Positions 1 through 64,000 of a stretch of DNA of 64,000 nucleotides are shown here, piece by piece (the first letter of the stretch is position 1; each line of letters opens with the position of its first letter). Both the position numbers and the translations under genes were made by a program. Origin of the DNA: Muribaculum sp. (GTDB lineage: Bacteria; Bacteroidota; Bacteroidia; Bacteroidales; Muribaculaceae); the NCBI GenBank assembly GCA_023666965.1, contig JAMPAZ010000001.1, positions 946,376-1,010,375 of the forward strand. The letters run 5' to 3'. The notes under the pieces are model-generated. The model was not told where the DNA came from and searched no databases. It saw nothing but the letters and a program-made list of their open reading frames with translations.

Positions 1-1
1 A

Positions 2-2185
2 TCCGTCGGGTTTGATCACGTTGATGTATCCTGTCCCACCGGGCTGAGTGTTCGGGTAAGCCGTGGTGTTGGGGGTAGGATTGCCGTTGTTTCCGATAGT
101 GTAGATGGCCATATACGGGAAGTAGTTGTCGCCTATGTCCTGCTGACCTGTAATACCCCAACCGGCGCGAAGCTTAAGTTCGGAGAATATGTTGCGGATA
201 GGTTCCATGAAGTCTTCGTCGATGACACGCCAACCGAGAGCCACTGACGGGAATGTACCCCAGCGGTGATCCTTGGAGAAGCGTGAAGTACCGTCGCCAC
301 GGACTGTAACGGTGGCAAGATACTTGTCCATGAATGTGTAGTTGACACGTCCGAAGAATGAAACGAGAGCAAGGTCGTTGCGGTAGTTTGAGGTGGCATA
401 GCCTTGGAATCCTTTATAATCTCCGGAGTTGATGTTGCTGTAGCTCTTGCCTTGCCAACGGAACGACTGCCATGAATAACCTGCTGTAACGTCGAGGTTC
501 GAGTAGGCTTCTTCAAAGTTGTGCTTATAGTTCAAGTAGAAATCAAGAAGGAGGTTGGCTTTCACCTGGTGCTCATAGCTGTAGCGTCCGGCACCGTCCT
601 TCGTGTTTTTGATGAAGTAGCCTCCATTGGCTATGTCGCCCACAGGAACGAGCATGTCAACCTCTTTACCATCGGCATCGTAGCCTTTGACGTACGGCAG
701 GTCGCTACCGTCTTTCCACGCTTGTGGAGAATTTGCGAAGGTATTGTTGTTGACGTTTGACTTGCTGATGTCGTAGCCAAGGTTTAAGTTGGCGTGGAGG
801 TCGGTCAGGAACGGCATTGCAAGGTCAAACTGGATGTTACCGATACTCTGGTAGACATCGGATACCGAGCGATAGTCGTTGAGAAGCGAAACGGGGTTCA
901 GAGCCTTAAGCGTGTTGATTTGATCGCCCTTGGCATTCGGACCCGCAACACCTGTTCCAACGTATGTGGTGTAGTTGTTGAAGACATTGCCTTCGGGATT
1001 GTAAACCGGAAGAGTGGGATTGAAGCTGACTGCGTTGCCGAGAGTCTCGCCTTTGTGGTAGCGGTTCTTCAAGTAGGCACCGCGAACGTTGGCGTTGATT
1101 GACAGAAGTCCGTCAAAGAACTTCGGAGAAAGGTTGATTCCGACAGTTACACGGTCCATCTTAGTAGTACGGATGATACCGTTGTTGTTGGTATAGCTTA
1201 CTGACACGCGGTAAGGCAGGAACTTATACGTTCCGCCGACGCTTAAGTTGTAGTCGCTTGACACTGTAGTGCGAAGTACTTTCTTCTGCCAGTCGGTGTT
1301 GTACTGGCCGAGTGCCTTGGCTTGCGGAGAACCTTCGCCGTAGCGGTTGAGAATGAAGCTTGAAAATTCGCCTGCATCCATCATGTCTACGTAGTTGCGC
1401 GGAGTGTTGATGTACATGTTTGCGGCGAAGTTGACCACGGGCTTGCCAGATGATCCTTTCTTAGTGGTGATGATAATCACGCCGTTGGATGCGCGGCTAC
1501 CGTAGATGGCGGTTGCGGAAGCATCCTTGAGGATGGTCATTGACTCGATGTTCTCTGGGTTGACGAGCGACATGGGGTTGGAAGAACCCAGTGTACCCTT
1601 TGTGTCCATCGGCACGCCGTCAATCACGATAAGCGGTTCGTTGGATGCCGATAGAGAGGCACCGCCACGAATCTGGATGTTGGCACCGCCTTCAGGCTGA
1701 CCGCCGCTTGTGGTTACGACGACACCCGGGCTACGACCCACGAGCAGATCCTGGGCGGATGTTGCCAGACCGGCTTGAATCTCGCTGGGTTTGATGGCGG
1801 ATACGGCACCTGTAGCATCGCTCTTCTTAACGGTACCGTAACCGATGGCTACGACTTCGTTAAGCACCACGCTGTTTTCGGAAAGCACTACATTAATTGT
1901 TGTCTGGCCGTTGACGGCCACTTCCTTAGTGTCGTAACCTACGTATGACACCACCAATACGGCATCTGGATCAACGGAAATCGTGAAATTACCGTCGAAA
2001 TCGGTAGCCGTACCTTCAGCGGTACCTTTGGCCAACACGCTCGCTCCGATCAGGGGCTCACCGGCAGTATCAGATACATTACCGTTGACGGTAATCTTCT
2101 GAGCCAAACCCGGGAAAGATAGGCACAAGAGCATAATAGCTACAATCCATGCCTTTCGGTTCATTTGAAAACAAATGTTCTTCAT
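2..2185 (-). CDS. SusC/RagA-family TonB-linked outer membrane receptor, 3' end outside window
   Basis: This is an outer-membrane TonB-dependent transporter of the SusC type, which works with a SusD-like lipoprotein to import glycans or peptides. The first 728 residues are present; the gene runs off the left edge. A signal peptide ends near LSFPGLAQ. A carboxypeptidase-regulatory-like domain follows (VNGNVSDTAGEPLIGASV), then a TonB-box area and the plug, with the family hallmarks DLLVGRSPGVVV, NIQIRGGAS, PLIVIDGVP and ATAIYGSRASNGVIII. The rest is barrel. Two in-frame ATGs are possible, at 2185 and 2164; the second gives the more compact signal peptide. A susD gene would be expected just past the left edge, and the substrate cannot be told from this part. 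Confidence 0.95.
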   Translation of the reverse strand, partial: MKNICFQMNRKAWIVAIMLLCLSFPGLAQKITVNGNVSDTAGEPLIGASVLAKGTAEGTATDFDGNFTISVDPDAVLVVSYVGYDTKEVAVNGQTTINVVLSENSVVLNEVVAIGYGTVKKSDATGAVSAIKPSEIQAGLATSAQDLLVGRSPGVVVTTSGGQPEGGANIQIRGGASLSASNEPLIVIDGVPMDTKGTLGSSNPMSLVNPENIESMTILKDASATAIYGSRASNGVIIITTKKGSSGKPVVNFAANMYINTPRNYVDMMDAGEFSSFILNRYGEGSPQAKALGQYNTDWQKKVLRTTVSSDYNLSVGGTYKFLPYRVSVSYTNNNGIIRTTKMDRVTVGINLSPKFFDGLLSINANVRGAYLKNRYHKGETLGNAVSFNPTLPVYNPEGNVFNNYTTYVGTGVAGPNAKGDQINTLKALNPVSLLNDYRSVSDVYQSIGNIQFDLAMPFLTDLHANLNLGYDISKSNVNNNTFANSPQAWKDGSDLPYVKGYDADGKEVDMLVPVGDIANGGYFIKNTKDGAGRYSYEHQVKANLLLDFYLNYKHNFEEAYSNLDVTAGYSWQSFRWQGKSYSNINSGDYKGFQGYATSNYRNDLALVSFFGRVNYTFMDKYLATVTVRGDGTSRFSKDHRWGTFPSVALGWRVIDEDFMEPIRNIFSELKLRAGWGITGQQDIGDNYFPYMAIYTIGNNGNPTPNTTAYPNTQPGGTGYINVIKPDG

Positions 2186-2538
2186 GCAAGAGTTTGTTTA
2201 GTTTTACATTAGTTAGAAATTATCTCATTTTTTTATTTTATTCACACGTTATTAAACCGCGCAGACACAAATCCCCCGTCTTTACGGAGGTTAAAGCCAT
2301 AAAAAAAGAATCAATGTCTGTTTGAACGTACTATCTTTTATCATCACTTTCGAGGTCTTATCAGCAATAGAACAAACTTCGAATAGAGAATCGATGTAAA
2401 ATTAGCTTTTATAAAGGTATTTTAACGCAATAAGTCTGAATAATTCTCCATGTTAACTATAATTAACAATATTAACAATCTATAGCTTTGATTTGTTTGT
2501 AAAAAGGAGTGCAAATCGGCTCATTTAGTTCGATATTC
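2186..2538. other. 353-bp AT-rich leader region between btuD-like gene and SusC gene
   Basis: No gene is supported here. The stretch is rich in A and T and must hold the promoter of the SusC gene and the end of the B12 operon transcript. I found no good TAnnTTTG element on the minus strand and no strong terminator, only short AT-rich inverted repeats around 2450-2480. One compact hairpin at 2273-2290 is listed separately. Confidence 0.5.
2273..2290 (-). promoter_or_regulatory. small hairpin in the leader of the SusC gene
   Basis: Arms CCCCCGT (2273-2279) and ACGGAGG (2284-2290) enclose a 4-base loop. Read as minus-strand RNA the stem is 7 bp with one G-U wobble, while on the plus strand it has a mismatch, which suits a structure in the SusC leader. 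It lies about 90 bases upstream of the start codon. No function is known. Confidence 0.35.
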
Positions 2539-3285
2539 TTAGTGGAGGAAACGGAGTAGGTCGAAATTGGGTGAAGATGTTTGGAAAAGTCGTTGAATAT
2601 GACCGCCTTCCACCATTCGGGCAGGTGTCAGGTTATAGAGGTCAGGCTCGTCAATCAGGGCAATGGAGTCGCACATTCTGAGGGCAATGTCGAGCTCATG
2701 CGTAGAGAATAGTATGCACTTTCGCTCTTCGTGCGCAAGGCGTGACAATAGCGAGCACAGCTCATAGCGGTTGGGCATGTCGAGGAACGATGTCGGTTCG
2801 TCGAGCAGCAGATTTGGAGTGGACTGGGCGAGCGCGCGAGCAATCATTATACGCTGACATTCGCCGTCGCTCATTCGGTCCATAGTACGGTCGGAGTAGG
2901 CCGCCATTCCAACCGAGGCGATGGCTTGGTTAACAATCTCGCGGTCGGAGTCGGTCATGCGGCCGATCCAGTTAGTATACGGTGCCCGACCGGCGGCCAC
3001 AACGTCGAAGCATTTCAGATGGGCTATGCGCGTGCGCTCTGTCGTCACAAACGATAGCGATCGGGCGATGTCGGGCTGTGGCATTTCGGCCAATACTCGT
3101 CCATCTAAGATTATGTCGCCCGAATAGTAGCGGTTGAGTCCGGCAATGGCACGCAGCAGTGTTGACTTGCCGGCTCCGTTGCGTCCGATGAGAGCCGTCA
3201 GACATCCGTCGGGAAATTCTGCGTTGACGCGGTCGAGCAAGCGGCGCTGGCCGTAACCTATTGAAAAGTCTTGTAGTTTAATCAT
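2539..3285 (-). CDS. btuD: B12/iron-type ABC importer ATPase (BtuD-like)
   Basis: This is the cytoplasmic ATP-binding subunit of a type II ABC importer. In 248 residues it has Walker A GRNGAGKST (34-42), a signature motif in the variant form MSDGE (138-142) and Walker B LLLDEP (159-164), followed by the H-loop region FSTHELD. Length and motifs fit the FecE/BtuD group. It is the last gene of the riboswitch-controlled operon, 12 bases after the permease gene. By sequence alone it could serve heme, siderophores or cobalamin; the upstream riboswitch and BtuB/BtuG genes point to cobalamin. The GG to DG change in the signature motif is unusual but is found in some family members. Confidence 0.88.
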   Translation of the reverse strand: MIKLQDFSIGYGQRRLLDRVNAEFPDGCLTALIGRNGAGKSTLLRAIAGLNRYYSGDIILDGRVLAEMPQPDIARSLSFVTTERTRIAHLKCFDVVAAGRAPYTNWIGRMTDSDREIVNQAIASVGMAAYSDRTMDRMSDGECQRIMIARALAQSTPNLLLDEPTSFLDMPNRYELCSLLSRLAHEERKCILFSTHELDIALRMCDSIALIDEPDLYNLTPARMVEGGHIQRLFQTSSPNFDLLRFLH

Positions 3286-3297
3286 CGCGGAGTCAAG

Positions 3298-4290
3298 TTA
3301 ACGGTTTCTAAGCACTACCCACACCACGATGGGTATGCCCAACAGTGCGGTTATGGCGTTAATAGGAAGTACGAACAGCTTAGCGACTATGTCGCATGTC
3401 AAGAGCACGGAGGCTCCGGTCAAGACCGTGCCGGGCACCAACACTCTATGGTCGCTGTCGGAAAAGAACATTCTTGTGACGTGGGGCATGGCGAGGCCGA
3501 TAAATCCGATCGGGCCGCAGAAGGCCGTCACTGTGCCTGCCAAAAGCGTGGTGGAAAGAAAGAGCAAAGTGCGCGACTTTTTAATGTTAAGACCCATCGT
3601 GACTGCATACTCCTCGCCAAAAAGCAGAAGATTGAGGGGCTTGATGGTGACAACAGCCAGGAGTAGACCGACGACCACTGCCGGCACGAGAATATGGAGC
3701 TGTGAGTAGGTGACATCGCCGAGCGATCCCATTGTCCATATAACGAATGCTTTAAGCGACTCTTCCTTGCTCAGGTACTGCAGAATCTGAACTACGGCTC
3801 CAACTCCCGACGAAAACATCATGCCGAGAATTAGTATCACCATTATGTCCTTTATGCGGTGGCCGACTGCGGCTATGACGATCAGCACGACCGCGGCTCC
3901 AATCCAGGCCGCTCCTGCTAAACCAAGCGTCGACATCATGGCTCCCATGCCCAAAATCGGAGCACCCAGAACCGCCAATGCTACTCCCAGGCTTGCGCCG
4001 GAGCTTATGCCGAGAACGTATGGCCCTGCAAGAGGATTTCGGAACAGAGTCTGCATCTGTAGTCCGCTTACGGAAAGGGATGCTCCTGCCAATAGCGCAA
4101 CTATAGCTTTTGTCAGTCGGATGTTCAGTATGATTTTTGATGTAGCAGTCGGGCAGTCGCCACCGGTCAAAGCGGCCCAAACATCACGCAGCGGTATGGC
4201 TACGGAACCCACACTCAGATCGGTGCAGAACAGCAAGACGGTAAGTACCGACAGTGCGATAAACAGGATTGTGGTGCGGGTGGCCGACAT
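3298..4290 (-). CDS. btuC: FecCD-family ABC importer permease (BtuC-like)
   Basis: This is an inner-membrane permease of the BtuC/FecCD family, normally a homodimer with about ten membrane helices per chain. The 330-residue length is typical. Diagnostic segments are GLQMQTLFRNPLAGPYVLG followed by SSGASLGVAL, GMMFSSGVGAVVQ, and the loop CGPIGFIGLAMPHVTR, which contacts the ATPase. The start codon lies one base after the stop of the binding-protein gene, so the two are probably translationally coupled. Its place between a BtuF-like and a BtuD-like gene in a B12-riboswitch operon makes cobalamin the likely cargo. Confidence 0.9.
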   Translation of the reverse strand: MSATRTTILFIALSVLTVLLFCTDLSVGSVAIPLRDVWAALTGGDCPTATSKIILNIRLTKAIVALLAGASLSVSGLQMQTLFRNPLAGPYVLGISSGASLGVALAVLGAPILGMGAMMSTLGLAGAAWIGAAVVLIVIAAVGHRIKDIMVILILGMMFSSGVGAVVQILQYLSKEESLKAFVIWTMGSLGDVTYSQLHILVPAVVVGLLLAVVTIKPLNLLLFGEEYAVTMGLNIKKSRTLLFLSTTLLAGTVTAFCGPIGFIGLAMPHVTRMFFSDSDHRVLVPGTVLTGASVLLTCDIVAKLFVLPINAITALLGIPIVVWVVLRNR

Positions 4291-4291
4291 A

Positions 4292-5446
4292 TTACTTTAA
4301 TTTTTTATAGTAAACAAAGTCGTCTTCTATGAGTTCGGGATGAAAAATTTTCACAAGGTCGCGAAGCAGCAAGTCAGGCTTGACGATTGCCGACTCAAAG
4401 TAGTCGTTACCGCCGGCAGGAGTCGTCTTTAAAGTGTTGTTGTACACGTTGCCGTCGATGAAGCAGCGTGTGTCCGTAAATTTTGGACATGCTGCTTTTA
4501 ATTCGTCAAGCGATGATGCTGACCCTACGTTAAGCCAAACGTCGGCTTCAGATGTCAGCCGATAGGCTTCCTCCAAGTCAACGGGCTTGGAACTGTTGCC
4601 GGTATTTTTGGTGTAGACGTAGTCTCCTCCGGCATCCGTAATTAAACGAATTGCATAGCTTTTGACGGAGGGCATGAACCATGAATCGCCATAGGGTGTG
4701 TTAAGCATCACTTTTGGACGTGGCCTGGAGTTAGTACTTAGAAACGACTTGACTTTTGACTTAACATCAGAGTATCTGTCGACTATTCCGTTAAATACGG
4801 TTTCGCCGGTTGAGCGTCGGCCGATACATTCAGACAGTGCTACAGTCCATTCGGCTTTGCCGAGGGGCGACTCTTCTACATAGTCGCCGACATACATGAA
4901 AGGAATGCCGAATTCCTTAAGCTTTTTCTCCATGGGGCTTGCTCCGTTGATGCCATAGAGCAGCACTAAATCGGGGTTGAGCGACAGGAGGAGCTCATAA
5001 TCTATGTTGCCCTCATAACCGACATCGCCTATGCTGTCGCGATTAGTGGCGATATGCGGATTGGCTATGTAGTCGAGTCCCGACACTCCGACCACGCGGT
5101 CGACGGCTCCGACGGCATCAAGCATAGCAACATGCGTCGACGACATGGCGACGATGCGTTTTGCGTCGCCGTTTAGTATCTGTCCCGAAAATCCCTCCGG
5201 AGCGGTTTCTCCGTTGCGGGCTATGAAAAGCCGGGTTGTGACGCTGTCGGCACCTTGCCATGGATTATTGACGGTGATTAAAGTACTTGACTTTCCTTCG
5301 GCTCCTTTTATGTCAAATCCTGACGCGTACTCGGGTGAATACAAAATGTGGTCAAAATCAGCTAATTTTGATGTGCCGCTTCTTCCGCAGGACGCTAAAA
5401 TGTAGAGCAGAAGTGCCACATTTAATATAGAAAATGACGCTTTCAT
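4292..5446 (-). CDS. btuF: ABC importer substrate-binding lipoprotein (BtuF-like)
   Basis: This 384-residue lipoprotein has the type III periplasmic-binding-protein fold. A lipoprotein signal ends at ILASC, so Cys20 would be lipidated. The first lobe starts around KRIVAMSSTHVAMLDAVGAVDRV, and the SLNPDLVLLYG segment is typical of the family. It should deliver the ligand from the periplasm to the BtuCD-like complex. It begins 4 bases after the btuB-like gene. It is somewhat longer than E. coli BtuF, as is common in Bacteroidales. Iron-siderophore binding would be the alternative without the riboswitch context. Confidence 0.85.
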   Translation of the reverse strand: MKASFSILNVALLLYILASCGRSGTSKLADFDHILYSPEYASGFDIKGAEGKSSTLITVNNPWQGADSVTTRLFIARNGETAPEGFSGQILNGDAKRIVAMSSTHVAMLDAVGAVDRVVGVSGLDYIANPHIATNRDSIGDVGYEGNIDYELLLSLNPDLVLLYGINGASPMEKKLKEFGIPFMYVGDYVEESPLGKAEWTVALSECIGRRSTGETVFNGIVDRYSDVKSKVKSFLSTNSRPRPKVMLNTPYGDSWFMPSVKSYAIRLITDAGGDYVYTKNTGNSSKPVDLEEAYRLTSEADVWLNVGSASSLDELKAACPKFTDTRCFIDGNVYNNTLKTTPAGGNDYFESAIVKPDLLLRDLVKIFHPELIEDDFVYYKKLK

Positions 5447-5450
5447 TATT

Positions 5451-7535
5451 TCAATAATTTAAATTAGTCTCGATATTCTTCTTTTTGAACCATTTCGGAG
5501 TGATTCCGACGAAAAACTCGAAATTGATGCCTGGCATAGGGCGAGATAGAACCGACAAATAGTCTTCATTAAAAAGATTGTTGACAGCGAGTTTCAACTG
5601 TACGTCGACAGGCTTAAGCGCCAGACCTTTTTCGAGAGAGATGTTGCTCATATAGTATTTCGGGAGGTGACCTGTCAACGTAAAGTCGTTGCTCGACATG
5701 GTGAATCGTTCTGAATAGTAGGCCCATTTATACAGAAAACTCCAGGTGCCCCACGACAGCCTTCCGGTTAGCGATGCGGAGTGCTTTGGGACGTAAGGGA
5801 GTTGCTTGCCTACTGAGCGGTCGGCCGGAGACATCTTTTCACCCTCGTTTATCGAAGGGGTCCATGAATATGATCCGTTAAAGTCGAGAAGCCAGTCCTT
5901 TGCAGGCTGGATTGAAAGGGTGGCCTTTAGTTCGATTCCGTAGGCATGGACCTTTTTCACGTTTCGAGGCGAGAAGAATCCCTTTGTTGTCGGGAGCCAG
6001 ATTATCCAATCGTTGATAAATGAATCAAACCAGGTGGCGCTTCCGCCGAGCGAGAACAACCCGGACTTTCCTGTTTCAAAACTTACTCCTGCATCATAGC
6101 TAAATCCATGCTCATTCTTTAAGTCGGGGTTGCCTCCGGGCAAAAAATAGAGGTCGTTGAGGGTCGGGAAGCGATAGTTGCGTGATATTGAAGCCTTTAC
6201 CATAACGTTGCCTGTTCGTGAAATCAGTCCGTCAATGAAGAACGCCGGGATTATTGGTGCCCACTGACTGCCGAACATATCCTCGCGAAGCACCAACGAC
6301 ATGCCTAACCGGTCAAACGGTTGCCATTTGGCAGAAGCCGATCCGGAGAGTTCGATGCGCCCTTTGTCGTAGCCAACGATTCCTTTGTCGCCGTCTTGGA
6401 GGATTATGTTCTTGTCTTTGCTGACGACAAATTGCTGGTGTACCGACAGGTTGGCGGTAAAGTACCATTTCCGGTTGGGCGTGAATTCACCGTCAGCTTG
6501 TCCGTAAATAGTGTTTACCCTGCTTCTGGAGCGGGTCATTGACGACCAATTGCCTTCGGCAACTTCACGGCGGTAGTCGTATGCCATCCAAGTGTGGATA
6601 TATCCTCCCTTCACCCCGGTCTTCCAATTGCTTCGGTTATGGTCCCAGGAGAATACTCCGCGAAATGTCTGCTCTCGTTGGCGATTTTCAAAGTCGCGTT
6701 CATTGCCGTAGTCGGTGGTTAGCAGGGGTAGTTCGCGGTTGGAATTGATATACCATGCATTAAGGCCGAATCTGTCGCCTTTCAAAGTTTTGTAATATAT
6801 CTCTTGCAAAATGTGCAGATCTTTGAAGGCTCCGGAGCGGTTACGTTCGGTAGGGTGGTACTGTCCAATTATATTATGGTTGTCGTCATAGATGTTGACT
6901 TTTTTGTCGTGGTTGATGTACTTATAATCGTTTGGCGACGATGAATAGACGGCGCGTGTTGACGACTGCCAATGTTCGTTGCCGTATGTGACACGCAGAA
7001 ATTCATCAAATGTGCTGAACGAACCGATGCCTTGTACATATTGTGCGTTGAGTCCGTCAGGTACATCCGCTAGAGTGCCGAGCTTAACCAGTCCGCCTAA
7101 TCCGCCTCCGGCCTCAGTGACCGAAGAGGTCCCGTGGAGCAACGATGCTTGGTCGATGAAGTAGGAAGGTATGGTGGAAAAGTCTGTCATTCCAAGCATT
7201 GGGTTATTGATACGCATTCCGTTCCAAGTCACCTGCGTATGGCTGGGAGATGTGCCTCGGAATGCCACGGTCGATAAAGTGGCGCGTCCGTAGCTCTTGA
7301 CAAAGACGGAGGAATTGAATGTCAGAATGTCGGCCATCGACAACGCAATATTCTCCTTAAGCGTAATCGAGTCAAAAGAAGTCTTCTGAACCCCAATCTC
7401 TTTCATCGGCCTCCTTGCCGTCACGACAACCTCCTTGAGTTGATGGACACGTTGAGCATCCGCGTCAATGCACGATGCACAACACATGATACACAATAGA
7501 GCCAATGCCCGATTGTGGTATGATGCCCGATGCAT
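5451..7535 (-). CDS. btuB: TonB-dependent cobalamin receptor (BtuB-like)
   Basis: This is an outer-membrane receptor of 694 residues from the ATG at 7535. A longer open frame to 7598 exists, but the sequence from MHRASYHNR gives a proper signal peptide, and the extra 21 residues do not. After the signal come a TonB-box-like stretch (LKEVVVTARRP), the plug with TSPSHTQVTWNGMRINNPMLG, and a 22-stranded-type barrel ending in an aromatic strand near FEFFVGITPKWF. It lies directly downstream of the BtuG-like gene, as in Bacteroides B12 loci, where BtuG caps BtuB and passes cobalamin to it. Confidence 0.88.
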   Translation of the reverse strand: MHRASYHNRALALLCIMCCASCIDADAQRVHQLKEVVVTARRPMKEIGVQKTSFDSITLKENIALSMADILTFNSSVFVKSYGRATLSTVAFRGTSPSHTQVTWNGMRINNPMLGMTDFSTIPSYFIDQASLLHGTSSVTEAGGGLGGLVKLGTLADVPDGLNAQYVQGIGSFSTFDEFLRVTYGNEHWQSSTRAVYSSSPNDYKYINHDKKVNIYDDNHNIIGQYHPTERNRSGAFKDLHILQEIYYKTLKGDRFGLNAWYINSNRELPLLTTDYGNERDFENRQREQTFRGVFSWDHNRSNWKTGVKGGYIHTWMAYDYRREVAEGNWSSMTRSRSRVNTIYGQADGEFTPNRKWYFTANLSVHQQFVVSKDKNIILQDGDKGIVGYDKGRIELSGSASAKWQPFDRLGMSLVLREDMFGSQWAPIIPAFFIDGLISRTGNVMVKASISRNYRFPTLNDLYFLPGGNPDLKNEHGFSYDAGVSFETGKSGLFSLGGSATWFDSFINDWIIWLPTTKGFFSPRNVKKVHAYGIELKATLSIQPAKDWLLDFNGSYSWTPSINEGEKMSPADRSVGKQLPYVPKHSASLTGRLSWGTWSFLYKWAYYSERFTMSSNDFTLTGHLPKYYMSNISLEKGLALKPVDVQLKLAVNNLFNEDYLSVLSRPMPGINFEFFVGITPKWFKKKNIETNLNY

Positions 7536-7634
7536 GATGCGCGTTATAGTAAAAGAGATACTTTCTGCAAATATCAAATTATCCTTATCTTCTTTCATAA
7601 TCGTTTAACGTTAACCGTCGTTCATGCATCTATC

Positions 7635-8693
7635 TTATTTCCAACAGAATGCTCCGGGAATGATGCCGACGTAAAATTCGTCAATTAGCTTGCCATCGGC
7701 TGAATAGCGGTAGATAATGCCCTGTTGTTGATAGTCGATGGCATCGGCGACATATACTTCATCGTTTACGGGGTTGACTGTCAGGCTATAGTATTTGGTG
7801 TTGCGCGATTCGATGTACGGACGCACGGGGACTCGGTCGGCGTTGACCTCCATTTTCCAGATGTCGTTGTTGATCCAGTAGAGGGTGTCGCCCGTACCGT
7901 TGATTTGTAGGGATGTAGGTGAATCGCCTAACTGAAATTTATACTGGCTGACTACGGAGAACGTCGTAGGGTCGATTTTGAACAGGCATGGTGCTTCATA
8001 TCCGTATGGACTGCCTTCATAGCCCCCGTCGGTCATTGTCCATAAGTAGCCGTATTTGTCGATTATGAGCGAGCGTGGTTGAATCCCGACAATCAACTCG
8101 TCGACAACTTTGTCGGTAAAGGTGTCGATTTTAATAATCTTGTTTTGGTAGCTCCAGCAGGTGCAATAAACGTATTGCCCAAATTGAACCATTTGCTCGG
8201 TCGACGCGCTTCCCATGGACATCCCAGGCACTTCAATGTAGCCGGATATTTCATACTCCCCAGGATTGACTATGAATATGCGGTTGTCCCAAATTTGGGT
8301 CACGTAGGCTTTGTCTGAGCTGACAAAATGCATATAACGTGGCGATGCCATGCCTTCGATGCGCCCAACTTCCTTGAATGTATTTGTGTCAATGGCGAAA
8401 ATTACACCGGAGTTATTGACTACAATCCACCCTCTGTCGTCGTAGATGGTCATCGAGTATGCTACGTCGCCGAGTTTCATCCCGTTGGCTCTTGAAAACA
8501 CCTCGTTCTGCAACGTATTGTCAGAAGGGCTGTAATAAGACAATGACGCATTGCTGTATTGAAAGTTTCCTTCGTTTAGGATGAAAAGTCCGGTTCCGGA
8601 GGCGTTGAAATCTTCTTGATAGTCGCCGTAGTCCCATTTCATGCATGACGTCAACGCGAGAACCATGAAGAGAGCAGTTAATGTTTTGTGCAT
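7635..8693 (-). CDS. btuG: BtuG-like surface cobalamin-binding beta-propeller lipoprotein
   Basis: This 352-residue lipoprotein starts at the ATG at 8693, where MHKTLTALFMVLALTSC gives a clean lipobox with Cys17. The open frame runs further upstream, but that part overlaps the previous gene and is not protein-like. The mature protein is a YncE/DUF5074-like propeller with repeating blade segments such as GVIFAIDTNTFKEVGRIEG, RIFIVNPGEYEISGYIEV and KIIKIDTFTDKVVDELIVG. In Bacteroides, BtuG is a surface lipoprotein that binds B12 very tightly and sits on BtuB. Position next to btuB and under a cobalamin riboswitch supports that role; binding itself is inferred. Confidence 0.82.
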   Translation of the reverse strand: MHKTLTALFMVLALTSCMKWDYGDYQEDFNASGTGLFILNEGNFQYSNASLSYYSPSDNTLQNEVFSRANGMKLGDVAYSMTIYDDRGWIVVNNSGVIFAIDTNTFKEVGRIEGMASPRYMHFVSSDKAYVTQIWDNRIFIVNPGEYEISGYIEVPGMSMGSASTEQMVQFGQYVYCTCWSYQNKIIKIDTFTDKVVDELIVGIQPRSLIIDKYGYLWTMTDGGYEGSPYGYEAPCLFKIDPTTFSVVSQYKFQLGDSPTSLQINGTGDTLYWINNDIWKMEVNADRVPVRPYIESRNTKYYSLTVNPVNDEVYVADAIDYQQQGIIYRYSADGKLIDEFYVGIIPGAFCWK

Positions 8694-8722
8694 GATAGTG
8701 TATGAGGGGGTGATGGTTGAAA

Positions 8723-10492
8723 TCATTCCATTGAATAGTCCTGGAAAGTAGAAACTTCGGTGGAGACTTCGCCGAGAGGGCCGGAGTTGGCGAGTACGGC
8801 TACCTGCACCTTGACAAAGTCTATGTACTTTAGGCTGATCAAAGTACCGTCGGCGTAAACTGCATTTGCCAGTTTGAATCCGGTGCGTTGTCCTGTTCCG
8901 TCCGACGATGTTGATGTTGTCAAAATGTTGTCGGATCCGATATTGTCCACATATCCCCAAGAATACGGATTGTTGGTCCAATATCCGGTGTCGGGGTTTT
9001 CTGAATGGTTGCTTGGTATTCGTGTGCCATACAAGGTATAGGAGTCGGATTGAATCCAAGCCGGATAATAATAGTCCTGCGGGTGTATCTTGTCCAAGTG
9101 CCTGATTTTACCAGTCTTTCCTTCTGAATCAATCCATTCGACATCCATTTTGGGGGCTTCCGGTCGGAAGTATGTCACGGAATAGTTGTGTAAAGTGGCG
9201 GGATTGTCAGACTCACAGCCTTTAAGCTCATACCATTCGTCGTCGGGCAGTCCGTTGCCGTTGACATCCTGCATGACCCATACTATGCCCGGCTCGTTGC
9301 TTGCGCCATTTGTCGAAAGAAAGGCATTTCCTCCGATGGCCAGGTCATAGACACTTGATGATGCCGGAACGCTGTGGTCGAATCCTACCACGATATATCC
9401 GCCGAACGAGCCAAGTGAGACGAACTGCTTTGAGTCAAGACGCTGTTTTGCCCATGAGTTTGCCGTGGCAATCGTGTTTTCAGCTCCGGTCATGCCTCCG
9501 ATTGACGATGTCTCATTTATGAATTGTCCCGGTGCAGGTATCCATTCGTAAACCTTGTCGGCAAATGGCGAGCTTGAAGCGTTGGCGGCTCTGAAGCGCC
9601 CGTTCTCGGAAGCTGATACGCAAATCACTTTTATTTCGGCTGACTGACTTTCGTTGACAGTGACTTTTACAGTATATTCACCGGGCGTGTCAGGAGTGAA
9701 TTTCAATACATTTTCCGTGCAATCTATGGGCTTATTGTCGATAGCCCAACTGAATGACGGAGAGTCTATGTCGGTCAGTATAGGCCGGAGAAACACTGGT
9801 CGGCCGGCAAAAGTGTATCGGTTGGTTGATGTCTGTAAATATGTAGGAGTGGTGAATGTGACCCCGCCGGGCAAAGAATCTACGACCTCGATGTCGAATT
9901 CTTTTTCTGTTGTGCCGTCGATATTGACGGCCACGATGCGGATATGGTAGATGCCGGTCGCTGAACGGTTGAAAGTGTATGACATGTCGTGGCTTGCTTC
10001 GTCGCCGTTGACGTACCACACTATGCTGAATCCTTCTAAATCGGAATGTTGTATGGTCGGTTCGAGAATATAGTCGGTTTCCGCTTTTATTTTCAGTCCA
10101 CCGTCGGGAATACGAAGTGAAATTATGGGTGGTGTAGCAGGCGCTACGTCGACGCGAATCTCTTCGGAGGCGCTTCCAGCGTTGTTTGTGGCGCTTATAG
10201 TGACATAAAATTTGCCTTCTTCGGGCCAGATGGCCGTCCATGATGTCGTTCGACATACGATGTCGCCGTTGAGTGTCCATGTGATTGAAGCATTGTCGGC
10301 GTTTTTGAATTCGGGAGCTATTGTAAGCTCATGTCCGGTTTTGACGGAGTAAATTCCATCGGTGTTGTCCAGTATTATCTGAGGTTTTTCGGCGATGCCT
10401 TCTATTTCATTGTCTTTGTTGCAGGAAAGAGTGGCAGCACCGGCTAAAACGACCGATGCTGCCAACGCATAAAAGTTTAATTTGATGTTCAT
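8723..10492 (-). CDS. PKD-repeat surface lipoprotein of the B12 operon
   Basis: This is a 589-residue predicted lipoprotein (lipobox LSC, Cys24). About three PKD/Ig-like repeats span residues 30-300 and show phrases such as GKFYVTISATNNAGSASEEI, GIYHIRIVAVNIDGTTEKEF and GEYTVKVTV. A C-terminal globular domain of about 290 residues carries an acidic, possibly calcium-binding DVNGNGLPDDEW motif. The start overlaps the preceding stop by 4 bases (ATGA), which suggests translational coupling. Bacteroidetes B12 loci carry varied accessory surface proteins, one of which (BtuH) binds B12 through its C-terminal domain. This protein is a candidate for such a role, but I cannot show homology to BtuH. 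Confidence 0.75.
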   Translation of the reverse strand: MNIKLNFYALAASVVLAGAATLSCNKDNEIEGIAEKPQIILDNTDGIYSVKTGHELTIAPEFKNADNASITWTLNGDIVCRTTSWTAIWPEEGKFYVTISATNNAGSASEEIRVDVAPATPPIISLRIPDGGLKIKAETDYILEPTIQHSDLEGFSIVWYVNGDEASHDMSYTFNRSATGIYHIRIVAVNIDGTTEKEFDIEVVDSLPGGVTFTTPTYLQTSTNRYTFAGRPVFLRPILTDIDSPSFSWAIDNKPIDCTENVLKFTPDTPGEYTVKVTVNESQSAEIKVICVSASENGRFRAANASSSPFADKVYEWIPAPGQFINETSSIGGMTGAENTIATANSWAKQRLDSKQFVSLGSFGGYIVVGFDHSVPASSSVYDLAIGGNAFLSTNGASNEPGIVWVMQDVNGNGLPDDEWYELKGCESDNPATLHNYSVTYFRPEAPKMDVEWIDSEGKTGKIRHLDKIHPQDYYYPAWIQSDSYTLYGTRIPSNHSENPDTGYWTNNPYSWGYVDNIGSDNILTTSTSSDGTGQRTGFKLANAVYADGTLISLKYIDFVKVQVAVLANSGPLGEVSTEVSTFQDYSME

Positions 10493-11496
10493 TTCGTGAT
10501 TTTAAGACTGTTATTGCCGGCCTTTACGATATAGACACCGGCCGGAAGTTGAGAGAGGTCGAATCTGTTGGTTTCGCCCGACATGAGCATATTCCCTTTT
10601 ACATCGCATATCATTGCGAACTCGGCTCCGGATATGTTGACCGTATGGGATGCACGGTCGTAGTTGATGATAGCGCCGTCGGCCTTAACAGATTGAACGC
10701 CTGAATTGTCGCTCTCTTTCACCATAAGTTTGTCGAGGCAAAAATATTCGGGTGTGTTGTCGCCAAAACTGCCGGCATCGGTGCTGCTCATCGTAAAGTA
10801 TAGTTCATTAACCGTGCCGAGTGGCGAAAGGTCGACGTATTTCCATCCACGAGTGGCTGTCAGGTCGCCGTTAATATATGAACCGAGAACTACGTCAACC
10901 GTTTTCTCGCTTTCGTCCGGAGCTACTCCGTGGATAGTGAGTGTCAGCTTGTCGTTGTTGGTAAATGCTCTGGCCGGGAGTGCGCCGTCTGTCAGACTAT
11001 AATATGTATAGCTGTTAAGATTTACGTAAACCCCGACGGCTTCATAGGCTTTTCCGTCGGTGAATGTCATGTCGACCGGACGACGGCTCATATATGGACT
11101 GTAATATGCAACGATGTATGGTACAGCAGAATTGACAACAACGGCCCCGAATTCGTCGGTCTTGACGGTGCCGTCTTCGTTAAGGACGATACCGCCTTTG
11201 GCCATATTGCTGTATTGATATTTAAGAGTGTTTGACTGATACTGGTTGTCGGCTGAATTAGATGCAGTGAACCCCCACCAGGTGTCGTAGTCGCCCATTG
11301 AATTGTGTACGAATGAGAAACACTGGCTGTTGATGGCTGACTGGTCATCGTCGAAAGTACCTGTCCATGCACCGTTTTCGGCATCAAAAGTCAGTGGAGT
11401 TGTCGACTTGGTGAGGTCGAGCGTAATTACTTGGTCATCGGCTTTGGCGATGAGGATACCGGAGAGAGCTAATGCGAAAGTAAAAATTCTTTTCAT
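10489..11496 (-). CDS. DUF4465-family exported protein with a sorting-signal-like C-terminus, first gene of B12 operon
   Basis: This 335-residue protein has a cleavable signal peptide ending near LIAKADD. The body resembles the DUF4465 family: WWGFTASNSAD, YMSRRPVDMTFTDGKAYEAVGVYVNLNSYTYY in pieces, and a PEYFCLDKLMV ending. The last 70 or so residues (ISGAEFAMICDVKGNML through LPAGVYIVKAGNNSLKITK) look like the type A sorting domain of type IX secretion substrates. It is the first gene after the cobalamin riboswitch, and its stop overlaps the next start by 4 bases. A surface role in cobamide capture is inferred only from the operon. Confidence 0.75.
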   Translation of the reverse strand: MKRIFTFALALSGILIAKADDQVITLDLTKSTTPLTFDAENGAWTGTFDDDQSAINSQCFSFVHNSMGDYDTWWGFTASNSADNQYQSNTLKYQYSNMAKGGIVLNEDGTVKTDEFGAVVVNSAVPYIVAYYSPYMSRRPVDMTFTDGKAYEAVGVYVNLNSYTYYSLTDGALPARAFTNNDKLTLTIHGVAPDESEKTVDVVLGSYINGDLTATRGWKYVDLSPLGTVNELYFTMSSTDAGSFGDNTPEYFCLDKLMVKESDNSGVQSVKADGAIINYDRASHTVNISGAEFAMICDVKGNMLMSGETNRFDLSQLPAGVYIVKAGNNSLKITK

Positions 11497-11650
11497 TGAC
11501 TTATAGTTAATGTTAAAAATGAATGGTCCTGTTCAAATTAACAATTCCGAGTCTTTGGGATAGGGCATCAGACTGTCTATGAGTCAACATCAGATCCGAG
11601 CCTATATTCCCGTAGGCAATTTTTAATATTTGGGGGTTTGAATTTTAAAT

Positions 11651-11845
11651 GGCAGGTATTCTGACTTATTCCAATTGACACGCCTTCTCACCTTCGTGGA
11701 CTATGAATCGTTTTCCTACACCGGCAATGGCTATTGTGGCAATCTTTGCGGAACTTACAGCAGCGGGTACTGTCGAGGAATCTCACCTCGTTCCCTTATT
11801 ATGCTCCGTGTTGCGACTCTCTTGTCAACGGAGCAACCATTTCGG
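11651..11845 (-). ncRNA. Cobalamin (B12) riboswitch
   Basis: The minus-strand leader has the conserved core of the cobalamin aptamer in order: GGGAACGAGGTGAGATTCC, then ACAGTACCCGCTGCTGTAA, then GTTCCGCAAAGATTGCCA, and finally AAGTCAGAATACCTGCC (11,667 to 11,651), which matches the B12 box. The 5' P1 partner lies near GGTTGC at 11,838-11,833. About 155 bases separate the aptamer from the first start codon, and they hold a GCCTA/TAGGC hairpin at 11,600-11,617 that may be part of the expression platform. Binding of cobalamin would be expected to switch off the whole seven-gene uptake operon. Confidence 0.93.
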
Positions 11846-11847
11846 TG

Positions 11848-11878
11848 CAAATTTACAAAATCATCTCAGTTTGTCAAA
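11848..11878 (-). promoter_or_regulatory. promoter of the B12 uptake operon
   Basis: On the minus strand a -33 TTTG (11,878-11,875) is followed after 19 bases by TAAATTTG (11,855-11,848), an exact match to the Bacteroidales consensus TTTG-N19/21-TAnnTTTG. Transcription would start about 4 bases further, right at the 5' edge of the riboswitch. Confidence 0.85.
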
Positions 11879-12015
11879 AAATCTTTTAATTTATGTGATT
11901 ATGTGTGAGCGGATAAGCCGGGATTTGGAGTTTTAGCTTACAGACGGAGCCGTTGTGGGGAAAAGCCAAATAGACATAAAAATCGACCGGAACGGATAAA
12001 ATATGGTAAAACTAT

Positions 12016-12046
12016 TTTTTAATGTCGCGATAATCCCTTAAATTTG
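12016..12046 (+). promoter_or_regulatory. promoter of ppdK
   Basis: TTTT at 12,016-12,019, a 19-base spacer and TAAATTTG at 12,039-12,046 give a near-perfect Bacteroidales promoter. The leader to the start codon would be about 110 bases. Confidence 0.7.
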
Positions 12047-12160
12047 CATATACATCGTTGGCCACTCGGCAGACGGTTAATGTGAGATGATAAATCATTG
12101 AAAGGTGACAACAATTTCAAAATAACCAAAATAAATAAGTCTAATTAAAAAACAAGTTTC

Positions 12161-14875
12161 ATGAAAAGAGTTTACACGTTCGGCGACGGAAAAGCCGAAG
12201 GTAATGCCGAGATGAGAAACCTTCTCGGAGGAAAAGGCGCTAACCTCGCCGAAATGAACCTGTTGGGAATGCCGGTGCCTCCGGGATTTACCATTACAAC
12301 CGAAGTATGTAACCTATACACCCAGGATGGCCGCGACGCTGTTGTTAAGTTGATTCAAAAAGATGTCGAGGCCGCTATAGCCCATGTCGAGACCCTTACC
12401 GGAAAGAAGTTTGACGATCCGAGCAATCCTCTGCTCGTTTCGGTTCGTTCAGGTGCACGCGCATCTATGCCAGGTATGATGGATACAGTGCTTAATCTTG
12501 GTATGAACGATGCTACCGTAGCTTCTTTGGCTGAGAAGAGCGGAAATCCCCGCTTTGCGTGGGACAGCTACCGCCGTTTCGTGCAGATGTACGGCGACGT
12601 TGTGCTCGGAATGAAGCCGAAGAGCAAAGCCGACATTGATCCGTTTGAAGAAATTATGGAGAAGGTCAAGGCAGAGAAAGGTGTTAAGCTCGACACTGAA
12701 CTTGACGTAGACGACCTCAAGAATCTCGTTAAGCTGTTTAAGGCCGCTGTGAAGGACTTCACCGGCAAGGACTTCCCCGACAGTGCATGGGAACAGCTTT
12801 GGGGCGGAATCTGCGCTGTGTTTGACAGCTGGATGAACGAACGCGCCATTCTTTACCGCCGCATGAATCAGATACCTGAAGAGTGGGGTACTGCCGTTAA
12901 CGTTCAGGCTATGGTATACGGCAACATGGGCAATAATTCAGCTACCGGTGTTGCATTTAGCCGTGACGCCGCTACCGGTGAAAACATGTTCAACGGTGAA
13001 TATCTTATCAATGCCCAGGGTGAGGACGTTGTAGCCGGTATCCGTACGCCGCAGCAGATCACTGTAGAGGGTTCTCGTCGTTGGGCCGCTCTTCAGGGAA
13101 TCAGCGAGGAAGAACGTGCAACAAAATATCCTTCGCTCGAAGAGTCGATGCCTACTTGCGCCGCCGAACTTATCGCCATCGCACATCGTCTCGAAGACTA
13201 TTATAAGGATATGCAGGATATGGAATTCACAATCCAGGACGGCAAGCTCTGGATGCTCCAGACCCGTAACGGTAAACGTACCGGCGCGGCTATGGTTAAA
13301 ATAGCCATGGATCTTCTTCGTGCAGGAGAAATCGACGAAAAGACCGTGCTTTTACGCATGGAACCCCAAAAACTCGACGAACTTCTTCACCCCGTATTCG
13401 ACAAGGCAGCTTTGAAGCGTGCCAAAGTTGTTGCCAAGGGTCTGCCTGCATCCCCGGGTGCCGCCGCAGGTCAGGTAGTGTTCTCCGCTGAAGATGCTGA
13501 AGCTTGGTCGGAGAAGAAAAAGAAAGTGGTTCTCGTACGTATTGAAACGTCTCCTGAGGACCTTCGCGGTATGGCCGTGGCACAAGGTATCCTTACAATG
13601 CGTGGCGGTATGACCTCACATGCTGCAGTAGTTGCCCGTGGTATGGGTAAGTGCTGTGTTTCTGGTGCCGGTGAAATTAAGGTAGACTACAAGGCCAAGA
13701 CAGTAGAGATGGGCGGTAAAGTATATAAGGAAGGTGACTGGATTTCACTTAATGGTTCTACCGGTGAAGTTTATGACGGTCAGGTTCCCACCACTGAACC
13801 AGAACTCGGCGGTGACTTCGGCGCAATTATGAATCTTGCCGCTAAATATACGAAGACTCTTGTTCGCACTAATGCCGATACTCCTCGCGACGCAAAGCAG
13901 GCTCGCCACTTCGGTGCTCAAGGTATCGGACTTTGCCGTACAGAGCACATGTTCTTTGAGGGCGACCGTATTAAGGCAGTGCGTGAGATGATTCTTGCCG
14001 GCGACGTAGAAGGTCGCAAACATGCCCTTGCTAAATTGCTCCCCATGCAGCGTGGCGACTTTGAGGGTATTTTCGAGGCAATGGACGGCTTTGGCGTGAC
14101 TATCCGTCTGCTCGATCCCCCGTTGCACGAATTTGTTCCTCACCAGACTGCCACTCAGAAGGAACTCGCTACAGAAATGGGCTTGACTCTTGAAGAAGTG
14201 AAGGCAAAGGTTGATAGTCTTGAAGAGTTTAACCCGATGCTCGGTCACCGTGGTTGCCGTCTTGGAATCACTTATCCTGAAATCACCGAAATGCAGACGC
14301 GTGCCATCATTGAAGCGGCCCTCAACATGAAGAGCCGTGGCATCGACGTTCATCCTGAAATTATGATACCTCTTGTAGGTACTCTTAAGGAAATCCAGAA
14401 CCAAGCTGACGTCATCAACATCACTGCCGCCAAGGTGTTTGAAGAAAGAGGCGAATCCGTTCCTTATAAAGTAGGTACGATGATTGAAGTTCCGCGCGCC
14501 GCTCTGACCGCTGATCAAATCGCCACTGTAGCAGACTTCTTCTCGTTCGGTACTAACGACTTGACACAAATGACATTCGGTTATTCTCGTGACGATGCAC
14601 CCAAGTTCTTGAAATTCTACAAAGAACACGGCATCATAAAGACCGACCCGTTTGAAGTACTTGATCAAGAAGGTGTAGGCCAGCTTGTTAAAATGGGCGT
14701 TGAAAAAGGCCGTTCTACTAAGCCTGAACTTAAGGTGGGTATCTGCGGCGAACATGGAGGAGAGCCCTCGTCAGTTAAGTTCTGCGCTAAACTCGGCATG
14801 AACTATGTCAGCTGCTCACCCTACCGTGTGCCTATCGCACGTGTAGCAGCCGCCCAGGCTGCAATCGAAGATTAA
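12161..14875 (+). CDS. ppdK: Pyruvate, phosphate dikinase
   Basis: This cytoplasmic enzyme interconverts pyruvate + ATP + Pi and phosphoenolpyruvate + AMP + PPi. At 904 residues it has the normal length. The N-terminal nucleotide-binding domain begins with GGKGANLAEMNLLGMPVPPGF. The swivelling domain carries the phospho-histidine in GGMTSHAAVVARGMGKCC (His487 by my count). The C-terminal PEP/pyruvate barrel contains GLCRTEHMFF, MLGHRGCRLG and the catalytic Cys segment GICGEHGGEPSS. It has its own promoter and is followed by a long hairpin. In Bacteroidales it links glycolysis and gluconeogenesis with PPi metabolism. Confidence 0.98.
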   Translation: MKRVYTFGDGKAEGNAEMRNLLGGKGANLAEMNLLGMPVPPGFTITTEVCNLYTQDGRDAVVKLIQKDVEAAIAHVETLTGKKFDDPSNPLLVSVRSGARASMPGMMDTVLNLGMNDATVASLAEKSGNPRFAWDSYRRFVQMYGDVVLGMKPKSKADIDPFEEIMEKVKAEKGVKLDTELDVDDLKNLVKLFKAAVKDFTGKDFPDSAWEQLWGGICAVFDSWMNERAILYRRMNQIPEEWGTAVNVQAMVYGNMGNNSATGVAFSRDAATGENMFNGEYLINAQGEDVVAGIRTPQQITVEGSRRWAALQGISEEERATKYPSLEESMPTCAAELIAIAHRLEDYYKDMQDMEFTIQDGKLWMLQTRNGKRTGAAMVKIAMDLLRAGEIDEKTVLLRMEPQKLDELLHPVFDKAALKRAKVVAKGLPASPGAAAGQVVFSAEDAEAWSEKKKKVVLVRIETSPEDLRGMAVAQGILTMRGGMTSHAAVVARGMGKCCVSGAGEIKVDYKAKTVEMGGKVYKEGDWISLNGSTGEVYDGQVPTTEPELGGDFGAIMNLAAKYTKTLVRTNADTPRDAKQARHFGAQGIGLCRTEHMFFEGDRIKAVREMILAGDVEGRKHALAKLLPMQRGDFEGIFEAMDGFGVTIRLLDPPLHEFVPHQTATQKELATEMGLTLEEVKAKVDSLEEFNPMLGHRGCRLGITYPEITEMQTRAIIEAALNMKSRGIDVHPEIMIPLVGTLKEIQNQADVINITAAKVFEERGESVPYKVGTMIEVPRAALTADQIATVADFFSFGTNDLTQMTFGYSRDDAPKFLKFYKEHGIIKTDPFEVLDQEGVGQLVKMGVEKGRSTKPELKVGICGEHGGEPSSVKFCAKLGMNYVSCSPYRVPIARVAAAQAAIED

Positions 14876-14900
14876 GCGGTTAACGCTCTATAACAGACAG

Positions 14901-14941
14901 TTAGGCTGTAACTCGCCAATAAAAAGGCGGTTACAGCCTAA
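14901..14941 (+). terminator. long hairpin after ppdK
   Basis: Perfect 12-base arms TTAGGCTGTAAC (14,901-14,912) and GTTACAGCCTAA (14,930-14,941) enclose a second stem CGCC/GGCG with an A-rich loop. It begins 25 bases after the ppdK stop. The following bases are only moderately T-rich, so it may act as a terminator or as an mRNA 3'-end stabiliser. Confidence 0.7.
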
Positions 14942-15000
14942 TGTATTCTTAGGGGGTTCGTTCATTTGGCATCACTTTGTGAGTCCAAATGCGCGGAAAA

Positions 15001-15062
15001 GTGTACAGAATGTGACACACTTTTTTGAGGTCTGTGTACAGCCGTGTACAGATGCGTGTACA
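15001..15062 (+). repeat. four GTGTACA repeats upstream of the integrase remnant
   Basis: GTGTACA occurs at 15,001-15,007, 15,034-15,040, 15,044-15,050 and 15,056-15,062, the last three spaced at 10-12 bases, about one helical turn. They sit 80-140 bases before the integrase start. Such clusters are common next to integrase genes as arm-type recombinase sites or regulator-binding sites; which applies here is unknown. Confidence 0.6.
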
Positions 15063-15141
15063 AGCCGTAATGTTCAGTGGCAACGATTGATATAGAATTT
15101 TTCAAACAAGAATATTAACAAACAATAGGAACACAGAAGAC

Positions 15142-15318
15142 ATGGCAACATTCAAACCCACTGTGCGCGGTGAGCGCAAGGACGGATTCTTGCAGGTCTA
15201 TATCCGCGTTACCCACAACCGGTGCCACGGATACATTAAAATCGACAAGGTTGTGACCCTAAAGCGGCTCAACAAGCATGGCGGAATTAATTTATTTGTG
15301 AACATTTTATGCATTTAG
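15142..15318 (+). pseudogene. N-terminal remnant of a tyrosine integrase
   Basis: A 58-codon frame starts MATFKPTVRGERKDGFLQVY and continues IRVTHNRCHGYIKIDKVVT. This is the characteristic arm-binding N-terminus of Bacteroidales tyrosine recombinases (normally about 400 residues). After KRLNKHGGI the sequence diverges and stops. The core-binding and catalytic domains (R-H-R-Y) are absent from the region, so this is a broken gene. It marks the site of a former integrative element or prophage. The start context is intact, so a 58-residue peptide could still be made. Confidence 0.8.
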
Positions 15319-15365
15319 ATTGTTAGAGTATCATAAACATCGTTAAACTTCACAACCAATTAATT

Positions 15366-15530
15366 ATGCAAACTTACTTTCCTTACTCTCATGTTATTGC
15401 TAATGTCTGTGTTAATATAAAGCGTAATATCGTAAAGCATACATATACCGGTGATTGGCAAGTCTTAGAAAAAAAAGCTGAGTCGGTCAAGAAGCCAATC
15501 TATGTGGCCATCAGCGAATTGTACTATTAA
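15366..15530 (+). CDS. orphan 54-residue ORF
   Basis: ATG at 15,366 opens a 54-residue frame (MQTYFPYSHVIANVCVNIKR to AISELYY). It is rich in Lys and Tyr and has no signal peptide, membrane segment or family I recognise. It lies between the integrase remnant and recQ and is followed by a hairpin with a T tail that would end a plus-strand transcript. No clear promoter was seen. It may be a leftover of the mobile element or a real small protein; the dedicated terminator is the main support. Confidence 0.4.
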   Translation: MQTYFPYSHVIANVCVNIKRNIVKHTYTGDWQVLEKKAESVKKPIYVAISELYY

Positions 15531-15597
15531 TGTCTGCCCTCGGTGGCGAAAATTGTCAATGTGAACTGCCATTTCTTTAGATTAATAACTTTGTAAT

Positions 15598-15637
15598 AAG
15601 CGGAGTCGACTTTTGTAGAGGAGTAGGCTCCGTTTTT
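15598..15637 (+). terminator. intrinsic terminator before recQ (plus strand)
   Basis: Arms AAGCGGAG (15,598-15,605) and CTCCGTTT (15,628-15,635) pair with one G-U, followed by a T run to 15,637. The T run is on the plus strand, so it would end transcription from the small ORF or the integrase region rather than recQ, whose stop lies at 15,651 on the other strand. Confidence 0.6.
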
Positions 15638-15650
15638 ATTATACAACTGG

Positions 15651-17558
15651 CTATTTTATTATAAGTCGGCCACTGCTATCAAGCTTTAGTTTTCCGGAGT
15701 AGAGCAGTTCCCTTGTGGCTTTTACGATGTTCTCTTTGTCGTAAGCCGACTCGTGAACGATATATTCTATGCTTCGCGGTGCTTGCCCGACCATGTATAG
15801 TATGGATTCTTTCAGGTTTTGACGAAGTTCATTGGTGTATGGTGCAGCCGGCCGCCGGCTTCTGCAAACGTCGCATTTTCCGCATGGACGTTCAGGATTT
15901 TCTCCAAAATATCTTAGCATACGGTTTACACGGCATTCCGTGTCGGAGAATGCGAATTGTTTCATGGCATCCACGCGTTTCTGTAGCCTCAAACGTTGTA
16001 TTTCGTAGGCTGCGCGGGGTATGTCGACGTGTTTAGGCAGTTGGCGCGAATATGTGTAATATAGGTAAGGTGTGCTTTTCCTGGGGATGTATTGCAGTAC
16101 GTGCATCCGGGATAGAATCAAGAGGGATTCGTATACCTCCTTCTCTGTTAACGATGTGAAAGAAGCGATTACGGTCTCGTTGATGTATACGAAGTCGGCA
16201 AATAGTCCGGTATATGATCTAAGCAGGCCGTTTAATAGACATTCAGTTTTTTCGTCAAGATGTAGTGAATAAAGTTCGGAACGGTCCACTGTCATCATAA
16301 CTCGCGATTGGGTGCTTACCTCCTCCATGAACTCAAATTGTTCTGCCTGGGTCAGTATTTGAAGCGCGCTTCTCGTTGGGCGCGGAGGAAGTTTATATGT
16401 CTGGAGGAATACCGGAAAATTGAACTCATATAGATGGCCGTAGCCTTCGCCTACGGCCACTTCGGCAAAGTTTCCCGCAAGTTCATAAACTCTTCTGATA
16501 AATTCTTTCGGAGGGAACGCCTCATCGACCATCCGCGAAAGACGACCTTTGTCGTATGTCGACACTATAAGCACCGCAAACGACGGTTTTCCGTCGCGTC
16601 CGGCACGTCCCGCTTCCTGATAGTATTCCTCCAGAGATGATGGCGGGTCGATATGTACTACCGTTCTGACATCCGGTTTGTCGATTCCCATTCCGAACGC
16701 GTTCGTGGCGACAATGACGCGTATGTCTTCATTCTTCCACCGCTCCTGTTTTTCGCTTTTATCTTCCGGTGCGAGTCCGGCATGGTAGTAGTCGGCGGAT
16801 ATGCCATGTTTTTTGAGCAGGTCGGCTATCTCTCTGGTGCGGAGTCGTGATCTTACGTACACTATTGCGCTCCCGTGGGTGGCGAGGAGTATTTTCAGTA
16901 GCTGGCGATCTTTTTCGTTGTCGTGACGGACGATATATGAGATATTGTCGCGCGCAAAACTCCTCGAGTAGACGTTAGGCTGCTTGAATTGGAGTTTGTC
17001 CATTATGTCGGTGACGACTTCGGGAGTCGCCGATGCGGTAAGGGCGAGTATTGGCGCGTATGGAAACATGCCGCGCAGTGTATTTATGCGCAGATATGAT
17101 GGTCTGAAGTCGTAGCCCCACTGCGAAATGCAGTGAGCTTCGTCGACAACGATTAGGCTTATGTTCATACCTCGGAGTTGGTCGACGAAGTTTTTTGATT
17201 GGAGTTTCTCCGGAGATAAGTATAAGAGTTTGGCTTTTCCAAGACGGCATCTGTCAAGACCGAGTTTATGCTCTGCCCTTGTCAAGCCGGAGTGTAGACA
17301 GACTGCGCGAATTCCGGCCGCACGTAAATTGTCGACTTGGTCTTTCATCAGTGAAATTAAAGGCGTGACCACTACTGTCAAGCCTCCCAGAGCCATGGCA
17401 GGCACCTGAAAAGTGATGGACTTTCCTCCGCCTGTAGGGAGCAATCCAAGCGTGTCTCGGCCGGCAAGTATCGACGTTATAATCTCCTCCTGCATCGGGC
17501 GGAACTCTGTATACCCCCAATGTCGGTTGAGAATGTCATGTATGTCGATGCGGCACAT
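15651..17558 (-). CDS. recQ: ATP-dependent DNA helicase RecQ
   Basis: This is a 3'-to-5' superfamily 2 helicase for recombination repair and fork processing. In 635 residues it shows Walker A LLPTGGGKS, the DEAH box VVDEAHCISQWGYDFRPSYL, TASATPEV, and motif VI EAGRAGRDGKPS. The RecQ zinc-binding module appears as a Cys near CRVNRML plus CGKCDVC. A short C-terminal part follows, with no obvious HRDC domain, so this is a compact form. Its ATG overlaps the recJ stop by one base (TGATG), so the two repair genes are translationally coupled. Confidence 0.96.
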   Translation of the reverse strand: MCRIDIHDILNRHWGYTEFRPMQEEIITSILAGRDTLGLLPTGGGKSITFQVPAMALGGLTVVVTPLISLMKDQVDNLRAAGIRAVCLHSGLTRAEHKLGLDRCRLGKAKLLYLSPEKLQSKNFVDQLRGMNISLIVVDEAHCISQWGYDFRPSYLRINTLRGMFPYAPILALTASATPEVVTDIMDKLQFKQPNVYSRSFARDNISYIVRHDNEKDRQLLKILLATHGSAIVYVRSRLRTREIADLLKKHGISADYYHAGLAPEDKSEKQERWKNEDIRVIVATNAFGMGIDKPDVRTVVHIDPPSSLEEYYQEAGRAGRDGKPSFAVLIVSTYDKGRLSRMVDEAFPPKEFIRRVYELAGNFAEVAVGEGYGHLYEFNFPVFLQTYKLPPRPTRSALQILTQAEQFEFMEEVSTQSRVMMTVDRSELYSLHLDEKTECLLNGLLRSYTGLFADFVYINETVIASFTSLTEKEVYESLLILSRMHVLQYIPRKSTPYLYYTYSRQLPKHVDIPRAAYEIQRLRLQKRVDAMKQFAFSDTECRVNRMLRYFGENPERPCGKCDVCRSRRPAAPYTNELRQNLKESILYMVGQAPRSIEYIVHESAYDKENIVKATRELLYSGKLKLDSSGRLIIK

Positions 17559-19297
17559 CAGCTCGTGGAGTCGTTAGGGATTTTAATCTCCTTAACTTGA
17601 AGCTGTATCGTCGTAGGAGAGTTCTGATGTTTGCTCTCCTCGATAGTGTAACAGATGTCAAAAGGCTTCCGGGTGTGGATGTAGTCGAAGTATTGACCTT
17701 TGTTGAACGCAATGCCGTTAAGCACTTTCCCCGAGGTGTTGTCGACCAGTTCGAGCTTGATGTGCTCGAGATGTTTCCCTACGAGCTTGCTCGTCCCAAA
17801 GTCCATCACGCTTCTCGTGCAGAACACGGGCTTTTGGTTGCCGGGACCGAACGGATTGAATTTGCGCAGATATGACAGGAATTCGGGCGTAATTTCGGCA
17901 AATGTAAGGTAGGCATCGATGTCGAGTTGCGGGGTCAGCTGCGAGGGCAGAATGTTGTCGGCCACGTACTTCTCGAATCGACGTGTAAACTCAGGTATGT
18001 TTTCTTCTTTTAGCGACAATCCGACAGCGTACGTATGGCCTCCGAAGTTTTCAAGCAGGTCGCGTGATGCGTCGATGGCTTTGTAGATGTCAAAACCCTG
18101 TACGGAACGTGATGAGCCTGTGGCAAGACCGTTGGAGAGGGTTAGCACGACAGACGGCTTGTAGTACAGCTCCGTCAGGCGCGATGCCACGATGCCGATG
18201 ATTCCCTTGTGCCAGTCTGTGTTGTAGATGACTATCGATTTTTTGTCGGACAGGGTCTCGTTGTGACGTTCAAGAATGGCGTTTGCCTCCTCTGTGATTC
18301 GTTTGTCGAGTTCTTTGCGGTCTTTATTGTATTGGTCTATATTTTTCGCTTTTTGGTAGGCGTCGGTGAAGTCTCTCGACACAAGCAGTTCGACAGCTTC
18401 TCTACCGCTTTGCATACGTCCGGAAGCATTGATCCGAGGGCCGATTTTGAATATAACGTCGCTTATTGTGATTTCTCGGTTGGAGAGTTGGCATATTTTG
18501 ATGATAGCTCTGAGTCCGACATTTGGATTGGAATTTATGCGTTTTAGACCCCAATAAGCCATGATTCGGTTTTCGTCGACCATCGGAACGATGTCGGCTG
18601 CAATGCTGACCGCTACCAGATCGAGCATACCTTCAAGTTCATTTCCGGTGATTCCGTTGCTTTCGGCAAATGCCTGCATGAATTTGTAGCCGACTCCGCA
18701 CCCAGAAAGATGCGGGCAGGGGTAGGGGTTACCTTCAAGTTTCGGATTCAGGATTGCTACGGCAGGAGGCAGTTCGTCGTCAGGAACATGATGGTCGCAG
18801 ATTATGAAGTCGATGCCAAGGGTCTTGGCATACTTAATCTCTTCAATGGCCTTTATGCCACAGTCAAGTATGATTATTAACTTTACACCGGAGGCGGCCG
18901 CCTCTTCAATTGTGCGTATGGATATTCCATACCCCTCATCGTAGCGGGTGGGTATGTAATACTCTATGTTGGAGTAGAAATTCTGGAGATATTTATAGAC
19001 AAGAGCTACGGATGTGGTGCCGTCCACATCGTAGTCGCCGAATACCAGAATTTTCTCCTTTGACCCCATGGCTTTGTTAAGCCGGTTTACAGCTTTGTCC
19101 ATATCGGGCATAAGGAACGGCGAATGCATATCCTTCAGTGACGGGTGGAAAAATTTTTCCGCCTCGTCAACGGAGGTTATGCCCCGCTGGACCAGCAGCT
19201 CGCTAATCGGAGTACAATTGGCATATTTCGCCGCCAATTCCGTCTCTAATATGTGTTCGTCTGTAGTAAGGGGTAAGTAATTCCATTTACTTATCAT
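17558..19297 (-). CDS. recJ: Single-stranded-DNA-specific exonuclease RecJ
   Basis: This is a 5'-to-3' single-strand exonuclease of the DHH phosphoesterase family, used in recombination and mismatch repair. The 579-residue length is normal. Metal-binding motifs are seen in GDYDVDGTTSV and CDHHVPDDELPPAVAILNPK, and the DHHA1 part has GGHTYAVGLSLKEE. The C-terminal OB-like domain contains FNPFGPGNQKPVF. It heads a two-gene repair operon with recQ. A possible -7 element lies upstream at 19,440-19,447. Confidence 0.96.
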   Translation of the reverse strand: MISKWNYLPLTTDEHILETELAAKYANCTPISELLVQRGITSVDEAEKFFHPSLKDMHSPFLMPDMDKAVNRLNKAMGSKEKILVFGDYDVDGTTSVALVYKYLQNFYSNIEYYIPTRYDEGYGISIRTIEEAAASGVKLIIILDCGIKAIEEIKYAKTLGIDFIICDHHVPDDELPPAVAILNPKLEGNPYPCPHLSGCGVGYKFMQAFAESNGITGNELEGMLDLVAVSIAADIVPMVDENRIMAYWGLKRINSNPNVGLRAIIKICQLSNREITISDVIFKIGPRINASGRMQSGREAVELLVSRDFTDAYQKAKNIDQYNKDRKELDKRITEEANAILERHNETLSDKKSIVIYNTDWHKGIIGIVASRLTELYYKPSVVLTLSNGLATGSSRSVQGFDIYKAIDASRDLLENFGGHTYAVGLSLKEENIPEFTRRFEKYVADNILPSQLTPQLDIDAYLTFAEITPEFLSYLRKFNPFGPGNQKPVFCTRSVMDFGTSKLVGKHLEHIKLELVDNTSGKVLNGIAFNKGQYFDYIHTRKPFDICYTIEESKHQNSPTTIQLQVKEIKIPNDSTS

Positions 19298-19439
19298 TTA
19301 TGTTGTTTTTATTTTTTGCATTGCAAGGGACTCTCCGCCACATCGGAAAAACCTTTGATGGAGAGAGATATATGTAGAATCCCGCGGTTGCTCATCGCCG
19401 ACGGGGGAGAGTGGCGAAAACCGACTTGTGGATATAACG

Positions 19440-19472
19440 CAAATATAGCCATTTATTTTGAATAAACGGCTA
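19440..19472 (-). promoter_or_regulatory. possible -7 element of recJ with overlapping inverted repeat
   Basis: Minus-strand TATATTTG (19,447-19,440) fits the TAnnTTTG box, but no TTTG lies at the right distance. An inverted repeat AGCC-TTTATT / AATAAA-GGCT spans about 19,447-19,472 and may instead be a terminator for the mscS gene just upstream. Confidence 0.35.
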
Positions 19473-19530
19473 TGTCTGCAAAGGTTTTATATTAAATTAA
19501 TTTTTGGATTTGAGATTCAGGCGATATGAA

Positions 19531-20688
19531 CTATGATAGTTTGTCGAGGTGAACGTCCATCTGCGGGAACGGGAAACTCAGACCGTGCTGCGGTAATTCT
19601 TTGTAGAAACGTTCGTTCATTTCGAAAAATAATGGCCAATAATATTCCGACCGGGTCCATGCCCTCGCTGTGATGTCGATACTGCTTGAGTTAAGTAGGG
19701 ATAGGGCAACAAATGGTGCGCGATTAGTCTTGGGCAGTCTGGCGAGAGTCTTTTTAAGTTGTTTGTCGAGCTGTTCGTTCAGCTTTTCGGTGACGCTTTT
19801 TTTGTGTCCGAAAATTCGCTTCCAAATTGATGCGTTAGTGTCGCCGTCGCTGTCCGATGTTGCGGAATCGCTGTCGGAACCTTCGGTCAGTACATTGGCG
19901 GCTGCCGATTGTCGTCTCATTTCCCGGTCATCTTCAATGAAATCTTTGACGACGCGGTCGTCGCTTAGCAGGATATCGAGAATGGCTTTTTTTGCCACTT
20001 CTATGTCGTCGCCGTATGATACGGATATTGTCCAGTCAACTCGTCGGTAATCCTCTTTTGAATAGTTGTTTATCGACCCGGTCGAAAGGCCTCCGTTAGG
20101 TATTATTATCTGTTTGTTGTCCGGAGTATTTATTATAGTGCTGAAGATTTGGATTTCGTTGACTGTTCCTGCATAGCCTTGCGCTTCGATATAGTCACCG
20201 ATTTTGTAGGGCTTGAGAAGTAGAATCAACACTCCGCCGGCGAAATTCTGCAGCGTGCCGCTTAACGCAAGACCGATGGCTACACCTGCCGAGGCGAATA
20301 TGGCAAGGAAGGAGCTTGTCTCGATGCCAAGAATCCCGATTACGGTTACGATGAGGATAAAGTACAGGACTATGCGAACGAGACTAAGCACAAACGTCGC
20401 TAAAGAGCGGTCGAGCTCTCTTCTGATGAAAATGGTGGCGGTGAGTTTGTATATTTTGTTGATTATGAATTTCCCGACGTAGAATACGAGAACGGCTAAT
20501 GCGAGATGTATGGCAAAATCCACCAACCCGCTGACTATGCGCGACAACAAGTCGTCAACCGACATAGATTCAAGTCCCTTTAGCGACATGCTCCCTGCGG
20601 ATATGGAGTCGGTAGCTTCTTTGCCGGATTCGGCCGATTGTGAAGCCGTTGGGTTCAGTAAGATATTTTCAAACTGCGAGTAATTCAT
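19531..20688 (-). CDS. MscS-family mechanosensitive ion channel
   Basis: This inner-membrane channel releases solutes on hypo-osmotic shock. It has 385 residues. A Ser-rich N-terminus is followed by hydrophobic helices from about residue 55 (LAVLVFYVGKFIIN and IVLYFILIVTVIGILG). The pore helix shows the small-residue pattern GVAIGLALSGTLQNFAGGVLIL, and the MscS beta domain starts with KIGDYIEAQGYAGTVNEI. A non-conserved acidic and Ser-rich insert (about residues 260-300) interrupts the C-terminal domain. Family assignment is certain; conductance class is unknown. Confidence 0.93.
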   Translation of the reverse strand: MNYSQFENILLNPTASQSAESGKEATDSISAGSMSLKGLESMSVDDLLSRIVSGLVDFAIHLALAVLVFYVGKFIINKIYKLTATIFIRRELDRSLATFVLSLVRIVLYFILIVTVIGILGIETSSFLAIFASAGVAIGLALSGTLQNFAGGVLILLLKPYKIGDYIEAQGYAGTVNEIQIFSTIINTPDNKQIIIPNGGLSTGSINNYSKEDYRRVDWTISVSYGDDIEVAKKAILDILLSDDRVVKDFIEDDREMRRQSAAANVLTEGSDSDSATSDSDGDTNASIWKRIFGHKKSVTEKLNEQLDKQLKKTLARLPKTNRAPFVALSLLNSSSIDITARAWTRSEYYWPLFFEMNERFYKELPQHGLSFPFPQMDVHLDKLS

Positions 20689-20720
20689 AACTTTAAAATG
20701 CTTAAATGGTTATGGTTGAT

Positions 20721-21863
20721 CTATTGGTTTGCGCCTACTACGTCGCGCCACCATGCAAGCTGGTCGTAGCCATTAACTATCCCGATGTCGGGATTCTCTG
20801 AAAAGATGTAGGTGGACACTCCTGAAGTGTGCGAAAGATTCCATTGTCCCCACATTTGTGGCGTGGCCGCCGTATACGTTATAAATTTTTTCATTGCAGT
20901 GCGGTAGGCCGTCAGAAGGGTCTGGTCGTCGGTGAGCGATTCGTAGTACTGTCCCATGTCGTAGTAAAGGTTCTCGAAATTATTCCATGAAGTGTGAAAT
21001 CCATATTGTTGGTACTCCATGCCTTCGGGAGTAACTGTGTTGGTTGCCAAAATGTCCGCGGCCGCCTGAGCCACCTTGTCGATGGCGTTCATGTCGTAGA
21101 CCGACATTGCGCAACTTCTTGCCGAACCTGTCAATGCATTGTAGTGCTCGTATGTGTTTCTTGCAATTCTTGTCAAGTCAGGCTTGTCGGAGAAAAAGTA
21201 TTGGAGATTCGTTTCGTATGGCATTCCGTCAGCCGGTACTTCAACCGGACTTGCAACGATTAAAGGTGTAGTTCCCTTAAGTTCGTATAAAGTCTCTATA
21301 TTGCCCATAAAGCAACAGTCAAAATAAACAAAACTGAATCCGGCACTTTGAAGGGCGCTCGCCAAATCCGGAATCGACATTTTAGCCCCTTGGTCGTCGC
21401 CCCACGACCTGCTGGCTTGAGACGGCATTTTAAAAGGCGACAGCCATCCTGTAGAATGGCTCCAAAGGATAGCTCCGTAGTCGTCTGCGGGAGCAAGGCT
21501 CTTCATGTCTGAAACGACTTGCTTCATGGCCTCTGCCGTTACGGAAGAGGTGACTCCTGGATATGATTTCAATGTGGACGTACCGTCCGGAGTAAGTTCG
21601 ATCAGCTCCGGCGAGGTCAGGTAGCCTACTTTATAAATAAGCAATCTGCCGTTTTGCAGGGCCCCGTGCGATATGGCTGTCCGCATTGACTCGATGTCAT
21701 CGGCCGCCGCCGAGTTCAGTGAGTTGCTTGCCACCATATATACGAGCACGGTGCGCGTAGCATTTTGTTGCCCGGGCTCAGGATTCGGCTTGGGCTCATC
21801 GTTACGGCATGATGTAAGATATATTGCGGAAAGTATAAGCAATAGAAGTGATGTAATTTTCAT
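20721..21863 (-). CDS. Clostripain-like (C11) cysteine peptidase lipoprotein
   Basis: A lipoprotein signal ends at YLTSC (Cys19), placing the protein on the periplasmic or outer surface. The core matches peptidase family C11: VLVYMVASNSL, the catalytic His in AILWSHSTGW (His136) and the catalytic Cys in YFDCCFMGNIE (Cys183/184). These enzymes usually cut after Arg or Lys. The 380-residue length is typical of Bacteroidales members. A TAACTTTG element at 21,876-21,869 lies so close to the ATG that it would give an almost leaderless mRNA, which may be chance. Confidence 0.88.
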   Translation of the reverse strand: MKITSLLLLILSAIYLTSCRNDEPKPNPEPGQQNATRTVLVYMVASNSLNSAAADDIESMRTAISHGALQNGRLLIYKVGYLTSPELIELTPDGTSTLKSYPGVTSSVTAEAMKQVVSDMKSLAPADDYGAILWSHSTGWLSPFKMPSQASRSWGDDQGAKMSIPDLASALQSAGFSFVYFDCCFMGNIETLYELKGTTPLIVASPVEVPADGMPYETNLQYFFSDKPDLTRIARNTYEHYNALTGSARSCAMSVYDMNAIDKVAQAAADILATNTVTPEGMEYQQYGFHTSWNNFENLYYDMGQYYESLTDDQTLLTAYRTAMKKFITYTAATPQMWGQWNLSHTSGVSTYIFSENPDIGIVNGYDQLAWWRDVVGANQ

Positions 21864-21949
21864 GGGTGCAAAGTTAAGAATTCTTTTCCTTAAACTATCT
21901 TATTTTTTTGTAATACATTGCTATAATACGTGAAAATTAAAATGCTGTG

Positions 21950-21981
21950 TTTGGTAAGTGTGAAATGATTTAATATCTTTG
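21950..21981 (+). promoter_or_regulatory. promoter of the DUF6057-TPR gene pair
   Basis: TTTG at 21,950-21,953, a 20-base spacer and TATCTTTG at 21,974-21,981 match the Bacteroidales consensus. The -7 box overlaps the TTG at 21,979, which rules out that upstream start and fixes the start at 22,030. Confidence 0.8.
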
Positions 21982-22029
21982 TCCGAAATAAATCGTTATC
22001 GCATTCCGGTATGCCGGAAAAATTTGACA

Positions 22030-23535
22030 ATGAGTGAAAATAGAAATAACATTAAGGCGCACGTCGCGCCACAAAAGAATAAGACTCTCGGAATGCGCAG
22101 TCTGTTAGAGTCATTTCCCTGTTTGGCCGTCATTTTTTGTTGTATAGTCGGCGTCTTATTGCCGATGAAGAACGCCGCAATGCTTCGGTGGTACGATGAA
22201 ATGTCGTTTTTTGCCCCGGACATGTATCGTGCGCTTATGTCGCATCCCGGCGGCCTGATTGATTTTCTTGGGCAGTTTCTGACCCAGCTGTTGTTTTATC
22301 CGTGGTTGGGAACAGCGGCATTGTTGGTGCTTTGGGTGGCTGTGGCATACATACTGTCGAGGGTATTCAATCTGAAAGGACGTATGTTGCCACTGGCGTT
22401 TTTGCCTTCTTTTTGTCTTTTATTCTCAGTCTTGTCGTTTAACGAAACATGGATTTCTTTGAGATCATACGGCAGTGTGTTCACGCCCGGTCTCGGAATG
22501 CTGGGAGCTTCCCTGATTATGTGGGGATACGTGGCGATGCCTATTCGTAACGTTGTCGTTAAGACGGTTTATTTGATTTGTGGGTCAATGCTTTATCCGG
22601 TGATGGGATTTTATGCGCTCCTTGCCGTGTCGGTATGCTCGGTTGTGGATGTGGCGAGTGTGATTTTGGGTAAAAATCTCTGTCTTGCCCTGATTCCTTC
22701 CGTAACGGGATTGGTGGCCGTGGTCGCTATGCCTGTAATTTATTATTATACGTGGGGTGGCACTATTGCTGATAAAGATGATTTATATATTATGGGCTTG
22801 CCGGGCTTCAAGTTAGATGCTTTTGACCGGGATATGTGGATGCCTTTTGCCGTTATGGCGGTTTTGCTTGGTCTTTACGCTGTCGTTCACACAGCCGGTT
22901 TATTTAGATCGGTGTGTAGGATTGTCTCAATATTATTGTTCGCCGGATTTACGGTATATGCATTTTGTTTTGCCGATTTGTCATCTCGCCAACTGCGTTC
23001 GACTGTCGCCATGCTTCGCTACATTGATCATAACCAGTGGGAGCATGTCGGATATGTCTTGGAGCATTCGCGCTGTGAGCCGGACTTATACATGATGTTG
23101 TATAATAATATGGCTCGCCAGAGACTTGGCAAGGAAATGATACCCGGAGCGCTTTCTGAACCGGAGCCAAATGCCAATCCTCGTTTTATGAAGGAAATGA
23201 TCGGTTCGGTGTTTTTGTCGGTTCCGGCCAATTATTATCTTGGCAAAGCCAACGATTCATATCGATGGGCAATGGAAAATATGGTGTCTCGAAGAGAGAG
23301 TATCTTCTATTACAAGTATATGGTCAGAAGTGCTTTGTGCAACGGGGAGTATGAGCTTGCCAGAAAGTACAACGAAAGGATTCGAGGTACGCTTTTCCAC
23401 AGTTATTGGGCCGACCATTATGCGAAGTATATAGACGACCCTGCATTATTGGAGCATAGTGCCGAATTTAATTATATACCCGAATACTCTCCCAAGAGTA
23501 TATTCCTTATGCAGAGAAATGCTCTGATTCAATGA
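22030..23535 (+). CDS. DUF6057-like multi-spanning membrane protein
   Basis: This is a 501-residue protein from the ATG at 22,030; an earlier in-frame TTG lies inside the promoter. The first 330 or so residues form about nine hydrophobic helices, for example CLAVIFCCIVGVLLP and WLGTAALLVLWVAVAYILS. The last 170 are soluble and probably helical repeats (CEPDLYMMLYNNMARQRLG, YLGKANDSYRWAMENM). I recognise the layout as DUF6057, a Bacteroidales family without known function. It is followed after 27 bases by a TPR protein gene, an arrangement that suggests a joint role in the envelope. Confidence 0.72.
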   Translation: MSENRNNIKAHVAPQKNKTLGMRSLLESFPCLAVIFCCIVGVLLPMKNAAMLRWYDEMSFFAPDMYRALMSHPGGLIDFLGQFLTQLLFYPWLGTAALLVLWVAVAYILSRVFNLKGRMLPLAFLPSFCLLFSVLSFNETWISLRSYGSVFTPGLGMLGASLIMWGYVAMPIRNVVVKTVYLICGSMLYPVMGFYALLAVSVCSVVDVASVILGKNLCLALIPSVTGLVAVVAMPVIYYYTWGGTIADKDDLYIMGLPGFKLDAFDRDMWMPFAVMAVLLGLYAVVHTAGLFRSVCRIVSILLFAGFTVYAFCFADLSSRQLRSTVAMLRYIDHNQWEHVGYVLEHSRCEPDLYMMLYNNMARQRLGKEMIPGALSEPEPNANPRFMKEMIGSVFLSVPANYYLGKANDSYRWAMENMVSRRESIFYYKYMVRSALCNGEYELARKYNERIRGTLFHSYWADHYAKYIDDPALLEHSAEFNYIPEYSPKSIFLMQRNALIQ

Positions 23536-23562
23536 CACTTATTGTTAAACAAGCTCTTATTT

Positions 23563-24381
23563 ATGAAAAATATTGTATATGCGCTAATTCTGTTGCTCGT
23601 CGGGGGTATGGTGCCGGTTCGGGCCGACGAAGTAACCGTTGCGGGCAATGAGGATTATTTTGAGTATATGGGTAAGGCCGACACGGCAATTGCCGAGGGC
23701 GATTGGGAAAGTGCTGAACGCTACCTCTTGGACGCGATAATGTCGGATCCCACTAATCCTACGCGAGTTATGATTCTGTCTAATCTCGGACTGGTGCAAT
23801 TCAATCTCGGACGTGACAGCTTGGCGATTAATTCACTCAACGAAGCCCATAAAATGGCTCCAAGGTCGGTCAAAGTGCTCGCCAACCGCGCTGAGGTTCT
23901 GATGGCCATGGGAAACGATGAGGCCGCATACTCTGATTACGATACGATACTGTCGTTAGATTCTTTAAATGTCGAAGCCAGATATATCCATTCGCTTCTC
24001 GGGCTTAGACTCGGCCTACTTGACAGTGCTCTCGAGGATGCACGTGAGTTGGAGGCGGTGGATGCAGATTCATACGAGACACATTTGGCATACGGGTCGT
24101 ACTATACTGCGGTAGAAGACTGGGCACTTGCGGCCCCTCACTACACGGCTCTTATCTTAAGACAGCCGTCGGCATTTCTTTATTGTGCCAGGGCTGTATG
24201 CTATCTTATGCTCGACCGCCTGAATGAAGCTTCGTCCGACATATCATCCGGACTGGAGCTCGATCCGGAAAACTCCGAGCTGTATTTTTATCGCGCACAC
24301 TTGAACAAAAAGCGGTTTCAGACCGACGATGCGCGTGCCGACATGAGGCGTTCCCTTGAACTTAAACGCGAAGGTAAGTGA
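23563..24381 (+). CDS. exported tetratricopeptide-repeat protein
   Basis: From the ATG at 23,563 (MKNIVYALILLLVGGMVPVRA) the 272-residue product has a clear signal peptide; a TTG 21 bases upstream is less likely. The rest is TPR-type helix pairs: GDWESAERYLLDAIMSDPTN, SLAINSLNEAHKMAPRSVKV, NDEAAYSDYDTILSLDSLNV and so on, about six repeats. It probably acts as a periplasmic scaffold. It is the second gene of the operon with the DUF6057 membrane protein, whose soluble tail is also repeat-like. Confidence 0.82.
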   Translation: MKNIVYALILLLVGGMVPVRADEVTVAGNEDYFEYMGKADTAIAEGDWESAERYLLDAIMSDPTNPTRVMILSNLGLVQFNLGRDSLAINSLNEAHKMAPRSVKVLANRAEVLMAMGNDEAAYSDYDTILSLDSLNVEARYIHSLLGLRLGLLDSALEDARELEAVDADSYETHLAYGSYYTAVEDWALAAPHYTALILRQPSAFLYCARAVCYLMLDRLNEASSDISSGLELDPENSELYFYRAHLNKKRFQTDDARADMRRSLELKREGK

Positions 24382-24389
24382 CAGTATAT

Positions 24390-24425
24390 AAAAAAATCCC
24401 CGCTATAGACATTTTGCTTAGCGGG
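24390..24425 (-). terminator. terminator between convergent TPR gene and rng
   Basis: Arms CCCGCTA (24,399-24,405) and TAGCGGG (24,419-24,425) form a hairpin; on the minus strand it is followed by a run of seven T (24,397-24,391). It fits the end of the rng transcript and may also stop plus-strand transcripts. Confidence 0.8.
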
Positions 24426-24467
24426 AATCTTTGAATGTCGGTAATTGATGTGCTGGACGCACGTCGA

Positions 24468-26090
24468 TTATTCTTCCTTGTTGCGATCTTTGGCTTTGTT
24501 TTTTGATTTTGACGACGATGATTCGAGGTCCTTTTCGTCAGCTAATTCGATGACATTTTTGTCGTGGTCGACTACTTTATACTGTAAATAGGCCAACGAC
24601 TGGTCCGGTACGATCTTAAATCCGCCTCCAAGTTCAAGTTTCCAGCGTCGGTAGATTGACACCATCCCCTTCTTTAAAAAAGCATCGACATACGGATGAA
24701 CGTACATGATGAATTTTCTCACTTTGAGGTCGTTAATCAAGTAGTCAAGCTTCTCCTTAAGTACATCGGTGAACAACAGTGACGGCTGCACTTCGCCTTT
24801 CCCAAAGCACGAGGGGCACTGCTCTGTCGTCACGACATCAAGAGCCGGGCGCACGCGCTGGCGGGTGATTTGCATTAGCCCGAATTTGCTCAAGGGCAAA
24901 ATGTTGTGTCGGGCACGGTCGTTTGACATGACTTCGCGCATGTGGTCATATAGAGCTTGTCGATGCTCGGCCTTGTTCATGTCAATAAAGTCGATGACTA
25001 TAATTCCTCCCATGTCGCGGAGCCTTAGTTGGCGGGCTATCTCGTCGGCCGCTCTGAGGTTTACCTCCAATGCGTTGCTTTCCTGGTCGTTTGTGGCCTT
25101 TGAACGGTTGCCTGAATTGACGTCAATGACGTGCAGCGCTTCGGTATGCTCTATAATTATATAAGCTCCGGATTTAAATGAGACAGTCTTTCCGAACGAC
25201 GACTTTATCTGTTTGGTTATGTTAAAGTGGTCGAATATGGGCTCGTCCTTTGAGTAAAGCTTAACTATGTCTTGTCGGTCGGGTGCAATCAAGCTGACAT
25301 ACTTCGATACTTGATTGTAAGTCTCTGCGTCGTTGACGTAGATGCTTTCAAATGATGGACTGAACACGTCGCGGAGCATACTGACGATGCGGCTCTCTTC
25401 CTCAAAAATGAGCGACGGAAGGGGCGACCGTTGTGCATTGGCTACAGTGTCTTCCCAGCATTTCAGCAGAGTTTTCAACTCATGGTTGAGTTCGGCTACG
25501 CGCTTTCCTTCTGCGGAGGTGCGGATAATGACACCGAAATTTTTGGGGCGGATGCTCTCGACGAGCTGCCGTAGACGGAGCTTTTCTTCGGTGGTCTTGA
25601 TTTTTTGGGAAATTGAAATCTTGTCGGAAAAAGGAATCAATACCAAAAAGCGTCCGGTAAATGTTATTTCGGTGGTAAGCCTCGGACCTTTGGACGAAAT
25701 GGGCTCTTTGGCTATTTGCACCATAAGCGGCATATCCTTTTCAAGAACGTCGGTGACAGACCCGTTTTTGTTGATGTCAGGTAGAAGTTTCATCTTCGAC
25801 ACTGACGGGAGATGCTTTTTGTCGTCGAGCGCCTGCTTGACGAATTGGTAGTAGGATGAAAATTGGGAGCCAAGATCTAAGTAGTGAAGAAATGCGTCCT
25901 TATCGTAGCCCACGTCGACAAAGGCAGCGTTCAGACCCGGCATAAGTTTCTTTACTTTTGCCAGATATATGTCGCCCACGGCGTAGGAAATGTTCCTCGA
26001 CTCTTTCTGTAACGATACGAGCCGGGAATCTTCCGTCAAGGCGATTGACACCTCGGCGGGCTGTACGTCGATTATGAGTTCGCTTTTCAT
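24468..26090 (-). CDS. rng: Ribonuclease G/E family endoribonuclease
   Basis: This endonuclease acts in rRNA maturation and mRNA decay. In 540 residues it shows the N-terminal S1 RNA-binding fold (VGDIYLAKVKKLMPGLNAAFVDVG), the catalytic core with HVIDVNSGNRSK and GGIIVIDFIDM, where the Asp residues bind Mg, and the Zn-link motif CPSCFGKG. The tail is short and charged, without the long scaffold of E. coli RNase E. It is the third gene after HU and a small ribosomal protein, separated from them by a large hairpin at 26,180-26,229. Confidence 0.95.
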   Translation of the reverse strand: MKSELIIDVQPAEVSIALTEDSRLVSLQKESRNISYAVGDIYLAKVKKLMPGLNAAFVDVGYDKDAFLHYLDLGSQFSSYYQFVKQALDDKKHLPSVSKMKLLPDINKNGSVTDVLEKDMPLMVQIAKEPISSKGPRLTTEITFTGRFLVLIPFSDKISISQKIKTTEEKLRLRQLVESIRPKNFGVIIRTSAEGKRVAELNHELKTLLKCWEDTVANAQRSPLPSLIFEEESRIVSMLRDVFSPSFESIYVNDAETYNQVSKYVSLIAPDRQDIVKLYSKDEPIFDHFNITKQIKSSFGKTVSFKSGAYIIIEHTEALHVIDVNSGNRSKATNDQESNALEVNLRAADEIARQLRLRDMGGIIVIDFIDMNKAEHRQALYDHMREVMSNDRARHNILPLSKFGLMQITRQRVRPALDVVTTEQCPSCFGKGEVQPSLLFTDVLKEKLDYLINDLKVRKFIMYVHPYVDAFLKKGMVSIYRRWKLELGGGFKIVPDQSLAYLQYKVVDHDKNVIELADEKDLESSSSKSKNKAKDRNKEE

Positions 26091-26179
26091 CTGTTCTTAG
26101 ATGCCGTCAACAATATTTGTCGGCGTGGATTCCGACGGCAGAAGTCCGCGTCGACCGTTGAAGTGCCTAAAAATACGCA

Positions 26180-26229
26180 GAGAACAAACGCTGACAAAAT
26201 TCCATTCCGGATGTCATTCGTTTGTTCTC
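26180..26229 (-). terminator. large hairpin between the ribosomal protein gene and rng
   Basis: Perfect 11-base arms GAGAACAAACG (26,180-26,190) and CGTTTGTTCTC (26,219-26,229) continue inward as TGACA/TGTCA after a small bulge. On the minus strand the bases after it include a short T run (TATTTTTAGG). It may be a leaky terminator that lowers rng expression relative to HU, or a processing or autoregulatory element in the rng leader. Confidence 0.65.
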
Positions 26230-26281
26230 ATATTTGTACGTTCTTAAATGGTCATTCGATGAAGAATCTTCCGGAGTAGAA

Positions 26282-26371
26282 TTACTTCTTCTTATGACGA
26301 TTTTTTCTTAGGCGTTTTTTGCGCTTGTGAGTGGCCATCTTATGACCTTTTCTTTTCTTTCCGCTTGGCAT
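26282..26371 (-). CDS. 29-residue Lys/Arg-rich ribosomal protein of Bacteroidota (bL38-like)
   Basis: A 29-codon frame encodes MPSGKKRKGHKMATHKRKKR followed by LRKNRHKKK, extremely basic and without acidic residues. This short sequence is nearly invariant in Bacteroidota, and I associate it with the extra large-subunit protein called bL38 in the Flavobacterium ribosome; that name comes from memory and needs checking. It lies between the HU gene and rng, an arrangement I believe is common in Bacteroidales. Confidence 0.75.
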   Translation of the reverse strand: MPSGKKRKGHKMATHKRKKRLRKNRHKKK

Positions 26372-26456
26372 TTTTACGCTATTTAGTAGGTTAATAAATA
26401 ATGATTCAGGCTTATTGGCTAGCCGAATTGATTATAGCTGTATCGCGAATCTCAAA

Positions 26457-26729
26457 TTACTTCACCTCTTCCATGAACACTTTTGCGGGCTTGAAGGCCG
26501 GAATCTTGTGCTCGGGGATGATGATGGTGGTATTCTTAGAGATGTTGCGTGCAGTCTTTTGTGAACGGGTTTTCACGATAAAGCTGCCGAAACCACGCAG
26601 GTAGACGTTCTCGTCGTGGGCCAGAGAATCCTTGACGATCTCCATGAACTTCTCAAGAGTTTCGAGAACTGTAGCCTTTTCAATGCCTGTAGTCTTAGCG
26701 ATTTCGTTTACGATGTCGGCTTTAGTCAT
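26457..26729 (-). CDS. HU/IHF-family DNA-binding protein
   Basis: This is a 90-residue nucleoid protein that bends DNA as a dimer. It contains the helical N-terminus MTKADIVNEIAKTTGIEKATV, the turn NVYLRGFGSFIVKTR, and the arm with KNTTIIIPEHKIPAFKPAK, the usual P-containing tip that intercalates DNA. Length and order match HU. It is the first gene of the HU / small ribosomal protein / rng cluster. A poor -7 match (GATATTTG) is present about 100 bases upstream. Confidence 0.95.
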   Translation of the reverse strand: MTKADIVNEIAKTTGIEKATVLETLEKFMEIVKDSLAHDENVYLRGFGSFIVKTRSQKTARNISKNTTIIIPEHKIPAFKPAKVFMEEVK

Positions 26730-26824
26730 TGTAGTTCTTTATTATTGTTTGTTAATATATAATGTTGATAAATTAATTGACTGACAATAATTTATGCAAT
26801 CCGAACGGCCTTGCTCCGTTTTGC

Positions 26825-26850
26825 AAGTGCAAATATCGCACTTTTTTTTT
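26825..26850 (+). terminator. hairpin with long T run upstream of the HU gene
   Basis: AAGTGC (26,825-26,830) and GCACTT (26,838-26,843) flank a 7-base loop and run into a stretch of T to 26,850. It has the form of a plus-strand terminator although no plus-strand gene precedes it. On the minus strand it falls between the asparaginase and HU genes and might still separate their transcripts. Confidence 0.45.
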
Positions 26851-26915
26851 AATTAGCGGCCATGTTGGCCTGATTTTTTTGTGAATAAAATCCACAAATC
26901 CACAATATTACGGAT

Positions 26916-27989
26916 TTATATGCGGCGCGAACATGGATTGGCGGGAGTGCTCAGAGTAAGTTCGCCGCATAGTGCACGCTCCATCTCGGCACGCACTTGT
27001 TCCGGAGTCAGGCCGCGACCGAATAAATACATTAATTTGGTAATTGCGGCTTCCGAAGTCATGTCGTTGCCTGACGTAGTGCCGGCACCCGACAGCCTGT
27101 CGCCGCTGACATACCGCTTAGGATGCACTCCGCCGTTGACGCACTGTGTGACGTTTACGATTACTATCCCACGGTCGACTGCTTTTTTTACGGCACGGAT
27201 AAACCATGGATATGTCGGGGCATTACCCGTACCGAATGTGCGGAGGACGATGCCTTTAATGCCGGGGGTATTCAGCAGGTGCTCGAAGATGCTCTCTGTG
27301 ATGCCGGGATGAAGTTCGAGAAACATGACGTTGGTGTCCATTGAATAGTGCACTTTAAGCTGTTTCTTGAATTTCCGGCGCATCAATGCTTCCTGGTTGA
27401 AATGGATGCCGAGTCCGATTTTTGCCAACGGAGGATAGTTGTTGCTCTTAAACGCATTGAAGTTGTCGGCGCTCATCTTTGTCGAGCGGTTGCCTCGCCA
27501 AAGATAATTCTCAAACAGGATGGCTATCTCCTGAACCATCGGTTCGCCCTTGGCATCGGTGGCCGCCGCTATCTGCAATGCTGTAATGAGGTTTTCCTCT
27601 CCGTCGGTCCGCACTTCGCCAATGGGTAACTGCGAGCCTGTTATGATGACCGGCTTGCTTAAGTTTTCGAGCATGAACGAAAGGGCCGATGCCGTATAGG
27701 CCATCGTGTCTGTGCCGTGAAGCACTACGAATCCGTCAAAATTGTCGTAGTTCTCTTCGATGGCGCGCGACATCTGCACCCAGCACTCAGGATTCATGTC
27801 GGATGAATCCAGTGGCGGGTCAAACTGAATATTTTCGATTACATAATCGAGCATCTTTATTTTGGGCACATTGTCGATGAGGTGTGTAAAGTCAAACGGC
27901 TCAAGCGCTTTTGTCTTTACGTTCTCAATCATGCCGATTGTGCCGCCGGTATATATAATCAATATTCTTGGTTTGCGTTCGTGCTTCAT
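26916..27989 (-). CDS. ansA: Type I L-asparaginase
   Basis: This cytoplasmic enzyme hydrolyses L-asparagine to aspartate and ammonia. The start is set at the ATG at 27,989 (MKHERKPRILIIYTGGTIGM), giving 357 residues; an upstream in-frame TTG at 28,022 is less plausible. The two catalytic threonine motifs are visible: IIYTGGTIGM near the N-terminus and VVLHGTDTMAYTASAL. No signal peptide is seen, which fits the type I enzyme. It follows metG by 33 bases and is probably cotranscribed with it. Confidence 0.93.
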   Translation of the reverse strand: MKHERKPRILIIYTGGTIGMIENVKTKALEPFDFTHLIDNVPKIKMLDYVIENIQFDPPLDSSDMNPECWVQMSRAIEENYDNFDGFVVLHGTDTMAYTASALSFMLENLSKPVIITGSQLPIGEVRTDGEENLITALQIAAATDAKGEPMVQEIAILFENYLWRGNRSTKMSADNFNAFKSNNYPPLAKIGLGIHFNQEALMRRKFKKQLKVHYSMDTNVMFLELHPGITESIFEHLLNTPGIKGIVLRTFGTGNAPTYPWFIRAVKKAVDRGIVIVNVTQCVNGGVHPKRYVSGDRLSGAGTTSGNDMTSEAAITKLMYLFGRGLTPEQVRAEMERALCGELTLSTPANPCSRRI

Positions 27990-28022
27990 GGAGAGCTGCG
28001 TCTTTTGAATTGGCAATGTCAA

Positions 28023-30065
28023 TTATTTTACCTGTACGCCGGGTTTAACCGGTGCCGAGGGGCCGATTACGACGAGGCTGCCGTCGGGTTGCTCAGCCGA
28101 AAGAATCATGCCCTGCGACACTATTCCACGAAGTTTTCGCGGAGGTAGGTTCGCAATGAAGCACACTTGCTTTCCGACAAGGTCTTCGGGTTTGTAGTAG
28201 CGGGCTATTCCTGATACGATTGTCCGTTTTTCGAGACCGTCGTCGATGAGGAACTTTAACAACTTGTCGGCTTTCGGGACTTTCTCACATTCTACAACTG
28301 TGCCTACACGGAGATCGGCTTTCATAAATGTGTCAAAGTCTACGTCCGGAGCCTGCGGAGCCGGCGACCAACTGTCGACGAGGTTTTGTTGCTTAGTGTC
28401 TTCAAGCCGCTTGATTTGAGCCTCGATGGCGGAGTCTTCAATCTTCTCAAAAAGCAGTTCCGGTTGCAGGAGTTCGCGTCCGGAAGGTATTATTTCCGAC
28501 GAACCGAGCATATCCCAGTTTATGTCAAACATACCGAGCATTTTGCAGAGCTTTTTGCTCATAAAAGGCATGAATGGCTCTGCCGCTATGGCTATGTTGG
28601 CGCAGATTTGCATTGCGGTGTTTAGAATCGCGGCTGTTCGTTCCATGTCGGTCTTAGCCACTTTCCATGGCTCGGTCTCTTGTAGATATTTGTTGCCTAA
28701 CCGTGCATAATTCATCATCTCTTTGAGTGCATCGCGGAAGTGGAACGTGTCGAGATTACGTGTGAGTTCCTCCTTAATTGACTTGAGGTCCGCGAGGGCC
28801 TCTTTGTCGAGGTCTGTCAGCTTATCCGCCCCGGGAACCACTCCGTTGAAATATTTGTGGGTGAGCACGACGGCGCGGTTTACAAAGTTGCCGAGTATGG
28901 CCACGAGTTCGCTGTTGTTGCGTGCTTGGAAATCTCTCCAAGTAAAGTCGTTGTCTTTAGTTTCTGGAGCGTTTGCCGTCAATACGTAGCGTAGCACGTC
29001 TTGTTTACCCGGAAAATCTCTTAGATATTCGTGAAGCCACACGGCCCAATTGCGTGAAGTGGATATTTTGTCGCCTTCGAGGTTTAGAAACTCATTTGCC
29101 GGTACGTTTTCAGGAAGCTGGAAGCCGTCGCCGTATGCCATAAGCATGGCCGGGAACACGATGCAGTGGAACACGATGTTGTCCTTGCCGATAAAGTTGA
29201 TGATGCGGGTCTGCGGATCCTTCCAGTACTTTTCCCATGTCTGAGGCAAAATCTCCTTTGTGTTTGAGATGTATCCTATTGGGGCATCAAACCAGACGTA
29301 CAGAACTTTCCCTTCTGCGCCTTCGACGGGGACGGGAATACCCCAGTCAAGGTCGCGGCTTACGGCGCGGGGTTTAAGCCCCATGTCGAGCCAGGATTTG
29401 CATTGTCCGTATACGTTGGTTTTCCATTCGCGGTGACCGTCAAGTATCCATTGGCGGAGAGCCGGTTCCCACTTATCAAGGGGCAGGTACCAGTGCTTGG
29501 TCTCGCGCATTACGGGTGTGCTTCCGGTGATTGCGCTTTTAGGGTCGATAAGCTCTTCCGGACTGAGCGATGTGCCGCATGCTTCACACTGGTCACCGTA
29601 GGCGCGTTCGTTGCCGCAATGAGGGCATTTGCCGGTTACATAGCGGTCGGCCAGGAATTGTCCGGCCTCCTCGTCGTAAAGTTGCATCGAACTTTGTTCG
29701 ATAAATTCACCCTTATCGTAGAGGCGTCTGAAAAATTCACTCGCTGTCGCGGCATGTGTCGACGATGTTGTCCTGGAATACACGTCGAATGATATTCCAA
29801 GTTCTTCAAATGAATCTTTGATAATTTTATGGTAGCGGTCGACGATGTCCTGGGGAGTGACACCCTCTTTTCTTGCTTTAATGGTGATGGGCACTCCATG
29901 CTCGTCGCTTCCGCCCACCATTATCACATCTTCGCCTTTGAGGCGCATATAACGTGCATAAATGTCGGCAGGAACATATACTCCGGCGAGGTGTCCGATG
30001 TGGACAGGGCCGTTGGCGTATGGAAGCGCTGTGGTGATTAAAGTGCGTTTAAATTCTTTGTCCAT
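28023..30065 (-). CDS. metG: Methionine--tRNA ligase
   Basis: This enzyme charges initiator and elongator tRNA-Met. From the ATG at 30,065 it has 680 residues; nine additional in-frame codons upstream lack support. It shows the class I HIGH motif in [14 protein letters not shown], the zinc knuckle [18 protein letters not shown], the KMSKS variant KISTS and a C-terminal EMAP-II-like tRNA-binding domain ([20 protein letters not shown]), which promotes dimerisation. A promoter lies just upstream at 30,090-30,120. Confidence 0.97.
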
Positions 30066-30089
30066 TATATAAACTTTTATTTCAAGTTG

Positions 30090-30120
30090 CAAAATTAGCG
30101 TTTATATGTGAAAAATGAAA
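30090..30120 (-). promoter_or_regulatory. promoter of metG-ansA
   Basis: Minus-strand TAATTTTG (30,097-30,090) is an exact TAnnTTTG box; 19 bases upstream is TTTC (30,120-30,117) in place of TTTG. The predicted leader is about 20 bases and agrees with the chosen metG start. Confidence 0.65.
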
Positions 30121-30151
30121 TACCAATCGGCTCAATTTCAGTCAAGGGCAT

Positions 30152-30188
30152 GAAAAATGCGCGGAGCCGTCAAATCGGTCCCGCGCAT
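30152..30188 (-). terminator. intrinsic terminator after glgB
   Basis: Arms ATGCGCGG (30,157-30,164) and CCGCGCAT (30,181-30,188) pair perfectly with an inner CCG/CGG stem, and the minus strand continues with a run of five T. It lies 20 bases after the glgB stop. Confidence 0.88.
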
Positions 30189-30208
30189 GAATATATTCGG
30201 AATGTTAG

Positions 30209-32236
30209 TTATTCGGGGATTATTGCTGACTTATGTACTGCTCGTAGCACTTGACAAGTTCGTGCCGGAAGATACAGTTTGAGCCATCCCTTATGGTCAT
30301 CGGCATATAGCGGGTCGTGGATGGTAAGGTGATGTTTGGAGTCGTCGACATTGTCAAACCCTCCATACTTCTTGTCGTCGCTCGACAATACCACTTCGTA
30401 TTCGCCCTCGGGAGCCAAAAATCCGTAGCCTTCATAAGACTTGAACGGTGCCCAATTGAACACGAATATCAGGTCGCCTCGCATGAATGCAAGAACTTGG
30501 TCGTCATCCTTGTCCCAGAGTTTTTCAATCGGCAAGGCTTGGAAATTGTAGACATCGCTGACAAGTTCGATCATGGCATTGTCGAAAGCGTTAAGTTCGC
30601 CGTATCTAAGCTCTTCGCGATCAACAAGATCCCACTGGCGCCGTGCGTATTTGTAGCTCCATCCATTGCCTTCTCTCGGAAAGTCGATCCATTCCGGATG
30701 CCCGAATTCATTCCCCATGAAGTTGAGGTAGCCGCCGTTTATGGTAGCCAAAGTGACGAGTCTGATCATTTTGTGCATGGCTATGCCGCGGTTGACGGCC
30801 GCGTTGTCGTCGCCCTTCATCATGTGCCAATACATCTGGTCGTCGATCAAGCGGAAAATGACGGTTTTGTCGCCGACAAGTGCTTGGTCATGGCTTTCTA
30901 CGTAGCTTATGGTCTTTTCGTCGGCGCGACGGTTGGTCAGCTCCCAATATATCGATGTCGGGTGCCAATCCTCATCCTTCTTCTCTTTCAACATTTTAAT
31001 CCAATAATCGGGTATACCCATAGCCATGCGGTAGTCAAACCCTATTCCTCCCCCTTTTATCGGATAGGCGAGACCGGGCATTCCGCTCATCTCTTCGGCG
31101 ATGGTGATGGCTCGCGGGTTGACTTGATGGATTAGTTTGTTGGCGAGAGTCAGATAAGTGATGGCGTTCGTGTCCTGGCCTCCGTCATAATAGTCGGCGT
31201 ATGAGCCGAATGCCTGGCCGAGTCCGTGGTTGTAATACAGCATTGAGGTTACGCCGTCGAACCGGAATCCGTCGAAGTGGAACTCTTCAAGCCAGTATTT
31301 GCAATTTGACAGGAGGAAATGAAGCACTTGATTCTTTCCGTAATCAAAGCAGAGCGAATCCCATGCCGAATGTTCGCGGCGGCCGTCGCCGTAGAAATAT
31401 AGGTCGTAGCTTCCGTCCAGGCGTCCCAGCCCTTCCACTTCGTTCTTCACGGCATGAGAATGCACGATGTCCATTATTACAGCTATTCCGGCCTCGTGGG
31501 CGGCATCAATCAAGGCTTTGAGCTCCTCCGGGGTTCCGAAGCGGCTTGACGGAGCGTAAAAGTTGGAGACGTGGTAGCCAAACGAGCCGTAGTAAGGATG
31601 TTCTTGAATCGCCATTATCTGGATGGCGTTGTAGCCGTCGGCTTTCACGCGGGGCAAAACATTCTCGCGGAACTCATTGTAGGTGCCGACGCCTTCTTTT
31701 TCCTGGGCCATGCCTATGTGGCATTCGTATATGAGAAGCGGCTTCGTGTCAGGGACGAACTTCTTGACATTCCACTTATAAGGCTTCTCCGGACACCATA
31801 CTTGTGCCGAAAAAATCTTGGATTCTTCGTCCTGCACCACTCTGTTGGCGTAAGCGGGAATCCGTTCTCCGCAACCACCGTCCCAGCAGACAATCATTTT
31901 GTACAGTTGACCGTTGTGAAGTGCATTTTCAGGAAGTTTGATTTCCCAAACACCGTTGTCTTTTCTCTTCAGGGCATACTTGCGAAGTTCTTTCCACTTG
32001 GAAAAGTCACCGATAAGGGTTATGCTCGTGGCATTAGGCGCCCATTCGCGGAAAACCCATCCGGTGTCGGTGCGGTGAAGGCCGAAGTAATTGTAAGCGT
32101 TGGCAAAAGCTTTAAGGGAGCCGTCTGCGGCTGTCAATTCCTTCTCTTTGTTGACTGCATCCTGATGGCGGCCTTCGATGGCGGCCGAGTAAGGCTCGAG
32201 CCAGGGGTCGTTTTTTAAAATGGATAATTTTGCCAT
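30209..32236 (-). CDS. glgB: 1,4-alpha-glucan branching enzyme
   Basis: This GH13 enzyme makes alpha-1,6 branches in glycogen. It has 675 residues with an N-terminal CBM48 domain (TDTGWVFREWAPNATSITLIGDF). The barrel motifs are MDIVHSHAVKNEVEGL, the nucleophile in FHFDGFRFDGVTSMLYYNHG, the acid/base in IAEEMSGMPG and YVESHDQALVGDK. The C-terminal all-beta domain ends in CQVLRAV. It resembles the eukaryote-like short form common in Bacteroidales. A -7 element lies 52 bases upstream. Confidence 0.96.
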   Translation of the reverse strand: MAKLSILKNDPWLEPYSAAIEGRHQDAVNKEKELTAADGSLKAFANAYNYFGLHRTDTGWVFREWAPNATSITLIGDFSKWKELRKYALKRKDNGVWEIKLPENALHNGQLYKMIVCWDGGCGERIPAYANRVVQDEESKIFSAQVWCPEKPYKWNVKKFVPDTKPLLIYECHIGMAQEKEGVGTYNEFRENVLPRVKADGYNAIQIMAIQEHPYYGSFGYHVSNFYAPSSRFGTPEELKALIDAAHEAGIAVIMDIVHSHAVKNEVEGLGRLDGSYDLYFYGDGRREHSAWDSLCFDYGKNQVLHFLLSNCKYWLEEFHFDGFRFDGVTSMLYYNHGLGQAFGSYADYYDGGQDTNAITYLTLANKLIHQVNPRAITIAEEMSGMPGLAYPIKGGGIGFDYRMAMGIPDYWIKMLKEKKDEDWHPTSIYWELTNRRADEKTISYVESHDQALVGDKTVIFRLIDDQMYWHMMKGDDNAAVNRGIAMHKMIRLVTLATINGGYLNFMGNEFGHPEWIDFPREGNGWSYKYARRQWDLVDREELRYGELNAFDNAMIELVSDVYNFQALPIEKLWDKDDDQVLAFMRGDLIFVFNWAPFKSYEGYGFLAPEGEYEVVLSSDDKKYGGFDNVDDSKHHLTIHDPLYADDHKGWLKLYLPARTCQVLRAVHKSAIIPE

Positions 32237-32287
32237 TGTTTATGGGTAGTATTTAGTCTGAACTTTGGTTGATGATTATTAATTTCA

Positions 32288-32295
32288 CAAATCTA
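32288..32295 (-). promoter_or_regulatory. -7 element of glgB
   Basis: Minus-strand TAGATTTG (32,295-32,288) matches TAnnTTTG 52 bases before the glgB start. No TTTG sits at the standard distance, so the -33 part is weak. Confidence 0.45.
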
Positions 32296-32433
32296 ACAAA
32301 TATCTTTGAAATATAGATTAAGACAAAGCGAATATTTACATATAAAGAAATAAAATTCCGGCATTTTTCGGAACCTACCCAACAATGTCATCAGAATGTC
32401 AGCTTAAAAGTCTACTTTTTTCTCCCTCAACGC

Positions 32434-32465
32434 CTTGTCTCGCTCAAATAAAATTCCTAATTTTG
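32434..32465 (+). promoter_or_regulatory. promoter of the defence island
   Basis: CTTG (32,434-32,437), a 20-base spacer and TAATTTTG (32,458-32,465) form a near-consensus Bacteroidales promoter. It would start transcription close to 32,470, about 20 bases before the HTH gene, and probably serves all four island genes. Confidence 0.65.
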
Positions 32466-32489
32466 TAAATAACATCAAGAAATCGTCCT

Positions 32490-32717
32490 ATGTCAACAGA
32501 AACTGTAGATACAGAAAGAGAGCGCATCAATCGGCTAAAAGTAGTTTTAGCTGAAGAGAAACGTAAAGGTAAATGGATAGCTGAACAATTAGGTAAGAAC
32601 GAAACGACCGTCTCGCAATGGTGCTCTAATACAGTCCAGACCTTTTTTGAAATACTCGTCAAAATAGCATCGATTATTAATGTTGGCTCACGCACATTAA
32701 TACATGCATATAACTGA
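32490..32717 (+). CDS. small XRE-type helix-turn-helix regulator
   Basis: This 75-residue protein is built around an HTH: INRLKVVLAEEKRKGKWIAE, then QLGKNETTVSQWCSN, with the recognition helix at about residues 36-47, and a C-terminal IASIINVGSRTLIH helix. Similar short XRE proteins often precede N6-methylase genes in Bacteroidota. It lies 5 bases before the large restriction-modification gene and downstream of a single promoter, so it could act as a controller of that system; this role is inferred from position. Confidence 0.78.
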   Translation: MSTETVDTERERINRLKVVLAEEKRKGKWIAEQLGKNETTVSQWCSNTVQTFFEILVKIASIINVGSRTLIHAYN

Positions 32718-32722
32718 CTACC

Positions 32723-35143
32723 ATGGCTAATGAACGTATAACAGAGGATATAGTGCGTAGTCATTTTAAGGATGACGCATTATTTAGATCAATAAAATGG
32801 GAAGAACAAAAATCTTCTATTAAACGTGTACAGGATCTACTAAAAGGTGAATCCAAAGGAAAAGGATCTGGTAACGGATTCCCCGAATTTATACTTTCGT
32901 TTCCGACAAATAGCAGTTATATCATTGTTATTGAATGCAAAGCAAAATTATCCGATCATGAAAGCAAGAGTCGAGATAATGCCGTTAGATATGCTGTAGA
33001 TGGCGTTCTTCATTATGCTCGTGCCCTTGCTAAAGAATATAATGTAATAGCAATTGCTGTTAGCGGTCAAAATAAGACAGAACTTAAAGTAGGTCATTTT
33101 TATTTTAAGAAAGGGGCGGCAGAATATTCTGAGATAGAAGATAAAAGCTTGCTTGCTATAGATGACTATATGCAGGTGTTTGCAGACCAATTTTTCATCA
33201 GTGATTTCTACACAAGAGATATCGCTTACAAGGCTCAATATCTTAATGAAGAATTTAATAATTATACGATTCCTGAGTATAAACGGTGTACAATGATTAG
33301 TGCTATGCTATTAGCATTAATTAATCCCAAATTCCGGGAAGGATATGAATTTGAGGATACTGCAATTTCTTTAGGTCAATCTCTTTTAGCAGCAATTGAT
33401 TCTGTTTTTGATGCTGAAGTTGATATGGTTCGTAATAAAACTGTGCTCATGAGAGAATTTGAATCAATCCTAAACGAGCCCATTTTTACCCAGAAACATA
33501 TTAAAAATAAACGAATAAAAAAGGAAGAGTACTCTCTGGCAGTTCTTAAAGAGATTATCACATATTTACACAAATATGTATACCCTCTCATTAGTCATTC
33601 CAATATTGGATATGATGTACTTGGACGTTTCTATATTGAATTTATACGGTATGCCGCAAGTGAGCAAAAATCCGGATTAGTTCTTACCCCTTCTCACATA
33701 ACAGAATTATTTTGTGATTTTGGTGATATTAATATTCACGACGTTGTTTATGATCCGTGCTGCGGAACTGGAGGGTTTCTTGTTGCTGCAATGCAGCGAC
33801 TGTTCAAGTTGGCAGGTAATAATACAAAATTAAGAGAACATATTCGCAAGTATCAGCTATGTGGGTGTGAGATTCGGTCTGATATTTTTTCATATGCATG
33901 TTCAAGTATGCGTTTTAGAGGAGATGGCAAGTCAAATATTTACAATGGTAGCTGCTTTAACTATGCACGTAGTATTGCAGAGAACCACAAGCCAACAATT
34001 TCATTCCTAAATCCGCCATATGATGTTGGTACCGCTGGTCAGTTAGAATTCATTGAACATTCTCTAAGTGTTATTAATCCAAATGCTCATGGTCGCGTTG
34101 TAGCGATTGTACAAATGAGTTGTGCTACGAAAAATGAATATGATCTCATTGCCATAAAAGAGCGGCTTCTTTCAAAGCACCACTTAAAAGCAGTTATTTC
34201 AATGCCTGATGACCTTTTTTACCCGGTTGGTGTTGTGACGTGTATCATGGTTTTTGAAGCAAACAAACCAAATATTGGACGTAAGACTTGGTTTGGTTTT
34301 TTTAAGAATGATGGATTCTTAAAACGAAAACATATTGGCAGAATTGATTTGAGACATCAATATAGCGCACTGAAAGAACGGCTACTATCTGCTTATAGGA
34401 ATCTTGATGAAATTCCCGGGCTTTCTGTAAGAAAAGAAATTATTGGTACAGATGAATGGTGTGCAGAAGCATATATGGAAACAGACTATTCAACCTTAAG
34501 GGCAGAAAATTTCGATGCAAAAATTCGTTCATATTGTGCATATAAAATAACTAGCCAGCTTCCTATATCAAATTGTGATTTGTCGCCCATTATTAAGGAT
34601 AACGCCATATCTATTGATACATCAAAATGGAAATACTTTCGATTTGATGAGATATTTCAGATAAAAAAAGGATTTTATAATAAAAAACCTGATCATGTGC
34701 CCAATGGCAGTATTCCATTTATTGGAGCAACAGATACTAATAATGGAATCACATCTTTATGCGATGAAGAAACGATTGAATCGACGTCAAAAACTGGTGA
34801 TGATAAAAATGTACCCATTGTTCATAAGATATTTAAACCCAATAGTATTACGGTTTCAAATAATGGCTCGATAGGTTTTGCATTTTATCAGCCAATTCCA
34901 TATACTTGTACCCATGATGTAAATCCCCTATATCTAAAAAATCATAAATTAAACCCTTATATTGCAATGTTCTTATGTGCTGTTATTGAACTAGATAAAT
35001 ACAGATGGACGTATGGTAGAAAATGGCGTCCAGCTCGTATGCCGGATTCTCTAATCAAACTCCCAATTACAGATAATAATACGCCTGATTGGGAATATAT
35101 GGAATTATTTATAAAAACCAGACCCTATAGTAAGTTGCTTTAA
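32723..35143 (+). CDS. single-chain restriction-modification protein (nuclease + N6-adenine methylase + specificity domain)
   Basis: This 806-residue protein seems to hold all parts of a restriction-modification enzyme. The N-terminal region has a PD-(D/E)xK-like nuclease signature, with GFPEF at 52-56 and IECK at 70-73, where Glu replaces the usual Asp. A helical region follows, then an N6-methyltransferase with motif I DPCCGTGGF (344-352) and catalytic NPPY (430-433). From about residue 635 the sequence resembles one target-recognition half of a type I S subunit (WKYFRFDEIFQIKKG, NSITVSNNGSIGFAF, RMPDSLIKLPI). That layout fits type IIG/ISP-like enzymes. The DNA is AT-rich compared with neighbours, indicating transfer. 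Nuclease activity is inferred. Confidence 0.85.
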   Translation: MANERITEDIVRSHFKDDALFRSIKWEEQKSSIKRVQDLLKGESKGKGSGNGFPEFILSFPTNSSYIIVIECKAKLSDHESKSRDNAVRYAVDGVLHYARALAKEYNVIAIAVSGQNKTELKVGHFYFKKGAAEYSEIEDKSLLAIDDYMQVFADQFFISDFYTRDIAYKAQYLNEEFNNYTIPEYKRCTMISAMLLALINPKFREGYEFEDTAISLGQSLLAAIDSVFDAEVDMVRNKTVLMREFESILNEPIFTQKHIKNKRIKKEEYSLAVLKEIITYLHKYVYPLISHSNIGYDVLGRFYIEFIRYAASEQKSGLVLTPSHITELFCDFGDINIHDVVYDPCCGTGGFLVAAMQRLFKLAGNNTKLREHIRKYQLCGCEIRSDIFSYACSSMRFRGDGKSNIYNGSCFNYARSIAENHKPTISFLNPPYDVGTAGQLEFIEHSLSVINPNAHGRVVAIVQMSCATKNEYDLIAIKERLLSKHHLKAVISMPDDLFYPVGVVTCIMVFEANKPNIGRKTWFGFFKNDGFLKRKHIGRIDLRHQYSALKERLLSAYRNLDEIPGLSVRKEIIGTDEWCAEAYMETDYSTLRAENFDAKIRSYCAYKITSQLPISNCDLSPIIKDNAISIDTSKWKYFRFDEIFQIKKGFYNKKPDHVPNGSIPFIGATDTNNGITSLCDEETIESTSKTGDDKNVPIVHKIFKPNSITVSNNGSIGFAFYQPIPYTCTHDVNPLYLKNHKLNPYIAMFLCAVIELDKYRWTYGRKWRPARMPDSLIKLPITDNNTPDWEYMELFIKTRPYSKLL

Positions 35144-35162
35144 TTTATTTTAATACTTTGAT

Positions 35163-36311
35163 ATGAATGTGAGTTCAATTAAACAATATAGTACGGACTG
35201 CGAAGATGCTCAGTTTGCTGAGAATCAACAAATTATCGAATCGGAAACTGATATTGAGCAAAGTCCTACTTCCGAAGAAAAGCGCGAATTATTAAAGAAA
35301 ACCAAGATAGTTAAACAAACGTGGTCTATTCAGGAGATTTACCAAAAAATTAAGTCTCTGCGATTGAAATTGTCTCCTGATTATCAGCGGAATGAAATCT
35401 GGCAGAACGATAAAAATACTGCATTTATTGAATCTCTCTATATGGGTATAATTGTTCCTCCAATATATGTTGTGGAGATACCAGGAGCAGATATATTAGA
35501 AGACAGCACATATGAGGTTGTTGATGGAAAGCAAAGATTAACGGCAATTAATAAATTCTTAACAAACCAATATCAACTTACGAAAAAGGCACTAGAATAT
35601 TATAAAGATTGGTTTGGCGGTAAAACATATTTGGAGATTAGAGATAATCATCCTGATATGACTTCTGAAATGCTGTCCTCTGTTTTGGACATATATGTAA
35701 TTACGGCTAATTCTCCTGAGTTTACTAAATACGATATTTTTTCAAGACTAAATAAAGGTGCTGAAAAACTTAAAGTAAATGAAATAAGAAAAGCGATTTA
35801 TCGCTCTGAGTTATTGCTAATAATTGACAAATTCGTTGATTCATATACTCATTCCGAGAATAAAGAACGTAAAGAAGAATACGAACGTGTTTTTACTGCT
35901 AATGACATAAAGAGATACGATGATTATGGGAGATTCTATTCTAGCATCGCTTTCTGTGTTCAATCCGACTTAGAGGAGTGCATAGTAAAGAATTATAATT
36001 CTCGTCCTCGAGATATGATCAATATTGTTCTTCAAGATGCTCAGAATAACACTTTAGGGCTGTCAGAATCCCAGGTAACGCGTATTCTTAATATGACGTT
36101 CAAACTTAAGAAGGATTTTCTAAAAGTCGAGGGTATCGACTATATCATTAATTCGTGTATCCCGTTTTATGAGCAAGAGGAACTTGTATTGGATAAAATG
36201 GAAGCGATAATTGAGGATGCAGTAATAATTAGTTCCCTTAAAAAATCGCCAGCGACTACTAGTAATGTAAATCTGAGACTATCCAGGATTAAAGCAATTT
36301 TATCTGAATAA
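35163..36311 (+). CDS. DUF262 (ParB/Srx-like) protein of the defence island
   Basis: This 382-residue protein has a polar N-terminus and a DUF262 domain from about residue 52. It shows LSPDYQRNEIWQ (70-81), the conserved DGKQRL (121-126) and a later SRLNKGAEKLKVNEIR segment. DUF262 is the ParB-like nuclease or NTPase fold found in GmrSD-type modified-DNA restriction and several other phage-defence systems. The DUF1524 HNH half of GmrSD is not present here. It starts 19 bases after the restriction-modification gene, and its stop overlaps the start of the HEPN gene by one base. It probably works with that partner. Confidence 0.82.
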   Translation: MNVSSIKQYSTDCEDAQFAENQQIIESETDIEQSPTSEEKRELLKKTKIVKQTWSIQEIYQKIKSLRLKLSPDYQRNEIWQNDKNTAFIESLYMGIIVPPIYVVEIPGADILEDSTYEVVDGKQRLTAINKFLTNQYQLTKKALEYYKDWFGGKTYLEIRDNHPDMTSEMLSSVLDIYVITANSPEFTKYDIFSRLNKGAEKLKVNEIRKAIYRSELLLIIDKFVDSYTHSENKERKEEYERVFTANDIKRYDDYGRFYSSIAFCVQSDLEECIVKNYNSRPRDMINIVLQDAQNNTLGLSESQVTRILNMTFKLKKDFLKVEGIDYIINSCIPFYEQEELVLDKMEAIIEDAVIISSLKKSPATTSNVNLRLSRIKAILSE

Positions 36312-36910
36312 TGGATGCAAAAGAGCACATATTATTGCAATTCAAATCGGTTTTAATGGTTCAATTTATATCCAATTTTGCTAAATTGGAGAAAGTAATC
36401 ATCCAATTATTCCAAGACCACATATACAAAATAGAACATCGGCATAAAAGCAAGCTCTATTTTATGTATGGGTGTACTGTCGGGAATGAGATTTTTTACG
36501 ATATTGAGCGTGAATGTTTATCGTTAGCTACAGTCAGAAAATATGATGATAACGAAATGTTTAAATCGTTGAAATTAAATAAAATCATAAAGTTTGATAA
36601 AAAAGAACACGTTGTAGATACATTCAATAGCAATATTGAATCCGTACAGAAAAAGAACTTAGTATTCCCTTTTCATGATTGCATATTGAAATTGATATCT
36701 ATGCGAAACAAGTTGGCTCATGAATTAGATAAAATCAATTACAGGGAATCAGATATTATAGAAACGCTTTCCATTGAAACACTTAAACGCTTTCCATTTG
36801 GATGGTCTGACGGTTGGGATTTTGAAATATTTGACAATGATTGTATTTTGCTATATAGCAATTTAATTTACCTTGATATAGCATTGACATCCGTAACCGC
36901 TAAAGCATAA
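36311..36910 (+). CDS. HEPN-domain protein coupled to the DUF262 gene
   Basis: This is a 199-residue, mostly helical protein. The segment MRNKLAHELD contains the R-x4-H motif (Arg132, His137) typical of HEPN ribonucleases, and the layout resembles the MAE_28990/MAE_18760 HEPN-like family often found next to DUF262 genes. The ATG shares one base with the DUF262 stop (TAATG), implying coupled translation. If active, it would cleave RNA and cause dormancy or abortive infection. It could instead be an inactive binding partner. It is the last gene of the AT-rich island. Confidence 0.72.
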   Translation: MDAKEHILLQFKSVLMVQFISNFAKLEKVIIQLFQDHIYKIEHRHKSKLYFMYGCTVGNEIFYDIERECLSLATVRKYDDNEMFKSLKLNKIIKFDKKEHVVDTFNSNIESVQKKNLVFPFHDCILKLISMRNKLAHELDKINYRESDIIETLSIETLKRFPFGWSDGWDFEIFDNDCILLYSNLIYLDIALTSVTAKA

Positions 36911-36938
36911 TTTAGATGTAGTGTTTGTCGCAGATAAG

Positions 36939-36962
36939 ATGAGTCGTTGAATGAGTCGTTGA
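36939..36962. repeat. 12-bp perfect tandem repeat at the right island border
   Basis: ATGAGTCGTTGA occurs twice head to tail (36,939-36,950 and 36,951-36,962), 29 bases after the last island gene. It could be an insertion-site duplication or simple slippage; I saw no matching copy at the left border. Confidence 0.6.
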
Positions 36963-37017
36963 AATTGTGTGCGGCGTTTTAACATTAATTATTGTGACTT
37001 TTATGAAAAGAATGCAC

Positions 37018-37025
37018 TAAATTTG
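37018..37025 (+). promoter_or_regulatory. -7 element of the nfnAB operon
   Basis: TAAATTTG at 37,018-37,025 matches the Bacteroidales -7 box about 95 bases before the nfnA start. The -33 part is weak (TTG at 36,992-36,994, spacing 23). Confidence 0.5.
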
Positions 37026-37119
37026 CGTTTTGAGCTTGTTTAATAATAAATGCAGCGATTCGAATGGATTTGCTGCAGGTGTATAAATATGAGAAAAACC
37101 AATCATAGTAAAGGTTCTT

Positions 37120-37902
37120 ATGAATAAAATAGTTGAGAAAGAGCATTTCTCTCAAAATGTGGTTAAGCTCGTGGTGGAGGCCCCCGCAATAGCGAGGTCG
37201 CGTCGGCCCGGTCACTTTGTGATAGTGAGAGCCTGCGAGCATGGCGAGCGTATTCCATTGACTATCGCAGATGCCGACATAGAGCGCGGAACGATCACTC
37301 TTGTCGTTCAAAGTGTAGGCGAGTCAACCCGTAAAATTTGCGCACTCGAAGTCGGAGAGTCTTTGACCGACGTGGTGGGCCCCCTTGGCCAAGCCACTCA
37401 TATTGAGAAATTCGGTACGGTAGTCTGTTGCGGTGGAGGAGTTGGCGTGGCTCCTCTGCTCCCGATTATTAAGGGGATGAAGGAGGCCGGCAACAGAGTA
37501 GTGACGGTGCTCGCGGCACGTACTAAAGATTTGATAATTCTTGAGGAGCAAGTCGCCCCGTACTCCGACGAGGTTATAATTATGACCGACGATGGAAGCT
37601 ACGGCACTAAGGGGCTTGTGACTGCCGGCGTGGAGAGCGTGATACAGCGTGAGCATGTCGATTTGGTGGTGACTATCGGGCCGGCTATAATGATGAAGTT
37701 CGTGTCGCTCCTGACTAAAAAGCACGAAATCCCTACAATGTGCTCTTTAAATACAATCATGGTCGACGGTACCGGCATGTGTGGCGCTTGCCGTGTCACG
37801 GTGGGGGGTAAGACCAAGTTCGTCTGCATCGACGGCCCTGAATTTGACGCGCATAAAGTGGATTTCGACGAGATGATGATGCGTCTGCGATCATATAATT
37901 AA
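37120..37902 (+). CDS. nfnA: FAD/NAD-binding small subunit of NfnAB-type ferredoxin:NADP+ oxidoreductase
   Basis: This 260-residue flavoprotein has the ferredoxin-reductase fold. It has an FAD site around RPGHFVIVRACEHGERIPLT and an NAD site GTVVCCGGGVGVAPLLPI. A C-terminal [2Fe-2S] cluster motif contains Cys in MCSLNT, CGAC and VCIDGP. It belongs to the sulfide dehydrogenase / dihydroorotate dehydrogenase electron-transfer group. Directly followed, 22 bases later, by a GltA-like large subunit, it forms the pair that in anaerobes couples NADH and reduced ferredoxin to NADP+ by electron bifurcation. PyrK is an alternative family name, but no pyrD is nearby. Confidence 0.87.
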   Translation: MNKIVEKEHFSQNVVKLVVEAPAIARSRRPGHFVIVRACEHGERIPLTIADADIERGTITLVVQSVGESTRKICALEVGESLTDVVGPLGQATHIEKFGTVVCCGGGVGVAPLLPIIKGMKEAGNRVVTVLAARTKDLIILEEQVAPYSDEVIIMTDDGSYGTKGLVTAGVESVIQREHVDLVVTIGPAIMMKFVSLLTKKHEIPTMCSLNTIMVDGTGMCGACRVTVGGKTKFVCIDGPEFDAHKVDFDEMMMRLRSYN

Positions 37903-37924
37903 CTTTTGTAACGTATTCGGAAAA

Positions 37925-39409
37925 ATGGATAAGAATAAGACTACCTCGGCTCCGCGTGATGCCCGGTGGCGCGAGGAATTGCGCAAGTCTATGACAGCGA
38001 AGGAGCGAGGAGCCATCCCTCGCGTTAAAATGCCCGAACTGGATCCCGGCTACCGCATTACCTGTAATGAGGAGGTTAACCGGGGGCTATCTGCCGAAGC
38101 TGCCGTGCTCGAAGCTAAGCGCTGCTTGGACTGCCCCGACCCTCAGTGTGTCACGGGGTGCCCTGTAAATATAAATATACCGGGATTTATAAAAAACATC
38201 CAGCGAGAGGAGTTTCATAAAGCGGCGGTCGTGCTGAAAGAGACCAGCGCGCTTCCTGCCGTGTGCGGCCGTGTATGTCCGCAGGAGAAACAATGCGAAT
38301 CGCGGTGCATCTACCATAAAATGAAGAAGGAGCCTGTCGCGATTGGCTATCTTGAACGCTTTGCCGCCGACTTTGAACGCGAGAGCGGGGATCACGCTTG
38401 TCCGGATATGGCCGAGCCGAACGGTATAAAGGTTGCTGTCGTCGGCTCAGGGCCGGCCGGTCTGTCGTTTGCGGGCGATATGGTGAAGCGAGGCTATGAT
38501 GTGACAGTATTTGAAGCGCTCCACGAGATAGGAGGGGTGCTTAAGTACGGTATACCCGAATTCCGCTTGCCCAATGCCGTGGTAGATGTCGAAATCAATG
38601 CTCTTGCGTCGCTCGGTGTGAAGTTCATAAAAGACTGCATTATAGGGAAGACATATAGCTACGATGACCTTCACGAGATGGGTTTTAAGGGGATATTTGT
38701 CGGCTCCGGAGCCGGATTGCCCCGCTTTATGGGTATTCCCGGTGAAAACTATATAGGCGTAATGTCGTGCAATGAGTATCTGACTCGAATTAATCTTATG
38801 GGAGCCGGCCGAAATGGGTATGACACTCCGGTGCTTCGTGGCCGTAATGTGGCGGTTATCGGCGGCGGTAATACCGCGATGGATGCTGTCAGAACTGCCC
38901 GACGCATGGGCGCCGAGCGTGCTATGGTGGTATATCGTCGAAGTGAGGCCGAGATGCCTGCTCGAGCAGAAGAGGTCAAGCACGCTAAAGAGGAAGGCGT
39001 GGAGTTTATGACGTTGCATAACCCCTTGGAATATATTGCAGACGAAAAAGGGCATGTTATGACCATGCGGCTCCAGCGTATGGAACTTGGCGCACCCGAT
39101 GCGTCCGGTCGCCGGTCGCCGATCGCCGTAGAAGGCGATGTGGTAGACATACCCGTGGATTTGGTAATAGTCAGTGTGGGAGTTTCTCCGAATCCGTTGA
39201 TTCCTAATTCTATAGAATCGCTTGAAGTGTCGAAGCGAGGGACGATTGTCGTAGATGAAACTACGATGAGGTCATCGTTGCCGGACATTTATGCCGGGGG
39301 CGACATCGTGCGCGGAGGAGCCACCGTCATACTTGCAATGGGCGACGGGCGACATGCAGCGGAGTCAATGGACGCGTCTTTAGCTGGCGCATCTGCCATG
39401 CAACCATGA
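37925..39409 (+). CDS. nfnB: NADPH-binding large subunit NfnB (annotated elsewhere as homotetrameric glutamate synthase GltA)
   Basis: This 494-residue protein starts with two [4Fe-4S] motifs (CLDCPDPQCVTGCPV and CGRVCPQEKQCESRC). It continues with two dinucleotide-binding domains: VVGSGPAGLSFAGDM for FAD and VIGGGNTAMDAVRTARRMG for NADP(H). The end shows the usual PDIYAGGDIVRGGATVI. The sequence family is called GltA, but pairing with the upstream NfnA-like gene points to reduced-ferredoxin:NADP+ oxidoreductase. Its last 83 bases overlap the 3' end of the convergent MATE gene. Confidence 0.9.
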   Translation: MDKNKTTSAPRDARWREELRKSMTAKERGAIPRVKMPELDPGYRITCNEEVNRGLSAEAAVLEAKRCLDCPDPQCVTGCPVNINIPGFIKNIQREEFHKAAVVLKETSALPAVCGRVCPQEKQCESRCIYHKMKKEPVAIGYLERFAADFERESGDHACPDMAEPNGIKVAVVGSGPAGLSFAGDMVKRGYDVTVFEALHEIGGVLKYGIPEFRLPNAVVDVEINALASLGVKFIKDCIIGKTYSYDDLHEMGFKGIFVGSGAGLPRFMGIPGENYIGVMSCNEYLTRINLMGAGRNGYDTPVLRGRNVAVIGGGNTAMDAVRTARRMGAERAMVVYRRSEAEMPARAEEVKHAKEEGVEFMTLHNPLEYIADEKGHVMTMRLQRMELGAPDASGRRSPIAVEGDVVDIPVDLVIVSVGVSPNPLIPNSIESLEVSKRGTIVVDETTMRSSLPDIYAGGDIVRGGATVILAMGDGRHAAESMDASLAGASAMQP

Positions 39410-40736
39410 CTGCCGAGGTGACGATGCACATTGCATCCGAAGTCGGAAATGATGCCCAAACTCCTTCGAGACCGTACTGACGCGGTAATATTAGCAATAG
39501 AGGAATAAGGAATATCACTTGGCGGATAAGACTCAGGAATATGGATTTGCCCGCCATACCGATTGATTGGAAAAGAGTTGTAGCCACGATGGGGAACCCT
39601 ACAGTCCAAAATGCCATCGTGGCTATCTTTAGACTTTTACAGGTGGCCGCTGTCAATTCTGGGTCTACAGTGAACGCCTTTGCTATAGCCTCCGGGAAAA
39701 ACACACTTATGCATGAACCCAGTGAAGTCACTAAAGTCCCTGCAATGGCCGAGAGCCAGAATGCGCGTTTCATGCGGTCATAGTTGCCGGCTCCGTAATT
39801 ATAGCCTAATATTGGCTGTATTCCTTGGCATATGCCTACCACGACCATGCACAAGAGCGACGTGTAGGTGGAGAATATGCCCACTGCTCCGATGGCTATG
39901 TCGCCTCCGTATGTGTAGAGCGAGCGGTTAATAATAGTGTTTATGGCCGATGAGCAGAAGTTGACGATGCTTGGCGCCGCTCCAATGCCGATGATTGACA
40001 TTATTATGGGTCGGCTTAGCTTGTAGATGCCGCGTTTGAAGTGCAGAACTGAATCTTTTCGGCAAAAATGTGCCAGCACGAAAGCCATTCCGATGGTCAT
40101 TGATATGTCAGTGGCTATTGCCGCGCCCTTTATGCCGAGGTTTAGGATGAAAATGAAGATTGGCGCAAGGATGACGTTGCATCCGGCTCCTATGAACATG
40201 GTAATCATGGCCGCCTTGGGATAGCCTGATGCGCGCATGACATTGTTTAAGCTGTACATTATGTTCATTACCATCATTCCCGGTAGGAGATACTGCATAA
40301 AGTCGCGGGCATAAGGCAACGTCACGTCAGATGCGCCGAATGCACGCAGTATGTCGTCAAGAAATAGAGCGAAAAGACTGATGTAGACAATAGCGTTGGT
40401 TACAATAAGCACGATTGAGTTTCCAAGCACCCTTTGTGCGCCCAAAAGGTTGTTTTGTCCAAGCAGAATCGATACCCTCGCCGCAGCACCTGCGCCGATA
40501 AGCACACCTATGGCTGTGCTTACATTCATCACCGGGAAGGTTATGGCAAGCCCGGCAATAGCTTCAGGCCCGACACCGCGTCCGATGAAAATTCTGTCTA
40601 TGACATTATAAAGCGACATGACAACCATGCCTACAACGGCCGGAAGACTGTATTCCCACAGGAGTCGGCCTATCGGTCTGGTGGCAAGTTCGGTTACGTC
40701 CGTGCTTGGCCTTATTGCGCGATTATTCATTTGCAT
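39327..40736 (-). CDS. MATE-family efflux transporter
   Basis: This 469-residue inner-membrane exporter has about twelve hydrophobic helices. It uses Na+ or H+ gradients to expel drugs or metabolites. Family features include the start RPIGRLLWEYSLPAVVGMVV, VIDRIFIGRGVGPEAIAGLAI, GAGAAARVSILLGQNN, and in the second half GICQGIQPILGYNYGAGNYDR. The substrate is unknown. The start overlaps the stop of the upstream phosphatase gene by 10 bases, so the two are cotranscribed. The C-terminal tail overlaps nfnB on the other strand. Confidence 0.94.
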   Translation of the reverse strand: MQMNNRAIRPSTDVTELATRPIGRLLWEYSLPAVVGMVVMSLYNVIDRIFIGRGVGPEAIAGLAITFPVMNVSTAIGVLIGAGAAARVSILLGQNNLLGAQRVLGNSIVLIVTNAIVYISLFALFLDDILRAFGASDVTLPYARDFMQYLLPGMMVMNIMYSLNNVMRASGYPKAAMITMFIGAGCNVILAPIFIFILNLGIKGAAIATDISMTIGMAFVLAHFCRKDSVLHFKRGIYKLSRPIIMSIIGIGAAPSIVNFCSSAINTIINRSLYTYGGDIAIGAVGIFSTYTSLLCMVVVGICQGIQPILGYNYGAGNYDRMKRAFWLSAIAGTLVTSLGSCISVFFPEAIAKAFTVDPELTAATCKSLKIATMAFWTVGFPIVATTLFQSIGMAGKSIFLSLIRQVIFLIPLLLILPRQYGLEGVWASFPTSDAMCIVTSAVMVAWQMRQLKTRPLTPLHVARRPLQV

Positions 40737-41254
40737 TCAGTAGTTAAAAGGTGATAAAGATTTTCACAAGAATCCTCAAGTAGGTCGAGTACAAGTTCAA
40801 AGCCTTCAGCCCCTTCATAATATGGGTCGGGAACGTAGTCGTAGCGGGTGGCTCTTCGGAAAAACAAATTCATAGGCACGATTTTCTTCTCATCGTCGAC
40901 CGAAGGTGCCATACGCTTTAAGGTTGTCTCGTTGCTGCTGTCCATGGCTATTATGAGGTCGAAATCTTCAAAATCGGTGGATTTAATCTGCCTTGCCCGA
41001 TGAGTCAGTTCATAACCGCGGCGGCGCGCATGGACACGCATCCTTTTATCCGGCAAGTCGCCCGAGTGGCCTCCGTAAGTCCCGGCGGAGTCTATGACCC
41101 ATCTTTCCCGGTCGCCATGGCTTTCCGCCACGGAATTCATAATGCCGTCTGCGGCCGGTGAGCGGCAGATATTGCCCAGACATACGAATAAGACACGTAT
41201 TTTGGATTTATTTTTTAGTTCGTTCACGATAGCCTGTAAGTCGCATTGCTTCAT
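40727..41254 (-). CDS. Low-molecular-weight protein-tyrosine phosphatase
   Basis: This cytosolic phosphatase removes phosphate from tyrosine residues. The P-loop VLFVCLGNICRSPAADGIM contains the C-x5-R-S signature. The catalytic Asp lies in the late DPYYEGAEGF segment. The ATG at 41,254 gives 175 residues; an open frame further upstream exists but lies over the promoter at 41,284-41,291. Its stop overlaps the MATE start by 10 bases. The target proteins are unknown; relatives act on capsule kinases or arsenate. Confidence 0.9.
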   Translation of the reverse strand: MKQCDLQAIVNELKNKSKIRVLFVCLGNICRSPAADGIMNSVAESHGDRERWVIDSAGTYGGHSGDLPDKRMRVHARRRGYELTHRARQIKSTDFEDFDLIIAMDSSNETTLKRMAPSVDDEKKIVPMNLFFRRATRYDYVPDPYYEGAEGFELVLDLLEDSCENLYHLLTTECK

Positions 41255-41283
41255 ACCCGGTGTAATAGATGGTTCATATAATG

Positions 41284-41291
41284 CAAAGATA
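41284..41291 (-). promoter_or_regulatory. -7 element of the phosphatase-MATE operon
   Basis: Minus-strand TATCTTTG (41,291-41,284) is an exact TAnnTTTG box 30 bases before the phosphatase start at 41,254, and it argues against the longer upstream start. No clear TTTG at -33. Confidence 0.5.
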
Positions 41292-41334
41292 CTGAAAAAT
41301 CGGGGGTGGGGGAAATGAAATGAAAAAAAATAGT

Positions 41335-41342
41335 TATCTTTG
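41335..41342 (+). promoter_or_regulatory. -7 element of parC
   Basis: Plus-strand TATCTTTG (41,335-41,342) lies 62 bases before the parC start. It is back to back with the minus-strand element at 41,284-41,291. The -33 region is A-rich and not a good match. Confidence 0.5.
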
Positions 41343-41404
41343 TACGTGATGGGGTGTGCATACACATGCCGCGCCATATTACCCATGAATTTTCACATTG
41401 AGCA

Positions 41405-44056
41405 ATGACCGACGATAATAATATTTCTGACAGCAACGATAAAAAGAAACCGCGTGTGACTTTGGACACAAACGACGATATGGTGCGTCATCAGTTGAGA
41501 GGAATGTACCAAAGCTGGTTCTTGGACTATGCCTCGTATGTGATTTTGGAACGTGCGGTGCCGCATATTACCGATGGCTTAAAACCAGTGCAGCGACGCA
41601 TTTTGCATTCGATGAAGACCCTTGATGACGGAAGGTTTAACAAGGTGGCAAACATCGTTGGAAATACCATGCAGTACCATCCTCATGGCGACGCTTCGAT
41701 CAACGATGCTTTGGTTCAACTCGGTCAAAAAGATTTGCTCGTGGAGACCCAGGGTAACTGGGGAAATGTGCTGACCGGAGCTTCCGCGGCGGCGGGCCGA
41801 TACATTGAGGCGCGTTTGTCTCCGTTTGCCCTTGAGGTGCTCTACAATCCAAAGGTAACCGATTGGACGGTCAGCTACGATGGACGCAAGCCGGAGCCTG
41901 TCACGCTGCCTGCTAAGTTTCCGCTTTTGCTCGTTCAGGGAGTGGAGGGAATCGCCGTAGGTCTGTCGTCGAAGATATTGCCCCACAACTTTAATGAAAT
42001 AATCGATGCCGCGATCGCGTATCTGCGCGATGAACCGTTTGAACTCTTTCCGGACTTCGTCACCGGTGGATTCTTGGATGTCAGTAAGTATAACGATGGA
42101 GAACGCGGTGGTTCGGTGCGCATAAGGGCAAAGATTGAAAAGGTCGACAACAAGACTTTGGCCATCACCGAGATACCATTCGGTAAAACCACCCTGTCGA
42201 TTCGTGACTCAATTGAAAGGGCTGCCGAGAAAGGTAAGATTAAAGTGAAAAAAGTCGAGGACATGACTTCGGACAAAGCTTTAATTTTAGTCCATCTTCT
42301 GCCCGGAACGTCGTCTGATAAAGCCATTGACGCGCTGTATGCGTTTACTGACTGCGAATTGAGTATATCGCCTAACTGCTGTGTGATTTCGGATAAGAAG
42401 CCATGCTTCCTTGGCGTTAGCGATGTGCTTCGACACAGCGTCGACACCACAAAGGATATTCTGCGCCGCGAGCTTGAAATAAAAAAGGGGGAAATCGAGG
42501 AGTCGTTGCACTTTGCTTCGCTCGAACGGATATTCATCGAGGAGAGGATATATAAAGATATGGAGTATGAAGAAGGAAAGTCTGTGGATGCAGTCCTTGA
42601 CCATATCGACCGTCGGTTGGAACCGTTCAAGCCGAAATTCATTCGCGAAGTGACGCGCGACGACCTGCTTCGTCTTGAAGAAATCAAGATGAAGCGAATA
42701 CATCGATTTAACAGCGAAGAAGCCGATCGGCAAATAGCTAAGTATAAGAGCGGAATTGAAGAGATTAACTCTAATTTATCTAAACTCGTTGAGTTTACGA
42801 TCAATTGGTATTCACATTTGAAAGAGCGTTACGGCGATGCATATCCACGCAACACCGTCATACGCGGATTTGACAATATTGAGGCCGCAAAAGTAGCTGA
42901 AGCTAACGAACGCCTGTACATAAACCGTGAAGAAGGATTTATCGGTACCTCGTTGAAGAAGGATGAATATGTCTGCAACTGTTCCGATATCGACGATATT
43001 ATCATCTTCTATAAGGACGGCAAATATAAGGTGGTAAAAGTGCAGGAAAAGATGTTTGTCGGCAAAAATGTGTTGTATGTCAACGTGTTTAAACGAAACG
43101 ACTCACGAACTATATATAATGTCATTTACCAGAACGGCAAGGGTGGCACATTCTATATGAAACGATTCGCAGTGACAGGCGTGACGCGCGATAAGGATTA
43201 TGACCTGACACAAGGGTTGCCCGGATCCAAGGTTGCATGGTTTTCCGCGAATCCGAACGGCGAAGCCGAGGTAGTGAAAGTAACGCTAAAGCCGAAATTG
43301 AGACTTAAAACCCTACAATTTGACGTGGATTTCGGACAACTTGCCATTAAGGGCAAACAGTCGCAAGGCAATATTGTAACCAAAAACGAGGTTCATCGAT
43401 TCTCTTTGAAGGAGAAAGGGGCTTCAACTCTTGGCGGACGCGAGGTGTGGTTTGATCCTGATGTATTTAGACTGAATTACGACAAACGAGGTGAGTTTAT
43501 CGGGGAATTTGCAGGTAACGACAAGGTTTTGGTCATTTTAAAGAGCGGAGAATACTATATGTCGTCGTTTGATGCCGGAAACCATTACGAGGATAATATA
43601 TTGCGGATTGAAAAATACAGGCCGGGACATGTCTGGACCGCAGTTCTATATGATGCCGACCAGGGATTCCCATACATCAAGCGGTTTACCTTTGAACCTG
43701 CCGTCAAACGGACTCGGTTTCTGGGTGATAACGAAAAGTCGAGCCTTATTTTGCTAAGCGATGCGCCGGGTTGTCGTCTTGAGGTGACATTCGGCGGCAA
43801 TGACGCTTTCCGTGAACCGATGATTATAGAGGCTTCGGAATTCATTGCGGTGAAGAGTTTAAAAGCGAAGGGGAAGAGATTGACCACGTATGAAATTTCC
43901 GAGGTTAAGGAGATTGAGCCGGTTGAAGTCGATGACTATGAGGATGCTGATTCGGTAGAAGACGATGCCGAAGAGCCGTCGACTGGCCCTGTAGAACCTG
44001 ATCGCTCCGACGATGAAGTCCGCGACGAAATCAACGGTCAACAACGAATTTTTTAA
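41405..44056 (+). CDS. parC: DNA topoisomerase IV / gyrase A-type subunit (ParC-like)
   Basis: This is the DNA-cleaving subunit of a type IIA topoisomerase that separates daughter chromosomes. In 883 residues it has the winged-helix domain (ERAVPHITDGLKPVQRRILH, NTMQYHPHGDASINDALV) and the active-site tyrosine in AAGRYIEARLS (Tyr133). Coiled-coil arms and a degenerate beta-pinwheel C-terminal domain follow. An acidic tail (DYEDADSVEDDAEEPS) ends the protein. The canonical GyrA box was not seen, which favours ParC. A parE gene is not in the window. Confidence 0.92.
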   Translation: MTDDNNISDSNDKKKPRVTLDTNDDMVRHQLRGMYQSWFLDYASYVILERAVPHITDGLKPVQRRILHSMKTLDDGRFNKVANIVGNTMQYHPHGDASINDALVQLGQKDLLVETQGNWGNVLTGASAAAGRYIEARLSPFALEVLYNPKVTDWTVSYDGRKPEPVTLPAKFPLLLVQGVEGIAVGLSSKILPHNFNEIIDAAIAYLRDEPFELFPDFVTGGFLDVSKYNDGERGGSVRIRAKIEKVDNKTLAITEIPFGKTTLSIRDSIERAAEKGKIKVKKVEDMTSDKALILVHLLPGTSSDKAIDALYAFTDCELSISPNCCVISDKKPCFLGVSDVLRHSVDTTKDILRRELEIKKGEIEESLHFASLERIFIEERIYKDMEYEEGKSVDAVLDHIDRRLEPFKPKFIREVTRDDLLRLEEIKMKRIHRFNSEEADRQIAKYKSGIEEINSNLSKLVEFTINWYSHLKERYGDAYPRNTVIRGFDNIEAAKVAEANERLYINREEGFIGTSLKKDEYVCNCSDIDDIIIFYKDGKYKVVKVQEKMFVGKNVLYVNVFKRNDSRTIYNVIYQNGKGGTFYMKRFAVTGVTRDKDYDLTQGLPGSKVAWFSANPNGEAEVVKVTLKPKLRLKTLQFDVDFGQLAIKGKQSQGNIVTKNEVHRFSLKEKGASTLGGREVWFDPDVFRLNYDKRGEFIGEFAGNDKVLVILKSGEYYMSSFDAGNHYEDNILRIEKYRPGHVWTAVLYDADQGFPYIKRFTFEPAVKRTRFLGDNEKSSLILLSDAPGCRLEVTFGGNDAFREPMIIEASEFIAVKSLKAKGKRLTTYEISEVKEIEPVEVDDYEDADSVEDDAEEPSTGPVEPDRSDDEVRDEINGQQRIF

Positions 44057-44078
44057 ATTAACCTCAGACTCATAATTG

Positions 44079-44945
44079 ATGAAGATAAAGAATCTGTTCA
44101 TACGTCTTTCGATGCTGTTTATTAGCTTCGTTATTGTCGTCGGCGAGGTTCGTGCGTCGGATGACGCCGAAACTATTCGTCCCGTGACATCTGCCTATAT
44201 GTTCAATATCGGCGGAGCAAAGTTGATAAACACATATCTAACGCCTATAAAGTACTCCGGACTTGATTTCGGGTTTGCATACGAGCGGATGCAGGCAATG
44301 AAGTTTGATCCCGAACGTTGGGTAATGCGCCTTCATGCATCAATAGACATGAACAAGACTGAGAATCCCGTGCGTAATGCCGACATGTGGCGTCTTGTCG
44401 GCGATGTGTCGTGGGGTATGACTTATCGGTGGCGTCTCCCTTACGGAATAGTAGTAGCGGCAGGTGGCAGTACGGGTGTCGATCTTGGGTGCGTTTATAA
44501 TCCTCGAAATGGTAATAATCCTGTAGCGGTCGAGGCTGCTTGGACCGTGAATGCTACAGGATATGCAACTTGGCAAACCAAAATCGGCCGCCTACCCCTG
44601 ACATTTAAGTACCAGCCGACAATTCCTTTGGCCGGAGTGTTCTTTTCTCCTGACTATGGCGAACTGTTTTATGAAATATACTTGGGCAATCACAGTGGGC
44701 TGGCTCATTTCGCCTGGTGGGGAAGCTATTTCAGAATGGACAATTTGCTGACCGCCGACCTTCACTTCGGAGCAACTGCGCTTAGACTCGGATTCAGGAG
44801 CGATCTCCTTTCTACAAAAGTCAATAATATAGTGACGCGGGCGATAACATACTCCGCTGTTATTGGTGTGTCGGGCGAATGGATGAGTATTAATCCTCGT
44901 AAGCGCCCTAATCCTGAAGCACGTATGATTTCAGCACTTTATTAG
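44079..44945 (+). CDS. DUF3316-like predicted outer-membrane barrel protein
   Basis: This 288-residue product from the ATG at 44,079 has a signal peptide (ISFVIVVGEVRA). Alternating aromatic and polar strands follow, typical of a small beta-barrel, for example GLDFGFAYERMQ, DVSWGMTYRWRLPYGIVVAAGG and YFRMDNLLTADLHFGATALRLGF in pieces. I place it in DUF3316, a Bacteroidales family without known role. It lies 22 bases after parC and 11 bases before an S41 peptidase lipoprotein gene, so it may be cotranscribed with both. Confidence 0.72.
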   Translation: MKIKNLFIRLSMLFISFVIVVGEVRASDDAETIRPVTSAYMFNIGGAKLINTYLTPIKYSGLDFGFAYERMQAMKFDPERWVMRLHASIDMNKTENPVRNADMWRLVGDVSWGMTYRWRLPYGIVVAAGGSTGVDLGCVYNPRNGNNPVAVEAAWTVNATGYATWQTKIGRLPLTFKYQPTIPLAGVFFSPDYGELFYEIYLGNHSGLAHFAWWGSYFRMDNLLTADLHFGATALRLGFRSDLLSTKVNNIVTRAITYSAVIGVSGEWMSINPRKRPNPEARMISALY

Positions 44946-44956
44946 CTATTTCTGGT

Positions 44957-45979
44957 ATGAAAAATCTTATTTATTGGATGTCAGTCATTATGTTGGCATT
45001 GCCGTTGGCCGGATGCCACAAAGTGGATGAATGGAACAATAATCCGAAAGGAAATTTTGAGGCACTTTGGACTATTCTCGACGAACACTATTGCTTTTTT
45101 GAAGAAAAAGGTGTCGACTGGCGTGCCGTGCGCGAAAAGTATGAGCCTAAAATTAATGATGCGATGACCCAGCGCGAACTTTTCTTCGTTTGCGCAGACA
45201 TGCTTGACGAACTTAAAGACGGACATACCAACCTAATCTCGTCGTTTAACACATCTTATTACCGTAAATGGTGGAGCGACTATCCCGACAACTACAGCGA
45301 ACGGTTGGTAGAACAATATTATTTAAACTTTAACTATCTAAGCACCGGGGGAATAGACTATGCCATCCTCCCCCAAAATGTGGGTTATTTAAGGTATGGT
45401 AGCTTTGCAAACACAATCGGGGAAGGAAATCTTGATAATGTCCTTTTCTATCTTGACCCATGCGACGCGCTGATAATAGACATCCGAAACAACGGCGGCG
45501 GCAACATGACTAATGTTGAGACATTCGTGCGACGATTCATTACCGAACGAATACTTGCCGGATATATTTCGCATAAGACCGGCCCCGGGCATGAAGACTT
45601 TTCAAAACCTTATGCATACTATTTTGATCCAGCAGAAAAGGGTCGCGTAATGTGGGGAAAACCGGTCGTTGTCCTTACGAGCCGTGGCACATTCAGTGCC
45701 GCAAACAATTTTGTGTCGATCATGAAATATATTCCTGGAGTTACCATAATCGGGAGCACTACCGGGGGTGGCAGCGGAATGCCGTTCAATTCCGAACTTC
45801 CGAACGGTTGGGGTGTCCGGTTCTCGGCATGTTCGGTGCTTGATTGTAAAGGGCAAAGTACTGAATTTGGAGTAGATCCTTCTCCGGGATGTGAAGTGGA
45901 TCTTGACCCCCAGGCGGCCGTCGAAGGGCGAGACACTATTCTCGACTTTGCCGTCGGCTATTTGACGTCCGGTTCCTGA
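44957..45979 (+). CDS. S41-family C-terminal-processing-type peptidase lipoprotein
   Basis: This is a 340-residue lipoprotein (lipobox LAGC, Cys20). The S41 core is seen in LKDGHTNL, DALIIDIRNNGGG and the nucleophile segment LTSRGTFSAANNF, where Ser247 would be catalytic, followed by GSTTGGGSGMPF. There is no clear PDZ domain between the N-terminal helices and the core. The substrate is unknown. It follows the DUF3316 gene and ends before a terminator hairpin at 45,999. Confidence 0.87.
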   Translation: MKNLIYWMSVIMLALPLAGCHKVDEWNNNPKGNFEALWTILDEHYCFFEEKGVDWRAVREKYEPKINDAMTQRELFFVCADMLDELKDGHTNLISSFNTSYYRKWWSDYPDNYSERLVEQYYLNFNYLSTGGIDYAILPQNVGYLRYGSFANTIGEGNLDNVLFYLDPCDALIIDIRNNGGGNMTNVETFVRRFITERILAGYISHKTGPGHEDFSKPYAYYFDPAEKGRVMWGKPVVVLTSRGTFSAANNFVSIMKYIPGVTIIGSTTGGGSGMPFNSELPNGWGVRFSACSVLDCKGQSTEFGVDPSPGCEVDLDPQAAVEGRDTILDFAVGYLTSGS

Positions 45980-45998
45980 ACGATATTTTAACCCTTAT

Positions 45999-46025
45999 AA
46001 GTAAGCTAATTCTCGTTGCTTACTT
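45999..46025 (+). terminator. hairpin after the S41 peptidase gene
   Basis: Perfect 8-base arms AAGTAAGC (45,999-46,006) and GCTTACTT (46,018-46,025) with an 11-base loop lie 20 bases after the stop. A short T run follows about 10 bases later. Confidence 0.6.
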
Positions 46026-46120
46026 AAGTCCGTCGTTTTTCTACAGACTCTAAATAAGACGTAAATTTAATTAAAAATAGTGGTGTGGTCGAAACATCTC
46101 TCAACAGACACGCATCATTA

Positions 46121-46152
46121 TTTGTGTAATAGTGCGTTTTTGCATATCTTTG
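46121..46152 (+). promoter_or_regulatory. promoter of glyS
   Basis: TTTG (46,121-46,124), a 20-base spacer and TATCTTTG (46,145-46,152) form an exact Bacteroidales promoter about 30 bases before the glyS start. Confidence 0.85.
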
Positions 46153-46181
46153 TAGACTGAATTATAATATAGTTTTAAAAA

Positions 46182-47726
46182 ATGGCACAACAAGAAGATC
46201 AATTTAAGAAGATTGTATCACATGCCAAGGAATATGGCTTTGTGTTTCCTTCAAGCGAGATATATGATGGACTTTCTGCGGTCTACGACTACGGACAGAA
46301 TGGAGTCGAGCTTAAAAACAATATCAAACGCTATTGGTGGGACGCGATGACGTTGTTGCACGAAAATATCGTCGGAATTGATTCAGCCATATTTATGCAT
46401 CCCACCATTTGGAAGGCTTCCGGACACGTTGACGCGTTCAACGATCCCTTGATTGACAATAAGGATTCAAAAAAGCGTTACCGCGCGGATGTCCTTATTG
46501 AGGAAGAGATAGCCAAGATGGACGACAAGGTTGAGAAGGAGGTAGCCAAGGCCCGTAAGCGTTTTGGAGAATCATTTGACGAGGCTCTTTTCCGCGAAAC
46601 TAATCCTCGCGTGCTTGAACACAAGGCCAAAAGAGACGCTCTTCACGAGCGCTTCGCCAAGGCTATGAATGACAACGACCTTAACGAACTTCGTCAGATT
46701 ATAATTGATCAGGAGATTGTAGATCCGATTTCAGGCACCAAGAATTGGACGGATGTCCGCCAATTCAACCTGATGTTCAGCACAGAAATGGGCTCGACTG
46801 CTGACGGTGCGATGACGGTTTATCTTCGTCCTGAAACCGCTCAGGGTATATTTGTCAATTACCTTAATGTGCAGAAGACGGGCCGTATGCGTATTCCTTT
46901 CGGTATTGCGCAGATAGGCAAGGCTTTCCGAAACGAGATTGTGGCTCGCCAGTTCATATTCCGTATGCGCGAGTTTGAGCAGATGGAGATGCAGTTCTTC
47001 GTCCGTCCGGGCTCTGAACTTGAGTGGTTCAAGGCTTGGAAGGAGACTCGATTGAAATGGCACAAGGCTCTTGGTCTCGGCGACCAAAAATATCGTTACC
47101 ACGACCACGAAAAGCTTGCCCATTACGCCAACGCCGCCACTGATATAGAATTCGAAATGCCTTTCGGCTTCAAAGAGGTTGAGGGTATACATTCGCGCAC
47201 TAACTTCGACTTGTCGCAACATGAGAAATTCTCCGGCAAGAAAATACAATATTTTGATCCCGAATTAAACGAGAGTTACACACCCTACGTCATCGAGACC
47301 TCTATCGGAGTTGACCGAATGTTCCTATCGGTGCTTTGTTCAAGCTACGAGGAGCAACCGCTCGAAGGAGGCGAAACCCGTGTTGTGCTTCACCTGCCCC
47401 CGGCTTTGGCTCCTGTGAAGTGTGCGGTAATGCCGCTGGTGCGCAAGGACGGACTGCCCGAAAAGGCTCGCGAGATAGTTAACGACCTTAAGTTTGACTT
47501 CCCGACGCACTACGAAGAAAAGGACTCTATAGGCAAGCGCTATCGCCGTCAAGATGCCATCGGTACGCCGTTCTGCGTAACCGTCGATCATCAGACCCTG
47601 GAGGATAACACGGTGACTTTGCGTGAACGTGACTCAATGGAGCAAAAGCGTGTGAAGGTTGAAGACTTGCATAAGCTCATACATGACTGCGTAAGCATCA
47701 ACTCGCTTCTTCGCAAGCTTGGATAA
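46182..47726 (+). CDS. glyS: Glycine--tRNA ligase (single-chain class II type)
   Basis: This dimeric class II enzyme charges tRNA-Gly. It has 514 residues. It starts with the conserved SHAKEYGFVFPSSEIYDGLS, then motif 1 near WWDAMTLLHENIVGID, and motif 2 in LRPETAQGIFVNYLNV and QIGKAFRNEIVARQFIFRMREF. Motif 3 is seen around VIETSIGVDRMFLSVL, and a C-terminal anticodon-binding domain contains VEDLHKLI. It is the eukaryote/archaeal-like form, not the alpha2beta2 form. It has its own promoter and precedes lemA. Confidence 0.96.
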   Translation: MAQQEDQFKKIVSHAKEYGFVFPSSEIYDGLSAVYDYGQNGVELKNNIKRYWWDAMTLLHENIVGIDSAIFMHPTIWKASGHVDAFNDPLIDNKDSKKRYRADVLIEEEIAKMDDKVEKEVAKARKRFGESFDEALFRETNPRVLEHKAKRDALHERFAKAMNDNDLNELRQIIIDQEIVDPISGTKNWTDVRQFNLMFSTEMGSTADGAMTVYLRPETAQGIFVNYLNVQKTGRMRIPFGIAQIGKAFRNEIVARQFIFRMREFEQMEMQFFVRPGSELEWFKAWKETRLKWHKALGLGDQKYRYHDHEKLAHYANAATDIEFEMPFGFKEVEGIHSRTNFDLSQHEKFSGKKIQYFDPELNESYTPYVIETSIGVDRMFLSVLCSSYEEQPLEGGETRVVLHLPPALAPVKCAVMPLVRKDGLPEKAREIVNDLKFDFPTHYEEKDSIGKRYRRQDAIGTPFCVTVDHQTLEDNTVTLRERDSMEQKRVKVEDLHKLIHDCVSINSLLRKLG

Positions 47727-47759
47727 TCCCATGACCGATCGGACTTAATAAGATACATT

Positions 47760-48350
47760 ATGATTATGAAAATTGATGATATGAAGCTTTTGCTGATAGC
47801 GGTCGTGATGATGCTCGGATTGTCGTCATGCAACTATAATTCGCTCGTAGAAAAGCAACAGACTGTCGATCAACAGTGGGCTGAAGTTGAGAACCAATAT
47901 CAGCGTCGTGCCGACCTTATACCTAATCTTGTCGCCACGGTTAAAGGATATGCCTCCCACGAACAGGAGACTTTTGAGCGTGTGACCGAAGCGCGTGCAA
48001 AAGCGACATCGATTAATATCAGTGCAGAAGATTTAAATGAGGAGACTTTGGAAAAATTCCAAAATGCCCAAAATGAGTTGCAAAGTGCGTTAAAGTCGTT
48101 GCTTGCTGTTTCCGAAGCTTATCCGGATTTGAAGGCAAATGAAAACTTTAAGGATCTGCAAACTCAGCTCGAGGGAACCGAAAATCGCATAGCTACAGCT
48201 CGTGGCAGATATACAGAGTCTGTGCGCGACTATAATACAGCGATAAAGAAGTTCCCGACCACTATCTATGCCGGATGGTTTGGCTTTGAGCAAAAGCCTC
48301 AGTTTAAGGCTTCTGAAGGTGCTTCCGAAGCTCCAAAAGTAGAATTTTAA
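47760..48350 (+). CDS. lemA: LemA-family lipoprotein
   Basis: A hydrophobic N-terminus ends in the lipobox LGLSSC, so the protein is likely an anchored periplasmic lipoprotein. The mature part is the four-helix LemA fold, with the signature QQWAEVENQYQRRADLIPNLV and a later ARGRYTESVRDYN. It has up to 196 residues. Start codons at 47,760, 47,766 and 47,781 are all possible; the last gives the shortest signal peptide. The function of LemA proteins is unknown. It lies between glyS and an FKBP isomerase gene. Confidence 0.88.
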   Translation: MIMKIDDMKLLLIAVVMMLGLSSCNYNSLVEKQQTVDQQWAEVENQYQRRADLIPNLVATVKGYASHEQETFERVTEARAKATSINISAEDLNEETLEKFQNAQNELQSALKSLLAVSEAYPDLKANENFKDLQTQLEGTENRIATARGRYTESVRDYNTAIKKFPTTIYAGWFGFEQKPQFKASEGASEAPKVEF

Positions 48351-48366
48351 TAACAAAAGATAATTA

Positions 48367-48933
48367 ATGAAGAAATTCCCTGTAATATTGGCATTGTCTC
48401 TCTTTGCAGGAGGCAATATACTTTTCTCCTCCTGCGTGGACAATGACGACAATCTCGAGGACTATCAGGAGTGGATGGAAGCCAACAATGCATGGCTGAA
48501 TGAATGTCGAAATAAGGTGAATGCCGATGGTAGTAAGTATTACTCTGAAATCATTCCCGATTATCAGCGAGGTAACTATGTGCTTATGCATTGGTTTAAC
48601 GACCGGGAAGCCACCAAGGGCAATCTCGTGCCGTTTTACACTTCTACGGTAGATGTTAAATACCGTTTGACGCTTTACAACGGCGAGCCGATGGACTCAA
48701 GCTATCTTATGACCACTAACGGCGACTCAATATATCGCACGGCCTTGTCCGATGTCATCACCGGTTGGTCAATTGCTCTTCAGCAGATGCACGTCGGCGA
48801 TTCAGTGGAGGTGATTGTTCCTTACCAAGTCGCATACGGTTCTACGGGTAGCGGGACAATATATCCGTATAGTAATCTGAATTTCCACATTAAGCTGGTG
48901 GATATCCCGGCTTGGGAAATCGCTGGCGAATAA
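48367..48933 (+). CDS. FKBP-type peptidyl-prolyl isomerase lipoprotein
   Basis: This is a 188-residue predicted lipoprotein (lipobox FSSC, Cys23) that helps proteins fold in the periplasm. The C-terminal half shows the FKBP core: VKYRLTLYNGEPMDSSY, SDVITGWSIALQQMHVGDSVEVIVPYQVAYG in pieces, and the last strand YPYSNLNFHIKLVDI. The N-terminal helices (NLEDYQEWMEANNAWLNE) resemble those of Bacteroidales Mip-like proteins. It starts 16 bases after lemA and ends 21 bases before dnaX. Confidence 0.88.
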   Translation: MKKFPVILALSLFAGGNILFSSCVDNDDNLEDYQEWMEANNAWLNECRNKVNADGSKYYSEIIPDYQRGNYVLMHWFNDREATKGNLVPFYTSTVDVKYRLTLYNGEPMDSSYLMTTNGDSIYRTALSDVITGWSIALQQMHVGDSVEVIVPYQVAYGSTGSGTIYPYSNLNFHIKLVDIPAWEIAGE

Positions 48934-48954
48934 AGTCGCGGAGGATGCTATACG

Positions 48955-50685
48955 ATGGAAAACTATATTGTATCCGCGCGTAAGTACCGCCCCGCAACTT
49001 TCAACAGTGTCGTGGGGCAAAAGGCACTGACGGCGACCCTTAAAAATTCCATAAGCAAGAACCGTCTGGCTCATGCTTATCTATTTTGCGGCTCGCGAGG
49101 TGTAGGCAAGACCTCATGTGCGCGCATTTTTGCGAAAACAATCAATTGCCGTAACCGGACTCCGGACGGAGAAGCTTGCAATGAGTGCGATTCCTGCCGT
49201 GAGTTTAATCGCGGTGCTTCAGTGAACATAGTCGAACTCGATGCCGCCTCCAATAACGGTGTCGAAGACATGCGCTCGATTACCGAACAGGTGCAGGTGC
49301 CTCCGGTTGAGGCCGACTATCGAGTGTTTATTATCGACGAGGTCCACATGCTCTCTTCCCAGGCGTTTAATGCGTTCCTTAAAACGCTTGAAGAACCTCC
49401 GAGCTACGTGATATTCATTCTTGCCACGACCGAAAAGCATAAGATCATACCCACGATCTTGTCAAGATGCCAAATCTACGACTTTAATCGAATCACCATT
49501 CAAGATATGGTGGAGCATTTAAAGTATGTGGCTTCGCAGGAGGGGATAGCGGTCGAAACGTCGGCTCTTAACGTTATAGCCAAAAAGGCTGATGGTGCGA
49601 TGCGCGACGCTTTATCGATCTTTGATCAGGTCGCCGCGTCGTCTATGGGAAATGTTACATACGCTTCGACCATAGAAAATCTTAACATCCTCGACGATGT
49701 ATATTACAACAAGCTCGTTGACGCATTTCTATCCGGCGATGTGCCAAGTGCATTGCTGACTTTCCAGGAGATTCGCGAAAAGGGATTCGACTCGCAATTC
49801 TTCATTAACGGTTTGGCTGCCCATCTGCGCGACTTGATGGTGGCCGGAAATCCATCCACTCTTAAGTTGTTGGATGCCGGCGACGATGTCCGTAACGCAA
49901 TGGCGGAGATTGCCCGAAAGTGTTCGCCTCAGTTCTTGTATAGGGCCATGGATTTGTGTAACGAAGCTGACCTAAACTATCGAACAGCTTCTAACAAGCA
50001 ATTTCTCGTCGAACTGACATTGATTAAACTGTGCCAACTACTCAGCCCCTCCCCCGGAAATGACGACGCAGGAGAGGGGCGGCAATTACGACCGATAGAA
50101 GTGTCGGACGTGGCGTCGTCAAACGATGCTAAAAGAGATGTACCGCCTGTGGTTCCTCAACATCCGCCTGTTGCTCCCCGGCGGCCAATCGCATCTCAGC
50201 CTCCAATGACTAAAAAGGGTGACTTAAGTAAATTGAAGAAGCCTAATCTGTCAATTAATCGAAAGGCCGAGCAAAAGCAGGAGGCGGGTTCAGCGGTCGC
50301 CGAAGTAACAGACCGCTTGCGCAACAGTCAGTTCTCCGACGAGCAGTTCCTTAACGCTTGGCGACAGTTTATTGCGTCGCATCCCACGTCGCATCTGCTG
50401 ATAAACGCCATGAGAATGACTCGTCCGAGCCGGGTGTCGGAGACTACCTATTCCGCCACTGTCGAAAGTGAAGCAATACGCGACAGCATTCAATTGTCGT
50501 TACCGGAATTGCTGGCATATCTGCGCGATGCCTTGTCCAACGATGCGGTAGAAGTGCAGGTGCATCTTAATAAGGGTCAGTCATCAGTTACTTCGTTGAC
50601 CGATGCAGAGGTTTATGCCATTATGAGGAAGAACCATCCTTATCTGAACAAAGTGATTGATGATTTTCATCTAACTTTGGTCTGA
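48955..50685 (+). CDS. dnaX: DNA polymerase III subunit gamma/tau
   Basis: This is the clamp-loader ATPase that organises the replicase. In 576 residues it shows Walker A GSRGVGKTS (46-54) and a four-cysteine zinc module (NCRNRTPDGEACNECDSC). Further motifs are IIDEVHMLSSQAFNAFLKTLEEPP and the sensor region PTILSRCQIYDF. A Pro-rich linker (PPVVPQHPPVAPRRP) leads to a C-terminal polymerase-binding domain. No slippery A-run for frameshifting was obvious. A terminator follows at 50,709. Confidence 0.96.
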   Translation: MENYIVSARKYRPATFNSVVGQKALTATLKNSISKNRLAHAYLFCGSRGVGKTSCARIFAKTINCRNRTPDGEACNECDSCREFNRGASVNIVELDAASNNGVEDMRSITEQVQVPPVEADYRVFIIDEVHMLSSQAFNAFLKTLEEPPSYVIFILATTEKHKIIPTILSRCQIYDFNRITIQDMVEHLKYVASQEGIAVETSALNVIAKKADGAMRDALSIFDQVAASSMGNVTYASTIENLNILDDVYYNKLVDAFLSGDVPSALLTFQEIREKGFDSQFFINGLAAHLRDLMVAGNPSTLKLLDAGDDVRNAMAEIARKCSPQFLYRAMDLCNEADLNYRTASNKQFLVELTLIKLCQLLSPSPGNDDAGEGRQLRPIEVSDVASSNDAKRDVPPVVPQHPPVAPRRPIASQPPMTKKGDLSKLKKPNLSINRKAEQKQEAGSAVAEVTDRLRNSQFSDEQFLNAWRQFIASHPTSHLLINAMRMTRPSRVSETTYSATVESEAIRDSIQLSLPELLAYLRDALSNDAVEVQVHLNKGQSSVTSLTDAEVYAIMRKNHPYLNKVIDDFHLTLV

Positions 50686-50708
50686 TTGGTCTTGTAAAAT
50701 ATCCTGTG

Positions 50709-50754
50709 CAGTCCCGCAACGATGAGTAATCTTTGTGGGGCTGTTTGTTGTTTC
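50709..50754 (+). terminator. terminator after dnaX
   Basis: Eleven-base arms CAGTCCCGCAA (50,709-50,719) and TTGTGGGGCTG (50,733-50,743) pair with two G-U wobbles and are followed by a T-rich tail. Confidence 0.7.
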
Positions 50755-50777
50755 TATATAATAATGTGTATTTATTG

Positions 50778-50819
50778 GGAAAAAAGTTGAAAAACGTCCC
50801 GAGTTACCCAACTTTTTCC
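50778..50819 (+). promoter_or_regulatory. long inverted repeat upstream of topA
   Basis: GGAAAAAAGTTG (50,778-50,789) and CAACTTTTTCC (50,809-50,819) form an 11-bp stem with one unpaired A. The repeat ends directly at the TAATTTTG element, so it covers the expected -33 zone of topA. It could be an operator or an extra terminator. Confidence 0.5.
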
Positions 50820-50827
50820 TAATTTTG
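50820..50827 (+). promoter_or_regulatory. -7 element of topA
   Basis: TAATTTTG (50,820-50,827) matches TAnnTTTG about 26 bases before the topA start. A -33 TTTG is missing; the place is taken by the inverted repeat. Confidence 0.5.
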
Positions 50828-50853
50828 CCGAGAATTTAACAAAGAAGATTATC

Positions 50854-53190
50854 ATGCCGAAAAATTTAGTCATAGTAGAGTCACCGGCAAAAGCTAAGAC
50901 CATCGAAAAGTTCTTAGGAAAAGACTATAAAGTCATGTCGAGCTACGGCCATATACGCGATCTTAACAAGAAAAATTTTAGTATTGACGTAGAGAATGGC
51001 TTTACACCAATATATGAAATACCCGACGACAAAAAGGCTTTAGTCGCCGACTTGAAGAAGGCCGTAAGGAGTGCCTCTACTGTGTGGCTCGCATCCGATG
51101 AGGACCGTGAAGGCGAGGCTATAGCATGGCATCTTTGCGAAGTTCTCGGTCTCGACCCTGCAACCACAAAACGTATAGTTTTCCATGAAATTACCAAGAA
51201 CGCCATAGAGAATGCCATTAAGCATCCGAGAGCCATCGACCTGAACCGCGTCGACGCGCAACAGGCTCGCCGTGTGCTCGATCGTATCGTCGGATTTGAG
51301 CTGTCGCCGGTGTTGTGGAAGAAGATTAAACCGGCTCTCTCGGCCGGACGTGTGCAGTCGGTGGCGGTAAGGCTGATTGTTGAGAGGGAGAATGAAATCA
51401 AGGCTTTCCGCTCCGAAAGTTATTACCGCGTAACGGCTGAGTTTGTGACCGAGACCGGCGCGGTGTTGAATGCCGAGCTTTCCAAACGTCTTTCCGACAA
51501 AGCAGAGGCTGAGAGATTCCTTAATGATTGCCGGCAGGCGATATATTCCGTCGGCGCAGTGCAGGTGCGTCCTGTGTCTAAGTCCCCGGCACCCCCTTTT
51601 ACGACCTCTACTTTGCAGCAGGAGGCATCACGTAAACTTGGCTTCACAGTGTCCCAGACAATGATGGTGGCTCAGCGTCTGTATGAAGCCGGGCATATAA
51701 CATACATGCGAACCGATTCGCTCAATCTGTCTACGTTGGCGATAAACGCTATCGCTTCTGAGATAGGCTCCAGACTGGGCGATAAGTACCTTAAAGTGCG
51801 CCACTATCATACTAAGTCGAAAGGTGCACAAGAAGCGCATGAGGCTATTCGGCCTACAGTAATTGCGAATCAGACCATCGACGGCACTGCGCAAGAGAAG
51901 AAACTTTATTCTCTAATCTGGAAGCGGACCATTGCCTCCCAGATGGCAGATGCCGAACTTGAAAAGACCACTGTCGAAATTAATCCCTCAACTCGTCCCG
52001 AGCATTTTAATGCTTCCGGGGAAGTCATTAAATTTGACGGTTTTCTGCGCGTTTATATAGAAGGAAGCGACGATGAGAACGATTCAAAGGATTCCGAACT
52101 GTTGCCGCCAATCAGCCAGGGAGACAAGCTAAAAGTCGAGGACATTGTAGCTACTGAGCGATTTACCCAGCATCCTCCCCGCTATACAGAAGCATCGCTT
52201 GTGAAAAAAATGGAGGAGCTCGGAATCGGACGTCCTTCTACATACGCCCCGACCATATCTACTATACAAGCCCGTGAATATGTGACAAAAGGTGAGAAAG
52301 AGGGTAAACAACGCGACTATGAATTTATGACCCTTAAGGACGGAATAATTAAAGAGACTGTGAAGACTGAGACTACAGGTTCCGACAAAGGGAAGCTGAT
52401 ACCTACTGACATCGGCATGGTAGTCAACGATTTTTTAATTGAATATTTCCCGTCGATACTCGACTACGACTTTACTGCGAAGATGGAGGAGAAATTTGAC
52501 GACATAGCAGAAGGACAACTGCAATGGAGCGATGAGATGAGTACCTTCTATCAGCTGTTTCACCCCGACGTAGAACATGCCAAGAATATGCGTCTTGAGC
52601 ACAAGGTAGGAGAGAGGATGCTTGGAACCGACCCTGCTACCGGTAAGCCTGTCAGCGTTAAAATCGGTCGTTTTGGCCCATTGGTGCAGGTCGGCGACGG
52701 TGAGGGCGATGAAAAGCCCCAGTTTGCATCGCTTCTGAAGGGTCAGTCGGTTAATACCATTACTTTAGAGGAAGCTCTTAAACTTTTTGAATTCCCACGT
52801 GAACTCGGTGAGTTTGAGGGTAAGCCCGTCACGGTTGCCATCGGTCGCTTCGGCCCGTACGTGAAGCATGATGGAAAATTCGTTTCCATTCCGAAGGATA
52901 TTGCTCCTGCTGCAATCACATTGCCCGAAGCGGAAGAATTGATATTAGCCAAGCGCGACTCAGAAAGCAAAAAACTTGTTAAGGCTTTTGATGAAGATGC
53001 CGATATGCATGTTCTCAACGGCCGCTACGGAGTGTATATTTCATACAAAAAGTCTAATTATAAGATTCCTAAAAGTGTTGTCGATCCAATGACGCTTACC
53101 TATCAAGACTGTCTTGATATTGTACAAAACCAGGAATCTAAACCTAAAAAAAGTTCGACAGCACGTCGTGTGTCGGCAAAAAAGAAATAA
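50854..53190 (+). CDS. topA: DNA topoisomerase I (type IA)
   Basis: This enzyme relaxes negative supercoils. It has 778 residues with the Toprim domain (NLVIVESPAKAKTIEKFLG, ASDEDREGEAIAWHL), RVQSVAVRLIVEREN, and the catalytic tyrosine in HITYMRTDSLNLS (Tyr284). The C-terminus has Topo_C_Rpt-like repeats (VKIGRFGPLVQVGDG and VAIGRFGPYVKHDG) and a Lys-rich tail, and lacks the zinc fingers of E. coli TopA. This is the usual Bacteroidota form. An inverted repeat overlaps its promoter. Confidence 0.97.
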   Translation: MPKNLVIVESPAKAKTIEKFLGKDYKVMSSYGHIRDLNKKNFSIDVENGFTPIYEIPDDKKALVADLKKAVRSASTVWLASDEDREGEAIAWHLCEVLGLDPATTKRIVFHEITKNAIENAIKHPRAIDLNRVDAQQARRVLDRIVGFELSPVLWKKIKPALSAGRVQSVAVRLIVERENEIKAFRSESYYRVTAEFVTETGAVLNAELSKRLSDKAEAERFLNDCRQAIYSVGAVQVRPVSKSPAPPFTTSTLQQEASRKLGFTVSQTMMVAQRLYEAGHITYMRTDSLNLSTLAINAIASEIGSRLGDKYLKVRHYHTKSKGAQEAHEAIRPTVIANQTIDGTAQEKKLYSLIWKRTIASQMADAELEKTTVEINPSTRPEHFNASGEVIKFDGFLRVYIEGSDDENDSKDSELLPPISQGDKLKVEDIVATERFTQHPPRYTEASLVKKMEELGIGRPSTYAPTISTIQAREYVTKGEKEGKQRDYEFMTLKDGIIKETVKTETTGSDKGKLIPTDIGMVVNDFLIEYFPSILDYDFTAKMEEKFDDIAEGQLQWSDEMSTFYQLFHPDVEHAKNMRLEHKVGERMLGTDPATGKPVSVKIGRFGPLVQVGDGEGDEKPQFASLLKGQSVNTITLEEALKLFEFPRELGEFEGKPVTVAIGRFGPYVKHDGKFVSIPKDIAPAAITLPEAEELILAKRDSESKKLVKAFDEDADMHVLNGRYGVYISYKKSNYKIPKSVVDPMTLTYQDCLDIVQNQESKPKKSSTARRVSAKKK

Positions 53191-53200
53191 ATATTAGCAC

Positions 53201-54139
53201 ATGCAACGCAATACTACCAACCGTCGGGGTAAGAGCACCGCGATGCGTCAGGCATTTAAACCCGATGTCATTGAGACATTCTATCCATCTGCCGACACTA
53301 CGCTACTTGCCTACGTCATTGAGTCGATGCCTCAGTATAAACGTACGTCTTTGAAGCAGATGCTCCAGCACAATCAAATTGCTGTCAACGATGTCCCTAT
53401 AAGACAATTCGATGCCCCGTTGACAAAAGGCGACAAAGTGCAGGTCAATCTGACTCGTGAATTCCGTATTTTCTCAAACCGAAGGGTTAAGCTTGTCTAT
53501 GAGGACGACGACATCCTTGTTATTGAAAAGGGCTACGGACTTCTTTCTATGGGAACGGAAAACGTTACTGACGGAACGGCCTATTCGATAATGCGCGACT
53601 ATCTAAAGTGGAAGGATCCGCGTAATAAGCTTTTTATTGTACATCGTCTTGACCGCGATACGTCCGGACTTATGATGATGGCAAAGAATGTTGAATCGAA
53701 GGAAGCAATGCAGCATAACTGGAATAACATGGTCATTAGCAGAAAGTACGTGACTGTAGTAGAAGGTAATGTCGAGCAGGACTCCGGAGTCGTTAAAAGC
53801 TATCTGGCGGAGACTTCGGAGTATGAAGTTTATTCCACCGACAATCCAGAAGAGGGAAAGTTCGCAGTAACACGCTATAAGGTGCTAAAGCGCGGTTGCG
53901 GTCACACTTTACTGGAGGTTGAACTTGATACGGGTAGAAAAAATCAGATACGCGTGCACATGAAGGATTTGGGTCATCCGATTGCCGGGGATCGGCGTTA
54001 CGGTGCTAAAAAGACCATTATCCATCGTTTGGCGCTACATGCCCAAACCCTTCGCTTTGTGCATCCGAAGTCTCGTAAAGACATGAACTTTACCACTCCC
54101 GTCCCGGGTTCGTTTTACAAGCTCGTAGGTGGTAAATAG
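53201..54139 (+). CDS. RluA-family pseudouridine synthase
   Basis: This enzyme converts uridine to pseudouridine in rRNA or tRNA. It has 312 residues with an N-terminal S4 RNA-binding domain (YKRTSLKQMLQHNQIAVNDV) and the catalytic HRLDRDTSGLMMMAKN, where the Asp is the nucleophile. Later motifs are TGRKNQIRVHMKDLGHPIAGD and RLALHAQTLRFVHP. It starts 10 bases after topA, so the two probably share a transcript. Whether it is RluD-, RluC- or RluA-like cannot be decided. Confidence 0.93.
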   Translation: MQRNTTNRRGKSTAMRQAFKPDVIETFYPSADTTLLAYVIESMPQYKRTSLKQMLQHNQIAVNDVPIRQFDAPLTKGDKVQVNLTREFRIFSNRRVKLVYEDDDILVIEKGYGLLSMGTENVTDGTAYSIMRDYLKWKDPRNKLFIVHRLDRDTSGLMMMAKNVESKEAMQHNWNNMVISRKYVTVVEGNVEQDSGVVKSYLAETSEYEVYSTDNPEEGKFAVTRYKVLKRGCGHTLLEVELDTGRKNQIRVHMKDLGHPIAGDRRYGAKKTIIHRLALHAQTLRFVHPKSRKDMNFTTPVPGSFYKLVGGK

Positions 54140-54155
54140 TCGTTAAGGAGATCTT

Positions 54156-55445
54156 TTAATTTTCTGTGCCGATTTTATTGAGATAATATTCGCGGAGTTT
54201 GGGCCAAGAGTAGTAAAGTCCGCTGACGGGTTCAATCGGAAGTCGGCGTTCTGTCTCGTTGAGCATGACTTTGACGAGCACGTCGTCGGGATTAGTCGAT
54301 CCTTCAGGACGGTAAAATATCATTTGGATATTTGTTGCCATCGGTACGAGCATATAGTCGTTCATTCGTCCCTCTACTTGTGAAAGGTCGTTGATTTCTT
54401 GGCCAAAGTCATCAAGTTCCATCAGAACGGACAAGGGGTAGACCATCGTGTCGTGTCCGAAGCGCAGGTTTGCGCTTGTTCCCGGCGACACCATTGCCGT
54501 ATCGGCGCTCTCTATGAAATTACGTAGCAGGAATCGTTGCTCCATGGGCTGTGTGTGGCCTGTCAGTGCTGAATTTCCCGCGTCGACAAACCAATTTAGG
54601 CTTCTTTTCATCCATTCTGAATGTAATTCATCGGGCGAAAACACTTTGTCGACGAGCCAGGGTTGGTCTGAGTGGCTCTGTGCGTTTCCGAGTACGTTGG
54701 CAAGGTCAGTTGCCAAAGTGCTGACGTTAATGCTGTCAGATATAAATTGGGGGTCAGATATGAGTCGTTTTGCAAATTCGCCTGAGGCTTTGTATTTGGC
54801 ACGTTCTTCTTTTAAAGCTGTTGCACGGGCTTTTTTCCGCCAGTCGCGTGAGATCGAGTCATGGTCGTGGTTCATATAGTACATCTCGGCGTAGCTTGCA
54901 TCTGTAGTGATATTTAGCGACGGTTCGAGTGCCTGAAGCTCCTTTATCTCGTTTAGCATTGACAATATGCAACGGATTACTACGGTAGACTTGGCATCGA
55001 CATGTGTTCCGGGTTGGAATATCTGTGGATAATTTTGATACATGCGCCGTCCGATGGCTTGATGCTGGAGAGCGCCTATGTCCGACAATTCTCCCCATCT
55101 GTAGGTGCTTTTCTGTTGAATGTCGCGTACTGTGTTGAGCACTTCTTGTCCCAGAGGGGTCAGTTTCCCTGCCCGTTCGGCTTTTGTCAGTTCATTGACC
55201 GGATTTGCATATTGATTCGGGTTAATAAGCCATCGTGATCCGTGGCGCCCGTAGTGTTCGAGATGAAATGGAACGTAGCCTTCCGGAGCGGGTGTCTGTG
55301 CCGGTGGTGCCACGTCTAAATAGGGATAAGCGTAGTAGTGGCTGGCCATTTGATGTGATGTTGGCTGAGCTGCTGTTTGAGCCTTAGCAGACAGAAGACC
55401 GAGGCTTGCGAAGGCAAGGGCGTAAAATGTCTTGGAGTAGTTCAT
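54156..55445 (-). CDS. exported histidine phosphatase, acid phosphatase / MINPP-like
   Basis: This is a 429-residue exported enzyme of the clade 2 histidine phosphatases, which remove phosphate from phytate, sugar phosphates or similar substrates. A signal peptide ends near LLSAKAQT. The phosphohistidine motif is YGRHGSRW (His68), and a late RFGHDTMVYPL around residue 330 supplies the HD proton donor. Bacteroides relatives include the phytase BtMinpp, so inositol phosphates are possible substrates, but substrate range is not visible. An exact promoter lies upstream at 55,487-55,518. Confidence 0.87.
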   Translation of the reverse strand: MNYSKTFYALAFASLGLLSAKAQTAAQPTSHQMASHYYAYPYLDVAPPAQTPAPEGYVPFHLEHYGRHGSRWLINPNQYANPVNELTKAERAGKLTPLGQEVLNTVRDIQQKSTYRWGELSDIGALQHQAIGRRMYQNYPQIFQPGTHVDAKSTVVIRCILSMLNEIKELQALEPSLNITTDASYAEMYYMNHDHDSISRDWRKKARATALKEERAKYKASGEFAKRLISDPQFISDSINVSTLATDLANVLGNAQSHSDQPWLVDKVFSPDELHSEWMKRSLNWFVDAGNSALTGHTQPMEQRFLLRNFIESADTAMVSPGTSANLRFGHDTMVYPLSVLMELDDFGQEINDLSQVEGRMNDYMLVPMATNIQMIFYRPEGSTNPDDVLVKVMLNETERRLPIEPVSGLYYSWPKLREYYLNKIGTEN

Positions 55446-55486
55446 GCGATAATGATATGGGATTTAAATGGTTGTTTATCATTATG

Positions 55487-55518
55487 CAAATGTAATGAAA
55501 ATATTTGGTTCTTTCAAA
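55487..55518 (-). promoter_or_regulatory. promoter of the histidine phosphatase gene
   Basis: Minus-strand TTTG (55,518-55,515), a 20-base spacer and TACATTTG (55,494-55,487) match the Bacteroidales consensus exactly, giving a leader of about 38 bases. Confidence 0.85.
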
Positions 55519-55528
55519 GTGGGTATAA

Positions 55529-55560
55529 AAGAAAAGCTCCGGCCATTTGACCGAAGCTTT
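55529..55560 (-). terminator. terminator of the tRNA-Val operon
   Basis: AAAGCTCCGG (55,533-55,542) pairs with CCGAAGCTTT (55,551-55,560) with one mismatch around an 8-base loop. The minus strand then continues into T-rich sequence, 10 bases after the last tRNA. Confidence 0.8.
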
Positions 55561-55569
55561 CTCTATTGT

Positions 55570-55643
55570 GGGCGTTGAGGGATTCGAACCCCCGACCCTC
55601 TGCTTGTAAGGCAGATGCTCTGAACCAGCTGAGCTAAACGCCC
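55570..55643 (-). tRNA. tRNA-Val(TAC), copy 1
   Basis: Seventy-four bases fold as a tRNA. The acceptor stem is GGGCGTT/AACGCCC, the D arm GCTCAGCTGGTTCAGAGC, the anticodon loop CTTACAA with anticodon TAC (valine), and the T arm contains GGTTCGAATCC. The CCA end is not encoded. It is identical to the copy at 55,694-55,767. Confidence 0.97.
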
Positions 55644-55693
55644 GTTATTGGGGATGCTTTTGAGGGAGAATAGAAAAGGGGAATCTTTGTGGT

Positions 55694-55767
55694 GGGCGTT
55701 GAGGGATTCGAACCCCCGACCCTCTGCTTGTAAGGCAGATGCTCTGAACCAGCTGAGCTAAACGCCC
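55694..55767 (-). tRNA. tRNA-Val(TAC), copy 2
   Basis: This is identical over all 74 bases to the neighbouring tRNA-Val(TAC) and separated from it by 50 bases. It is the first tRNA after the promoter at 55,789-55,819, so both should be made from one precursor. Confidence 0.97.
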
Positions 55768-55788
55768 GTGTTCTTCGTTAAAGCGATG

Positions 55789-55819
55789 CAAAGTTACGTC
55801 TTTATTTTGAATCTGCAAA
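55789..55819 (-). promoter_or_regulatory. promoter of the tandem tRNA-Val genes
   Basis: Minus-strand TTTG (55,819-55,816), a 19-base spacer and TAACTTTG (55,796-55,789) match the consensus exactly, about 20 bases before the first tRNA. Confidence 0.85.
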
Positions 55820-55896
55820 TAGTTTAAGGACTTTTTTTGAAAAAATCTTTAGAGAAATGTTCAGAGCAGATTTTTTTAGGTGCGGCCAATAGGCGA

Positions 55897-56958
55897 CTAA
55901 TATATGTCGTCGGTAGGTTCGTCATCCTTTTTCTTCTTGTCTTTCTTTGACTTACGTTTTTTGCCTTTGAAGTCTGACGGGTATGATGCTTTGTCGATTA
56001 CCTGGTCTTCGCCACGGAGTCTGATCCATGTGTCAAGCTCCTTTTTACCTTCCTTAAGTACGATCACTCTGGCACCGTTTTTTCCAATATGATTGTAGAC
56101 TGCGCCTTTAGACCCTCCATAGCGGCCATAGCCGAACAGAGTGTCCCAGTAGGTAATTAGGAAGTCATTGTCGTGGTCATGTCCAAAGAAGTTTGCGAAT
56201 ACGTCGCCCTGTTCCTTTTGGGCTACAAACATACCTGAATTGACATGCGGGCTGCATACTTTTTCTCCGGCCTCTCCAAGATAGTATATCGACTTGTCCG
56301 CTAATGCATACTGTACTTCCGGTAGAGGAATGTGGTAGAACATAACTGACGGCAACGGTTGGCCTTCATTGTTTTCGGTATAGCGAAGACTGTTGGTTTT
56401 GTACCAAAGTATTTGATTAGACGTGAGCCATGCATAGCGTCCAAGCCCGTTTACTTGTGAACCTGCGTGTGAGTCAAGGCAATAAAGCACTGAAGCGGGT
56501 TTCGTTCCGTCGGATGACATTATTTCAAGAACATAGTCCGGACTTTGAGAGTCGCCCCTCGCGGGCATTATGCACCCGGGCATTTTCTTCACGATGTCGT
56601 AAATCTGGCTTCGATTAAGCTCGAATTGGTGGTCGTGATTGCCAAAGACGAAAGCAAAGGGAATACCGCTTTCTACCAGTGGAGAGAAAAGCATTTCAAG
56701 TGATTTAGCCACGTTGGTGGAGTATATGAGGTCGCCGGTGATAATTATAAAGTCAGGGTTTTCGGCCTCGATAACCTCCTTCATCATAGGGAGCACTACC
56801 TTTTCATCGCCCTTGTCCCAACGGAAGTGTGTGTCGGTAAACTGTACGATTTTAAATTCTCCATCTTCGTTGAACTTCAGTGGAGATTGAGCAAATGCTC
56901 CTGATGCTGAAAAGCAGCATAGGAGCATTAATGTGATAATGATTTTTGATTTTGACAT
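55897..56958 (-). CDS. exported calcineurin-like metallophosphoesterase
   Basis: This 353-residue enzyme has a signal peptide (ASGAFAQ) and all motifs of the two-metal phosphoesterase fold: FTDTHFRWD (Asp42, His44), GDLIYSTN, FGNHDHQF and a late GHDHDND. A Lys-rich tail (KGKKRKSKKDKKKKDD) ends the protein. The substrate is unknown; relatives act on phosphomonoesters or phosphodiesters in the periplasm. It is the last gene of a long minus-strand run, 38 bases after the SUMF1-type gene. Confidence 0.87.
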   Translation of the reverse strand: MSKSKIIITLMLLCCFSASGAFAQSPLKFNEDGEFKIVQFTDTHFRWDKGDEKVVLPMMKEVIEAENPDFIIITGDLIYSTNVAKSLEMLFSPLVESGIPFAFVFGNHDHQFELNRSQIYDIVKKMPGCIMPARGDSQSPDYVLEIMSSDGTKPASVLYCLDSHAGSQVNGLGRYAWLTSNQILWYKTNSLRYTENNEGQPLPSVMFYHIPLPEVQYALADKSIYYLGEAGEKVCSPHVNSGMFVAQKEQGDVFANFFGHDHDNDFLITYWDTLFGYGRYGGSKGAVYNHIGKNGARVIVLKEGKKELDTWIRLRGEDQVIDKASYPSDFKGKKRKSKKDKKKKDDEPTDDIY

Positions 56959-56996
56959 ATCAATGGTTTGTTGAAACGTGGAGAGGGAGGTGGTTA

Positions 56997-58175
56997 TTAG
57001 TCAGCTTCCATCACTATACGGAGGCCGGTGGCTTTGTTGCTCTCTCGTTCCGGCAGTTTGCGGCGGAATGCAACTCTGAGGTTGTTTGAATCGCGGTCTT
57101 CAAAGCTTCCGCCTCGGCGTACGCGAAGGTCGCTCTTTTTACGGCATACGGGGTCTACTGCGTCGCCGGCTGAATAATCCTGCTTGTAGTCTTCGCAAAT
57201 TTCCCAGACATTGCCGCTCATGTCATACAGGCCGGCTTCATTAGGTTTCTTGGTCTTAACTTCGTGGTGGTGTCCGCCGCTGTTGATGCCGGACCAACCT
57301 ACTTCCTCGGCGGTATTGTTGCCTGAATACATTGTCGATGTGCGTTTCTCTGCGCCACGGGCCGCGTATTCCCATTCAGCCTCTGTGGGCAGGCGGAACT
57401 TTTTGCCGGTAAGCTGGCTAAGCTTAAGGCAGAACTCGTTGGCATCGCGGTAGGTGATGTTTTCGACGGGGTTATTGGGTCCTTTGTAGGCGGATGGGTT
57501 GGTGCCCATTATTCGCTCCCAAAGTGCCTGGGTTACTTCAGTCTCGCCGATATAGAAATCCTCGGTGATAGTCACGTAGTGAACAGGCGTTTCGTCCTTT
57601 TCGATGCTATTTTGTTCCGGTGTTGCGCCCATCTCAAATCTGTCGTGGCGAAGTCGAACCATGTTAAAGTCGACAGGACCGTTTTGTTGTGTATCTTGCC
57701 CGCCTATGCTGACAGCCGGAAGGGCGGGAATACTGATAGGCAGAAGTGCGGCTCCTGTTGCTGTCGGAGTGTTTGCTGTCGGCTGTGAAGGCGCGGCACC
57801 TCCGGAGGCTTGCTTGGGAGCTACGGTCATGTGGTATGTAAACAGGCTCTTTACCGGCTCAAACTCTACGCGCAAAGGCAGATAGTTTGACGTTTGGATT
57901 GTGAGTTTATTTGTGCCTTGCGGTACGTATAGCCAATATACGCCGCCTTTGTTTTCCGACTTGACTACGCTACCCTCAAATACAGGGTCGTTGGCTATAA
58001 GTCCCAACTTTATCAGCGCACATGCATTCTGGTTTGAGTCATACTCTTTGTATTGGGCGGCACTCAGTTCGGGAGTTTCTTGAAATTCAATCATTTCAAG
58101 TTGCTGTGCGTACGCATAACTTGAGAGGCTGATAAATAACAATAACGATAACAGCGATTTCACCTTTTGATTCAT
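56997..58175 (-). CDS. exported SUMF1/formylglycine-generating-enzyme-family protein with PEGA-like N-domain
   Basis: This 392-residue protein has a signal peptide (LSSYAYAQ). The N-terminal domain resembles a PEGA-type beta fold (YWLYVPQGTNKLTIQTSNYL in short). A Pro/Thr/Ala linker leads to a SUMF1 domain with FYIGETEVTQALWERIMG, NPVENITYRDANEFCLKL, FRLPTEAEWEYAARG and LRVRRGGSFEDRDSNNLR. Many such proteins in Bacteroidota are not sulfatase activators but structural or ligand-binding; no sulfatase gene is nearby. It sits in an operon of exported proteins of unknown function. Confidence 0.85.
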   Translation of the reverse strand: MNQKVKSLLSLLLFISLSSYAYAQQLEMIEFQETPELSAAQYKEYDSNQNACALIKLGLIANDPVFEGSVVKSENKGGVYWLYVPQGTNKLTIQTSNYLPLRVEFEPVKSLFTYHMTVAPKQASGGAAPSQPTANTPTATGAALLPISIPALPAVSIGGQDTQQNGPVDFNMVRLRHDRFEMGATPEQNSIEKDETPVHYVTITEDFYIGETEVTQALWERIMGTNPSAYKGPNNPVENITYRDANEFCLKLSQLTGKKFRLPTEAEWEYAARGAEKRTSTMYSGNNTAEEVGWSGINSGGHHHEVKTKKPNEAGLYDMSGNVWEICEDYKQDYSAGDAVDPVCRKKSDLRVRRGGSFEDRDSNNLRVAFRRKLPERESNKATGLRIVMEAD

Positions 58176-58203
58176 GTCTTTACCTATATTTGGTTATTAT
58201 AAT

Positions 58204-59175
58204 TTACAGTACCGGGATGTCGTTGGGTCCGAACGGAACTTCTCCAATGGGCTGCCAGGTGCGGACCATAATTTGAGGATGATCTTCGTCGGTGAAGTCC
58301 CATACGAGTACTACAATACCTTCGTCGCTGTAGCCCTTGGTGTGCCATTTCTGTGAAAGTGTGACGTAGTAGTAGTCGGGTTTTGCATCGTGGCGCATCA
58401 CGCGGTAGTCATCGAATATGACGTTGATGTATCCGTTGTGGCTCTGCTTGTCGAAGATAGCGCGGAGTTTATTAAGATATTCGCGTTTGTTCTGCTGAGT
58501 ATAGACAACCTTTTGCGAGGTAGGCAGCTCTGGACCTTTACGGCGTTCAGAAATCACCTTACCGGTGATGATAAGTGCATCGTCGCTGAACACGTCTTCC
58601 ATGAAGCGAATGTTCTTGTCGTTGTAAGCTTGCTTAAATTTTTCGCACCAGCCGAGAATCTGCATACGGCGTTCAACGTCTTTGAGCATTTCGCCCTCGG
58701 CAAGCATTTTCGTGTAGGTGGTGTTGTCCATTGTAAAGTTTACGTCGTCGATACGTCCGTTGGGCGTAAAGTCAATGCAAAGTTCACGGCGAGAACCGCT
58801 GTCGTAAGCGTCGTCAAGCGGATACATAGTCAGTCCGATGTTGCGGAACTGATATGCCTTAGTCGTGCCGTTGGAGCGTTTGCGGGTAAGACAGCTTTCT
58901 GCTATAAAGTCGTCCTCCGTGCTGAAATGTACATTTTCCCAACATGAAGCAAGTGATTCAATGGCCGTGTCGCTGATGTCGATTCCGGCAACGTTCAGGT
59001 CGGTGTTTTGTTGGCAGGCAGTATTGATTGCCGTAAGAAGGAGACTGGTTTGATGCTCCATCTTGTCGATAAGTGCCTGATTGTCGATTCCGTCTCGTAT
59101 TTTGAACTTGACAGCGGCCTGCGACTGTATGCCGATTGCCGCGATTGCGATAAGAGTGAAGATTAACTTTTTCAT
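58204..59175 (-). CDS. exported protein of unknown function, possible NTF2-like C-domain
   Basis: This 323-residue product (ATG at 59,175) has a signal peptide ending near IGIQSQA. The middle region shows beta segments (CIDFTPNGRIDDVNFTM). The C-terminal half starts with LGWCEKFKQAYNDKNIRFME followed by DVFSDDALIITGK, and ends with VLVWDFTDEDHPQIMVRTWQ. This order suggests an NTF2/SnoaL-like cone, where a helix is followed by a curved sheet. The ending resembles that of the 148-residue product of the next gene upstream. No catalytic motif is seen. It is part of the eight-gene run 55,897-64,000. Confidence 0.7.
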   Translation of the reverse strand: MKKLIFTLIAIAAIGIQSQAAVKFKIRDGIDNQALIDKMEHQTSLLLTAINTACQQNTDLNVAGIDISDTAIESLASCWENVHFSTEDDFIAESCLTRKRSNGTTKAYQFRNIGLTMYPLDDAYDSGSRRELCIDFTPNGRIDDVNFTMDNTTYTKMLAEGEMLKDVERRMQILGWCEKFKQAYNDKNIRFMEDVFSDDALIITGKVISERRKGPELPTSQKVVYTQQNKREYLNKLRAIFDKQSHNGYINVIFDDYRVMRHDAKPDYYYVTLSQKWHTKGYSDEGIVVLVWDFTDEDHPQIMVRTWQPIGEVPFGPNDIPVL

Positions 59176-59224
59176 TGTCAAGGATTAATATTTTCAAAGT
59201 CTATATAATTCAATTGCGTGTGCG

Positions 59225-59671
59225 CTACTTTGTAGTCACCTCTGTTATCTTGGGATGGTGCGGGTCAGAGATTTCCCACAGGATAGTAACGTTCTTACTA
59301 TCAGAAAAATTGTATCCTTCCCGTGTTAATTTAAACGATGTCTTAATCTTTTTCGGACTTTCGCAAATCTGTGTCACTACCACATCTTCAATCCCGGCTT
59401 TATCGACATCCTCGTCCATAAATTCATTGTAGAGATCAGTTAATTCATCACGGTCGACGTCGAGTATCGACATGAGGAATCCTTGATCCTGGCTCAAGTA
59501 GGCATCTTTTAGCTTATCGAGATATGACAAAATTATTTGTCTGTTTTCCGAGCTTACTTCTTGGCAACATGTTGCTTCTACTACAGAGTCGGAACTTTGG
59601 CTTGCAGTTTCACCATAAGCCGAGACTCCCGTAGTGATAAATAGCATTGCGGATATTAGTGTCGCTTTCAT
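59225..59671 (-). CDS. small exported protein related to the C-terminal half of its neighbour
   Basis: The start is taken as the ATG at 59,671, giving 148 residues with signal peptide MKATLISAMLFITTGVSAYG; an ATG two codons earlier is possible. An open frame extends far upstream but overlaps the previous gene. The mature part contains ILSYLDKLKDAYLSQDQGFL and ends NVTILWEISDPHHPKITEV. These resemble the helix (ILGWCEKFKQAY) and tail (VLVWDFTDEDHPQI) of the 323-residue neighbour, suggesting a shared NTF2-like fold and an old duplication. Function is unknown. Confidence 0.65.
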   Translation of the reverse strand: MKATLISAMLFITTGVSAYGETASQSSDSVVEATCCQEVSSENRQIILSYLDKLKDAYLSQDQGFLMSILDVDRDELTDLYNEFMDEDVDKAGIEDVVVTQICESPKKIKTSFKLTREGYNFSDSKNVTILWEISDPHHPKITEVTTK

Positions 59672-59684
59672 ACACATTTGAGTT

Positions 59685-60533
59685 TTAGTTGCTGAATTCA
59701 AACCATAAGGCTGGAGAGCCTTTGAAGTCTTCAAGCGCTGAATTGCTCCCGGTAGAGTAGTTGCGTCTGGAGGTCGATCCGGGGCCGAGTAACGCTTTAA
59801 TGCCTGCACCGTTGTTGCCTATAACCCAAAATGTCGCATTTCGGTCCGGGCAATTGGTTACAATGCCGTATTTGCTTACTTTCCCTAACGACTTAAACAG
59901 ATTCAGAAGACTGTTTACTTCATTAATGTCTTTGGCATAAATCAATTCGTTGATTACGTCCATCTGCCACTGTTGAAGAGTCATGTTCGGATCTTGTGCG
60001 GGCGGAGGCGCGACATTTTCTGCTACCGCGGTGTTAGCTTCCGTTGCAGGTTTTGTCTCCGTTGCCGGCTTCGCCGGAGTCACGGGTTTTGCTTCTGCTA
60101 CGGTCTTGGGTGTGGCTTGTTCGGTCGGTTTAGCCTCGGGTTCCGATTTTATTGCAGGCTTTTCGGTTGTGGTTTGTGCGGTAGCGGTTTGTGGCGTTGC
60201 AGGGGCTTCTCCGGAAAGAACAGCAATGGATATGTAGGATAACACACGGGTATGGTCGCCACGTTTCATCGACATGTGTTGAATGTTTTGCAAGACATCC
60301 GGCGACAACGTCTTGTCGGGAAAATGCTCTTTGTAATATTCTGTTATTCTGCTGATGAGCAGTAGGTCGGCGTTGTCGCGTGCCTTTACTTCCGAGGCAT
60401 TCGTGGATTCCTCCGACAAATAGTTTTTGTCGAGCTTCATCATTACGATCTCCTCCGATGTGTTTTGTGCGCTTAGAAACGCCGGAGTCAACATCGCGAA
60501 TAGCATGAATATTTTTAATATATTGGTGTACAT
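59685..60533 (-). CDS. exported protein with Lys/Pro/Ala/Thr-rich linker, unknown function
   Basis: This 282-residue product has a signal peptide (TPAFLSAQ), a short helical domain, and then a low-complexity stretch at about residues 110-175 made of repeats such as PAKPATETKPATEA. It ends in a globular C-domain of about 100 residues (MTLQQWQMDVINELIYAKDI, KYGIVTNCPDRNATFWVIG). The linker is like those that span the periplasm or hold domains apart. I do not recognise the C-domain. It lies 6 bases after the next gene upstream and 13 bases before the small exported protein gene. Confidence 0.7.
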   Translation of the reverse strand: MYTNILKIFMLFAMLTPAFLSAQNTSEEIVMMKLDKNYLSEESTNASEVKARDNADLLLISRITEYYKEHFPDKTLSPDVLQNIQHMSMKRGDHTRVLSYISIAVLSGEAPATPQTATAQTTTEKPAIKSEPEAKPTEQATPKTVAEAKPVTPAKPATETKPATEANTAVAENVAPPPAQDPNMTLQQWQMDVINELIYAKDINEVNSLLNLFKSLGKVSKYGIVTNCPDRNATFWVIGNNGAGIKALLGPGSTSRRNYSTGSNSALEDFKGSPALWFEFSN

Positions 60534-60539
60534 ATTTAA

Positions 60540-61781
60540 TTAGTTATTGTTTTCGCCAAACAGACTGCTGATTTTGGAAATGGGTATGTAACTTGTGAGT
60601 CGGGCAGGGAACCGTCCTTGTCCCGATTCTAAATCGTCCTTGTTGACAGTGACTCTCATCGTATGGCAGTATCCCTCCGGAATGTTTCTGAAAATCACCA
60701 CGTCGGTATATGCCTTATCGTCATCCTTGGATATGCCAAAAAACACTTCGCAACCTTTATTTCGGAAATAGTTTATGACATTGTTCAAGGGTACTGAAAT
60801 ATTTTTATAGTCAAAGTCATACCCGATATGTTTTATGTCGAGTATAAAATCGTTGTCGAGCTCTCCGGTTGTCAGTAGATTTGCCATTGTTTCAATCGGA
60901 TAGACCGAAGAATTGTTGATTAGCTCGTATGTTCTCTGTTTAATCAGACTTCCCGGGGGGATGTCGACCTTGCCGTCAGGGACATTTTCCTCGGATGTCT
61001 CGGCGTTTTCGATTAGTTCAAAAGCTTTTTTGGAGGCAGCCGGATCAAATATCGATAAGTGGTAATATCTGTTCGATGTCAATGCGTCGGTGTAGTAACT
61101 GTTGCCCGGTCTAATGTAGTAGTTTATGTTCCATGTCGGCAACAGATTTTGTCTGGTCACGCTGTCGTTGAGTACAGGTGTGATGCGGTGTGACGAAAGG
61201 TCGTCAAGCAAGCGGCGTTCGTTTTCGACCATACCGGTGCCGTGAAGCAAATCGTAGCTTATGGGAAACGAAACGGCGTAGGCAGTTTGTCCGTCGGGAT
61301 TATCCCAACTGACTCGGTATCTGCGTCCGTTCTGATTACTTACTGAGATGCTGTATCCGTCGGATTTCATCTGTTTGAGGCGTGCAAATTCACCTCCTTC
61401 AAATGTAATTTGGTCTTCGGCGAGCATTGTGTTGACCGACTTTTCTCGTTTCAAGGGCATGTCGGCCGCGAGTGCATATCGTTCAAGAAAATTGAATACG
61501 ACATTGTTCGGCCCCATGCGGAGCGCGTCATCGAATATGGAGTAGCCGATATGGACGACCTTGCCGTCTGTCAAATCGACTCTAACTGGTGTGTTTTTAT
61601 ATGATAGATTAATGGTAGCGTCTTCATCGTCGGCGGGCACGTCCATTGCGCTAAAGTTCATCACTTTAGCCATTGCTTCGAGCTGGTCGGTAGCGAATTC
61701 CAATGAAGAAGCAATCGCTGTGGACCCTAAAAAGGCCCACAACGATGCAAAAAATATTGATGTCAGATGTCTGAACGTCAT
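60540..61781 (-). CDS. exported protein of unknown function, 413 residues
   Basis: A signal peptide ends near LGSTAIASS. The mature part has mixed alpha/beta character, with segments such as INLSYKNTPVRVDLTDGKVV, YRVSWDNPDGQTAYAVSFPI and NINYYIRPGNSYYTDALTSN. There is no membrane segment, no catalytic signature and no family I recognise. It is the third gene of the run at the right end, 9 bases after the zinc-ribbon membrane protein gene and 6 bases before the linker-containing protein gene, so coordinated expression is likely. Confidence 0.72.
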   Translation of the reverse strand: MTFRHLTSIFFASLWAFLGSTAIASSLEFATDQLEAMAKVMNFSAMDVPADDEDATINLSYKNTPVRVDLTDGKVVHIGYSIFDDALRMGPNNVVFNFLERYALAADMPLKREKSVNTMLAEDQITFEGGEFARLKQMKSDGYSISVSNQNGRRYRVSWDNPDGQTAYAVSFPISYDLLHGTGMVENERRLLDDLSSHRITPVLNDSVTRQNLLPTWNINYYIRPGNSYYTDALTSNRYYHLSIFDPAASKKAFELIENAETSEENVPDGKVDIPPGSLIKQRTYELINNSSVYPIETMANLLTTGELDNDFILDIKHIGYDFDYKNISVPLNNVINYFRNKGCEVFFGISKDDDKAYTDVVIFRNIPEGYCHTMRVTVNKDDLESGQGRFPARLTSYIPISKISSLFGENNN

Positions 61782-61790
61782 AAGGTTAGC

Positions 61791-62492
61791 TTATACTCCT
61801 ATGTCAAATTTCTTTGTTGTTCCGTTTGCAAATTTGACAGTTCCGCCTACGAGTTTACCTTCTTTGAAGCGAGCTGAAATAATCTTGTCACCGTTGCCTA
61901 CTTCGATGGTTTTGCCGCCTGACTTCAAGTCGATAGAGTATGATTTAGTGACCGTCACTTCTCCGGTTCCGTGAGGCTTGCCCGCTTTTGAAGGCCCTGT
62001 GTACAGACCCCAACCGAGGTTGTAGTTGTTCAGATGGTTAGATGAACTCACTTCTTTAGTGACTACTTTCTCTACAGTATCGACTCTTTCAACCACTACA
62101 GTGTCGGTAGTTTGTACTACTGTCTCAACGAATACCGTGTCAGGTTCGGACACCACTTCGTCTTCTCCGTTGCCGTCATCTTCGGGTTCTTCGGTTTCAT
62201 TGTAGCCACCGTCTTCTTCATCGTCTACGAACTCTGTTCCCTCGGGATCGGGAGTTGTAGCCTTATTCTCGCCTTTCGGCCAGAAAATTACGGCACCTGC
62301 GGCGATGATAGCTACTGCAATCACGCCTACAATCCACATCGGGAAGCCTCCGCCCTTAACTTCTTCAATCATTTCCGATCCGCAGTCGGGGCACTTCAGG
62401 TCTTCACCTTCGGGAATTGTAAAATCCTTCTTTTTATCGGCTGTGTCGCAATTACCAAAGTTCAAACAACGGTATTTTTTCTCTTTTGCCAT
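61791..62492 (-). CDS. zinc-ribbon single-span membrane protein with MORN-like tail
   Basis: In 233 residues the order is as follows. An N-terminal zinc ribbon has Cys in YRCLNFGNCDTA and CPDCGSEM. A single membrane helix (MWIVGVIAVAIIAAGAVIF) spans about residues 52-70. An acidic Glu/Asp-rich linker follows, then a stretch rich in Val and Thr. The C-terminal domain (GWGLYTGPSKAGKPHGTGEV, KEGKLVGGTVKFANG) resembles MORN repeats. The ribbon would face the cytoplasm and the MORN-like part the periplasm. It may link the large cytoplasmic protein next to it with the exported partners downstream. Confidence 0.75.
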   Translation of the reverse strand: MAKEKKYRCLNFGNCDTADKKKDFTIPEGEDLKCPDCGSEMIEEVKGGGFPMWIVGVIAVAIIAAGAVIFWPKGENKATTPDPEGTEFVDDEEDGGYNETEEPEDDGNGEDEVVSEPDTVFVETVVQTTDTVVVERVDTVEKVVTKEVSSSNHLNNYNLGWGLYTGPSKAGKPHGTGEVTVTKSYSIDLKSGGKTIEVGNGDKIISARFKEGKLVGGTVKFANGTTKKFDIGV

Positions 62493-62531
62493 GATAGTAA
62501 TAATAATAATTAGTTATATTATAAATATTGT

Positions 62532-63998
62532 TTACTGAGGACGATATGACAGCAGCGTTTCGACTGCCTTCTTTGTCCAATTGACAAATTGATTGTACTT
62601 GGTCTTCGGGGTGGGGTTTTCCTCTTTGATTACCTTTCCGATTGCCGCCATTATCTTGTCTTGGAGTTCTTTCAGTTTTGCCTGAATATCCTTAAGCGCA
62701 GATGGGTCGATTTCCTGGAATGCCTCTTCCATCGCGTCGTTGTAGAGTCGGCGTATTTCCTTTGCCCGCTCTTCAATCAGACGGTCGTTGAAGGCCATCT
62801 CGGTGAATTTGTCAAATCCCCACGGGGTGATCTCTGCATTTCCGAAGATGTCCACACCGCCGGTTGCCCCATATTGTCCGGATGTTTCGGCATCGAACAG
62901 TATGCGGTCAAGTCCGAGATCCAAAATCATGTAAGGCATGATGTCCTCGCGAAGTTGGTCAGGCGACTTCGGCGGAACGGCAAAGAGTGTGCGATAGTCG
63001 TTTGCATAACCTTCGCTGACAAGCAGTATTCGGTTAGCGGGTGATGCTGCTATTAGAGAGTCAAACTTCGCCTTAAGCATAGGCACTGAACTGATTGCGC
63101 GCATAGGATAGCCGTTTTCAACGATAGCCACTGATATTTCGTTGGTGTACTGTCCATCAAGAGATATGTGGATTGCAGCCCCTGCTCCGCCGGGTATTGC
63201 ATCTCGGAGGGCTTTCTCAAATCGTTCTGCAAATTCAAGAAGTTCAGGATCCTTTGTTTGTGGAAGCGTCACCAAAATGCGCTTGAATAATATGTTTTTG
63301 CCAATTTCAGGTGCCTCAGTGTTGGGGTTATTTAGCTGGATTTCGTTCATGTTTATCTCAGTGAACACTCCGCTTGCCGTGATAATCTGGCGGGCAAACT
63401 GTTGAAGGGCTTGCTCGTTGTTGCCATACTTGTTACGTAGACGTTCCATGATGGGCACTTCTAGTACTTTCTGATTCTGTTCTTTACAGAACTCGTTGTG
63501 GAAAGTGACTATTTCGCCGTAAACCGGGCCTAACAATGTGCGTGACAGCATGTTGCGGTTCAGCTTGTTGACGTTCATGAATTTGCCGTCGCTTGCAAGC
63601 GCCTCGACGATTGACTCACGGATGGTGCTCGTGATTTTATCCATGCTGTCTTCGTTGACGTTCATCTTGCGTTCGAGGTCTGCCATACGGTTGCGGCTAT
63701 AGAACTTAATCACGGGCAGAGTCATATCCTCCGTGCCATCGCGGTCGTCGGTGTCGTTGACCACGGTGTAAAGGTCTGCGAGGGCCACCATGCGCTCCTT
63801 ATTAAACTTGATGATGTCGTCGAGAGCCTGTTCAAATCCGATAAGACGCTTGCCGAGGTCGATGAACTTCTTCTCAAGTGTTTGTGCCAAGGGTACAGCA
63901 AACAGTTTGATGGCTTCTATTTCGGTCTTCTTAGTGTAAAGGACCTTGCAGTAGTTGGTGACGCGCTCAAACCGGTTACCGAATATGATAGGGCGTTT
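62532..63998 (-). CDS. large unrecognised cytoplasmic protein, 5' end outside window
   Basis: The frame stays open to the right edge, so this is the C-terminal part of a longer protein; at least 488 residues are present. A TTG at 63,890 could be read as a start, but protein-like sequence (KRPIIFGNRFERVTNYCKVL) continues before it. The protein is soluble and rich in charged helices, with LEKKFIDLGKRLIGFEQALD near the visible start and IKEENPTPKTKYNQFVNWTK near the end. A central alpha/beta part holds ILVTLPQTKDPELLEF, VSEGYANDYRTLFAVPP and YGATGGVDIFGNAEITPWG. I recognise no family. It leads the run of exported proteins downstream. Confidence 0.72.
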   Translation of the reverse strand, partial: KRPIIFGNRFERVTNYCKVLYTKKTEIEAIKLFAVPLAQTLEKKFIDLGKRLIGFEQALDDIIKFNKERMVALADLYTVVNDTDDRDGTEDMTLPVIKFYSRNRMADLERKMNVNEDSMDKITSTIRESIVEALASDGKFMNVNKLNRNMLSRTLLGPVYGEIVTFHNEFCKEQNQKVLEVPIMERLRNKYGNNEQALQQFARQIITASGVFTEINMNEIQLNNPNTEAPEIGKNILFKRILVTLPQTKDPELLEFAERFEKALRDAIPGGAGAAIHISLDGQYTNEISVAIVENGYPMRAISSVPMLKAKFDSLIAASPANRILLVSEGYANDYRTLFAVPPKSPDQLREDIMPYMILDLGLDRILFDAETSGQYGATGGVDIFGNAEITPWGFDKFTEMAFNDRLIEERAKEIRRLYNDAMEEAFQEIDPSALKDIQAKLKELQDKIMAAIGKVIKEENPTPKTKYNQFVNWTKKAVETLLSYRPQ

Positions 63999-64000
63999 AA

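Follow-up and report, generated by a model that had tools for sequence, protein, structure and literature searches.

A horizontally acquired, AT-rich cassette in Muribaculum sp. places a single-chain restriction-modification (R-M) enzyme of the BcgI kind directly ahead of a DUF262 protein and a putative HEPN RNase. We regard it as a new combination of known parts and not as a new kind of system. At a confidence slightly short of even, we suggest that it is a two-layer anti-phage cassette. In the first layer, the BcgI-like enzyme would methylate adenine at host sites and cut DNA that lacks this mark. In the second, the DUF262 protein would bind and hydrolyse nucleotides, sense phage DNA beyond the reach of the first layer, most likely base-modified DNA, and switch on the HEPN RNase, thereby arresting the infected cell.

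The cassette lies in a stretch of 64,000 nucleotides (the window), on the forward strand between flanking genes presumed to be metG and glgB on one side and nfnAB on the other. Its features are as follows.

32353..36975, no strand: the whole AT-rich cassette, delimited by where homology to the syntenic site (L172) of genome G007 is lost and regained
32458..32465, + strand: possible Bacteroidetes-type -7 box (TAATTTTG), by match to the pattern TAnnTTTG
32490..32717, + strand: small helix-turn-helix (HTH) protein (P0001), 75 aa, Cro/C1 type, probable regulator, by sub-threshold Pfam HTH_26/HTH_3 matches
32723..35143, + strand: BcgI-like single-chain R-M-S enzyme, 806 aa, by PADLOC REase_MTase_IIG and Specificity_II and Pfam N6_Mtase and Methylase_S
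32882..32947, + strand: PD-(D/E)xK-type nuclease motif region, residues 54-75 (PE...ECK), by alignment conservation
33611..34297, + strand: N6-adenine methylase domain, residues 297-525, with NPPY at 430-433, by Pfam N6_Mtase
34622..35116, + strand: one target-recognition half, residues 634-798, by Pfam Methylase_S
35163..36311, + strand: DUF262 (GmrSD_N) protein (P0003), 382 aa, without DUF1524, by Pfam, sequence motifs and PADLOC
36311..36910, + strand: putative HEPN RNase (P0004), 199 aa, by its RNxLAH motif and position, below all family cut-offs
36704..36721, + strand: HEPN R-x4-H motif RNKLAH, residues 132-137, by sequence and homologue alignment

The four genes are separated by 5 nt, 19 nt and then a one-base overlap (TAATG) at the DUF262/HEPN junction; a single transcript is therefore likely. 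The sequence supports the tightly spaced plus-strand layout and the gene identities given in the initial annotation, and also its remark that the locus is more AT-rich than its surroundings: the GC content is 0.342 in 32353-36975 versus 0.478 in the remaining window, and the 503 equally long segments taken from the rest of the 64 kb all exceed it (0.454-0.510). In a blastn comparison with the nearest genome of the same genus (G007), homology ends at 32352 and returns at 36976; there, metG-glgB and nfnA-nfnB are retained, and other open frames occupy the space between the two pairs. Nine more stretches from this genus (L173-L181) contain nfnA and nfnB, but as fetched they show neither glgB nor any cassette gene. 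The cassette is an import.

The HTH protein, which would tune expression of the cassette, stays below the Pfam cut-offs in the window (best 16.2 bits). Its counterpart at a second locus, L033, passes HTH_3 at 38.1 bits and matches the window protein at 2.2e-26. Some further relatives of the R-M enzyme also have an HTH gene ahead of them (e.g., L058), but by eye most loci show none. Ahead of the HTH gene, we found no sigma-70-type match on the forward strand and no obvious operator-type inverted repeat. The possible -7 box follows a pattern that we take to be Bacteroidetes-type; with 50 such boxes in the window against 42.7 expected, it carries little weight. The single promoter assumed earlier is therefore plausible and no more.

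The R-M enzyme scores 325.9 bits on PADLOC REase_MTase_IIG and passes the Pfam cut-offs for N6_Mtase (86 bits) and Methylase_S (54.8). We aligned the window enzyme with 78 of 80 relatives; of these 79 sequences, 78 conserve E71 and K73, 76 conserve E/D55, and all conserve NPP. The 78 relatives comprise 29 single chains (738-878 aa) and 49 split or partial forms, most of which pair an RM protein of ~612 aa with a separate S protein of ~310-360 aa. The fused C-terminus of the window enzyme matches both halves of the S protein at a third locus, L050 (66% and 46%), and by this comparison it corresponds to one half of S. Nuclease motifs, N6-methylase motifs and an S-like recognition part thus stand in one chain, as expected of a BcgI-like type IIB/IIG enzyme. 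BcgI and TstI likewise combine a nuclease plus N6-methylase chain with an S-like recognition part, BcgI as an A (nuclease plus methylase) and a B (S-like) chain in an A2B arrangement (PMC4027205, in the part consulted), whereas the window chain is fused to one recognition half only. Because each chain carries half of S, a dimer would be needed to read a two-part site, and the enzyme probably dimerises to act on a symmetrical site of two parts.

In the DUF262 protein, GmrSD_N covers residues 56-213 at 76.4 bits, above the cut-off. Its YQR, DGKQR and FSRLN motifs are intact and agree with the QR, DGxQR and FxxxN motifs that an excerpt of PMC11411939 gives for DUF262 proteins that are active; this feature of the GmrSD type IV systems is accordingly present. 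Identity with GmrSD was rejected, since the DUF1524 His-Me nuclease is absent, with no match in either the DUF262 or the HEPN protein up to E=1. The best defence models for the DUF262 protein were PADLOC NsnA (140 bits) and PD-T4-2_A (76 bits). The protein is thus of the NsnA kind, which we take to belong to Menshen (NsnABC). NsnB and NsnC are absent beside it, where the HEPN gene (without a PADLOC match) and then nfnAB follow, and identity with Menshen was likewise rejected, there being an NsnA-like protein without the NsnB ATPase or NsnC. Searches of solved structures matched nothing useful, viral contigs held no relatives, and plasmids gave 14 records with distant matches. On the DUF262 tree, the window and L050 proteins are sisters on a deep branch that stands apart from the other HEPN-linked branches and is flagged for long-branch attraction; their function may therefore differ from that of the other HEPN-linked DUF262 proteins.

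The 199-aa protein at the end of the cassette is putatively a divergent HEPN protein, a label taken from its motif and position. No Pfam, PADLOC or NCBIfam model reached its cut-off; the best sub-threshold Pfam rows were DUF5700 (E=0.0093), which is named as a zinc peptidase, and HepT-like (E=0.026; 14.7 bits against a cut-off of 23.5). The protein contains the R-x4-6-H motif of the HEPN superfamily, and its three homologues (the other two being 50% and 85% identical to the window's) have MRNxLAHE in common, reading RNKLAH or RNVLAH with RNxLAH invariant. Among 687 distinct ORFs of 150-300 aa from R-M and DUF262 neighbourhoods, many of them not real genes, RN.[LIVM][AV]H occurred in nine, all just after a DUF262 gene: six encode Pfam HEPN proteins and three belong to the 199-aa family. 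The looser R-x4-6-H pattern occurred in 386 of the 687 and was uninformative. When the protein was compared by profile with six further HEPN proteins, the probability was 6%, although the motif aligned. Solved HEPN structures yielded no match, and viral contigs and plasmids held no relatives. Profile searches of 41 genomes of relatives, 393 of the order, 395 of the phylum and 397 of the family (overlapping samples) returned no clear copy beyond the window and G863, the genome that carries L033. Weak matches in other genomes (1, 4 and 1 in the searches of 393, 395 and 397 genomes) were not counted as relatives, and the weak match at L123 sits inside a 740-aa frame.

A scan with the R-M enzyme across a collection of genomes from 84,980 species found 251 relatives by exact short patterns, of which the best 80 were kept. 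Sixty-two of these loci extend at least 1 kb downstream and were assessable; the other 18 end sooner, and five of the 80 hold runs of N. DUF262 occurs in two of the best 80; in both it comes immediately behind the R-M genes, with HEPN next, so the module is rare, being absent from 60 of the 62 assessable relatives. The first case, L033, comes from another genome of the same family, Muribaculaceae (G863, counted once), and is known from one metagenome assembly. It has all four genes in order, aligning along 32462-36930 at 77-86% DNA identity with a gap of ~90 nt in the recognition domain. Its DUF262 gene is broken by in-frame stops and its R-M gene is also shortened, and its HEPN gene is open. 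An AbiH-like frame comes after this cassette. The second case, L050, from a rumen Bacteroidales genome, consists of RM, a separate S, DUF262 (67% identical) and HEPN (50%), with no HTH gene recognised. The TAATG junction between DUF262 and HEPN is common to the window and both loci, and all three join the HEPN gene to R-M genes in a single operon. The concern that the genes might exist elsewhere only as independent units was not borne out. The four-gene locus of the initial annotation does recur at L033, but a fixed four-gene system was rejected, since the HTH gene is missing from the L050 version and 60 of the 62 assessable relatives lack the module.

On a tree of 41 of the 79 aligned R-M sequences, the module sits on two separate branches, its two changes being forced by well-supported forks. 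The same DUF262 lineage on two R-M branches indicates that the DUF262-HEPN pair moves as a unit. This finding bears on one alternative, namely that the R-M enzyme and the pair merely travel together, as defence genes often do, with no coupling between them. Both units usually occur apart, and the L033 copy is decaying with an AbiH-like gene adjoining it, which speaks for this alternative. It sits poorly with the tight spacing in three genomes, with the joining of one DUF262 lineage to two branches of a single R-M family, and with the lack of an unlinked close copy in the profile searches of 393, 395 and 397 genomes; the genome-wide scan was baited with the R-M enzyme and so favours linked copies. 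We consider mere co-travel rather unlikely.

A wider survey of the order gave DUF262 matches in 52 of 247 genomes, from which 30 loci, including the window, were kept. The next gene is HEPN-type in 11, a Walker-A ATPase in 15 and neither in four. Eight of the ten other HEPN-type genes (L114 included) pass a Pfam HEPN cut-off, and the remaining two, L116 and L120, match PD-T4-2_B. The effector type follows the DUF262 branches: HEPN needs 3 changes, whereas shuffling gives 9.8 on average. Five of the 11 DUF262-HEPN pairs have R-M or methylase genes next to them: the window; L115 and L118, whose C5-methylase gene abuts the pair or overlaps it; and L116 and L122, where type I genes lie beside it. 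Other kinds of HEPN thus also stand beside R-M genes (L115, L116, L118 and L122). No R-M gene shows beside the six remaining pairs, one of which is cut 652 nt upstream. Upstream sequence is short in the survey loci L113, L128 and L134, where the lack of an R-M gene means that none was seen. Among the ATPase-type loci, R-M or methylase genes adjoin six of 15 (L130, L131, L132, L137, L144 and L146), methylases preceding DUF262 in L130 and L132. For the three of these loci that were scanned (L131, L144 and L146), PADLOC labels the ATPase NsnB and the gene after it NsnC. Since 60 of the 62 assessable enzyme relatives lack the module and six of the 11 pairs lack an R-M gene alongside, the cassette is, to judge from these comparisons, a union of two separable units.

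The methylase-linked loci raise the possibility that the methylase mark is an antidote, in which case DUF262 would sense unmarked DNA and HEPN would serve as a second, RNA-cutting blade. At L115 and L118, a C5-methylase runs into the DUF262-HEPN pair with no restriction nuclease among the scanned neighbours (a U32 peptidase, SiaC and an OmpA-type protein at L115; an AbiE pair and a glycosyl hydrolase at L118), and methylases also lie ahead of DUF262 in L130 and L132. Against this, six of the 11 pairs show no methylase, and the L033 HEPN gene stays open with the recognition domain shortened. The partners also include both N6 and C5 methylases, so that a single readout would need to accommodate different marks. 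We hold such methylation gating of the window cassette to be decidedly improbable. A broader version treats DUF262-HEPN as a plug-in effector that reads methylation state, with the adjoining N6 or C5 methylase, whether or not it also has a DNA-cutting part, providing the self-mark and the blade cutting RNA; the window would then be a two-blade form, and L115 and L118 a pure RNA-cutting form. This version, too, seems to us improbable.

The distribution of the pairs also bears on a guardian arrangement following the logic of PrrC, in which the R-M enzyme would silence HEPN directly or through DUF262 and a phage that disables the enzyme would set it free. The operon layout in the window fits this arrangement. 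It has been proposed for HEPN-R-M operons in general, the MAE_28990 HEPN being described as in an operon with a ParB nuclease and a DNA methylase (PMC3710099, in the sections available), and has been tested for PrrC, which lies embedded in a type I locus (excerpt of PMC12707154). However, six of the 11 pairs show no R-M gene beside them, 60 of the 62 assessable enzyme relatives (among the best 80 of 251) carry no pair, and the L033 HEPN gene is open though its partners are damaged. We therefore judge a guardian role to be unlikely.

Two layers with separate triggers remain the most likely reading, because the pair can stand alone, joins R-M systems of several chemistries and has relatives whose target is modified phage DNA and whose neighbouring systems act on unmodified DNA. 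The conserved R-M motifs, the intact DUF262 motifs, the invariant HEPN motif and the shared TAATG junction also favour it. That the second layer can work alone is suggested by the six unaccompanied pairs and by L116 and L120, whose DUF262-HEPN pairs match PD-T4-2 A and B; when PD-T4-2 was deleted from the E. coli strain that naturally carries it, T4 plaquing rose (PMC9519451, as excerpted). BrxU, a GmrSD relative acting on modified DNA, is paired with BREX, which acts on unmodified DNA (PMC8565348, in part), and TgvAB, also acting on modified DNA, sits inside a type I R-M operon (PMC11411939, in part). The broken DUF262 gene and open HEPN gene of L033 argue mildly that DUF262 would activate HEPN and not restrain it as an antitoxin would; this argument comes from one metagenome assembly in which the R-M gene is shortened too. 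Several points count against the two-layer reading, namely the sub-cut-off status of the HEPN protein with DUF5700 as its best row, its 6% profile probability and lack of a match among solved HEPN structures, the deep, long-branch-flagged DUF262 branch, and the use by TgvAB and BrxU of a DNA-cutting domain that is absent from the window cassette.

The closest known systems include the MAE_28990 HEPN-ParB nuclease-methylase operons (Anantharaman et al. 2013, PMC3710099), which by the sections available hold the same three gene kinds in one operon and for which multi-pronged defence with R-M was proposed. They differ in that the window HEPN protein has no MAE_28990 model match and its partner is a BcgI-like single chain. 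PD-T4-2 is likewise an anti-T4 pair of DUF262 and HEPN, entered under both names (PMC9519451 and PMC10952713, in part). Identity with it was rejected, as the window DUF262 protein scores 76 bits on PD-T4-2_A versus 520-536 for L116 and L120, and the HEPN protein has no PD-T4-2_B match up to E=0.1. DUF262 genes have been described within type I R-M loci, both as TgvAB, a layer against modified DNA (PMC11411939), and as RloF-type genes between hsdS and hsdR (PMC4619093); the effector there is a DUF1524 His-Me nuclease or is not stated in the excerpts, whereas the window combines a putative HEPN RNase with a BcgI-like enzyme. HEPN and other nucleases have also been reported as back-up effectors beside BREX and Dnd systems (PMC12839542 and PMC10853773, in part). 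A literature search by title and abstract, with subscription journals largely outside its reach, found no description of a BcgI-like enzyme joined to DUF262-HEPN, and a search for NsnA and NsnB gave nothing related among the titles listed. The proposal in the initial annotation of restriction backed by a DUF262-HEPN layer is supported by the sequence, while the novelty that it implied is smaller, because the general design is in print (PMC3710099 and PMC11411939, as excerpted).

Overall, the comparison portrays DUF262 as a sensor with interchangeable effectors (a His-Me nuclease, an NsnB-type ATPase or several HEPN families) that is linked to several kinds of R-M system. At 4.6 kb, the Muribaculum cassette is a compact system in which to test what such add-ons respond to: modified DNA, a failure of restriction or the absence of self-methylation. 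Distinguishing these three triggers would reveal how DNA cutting and cell arrest are layered in bacteria.

Frequent switching between a split form (RM, the nuclease-N6-methylase chain, with a two-domain specificity subunit, S) and a fused form (RM with half an S) was observed in the BcgI-like family. The R-M tree, which comprised 41 of the 79 aligned sequences, gave 9 changes between the two forms, 8 of which were forced. In three pairs of relatives of the window's enzyme, each matching a split with a fused form (L064/L043, L036/L046 and L044/L049), the RM bodies shared 84-89% DNA identity. The DNA alignment of L064 with L043 showed a gap from near the end of RM through the first recognition domain, and the recognition parts of the other two pairs gave no DNA alignment.

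The cassette was also found in a decaying copy in another Muribaculaceae locus, where the DUF262 gene is interrupted and the recognition domain shortened, with the HEPN gene remaining open:

L033:495-4600, cassette copy in decay

At the position corresponding to the cassette's site in the window, the genome of the closest same-genus relative carries other frames, the longest of which encodes 460 aa with repeats of BspA-like appearance; therefore, the spot may be variable:

L172:5893-8691, site of the cassette, other frames

Two further features were recorded in the window:

11634-11856, minus strand, cobalamin riboswitch (94.4 bits)
55568-55767, minus strand, two tandem tRNA-Val genes with identical anticodon

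Among DUF262 loci from the order, two contained a C5-methylase gene that leads directly into DUF262, followed by a HEPN gene of the MAE_28990 type:

L115:5672-8551, C5-methylase-DUF262-HEPN unit
L118:5397-8201, C5-methylase-DUF262-HEPN unit

No nuclease was found among the scanned neighbours of either unit. An AbiE pair lies directly upstream of the L118 unit.

DUF262 genes also occurred inside type I R-M operons:

L116:3281-11548, type I R-M operon
L146, DUF262 gene and around 5096-7036, NsnA/B/C-like genes flanked by hsdS and hsdR

In the L116 operon, hsdM and hsdS flank a YhcG-type nuclease gene, and a PD-T4-2 pair (DUF262 and HEPN) is placed between hsdS and hsdR. Given the NsnA/B/C-like genes of L146, the DUF262 add-ons in R-M operons go beyond HEPN types.
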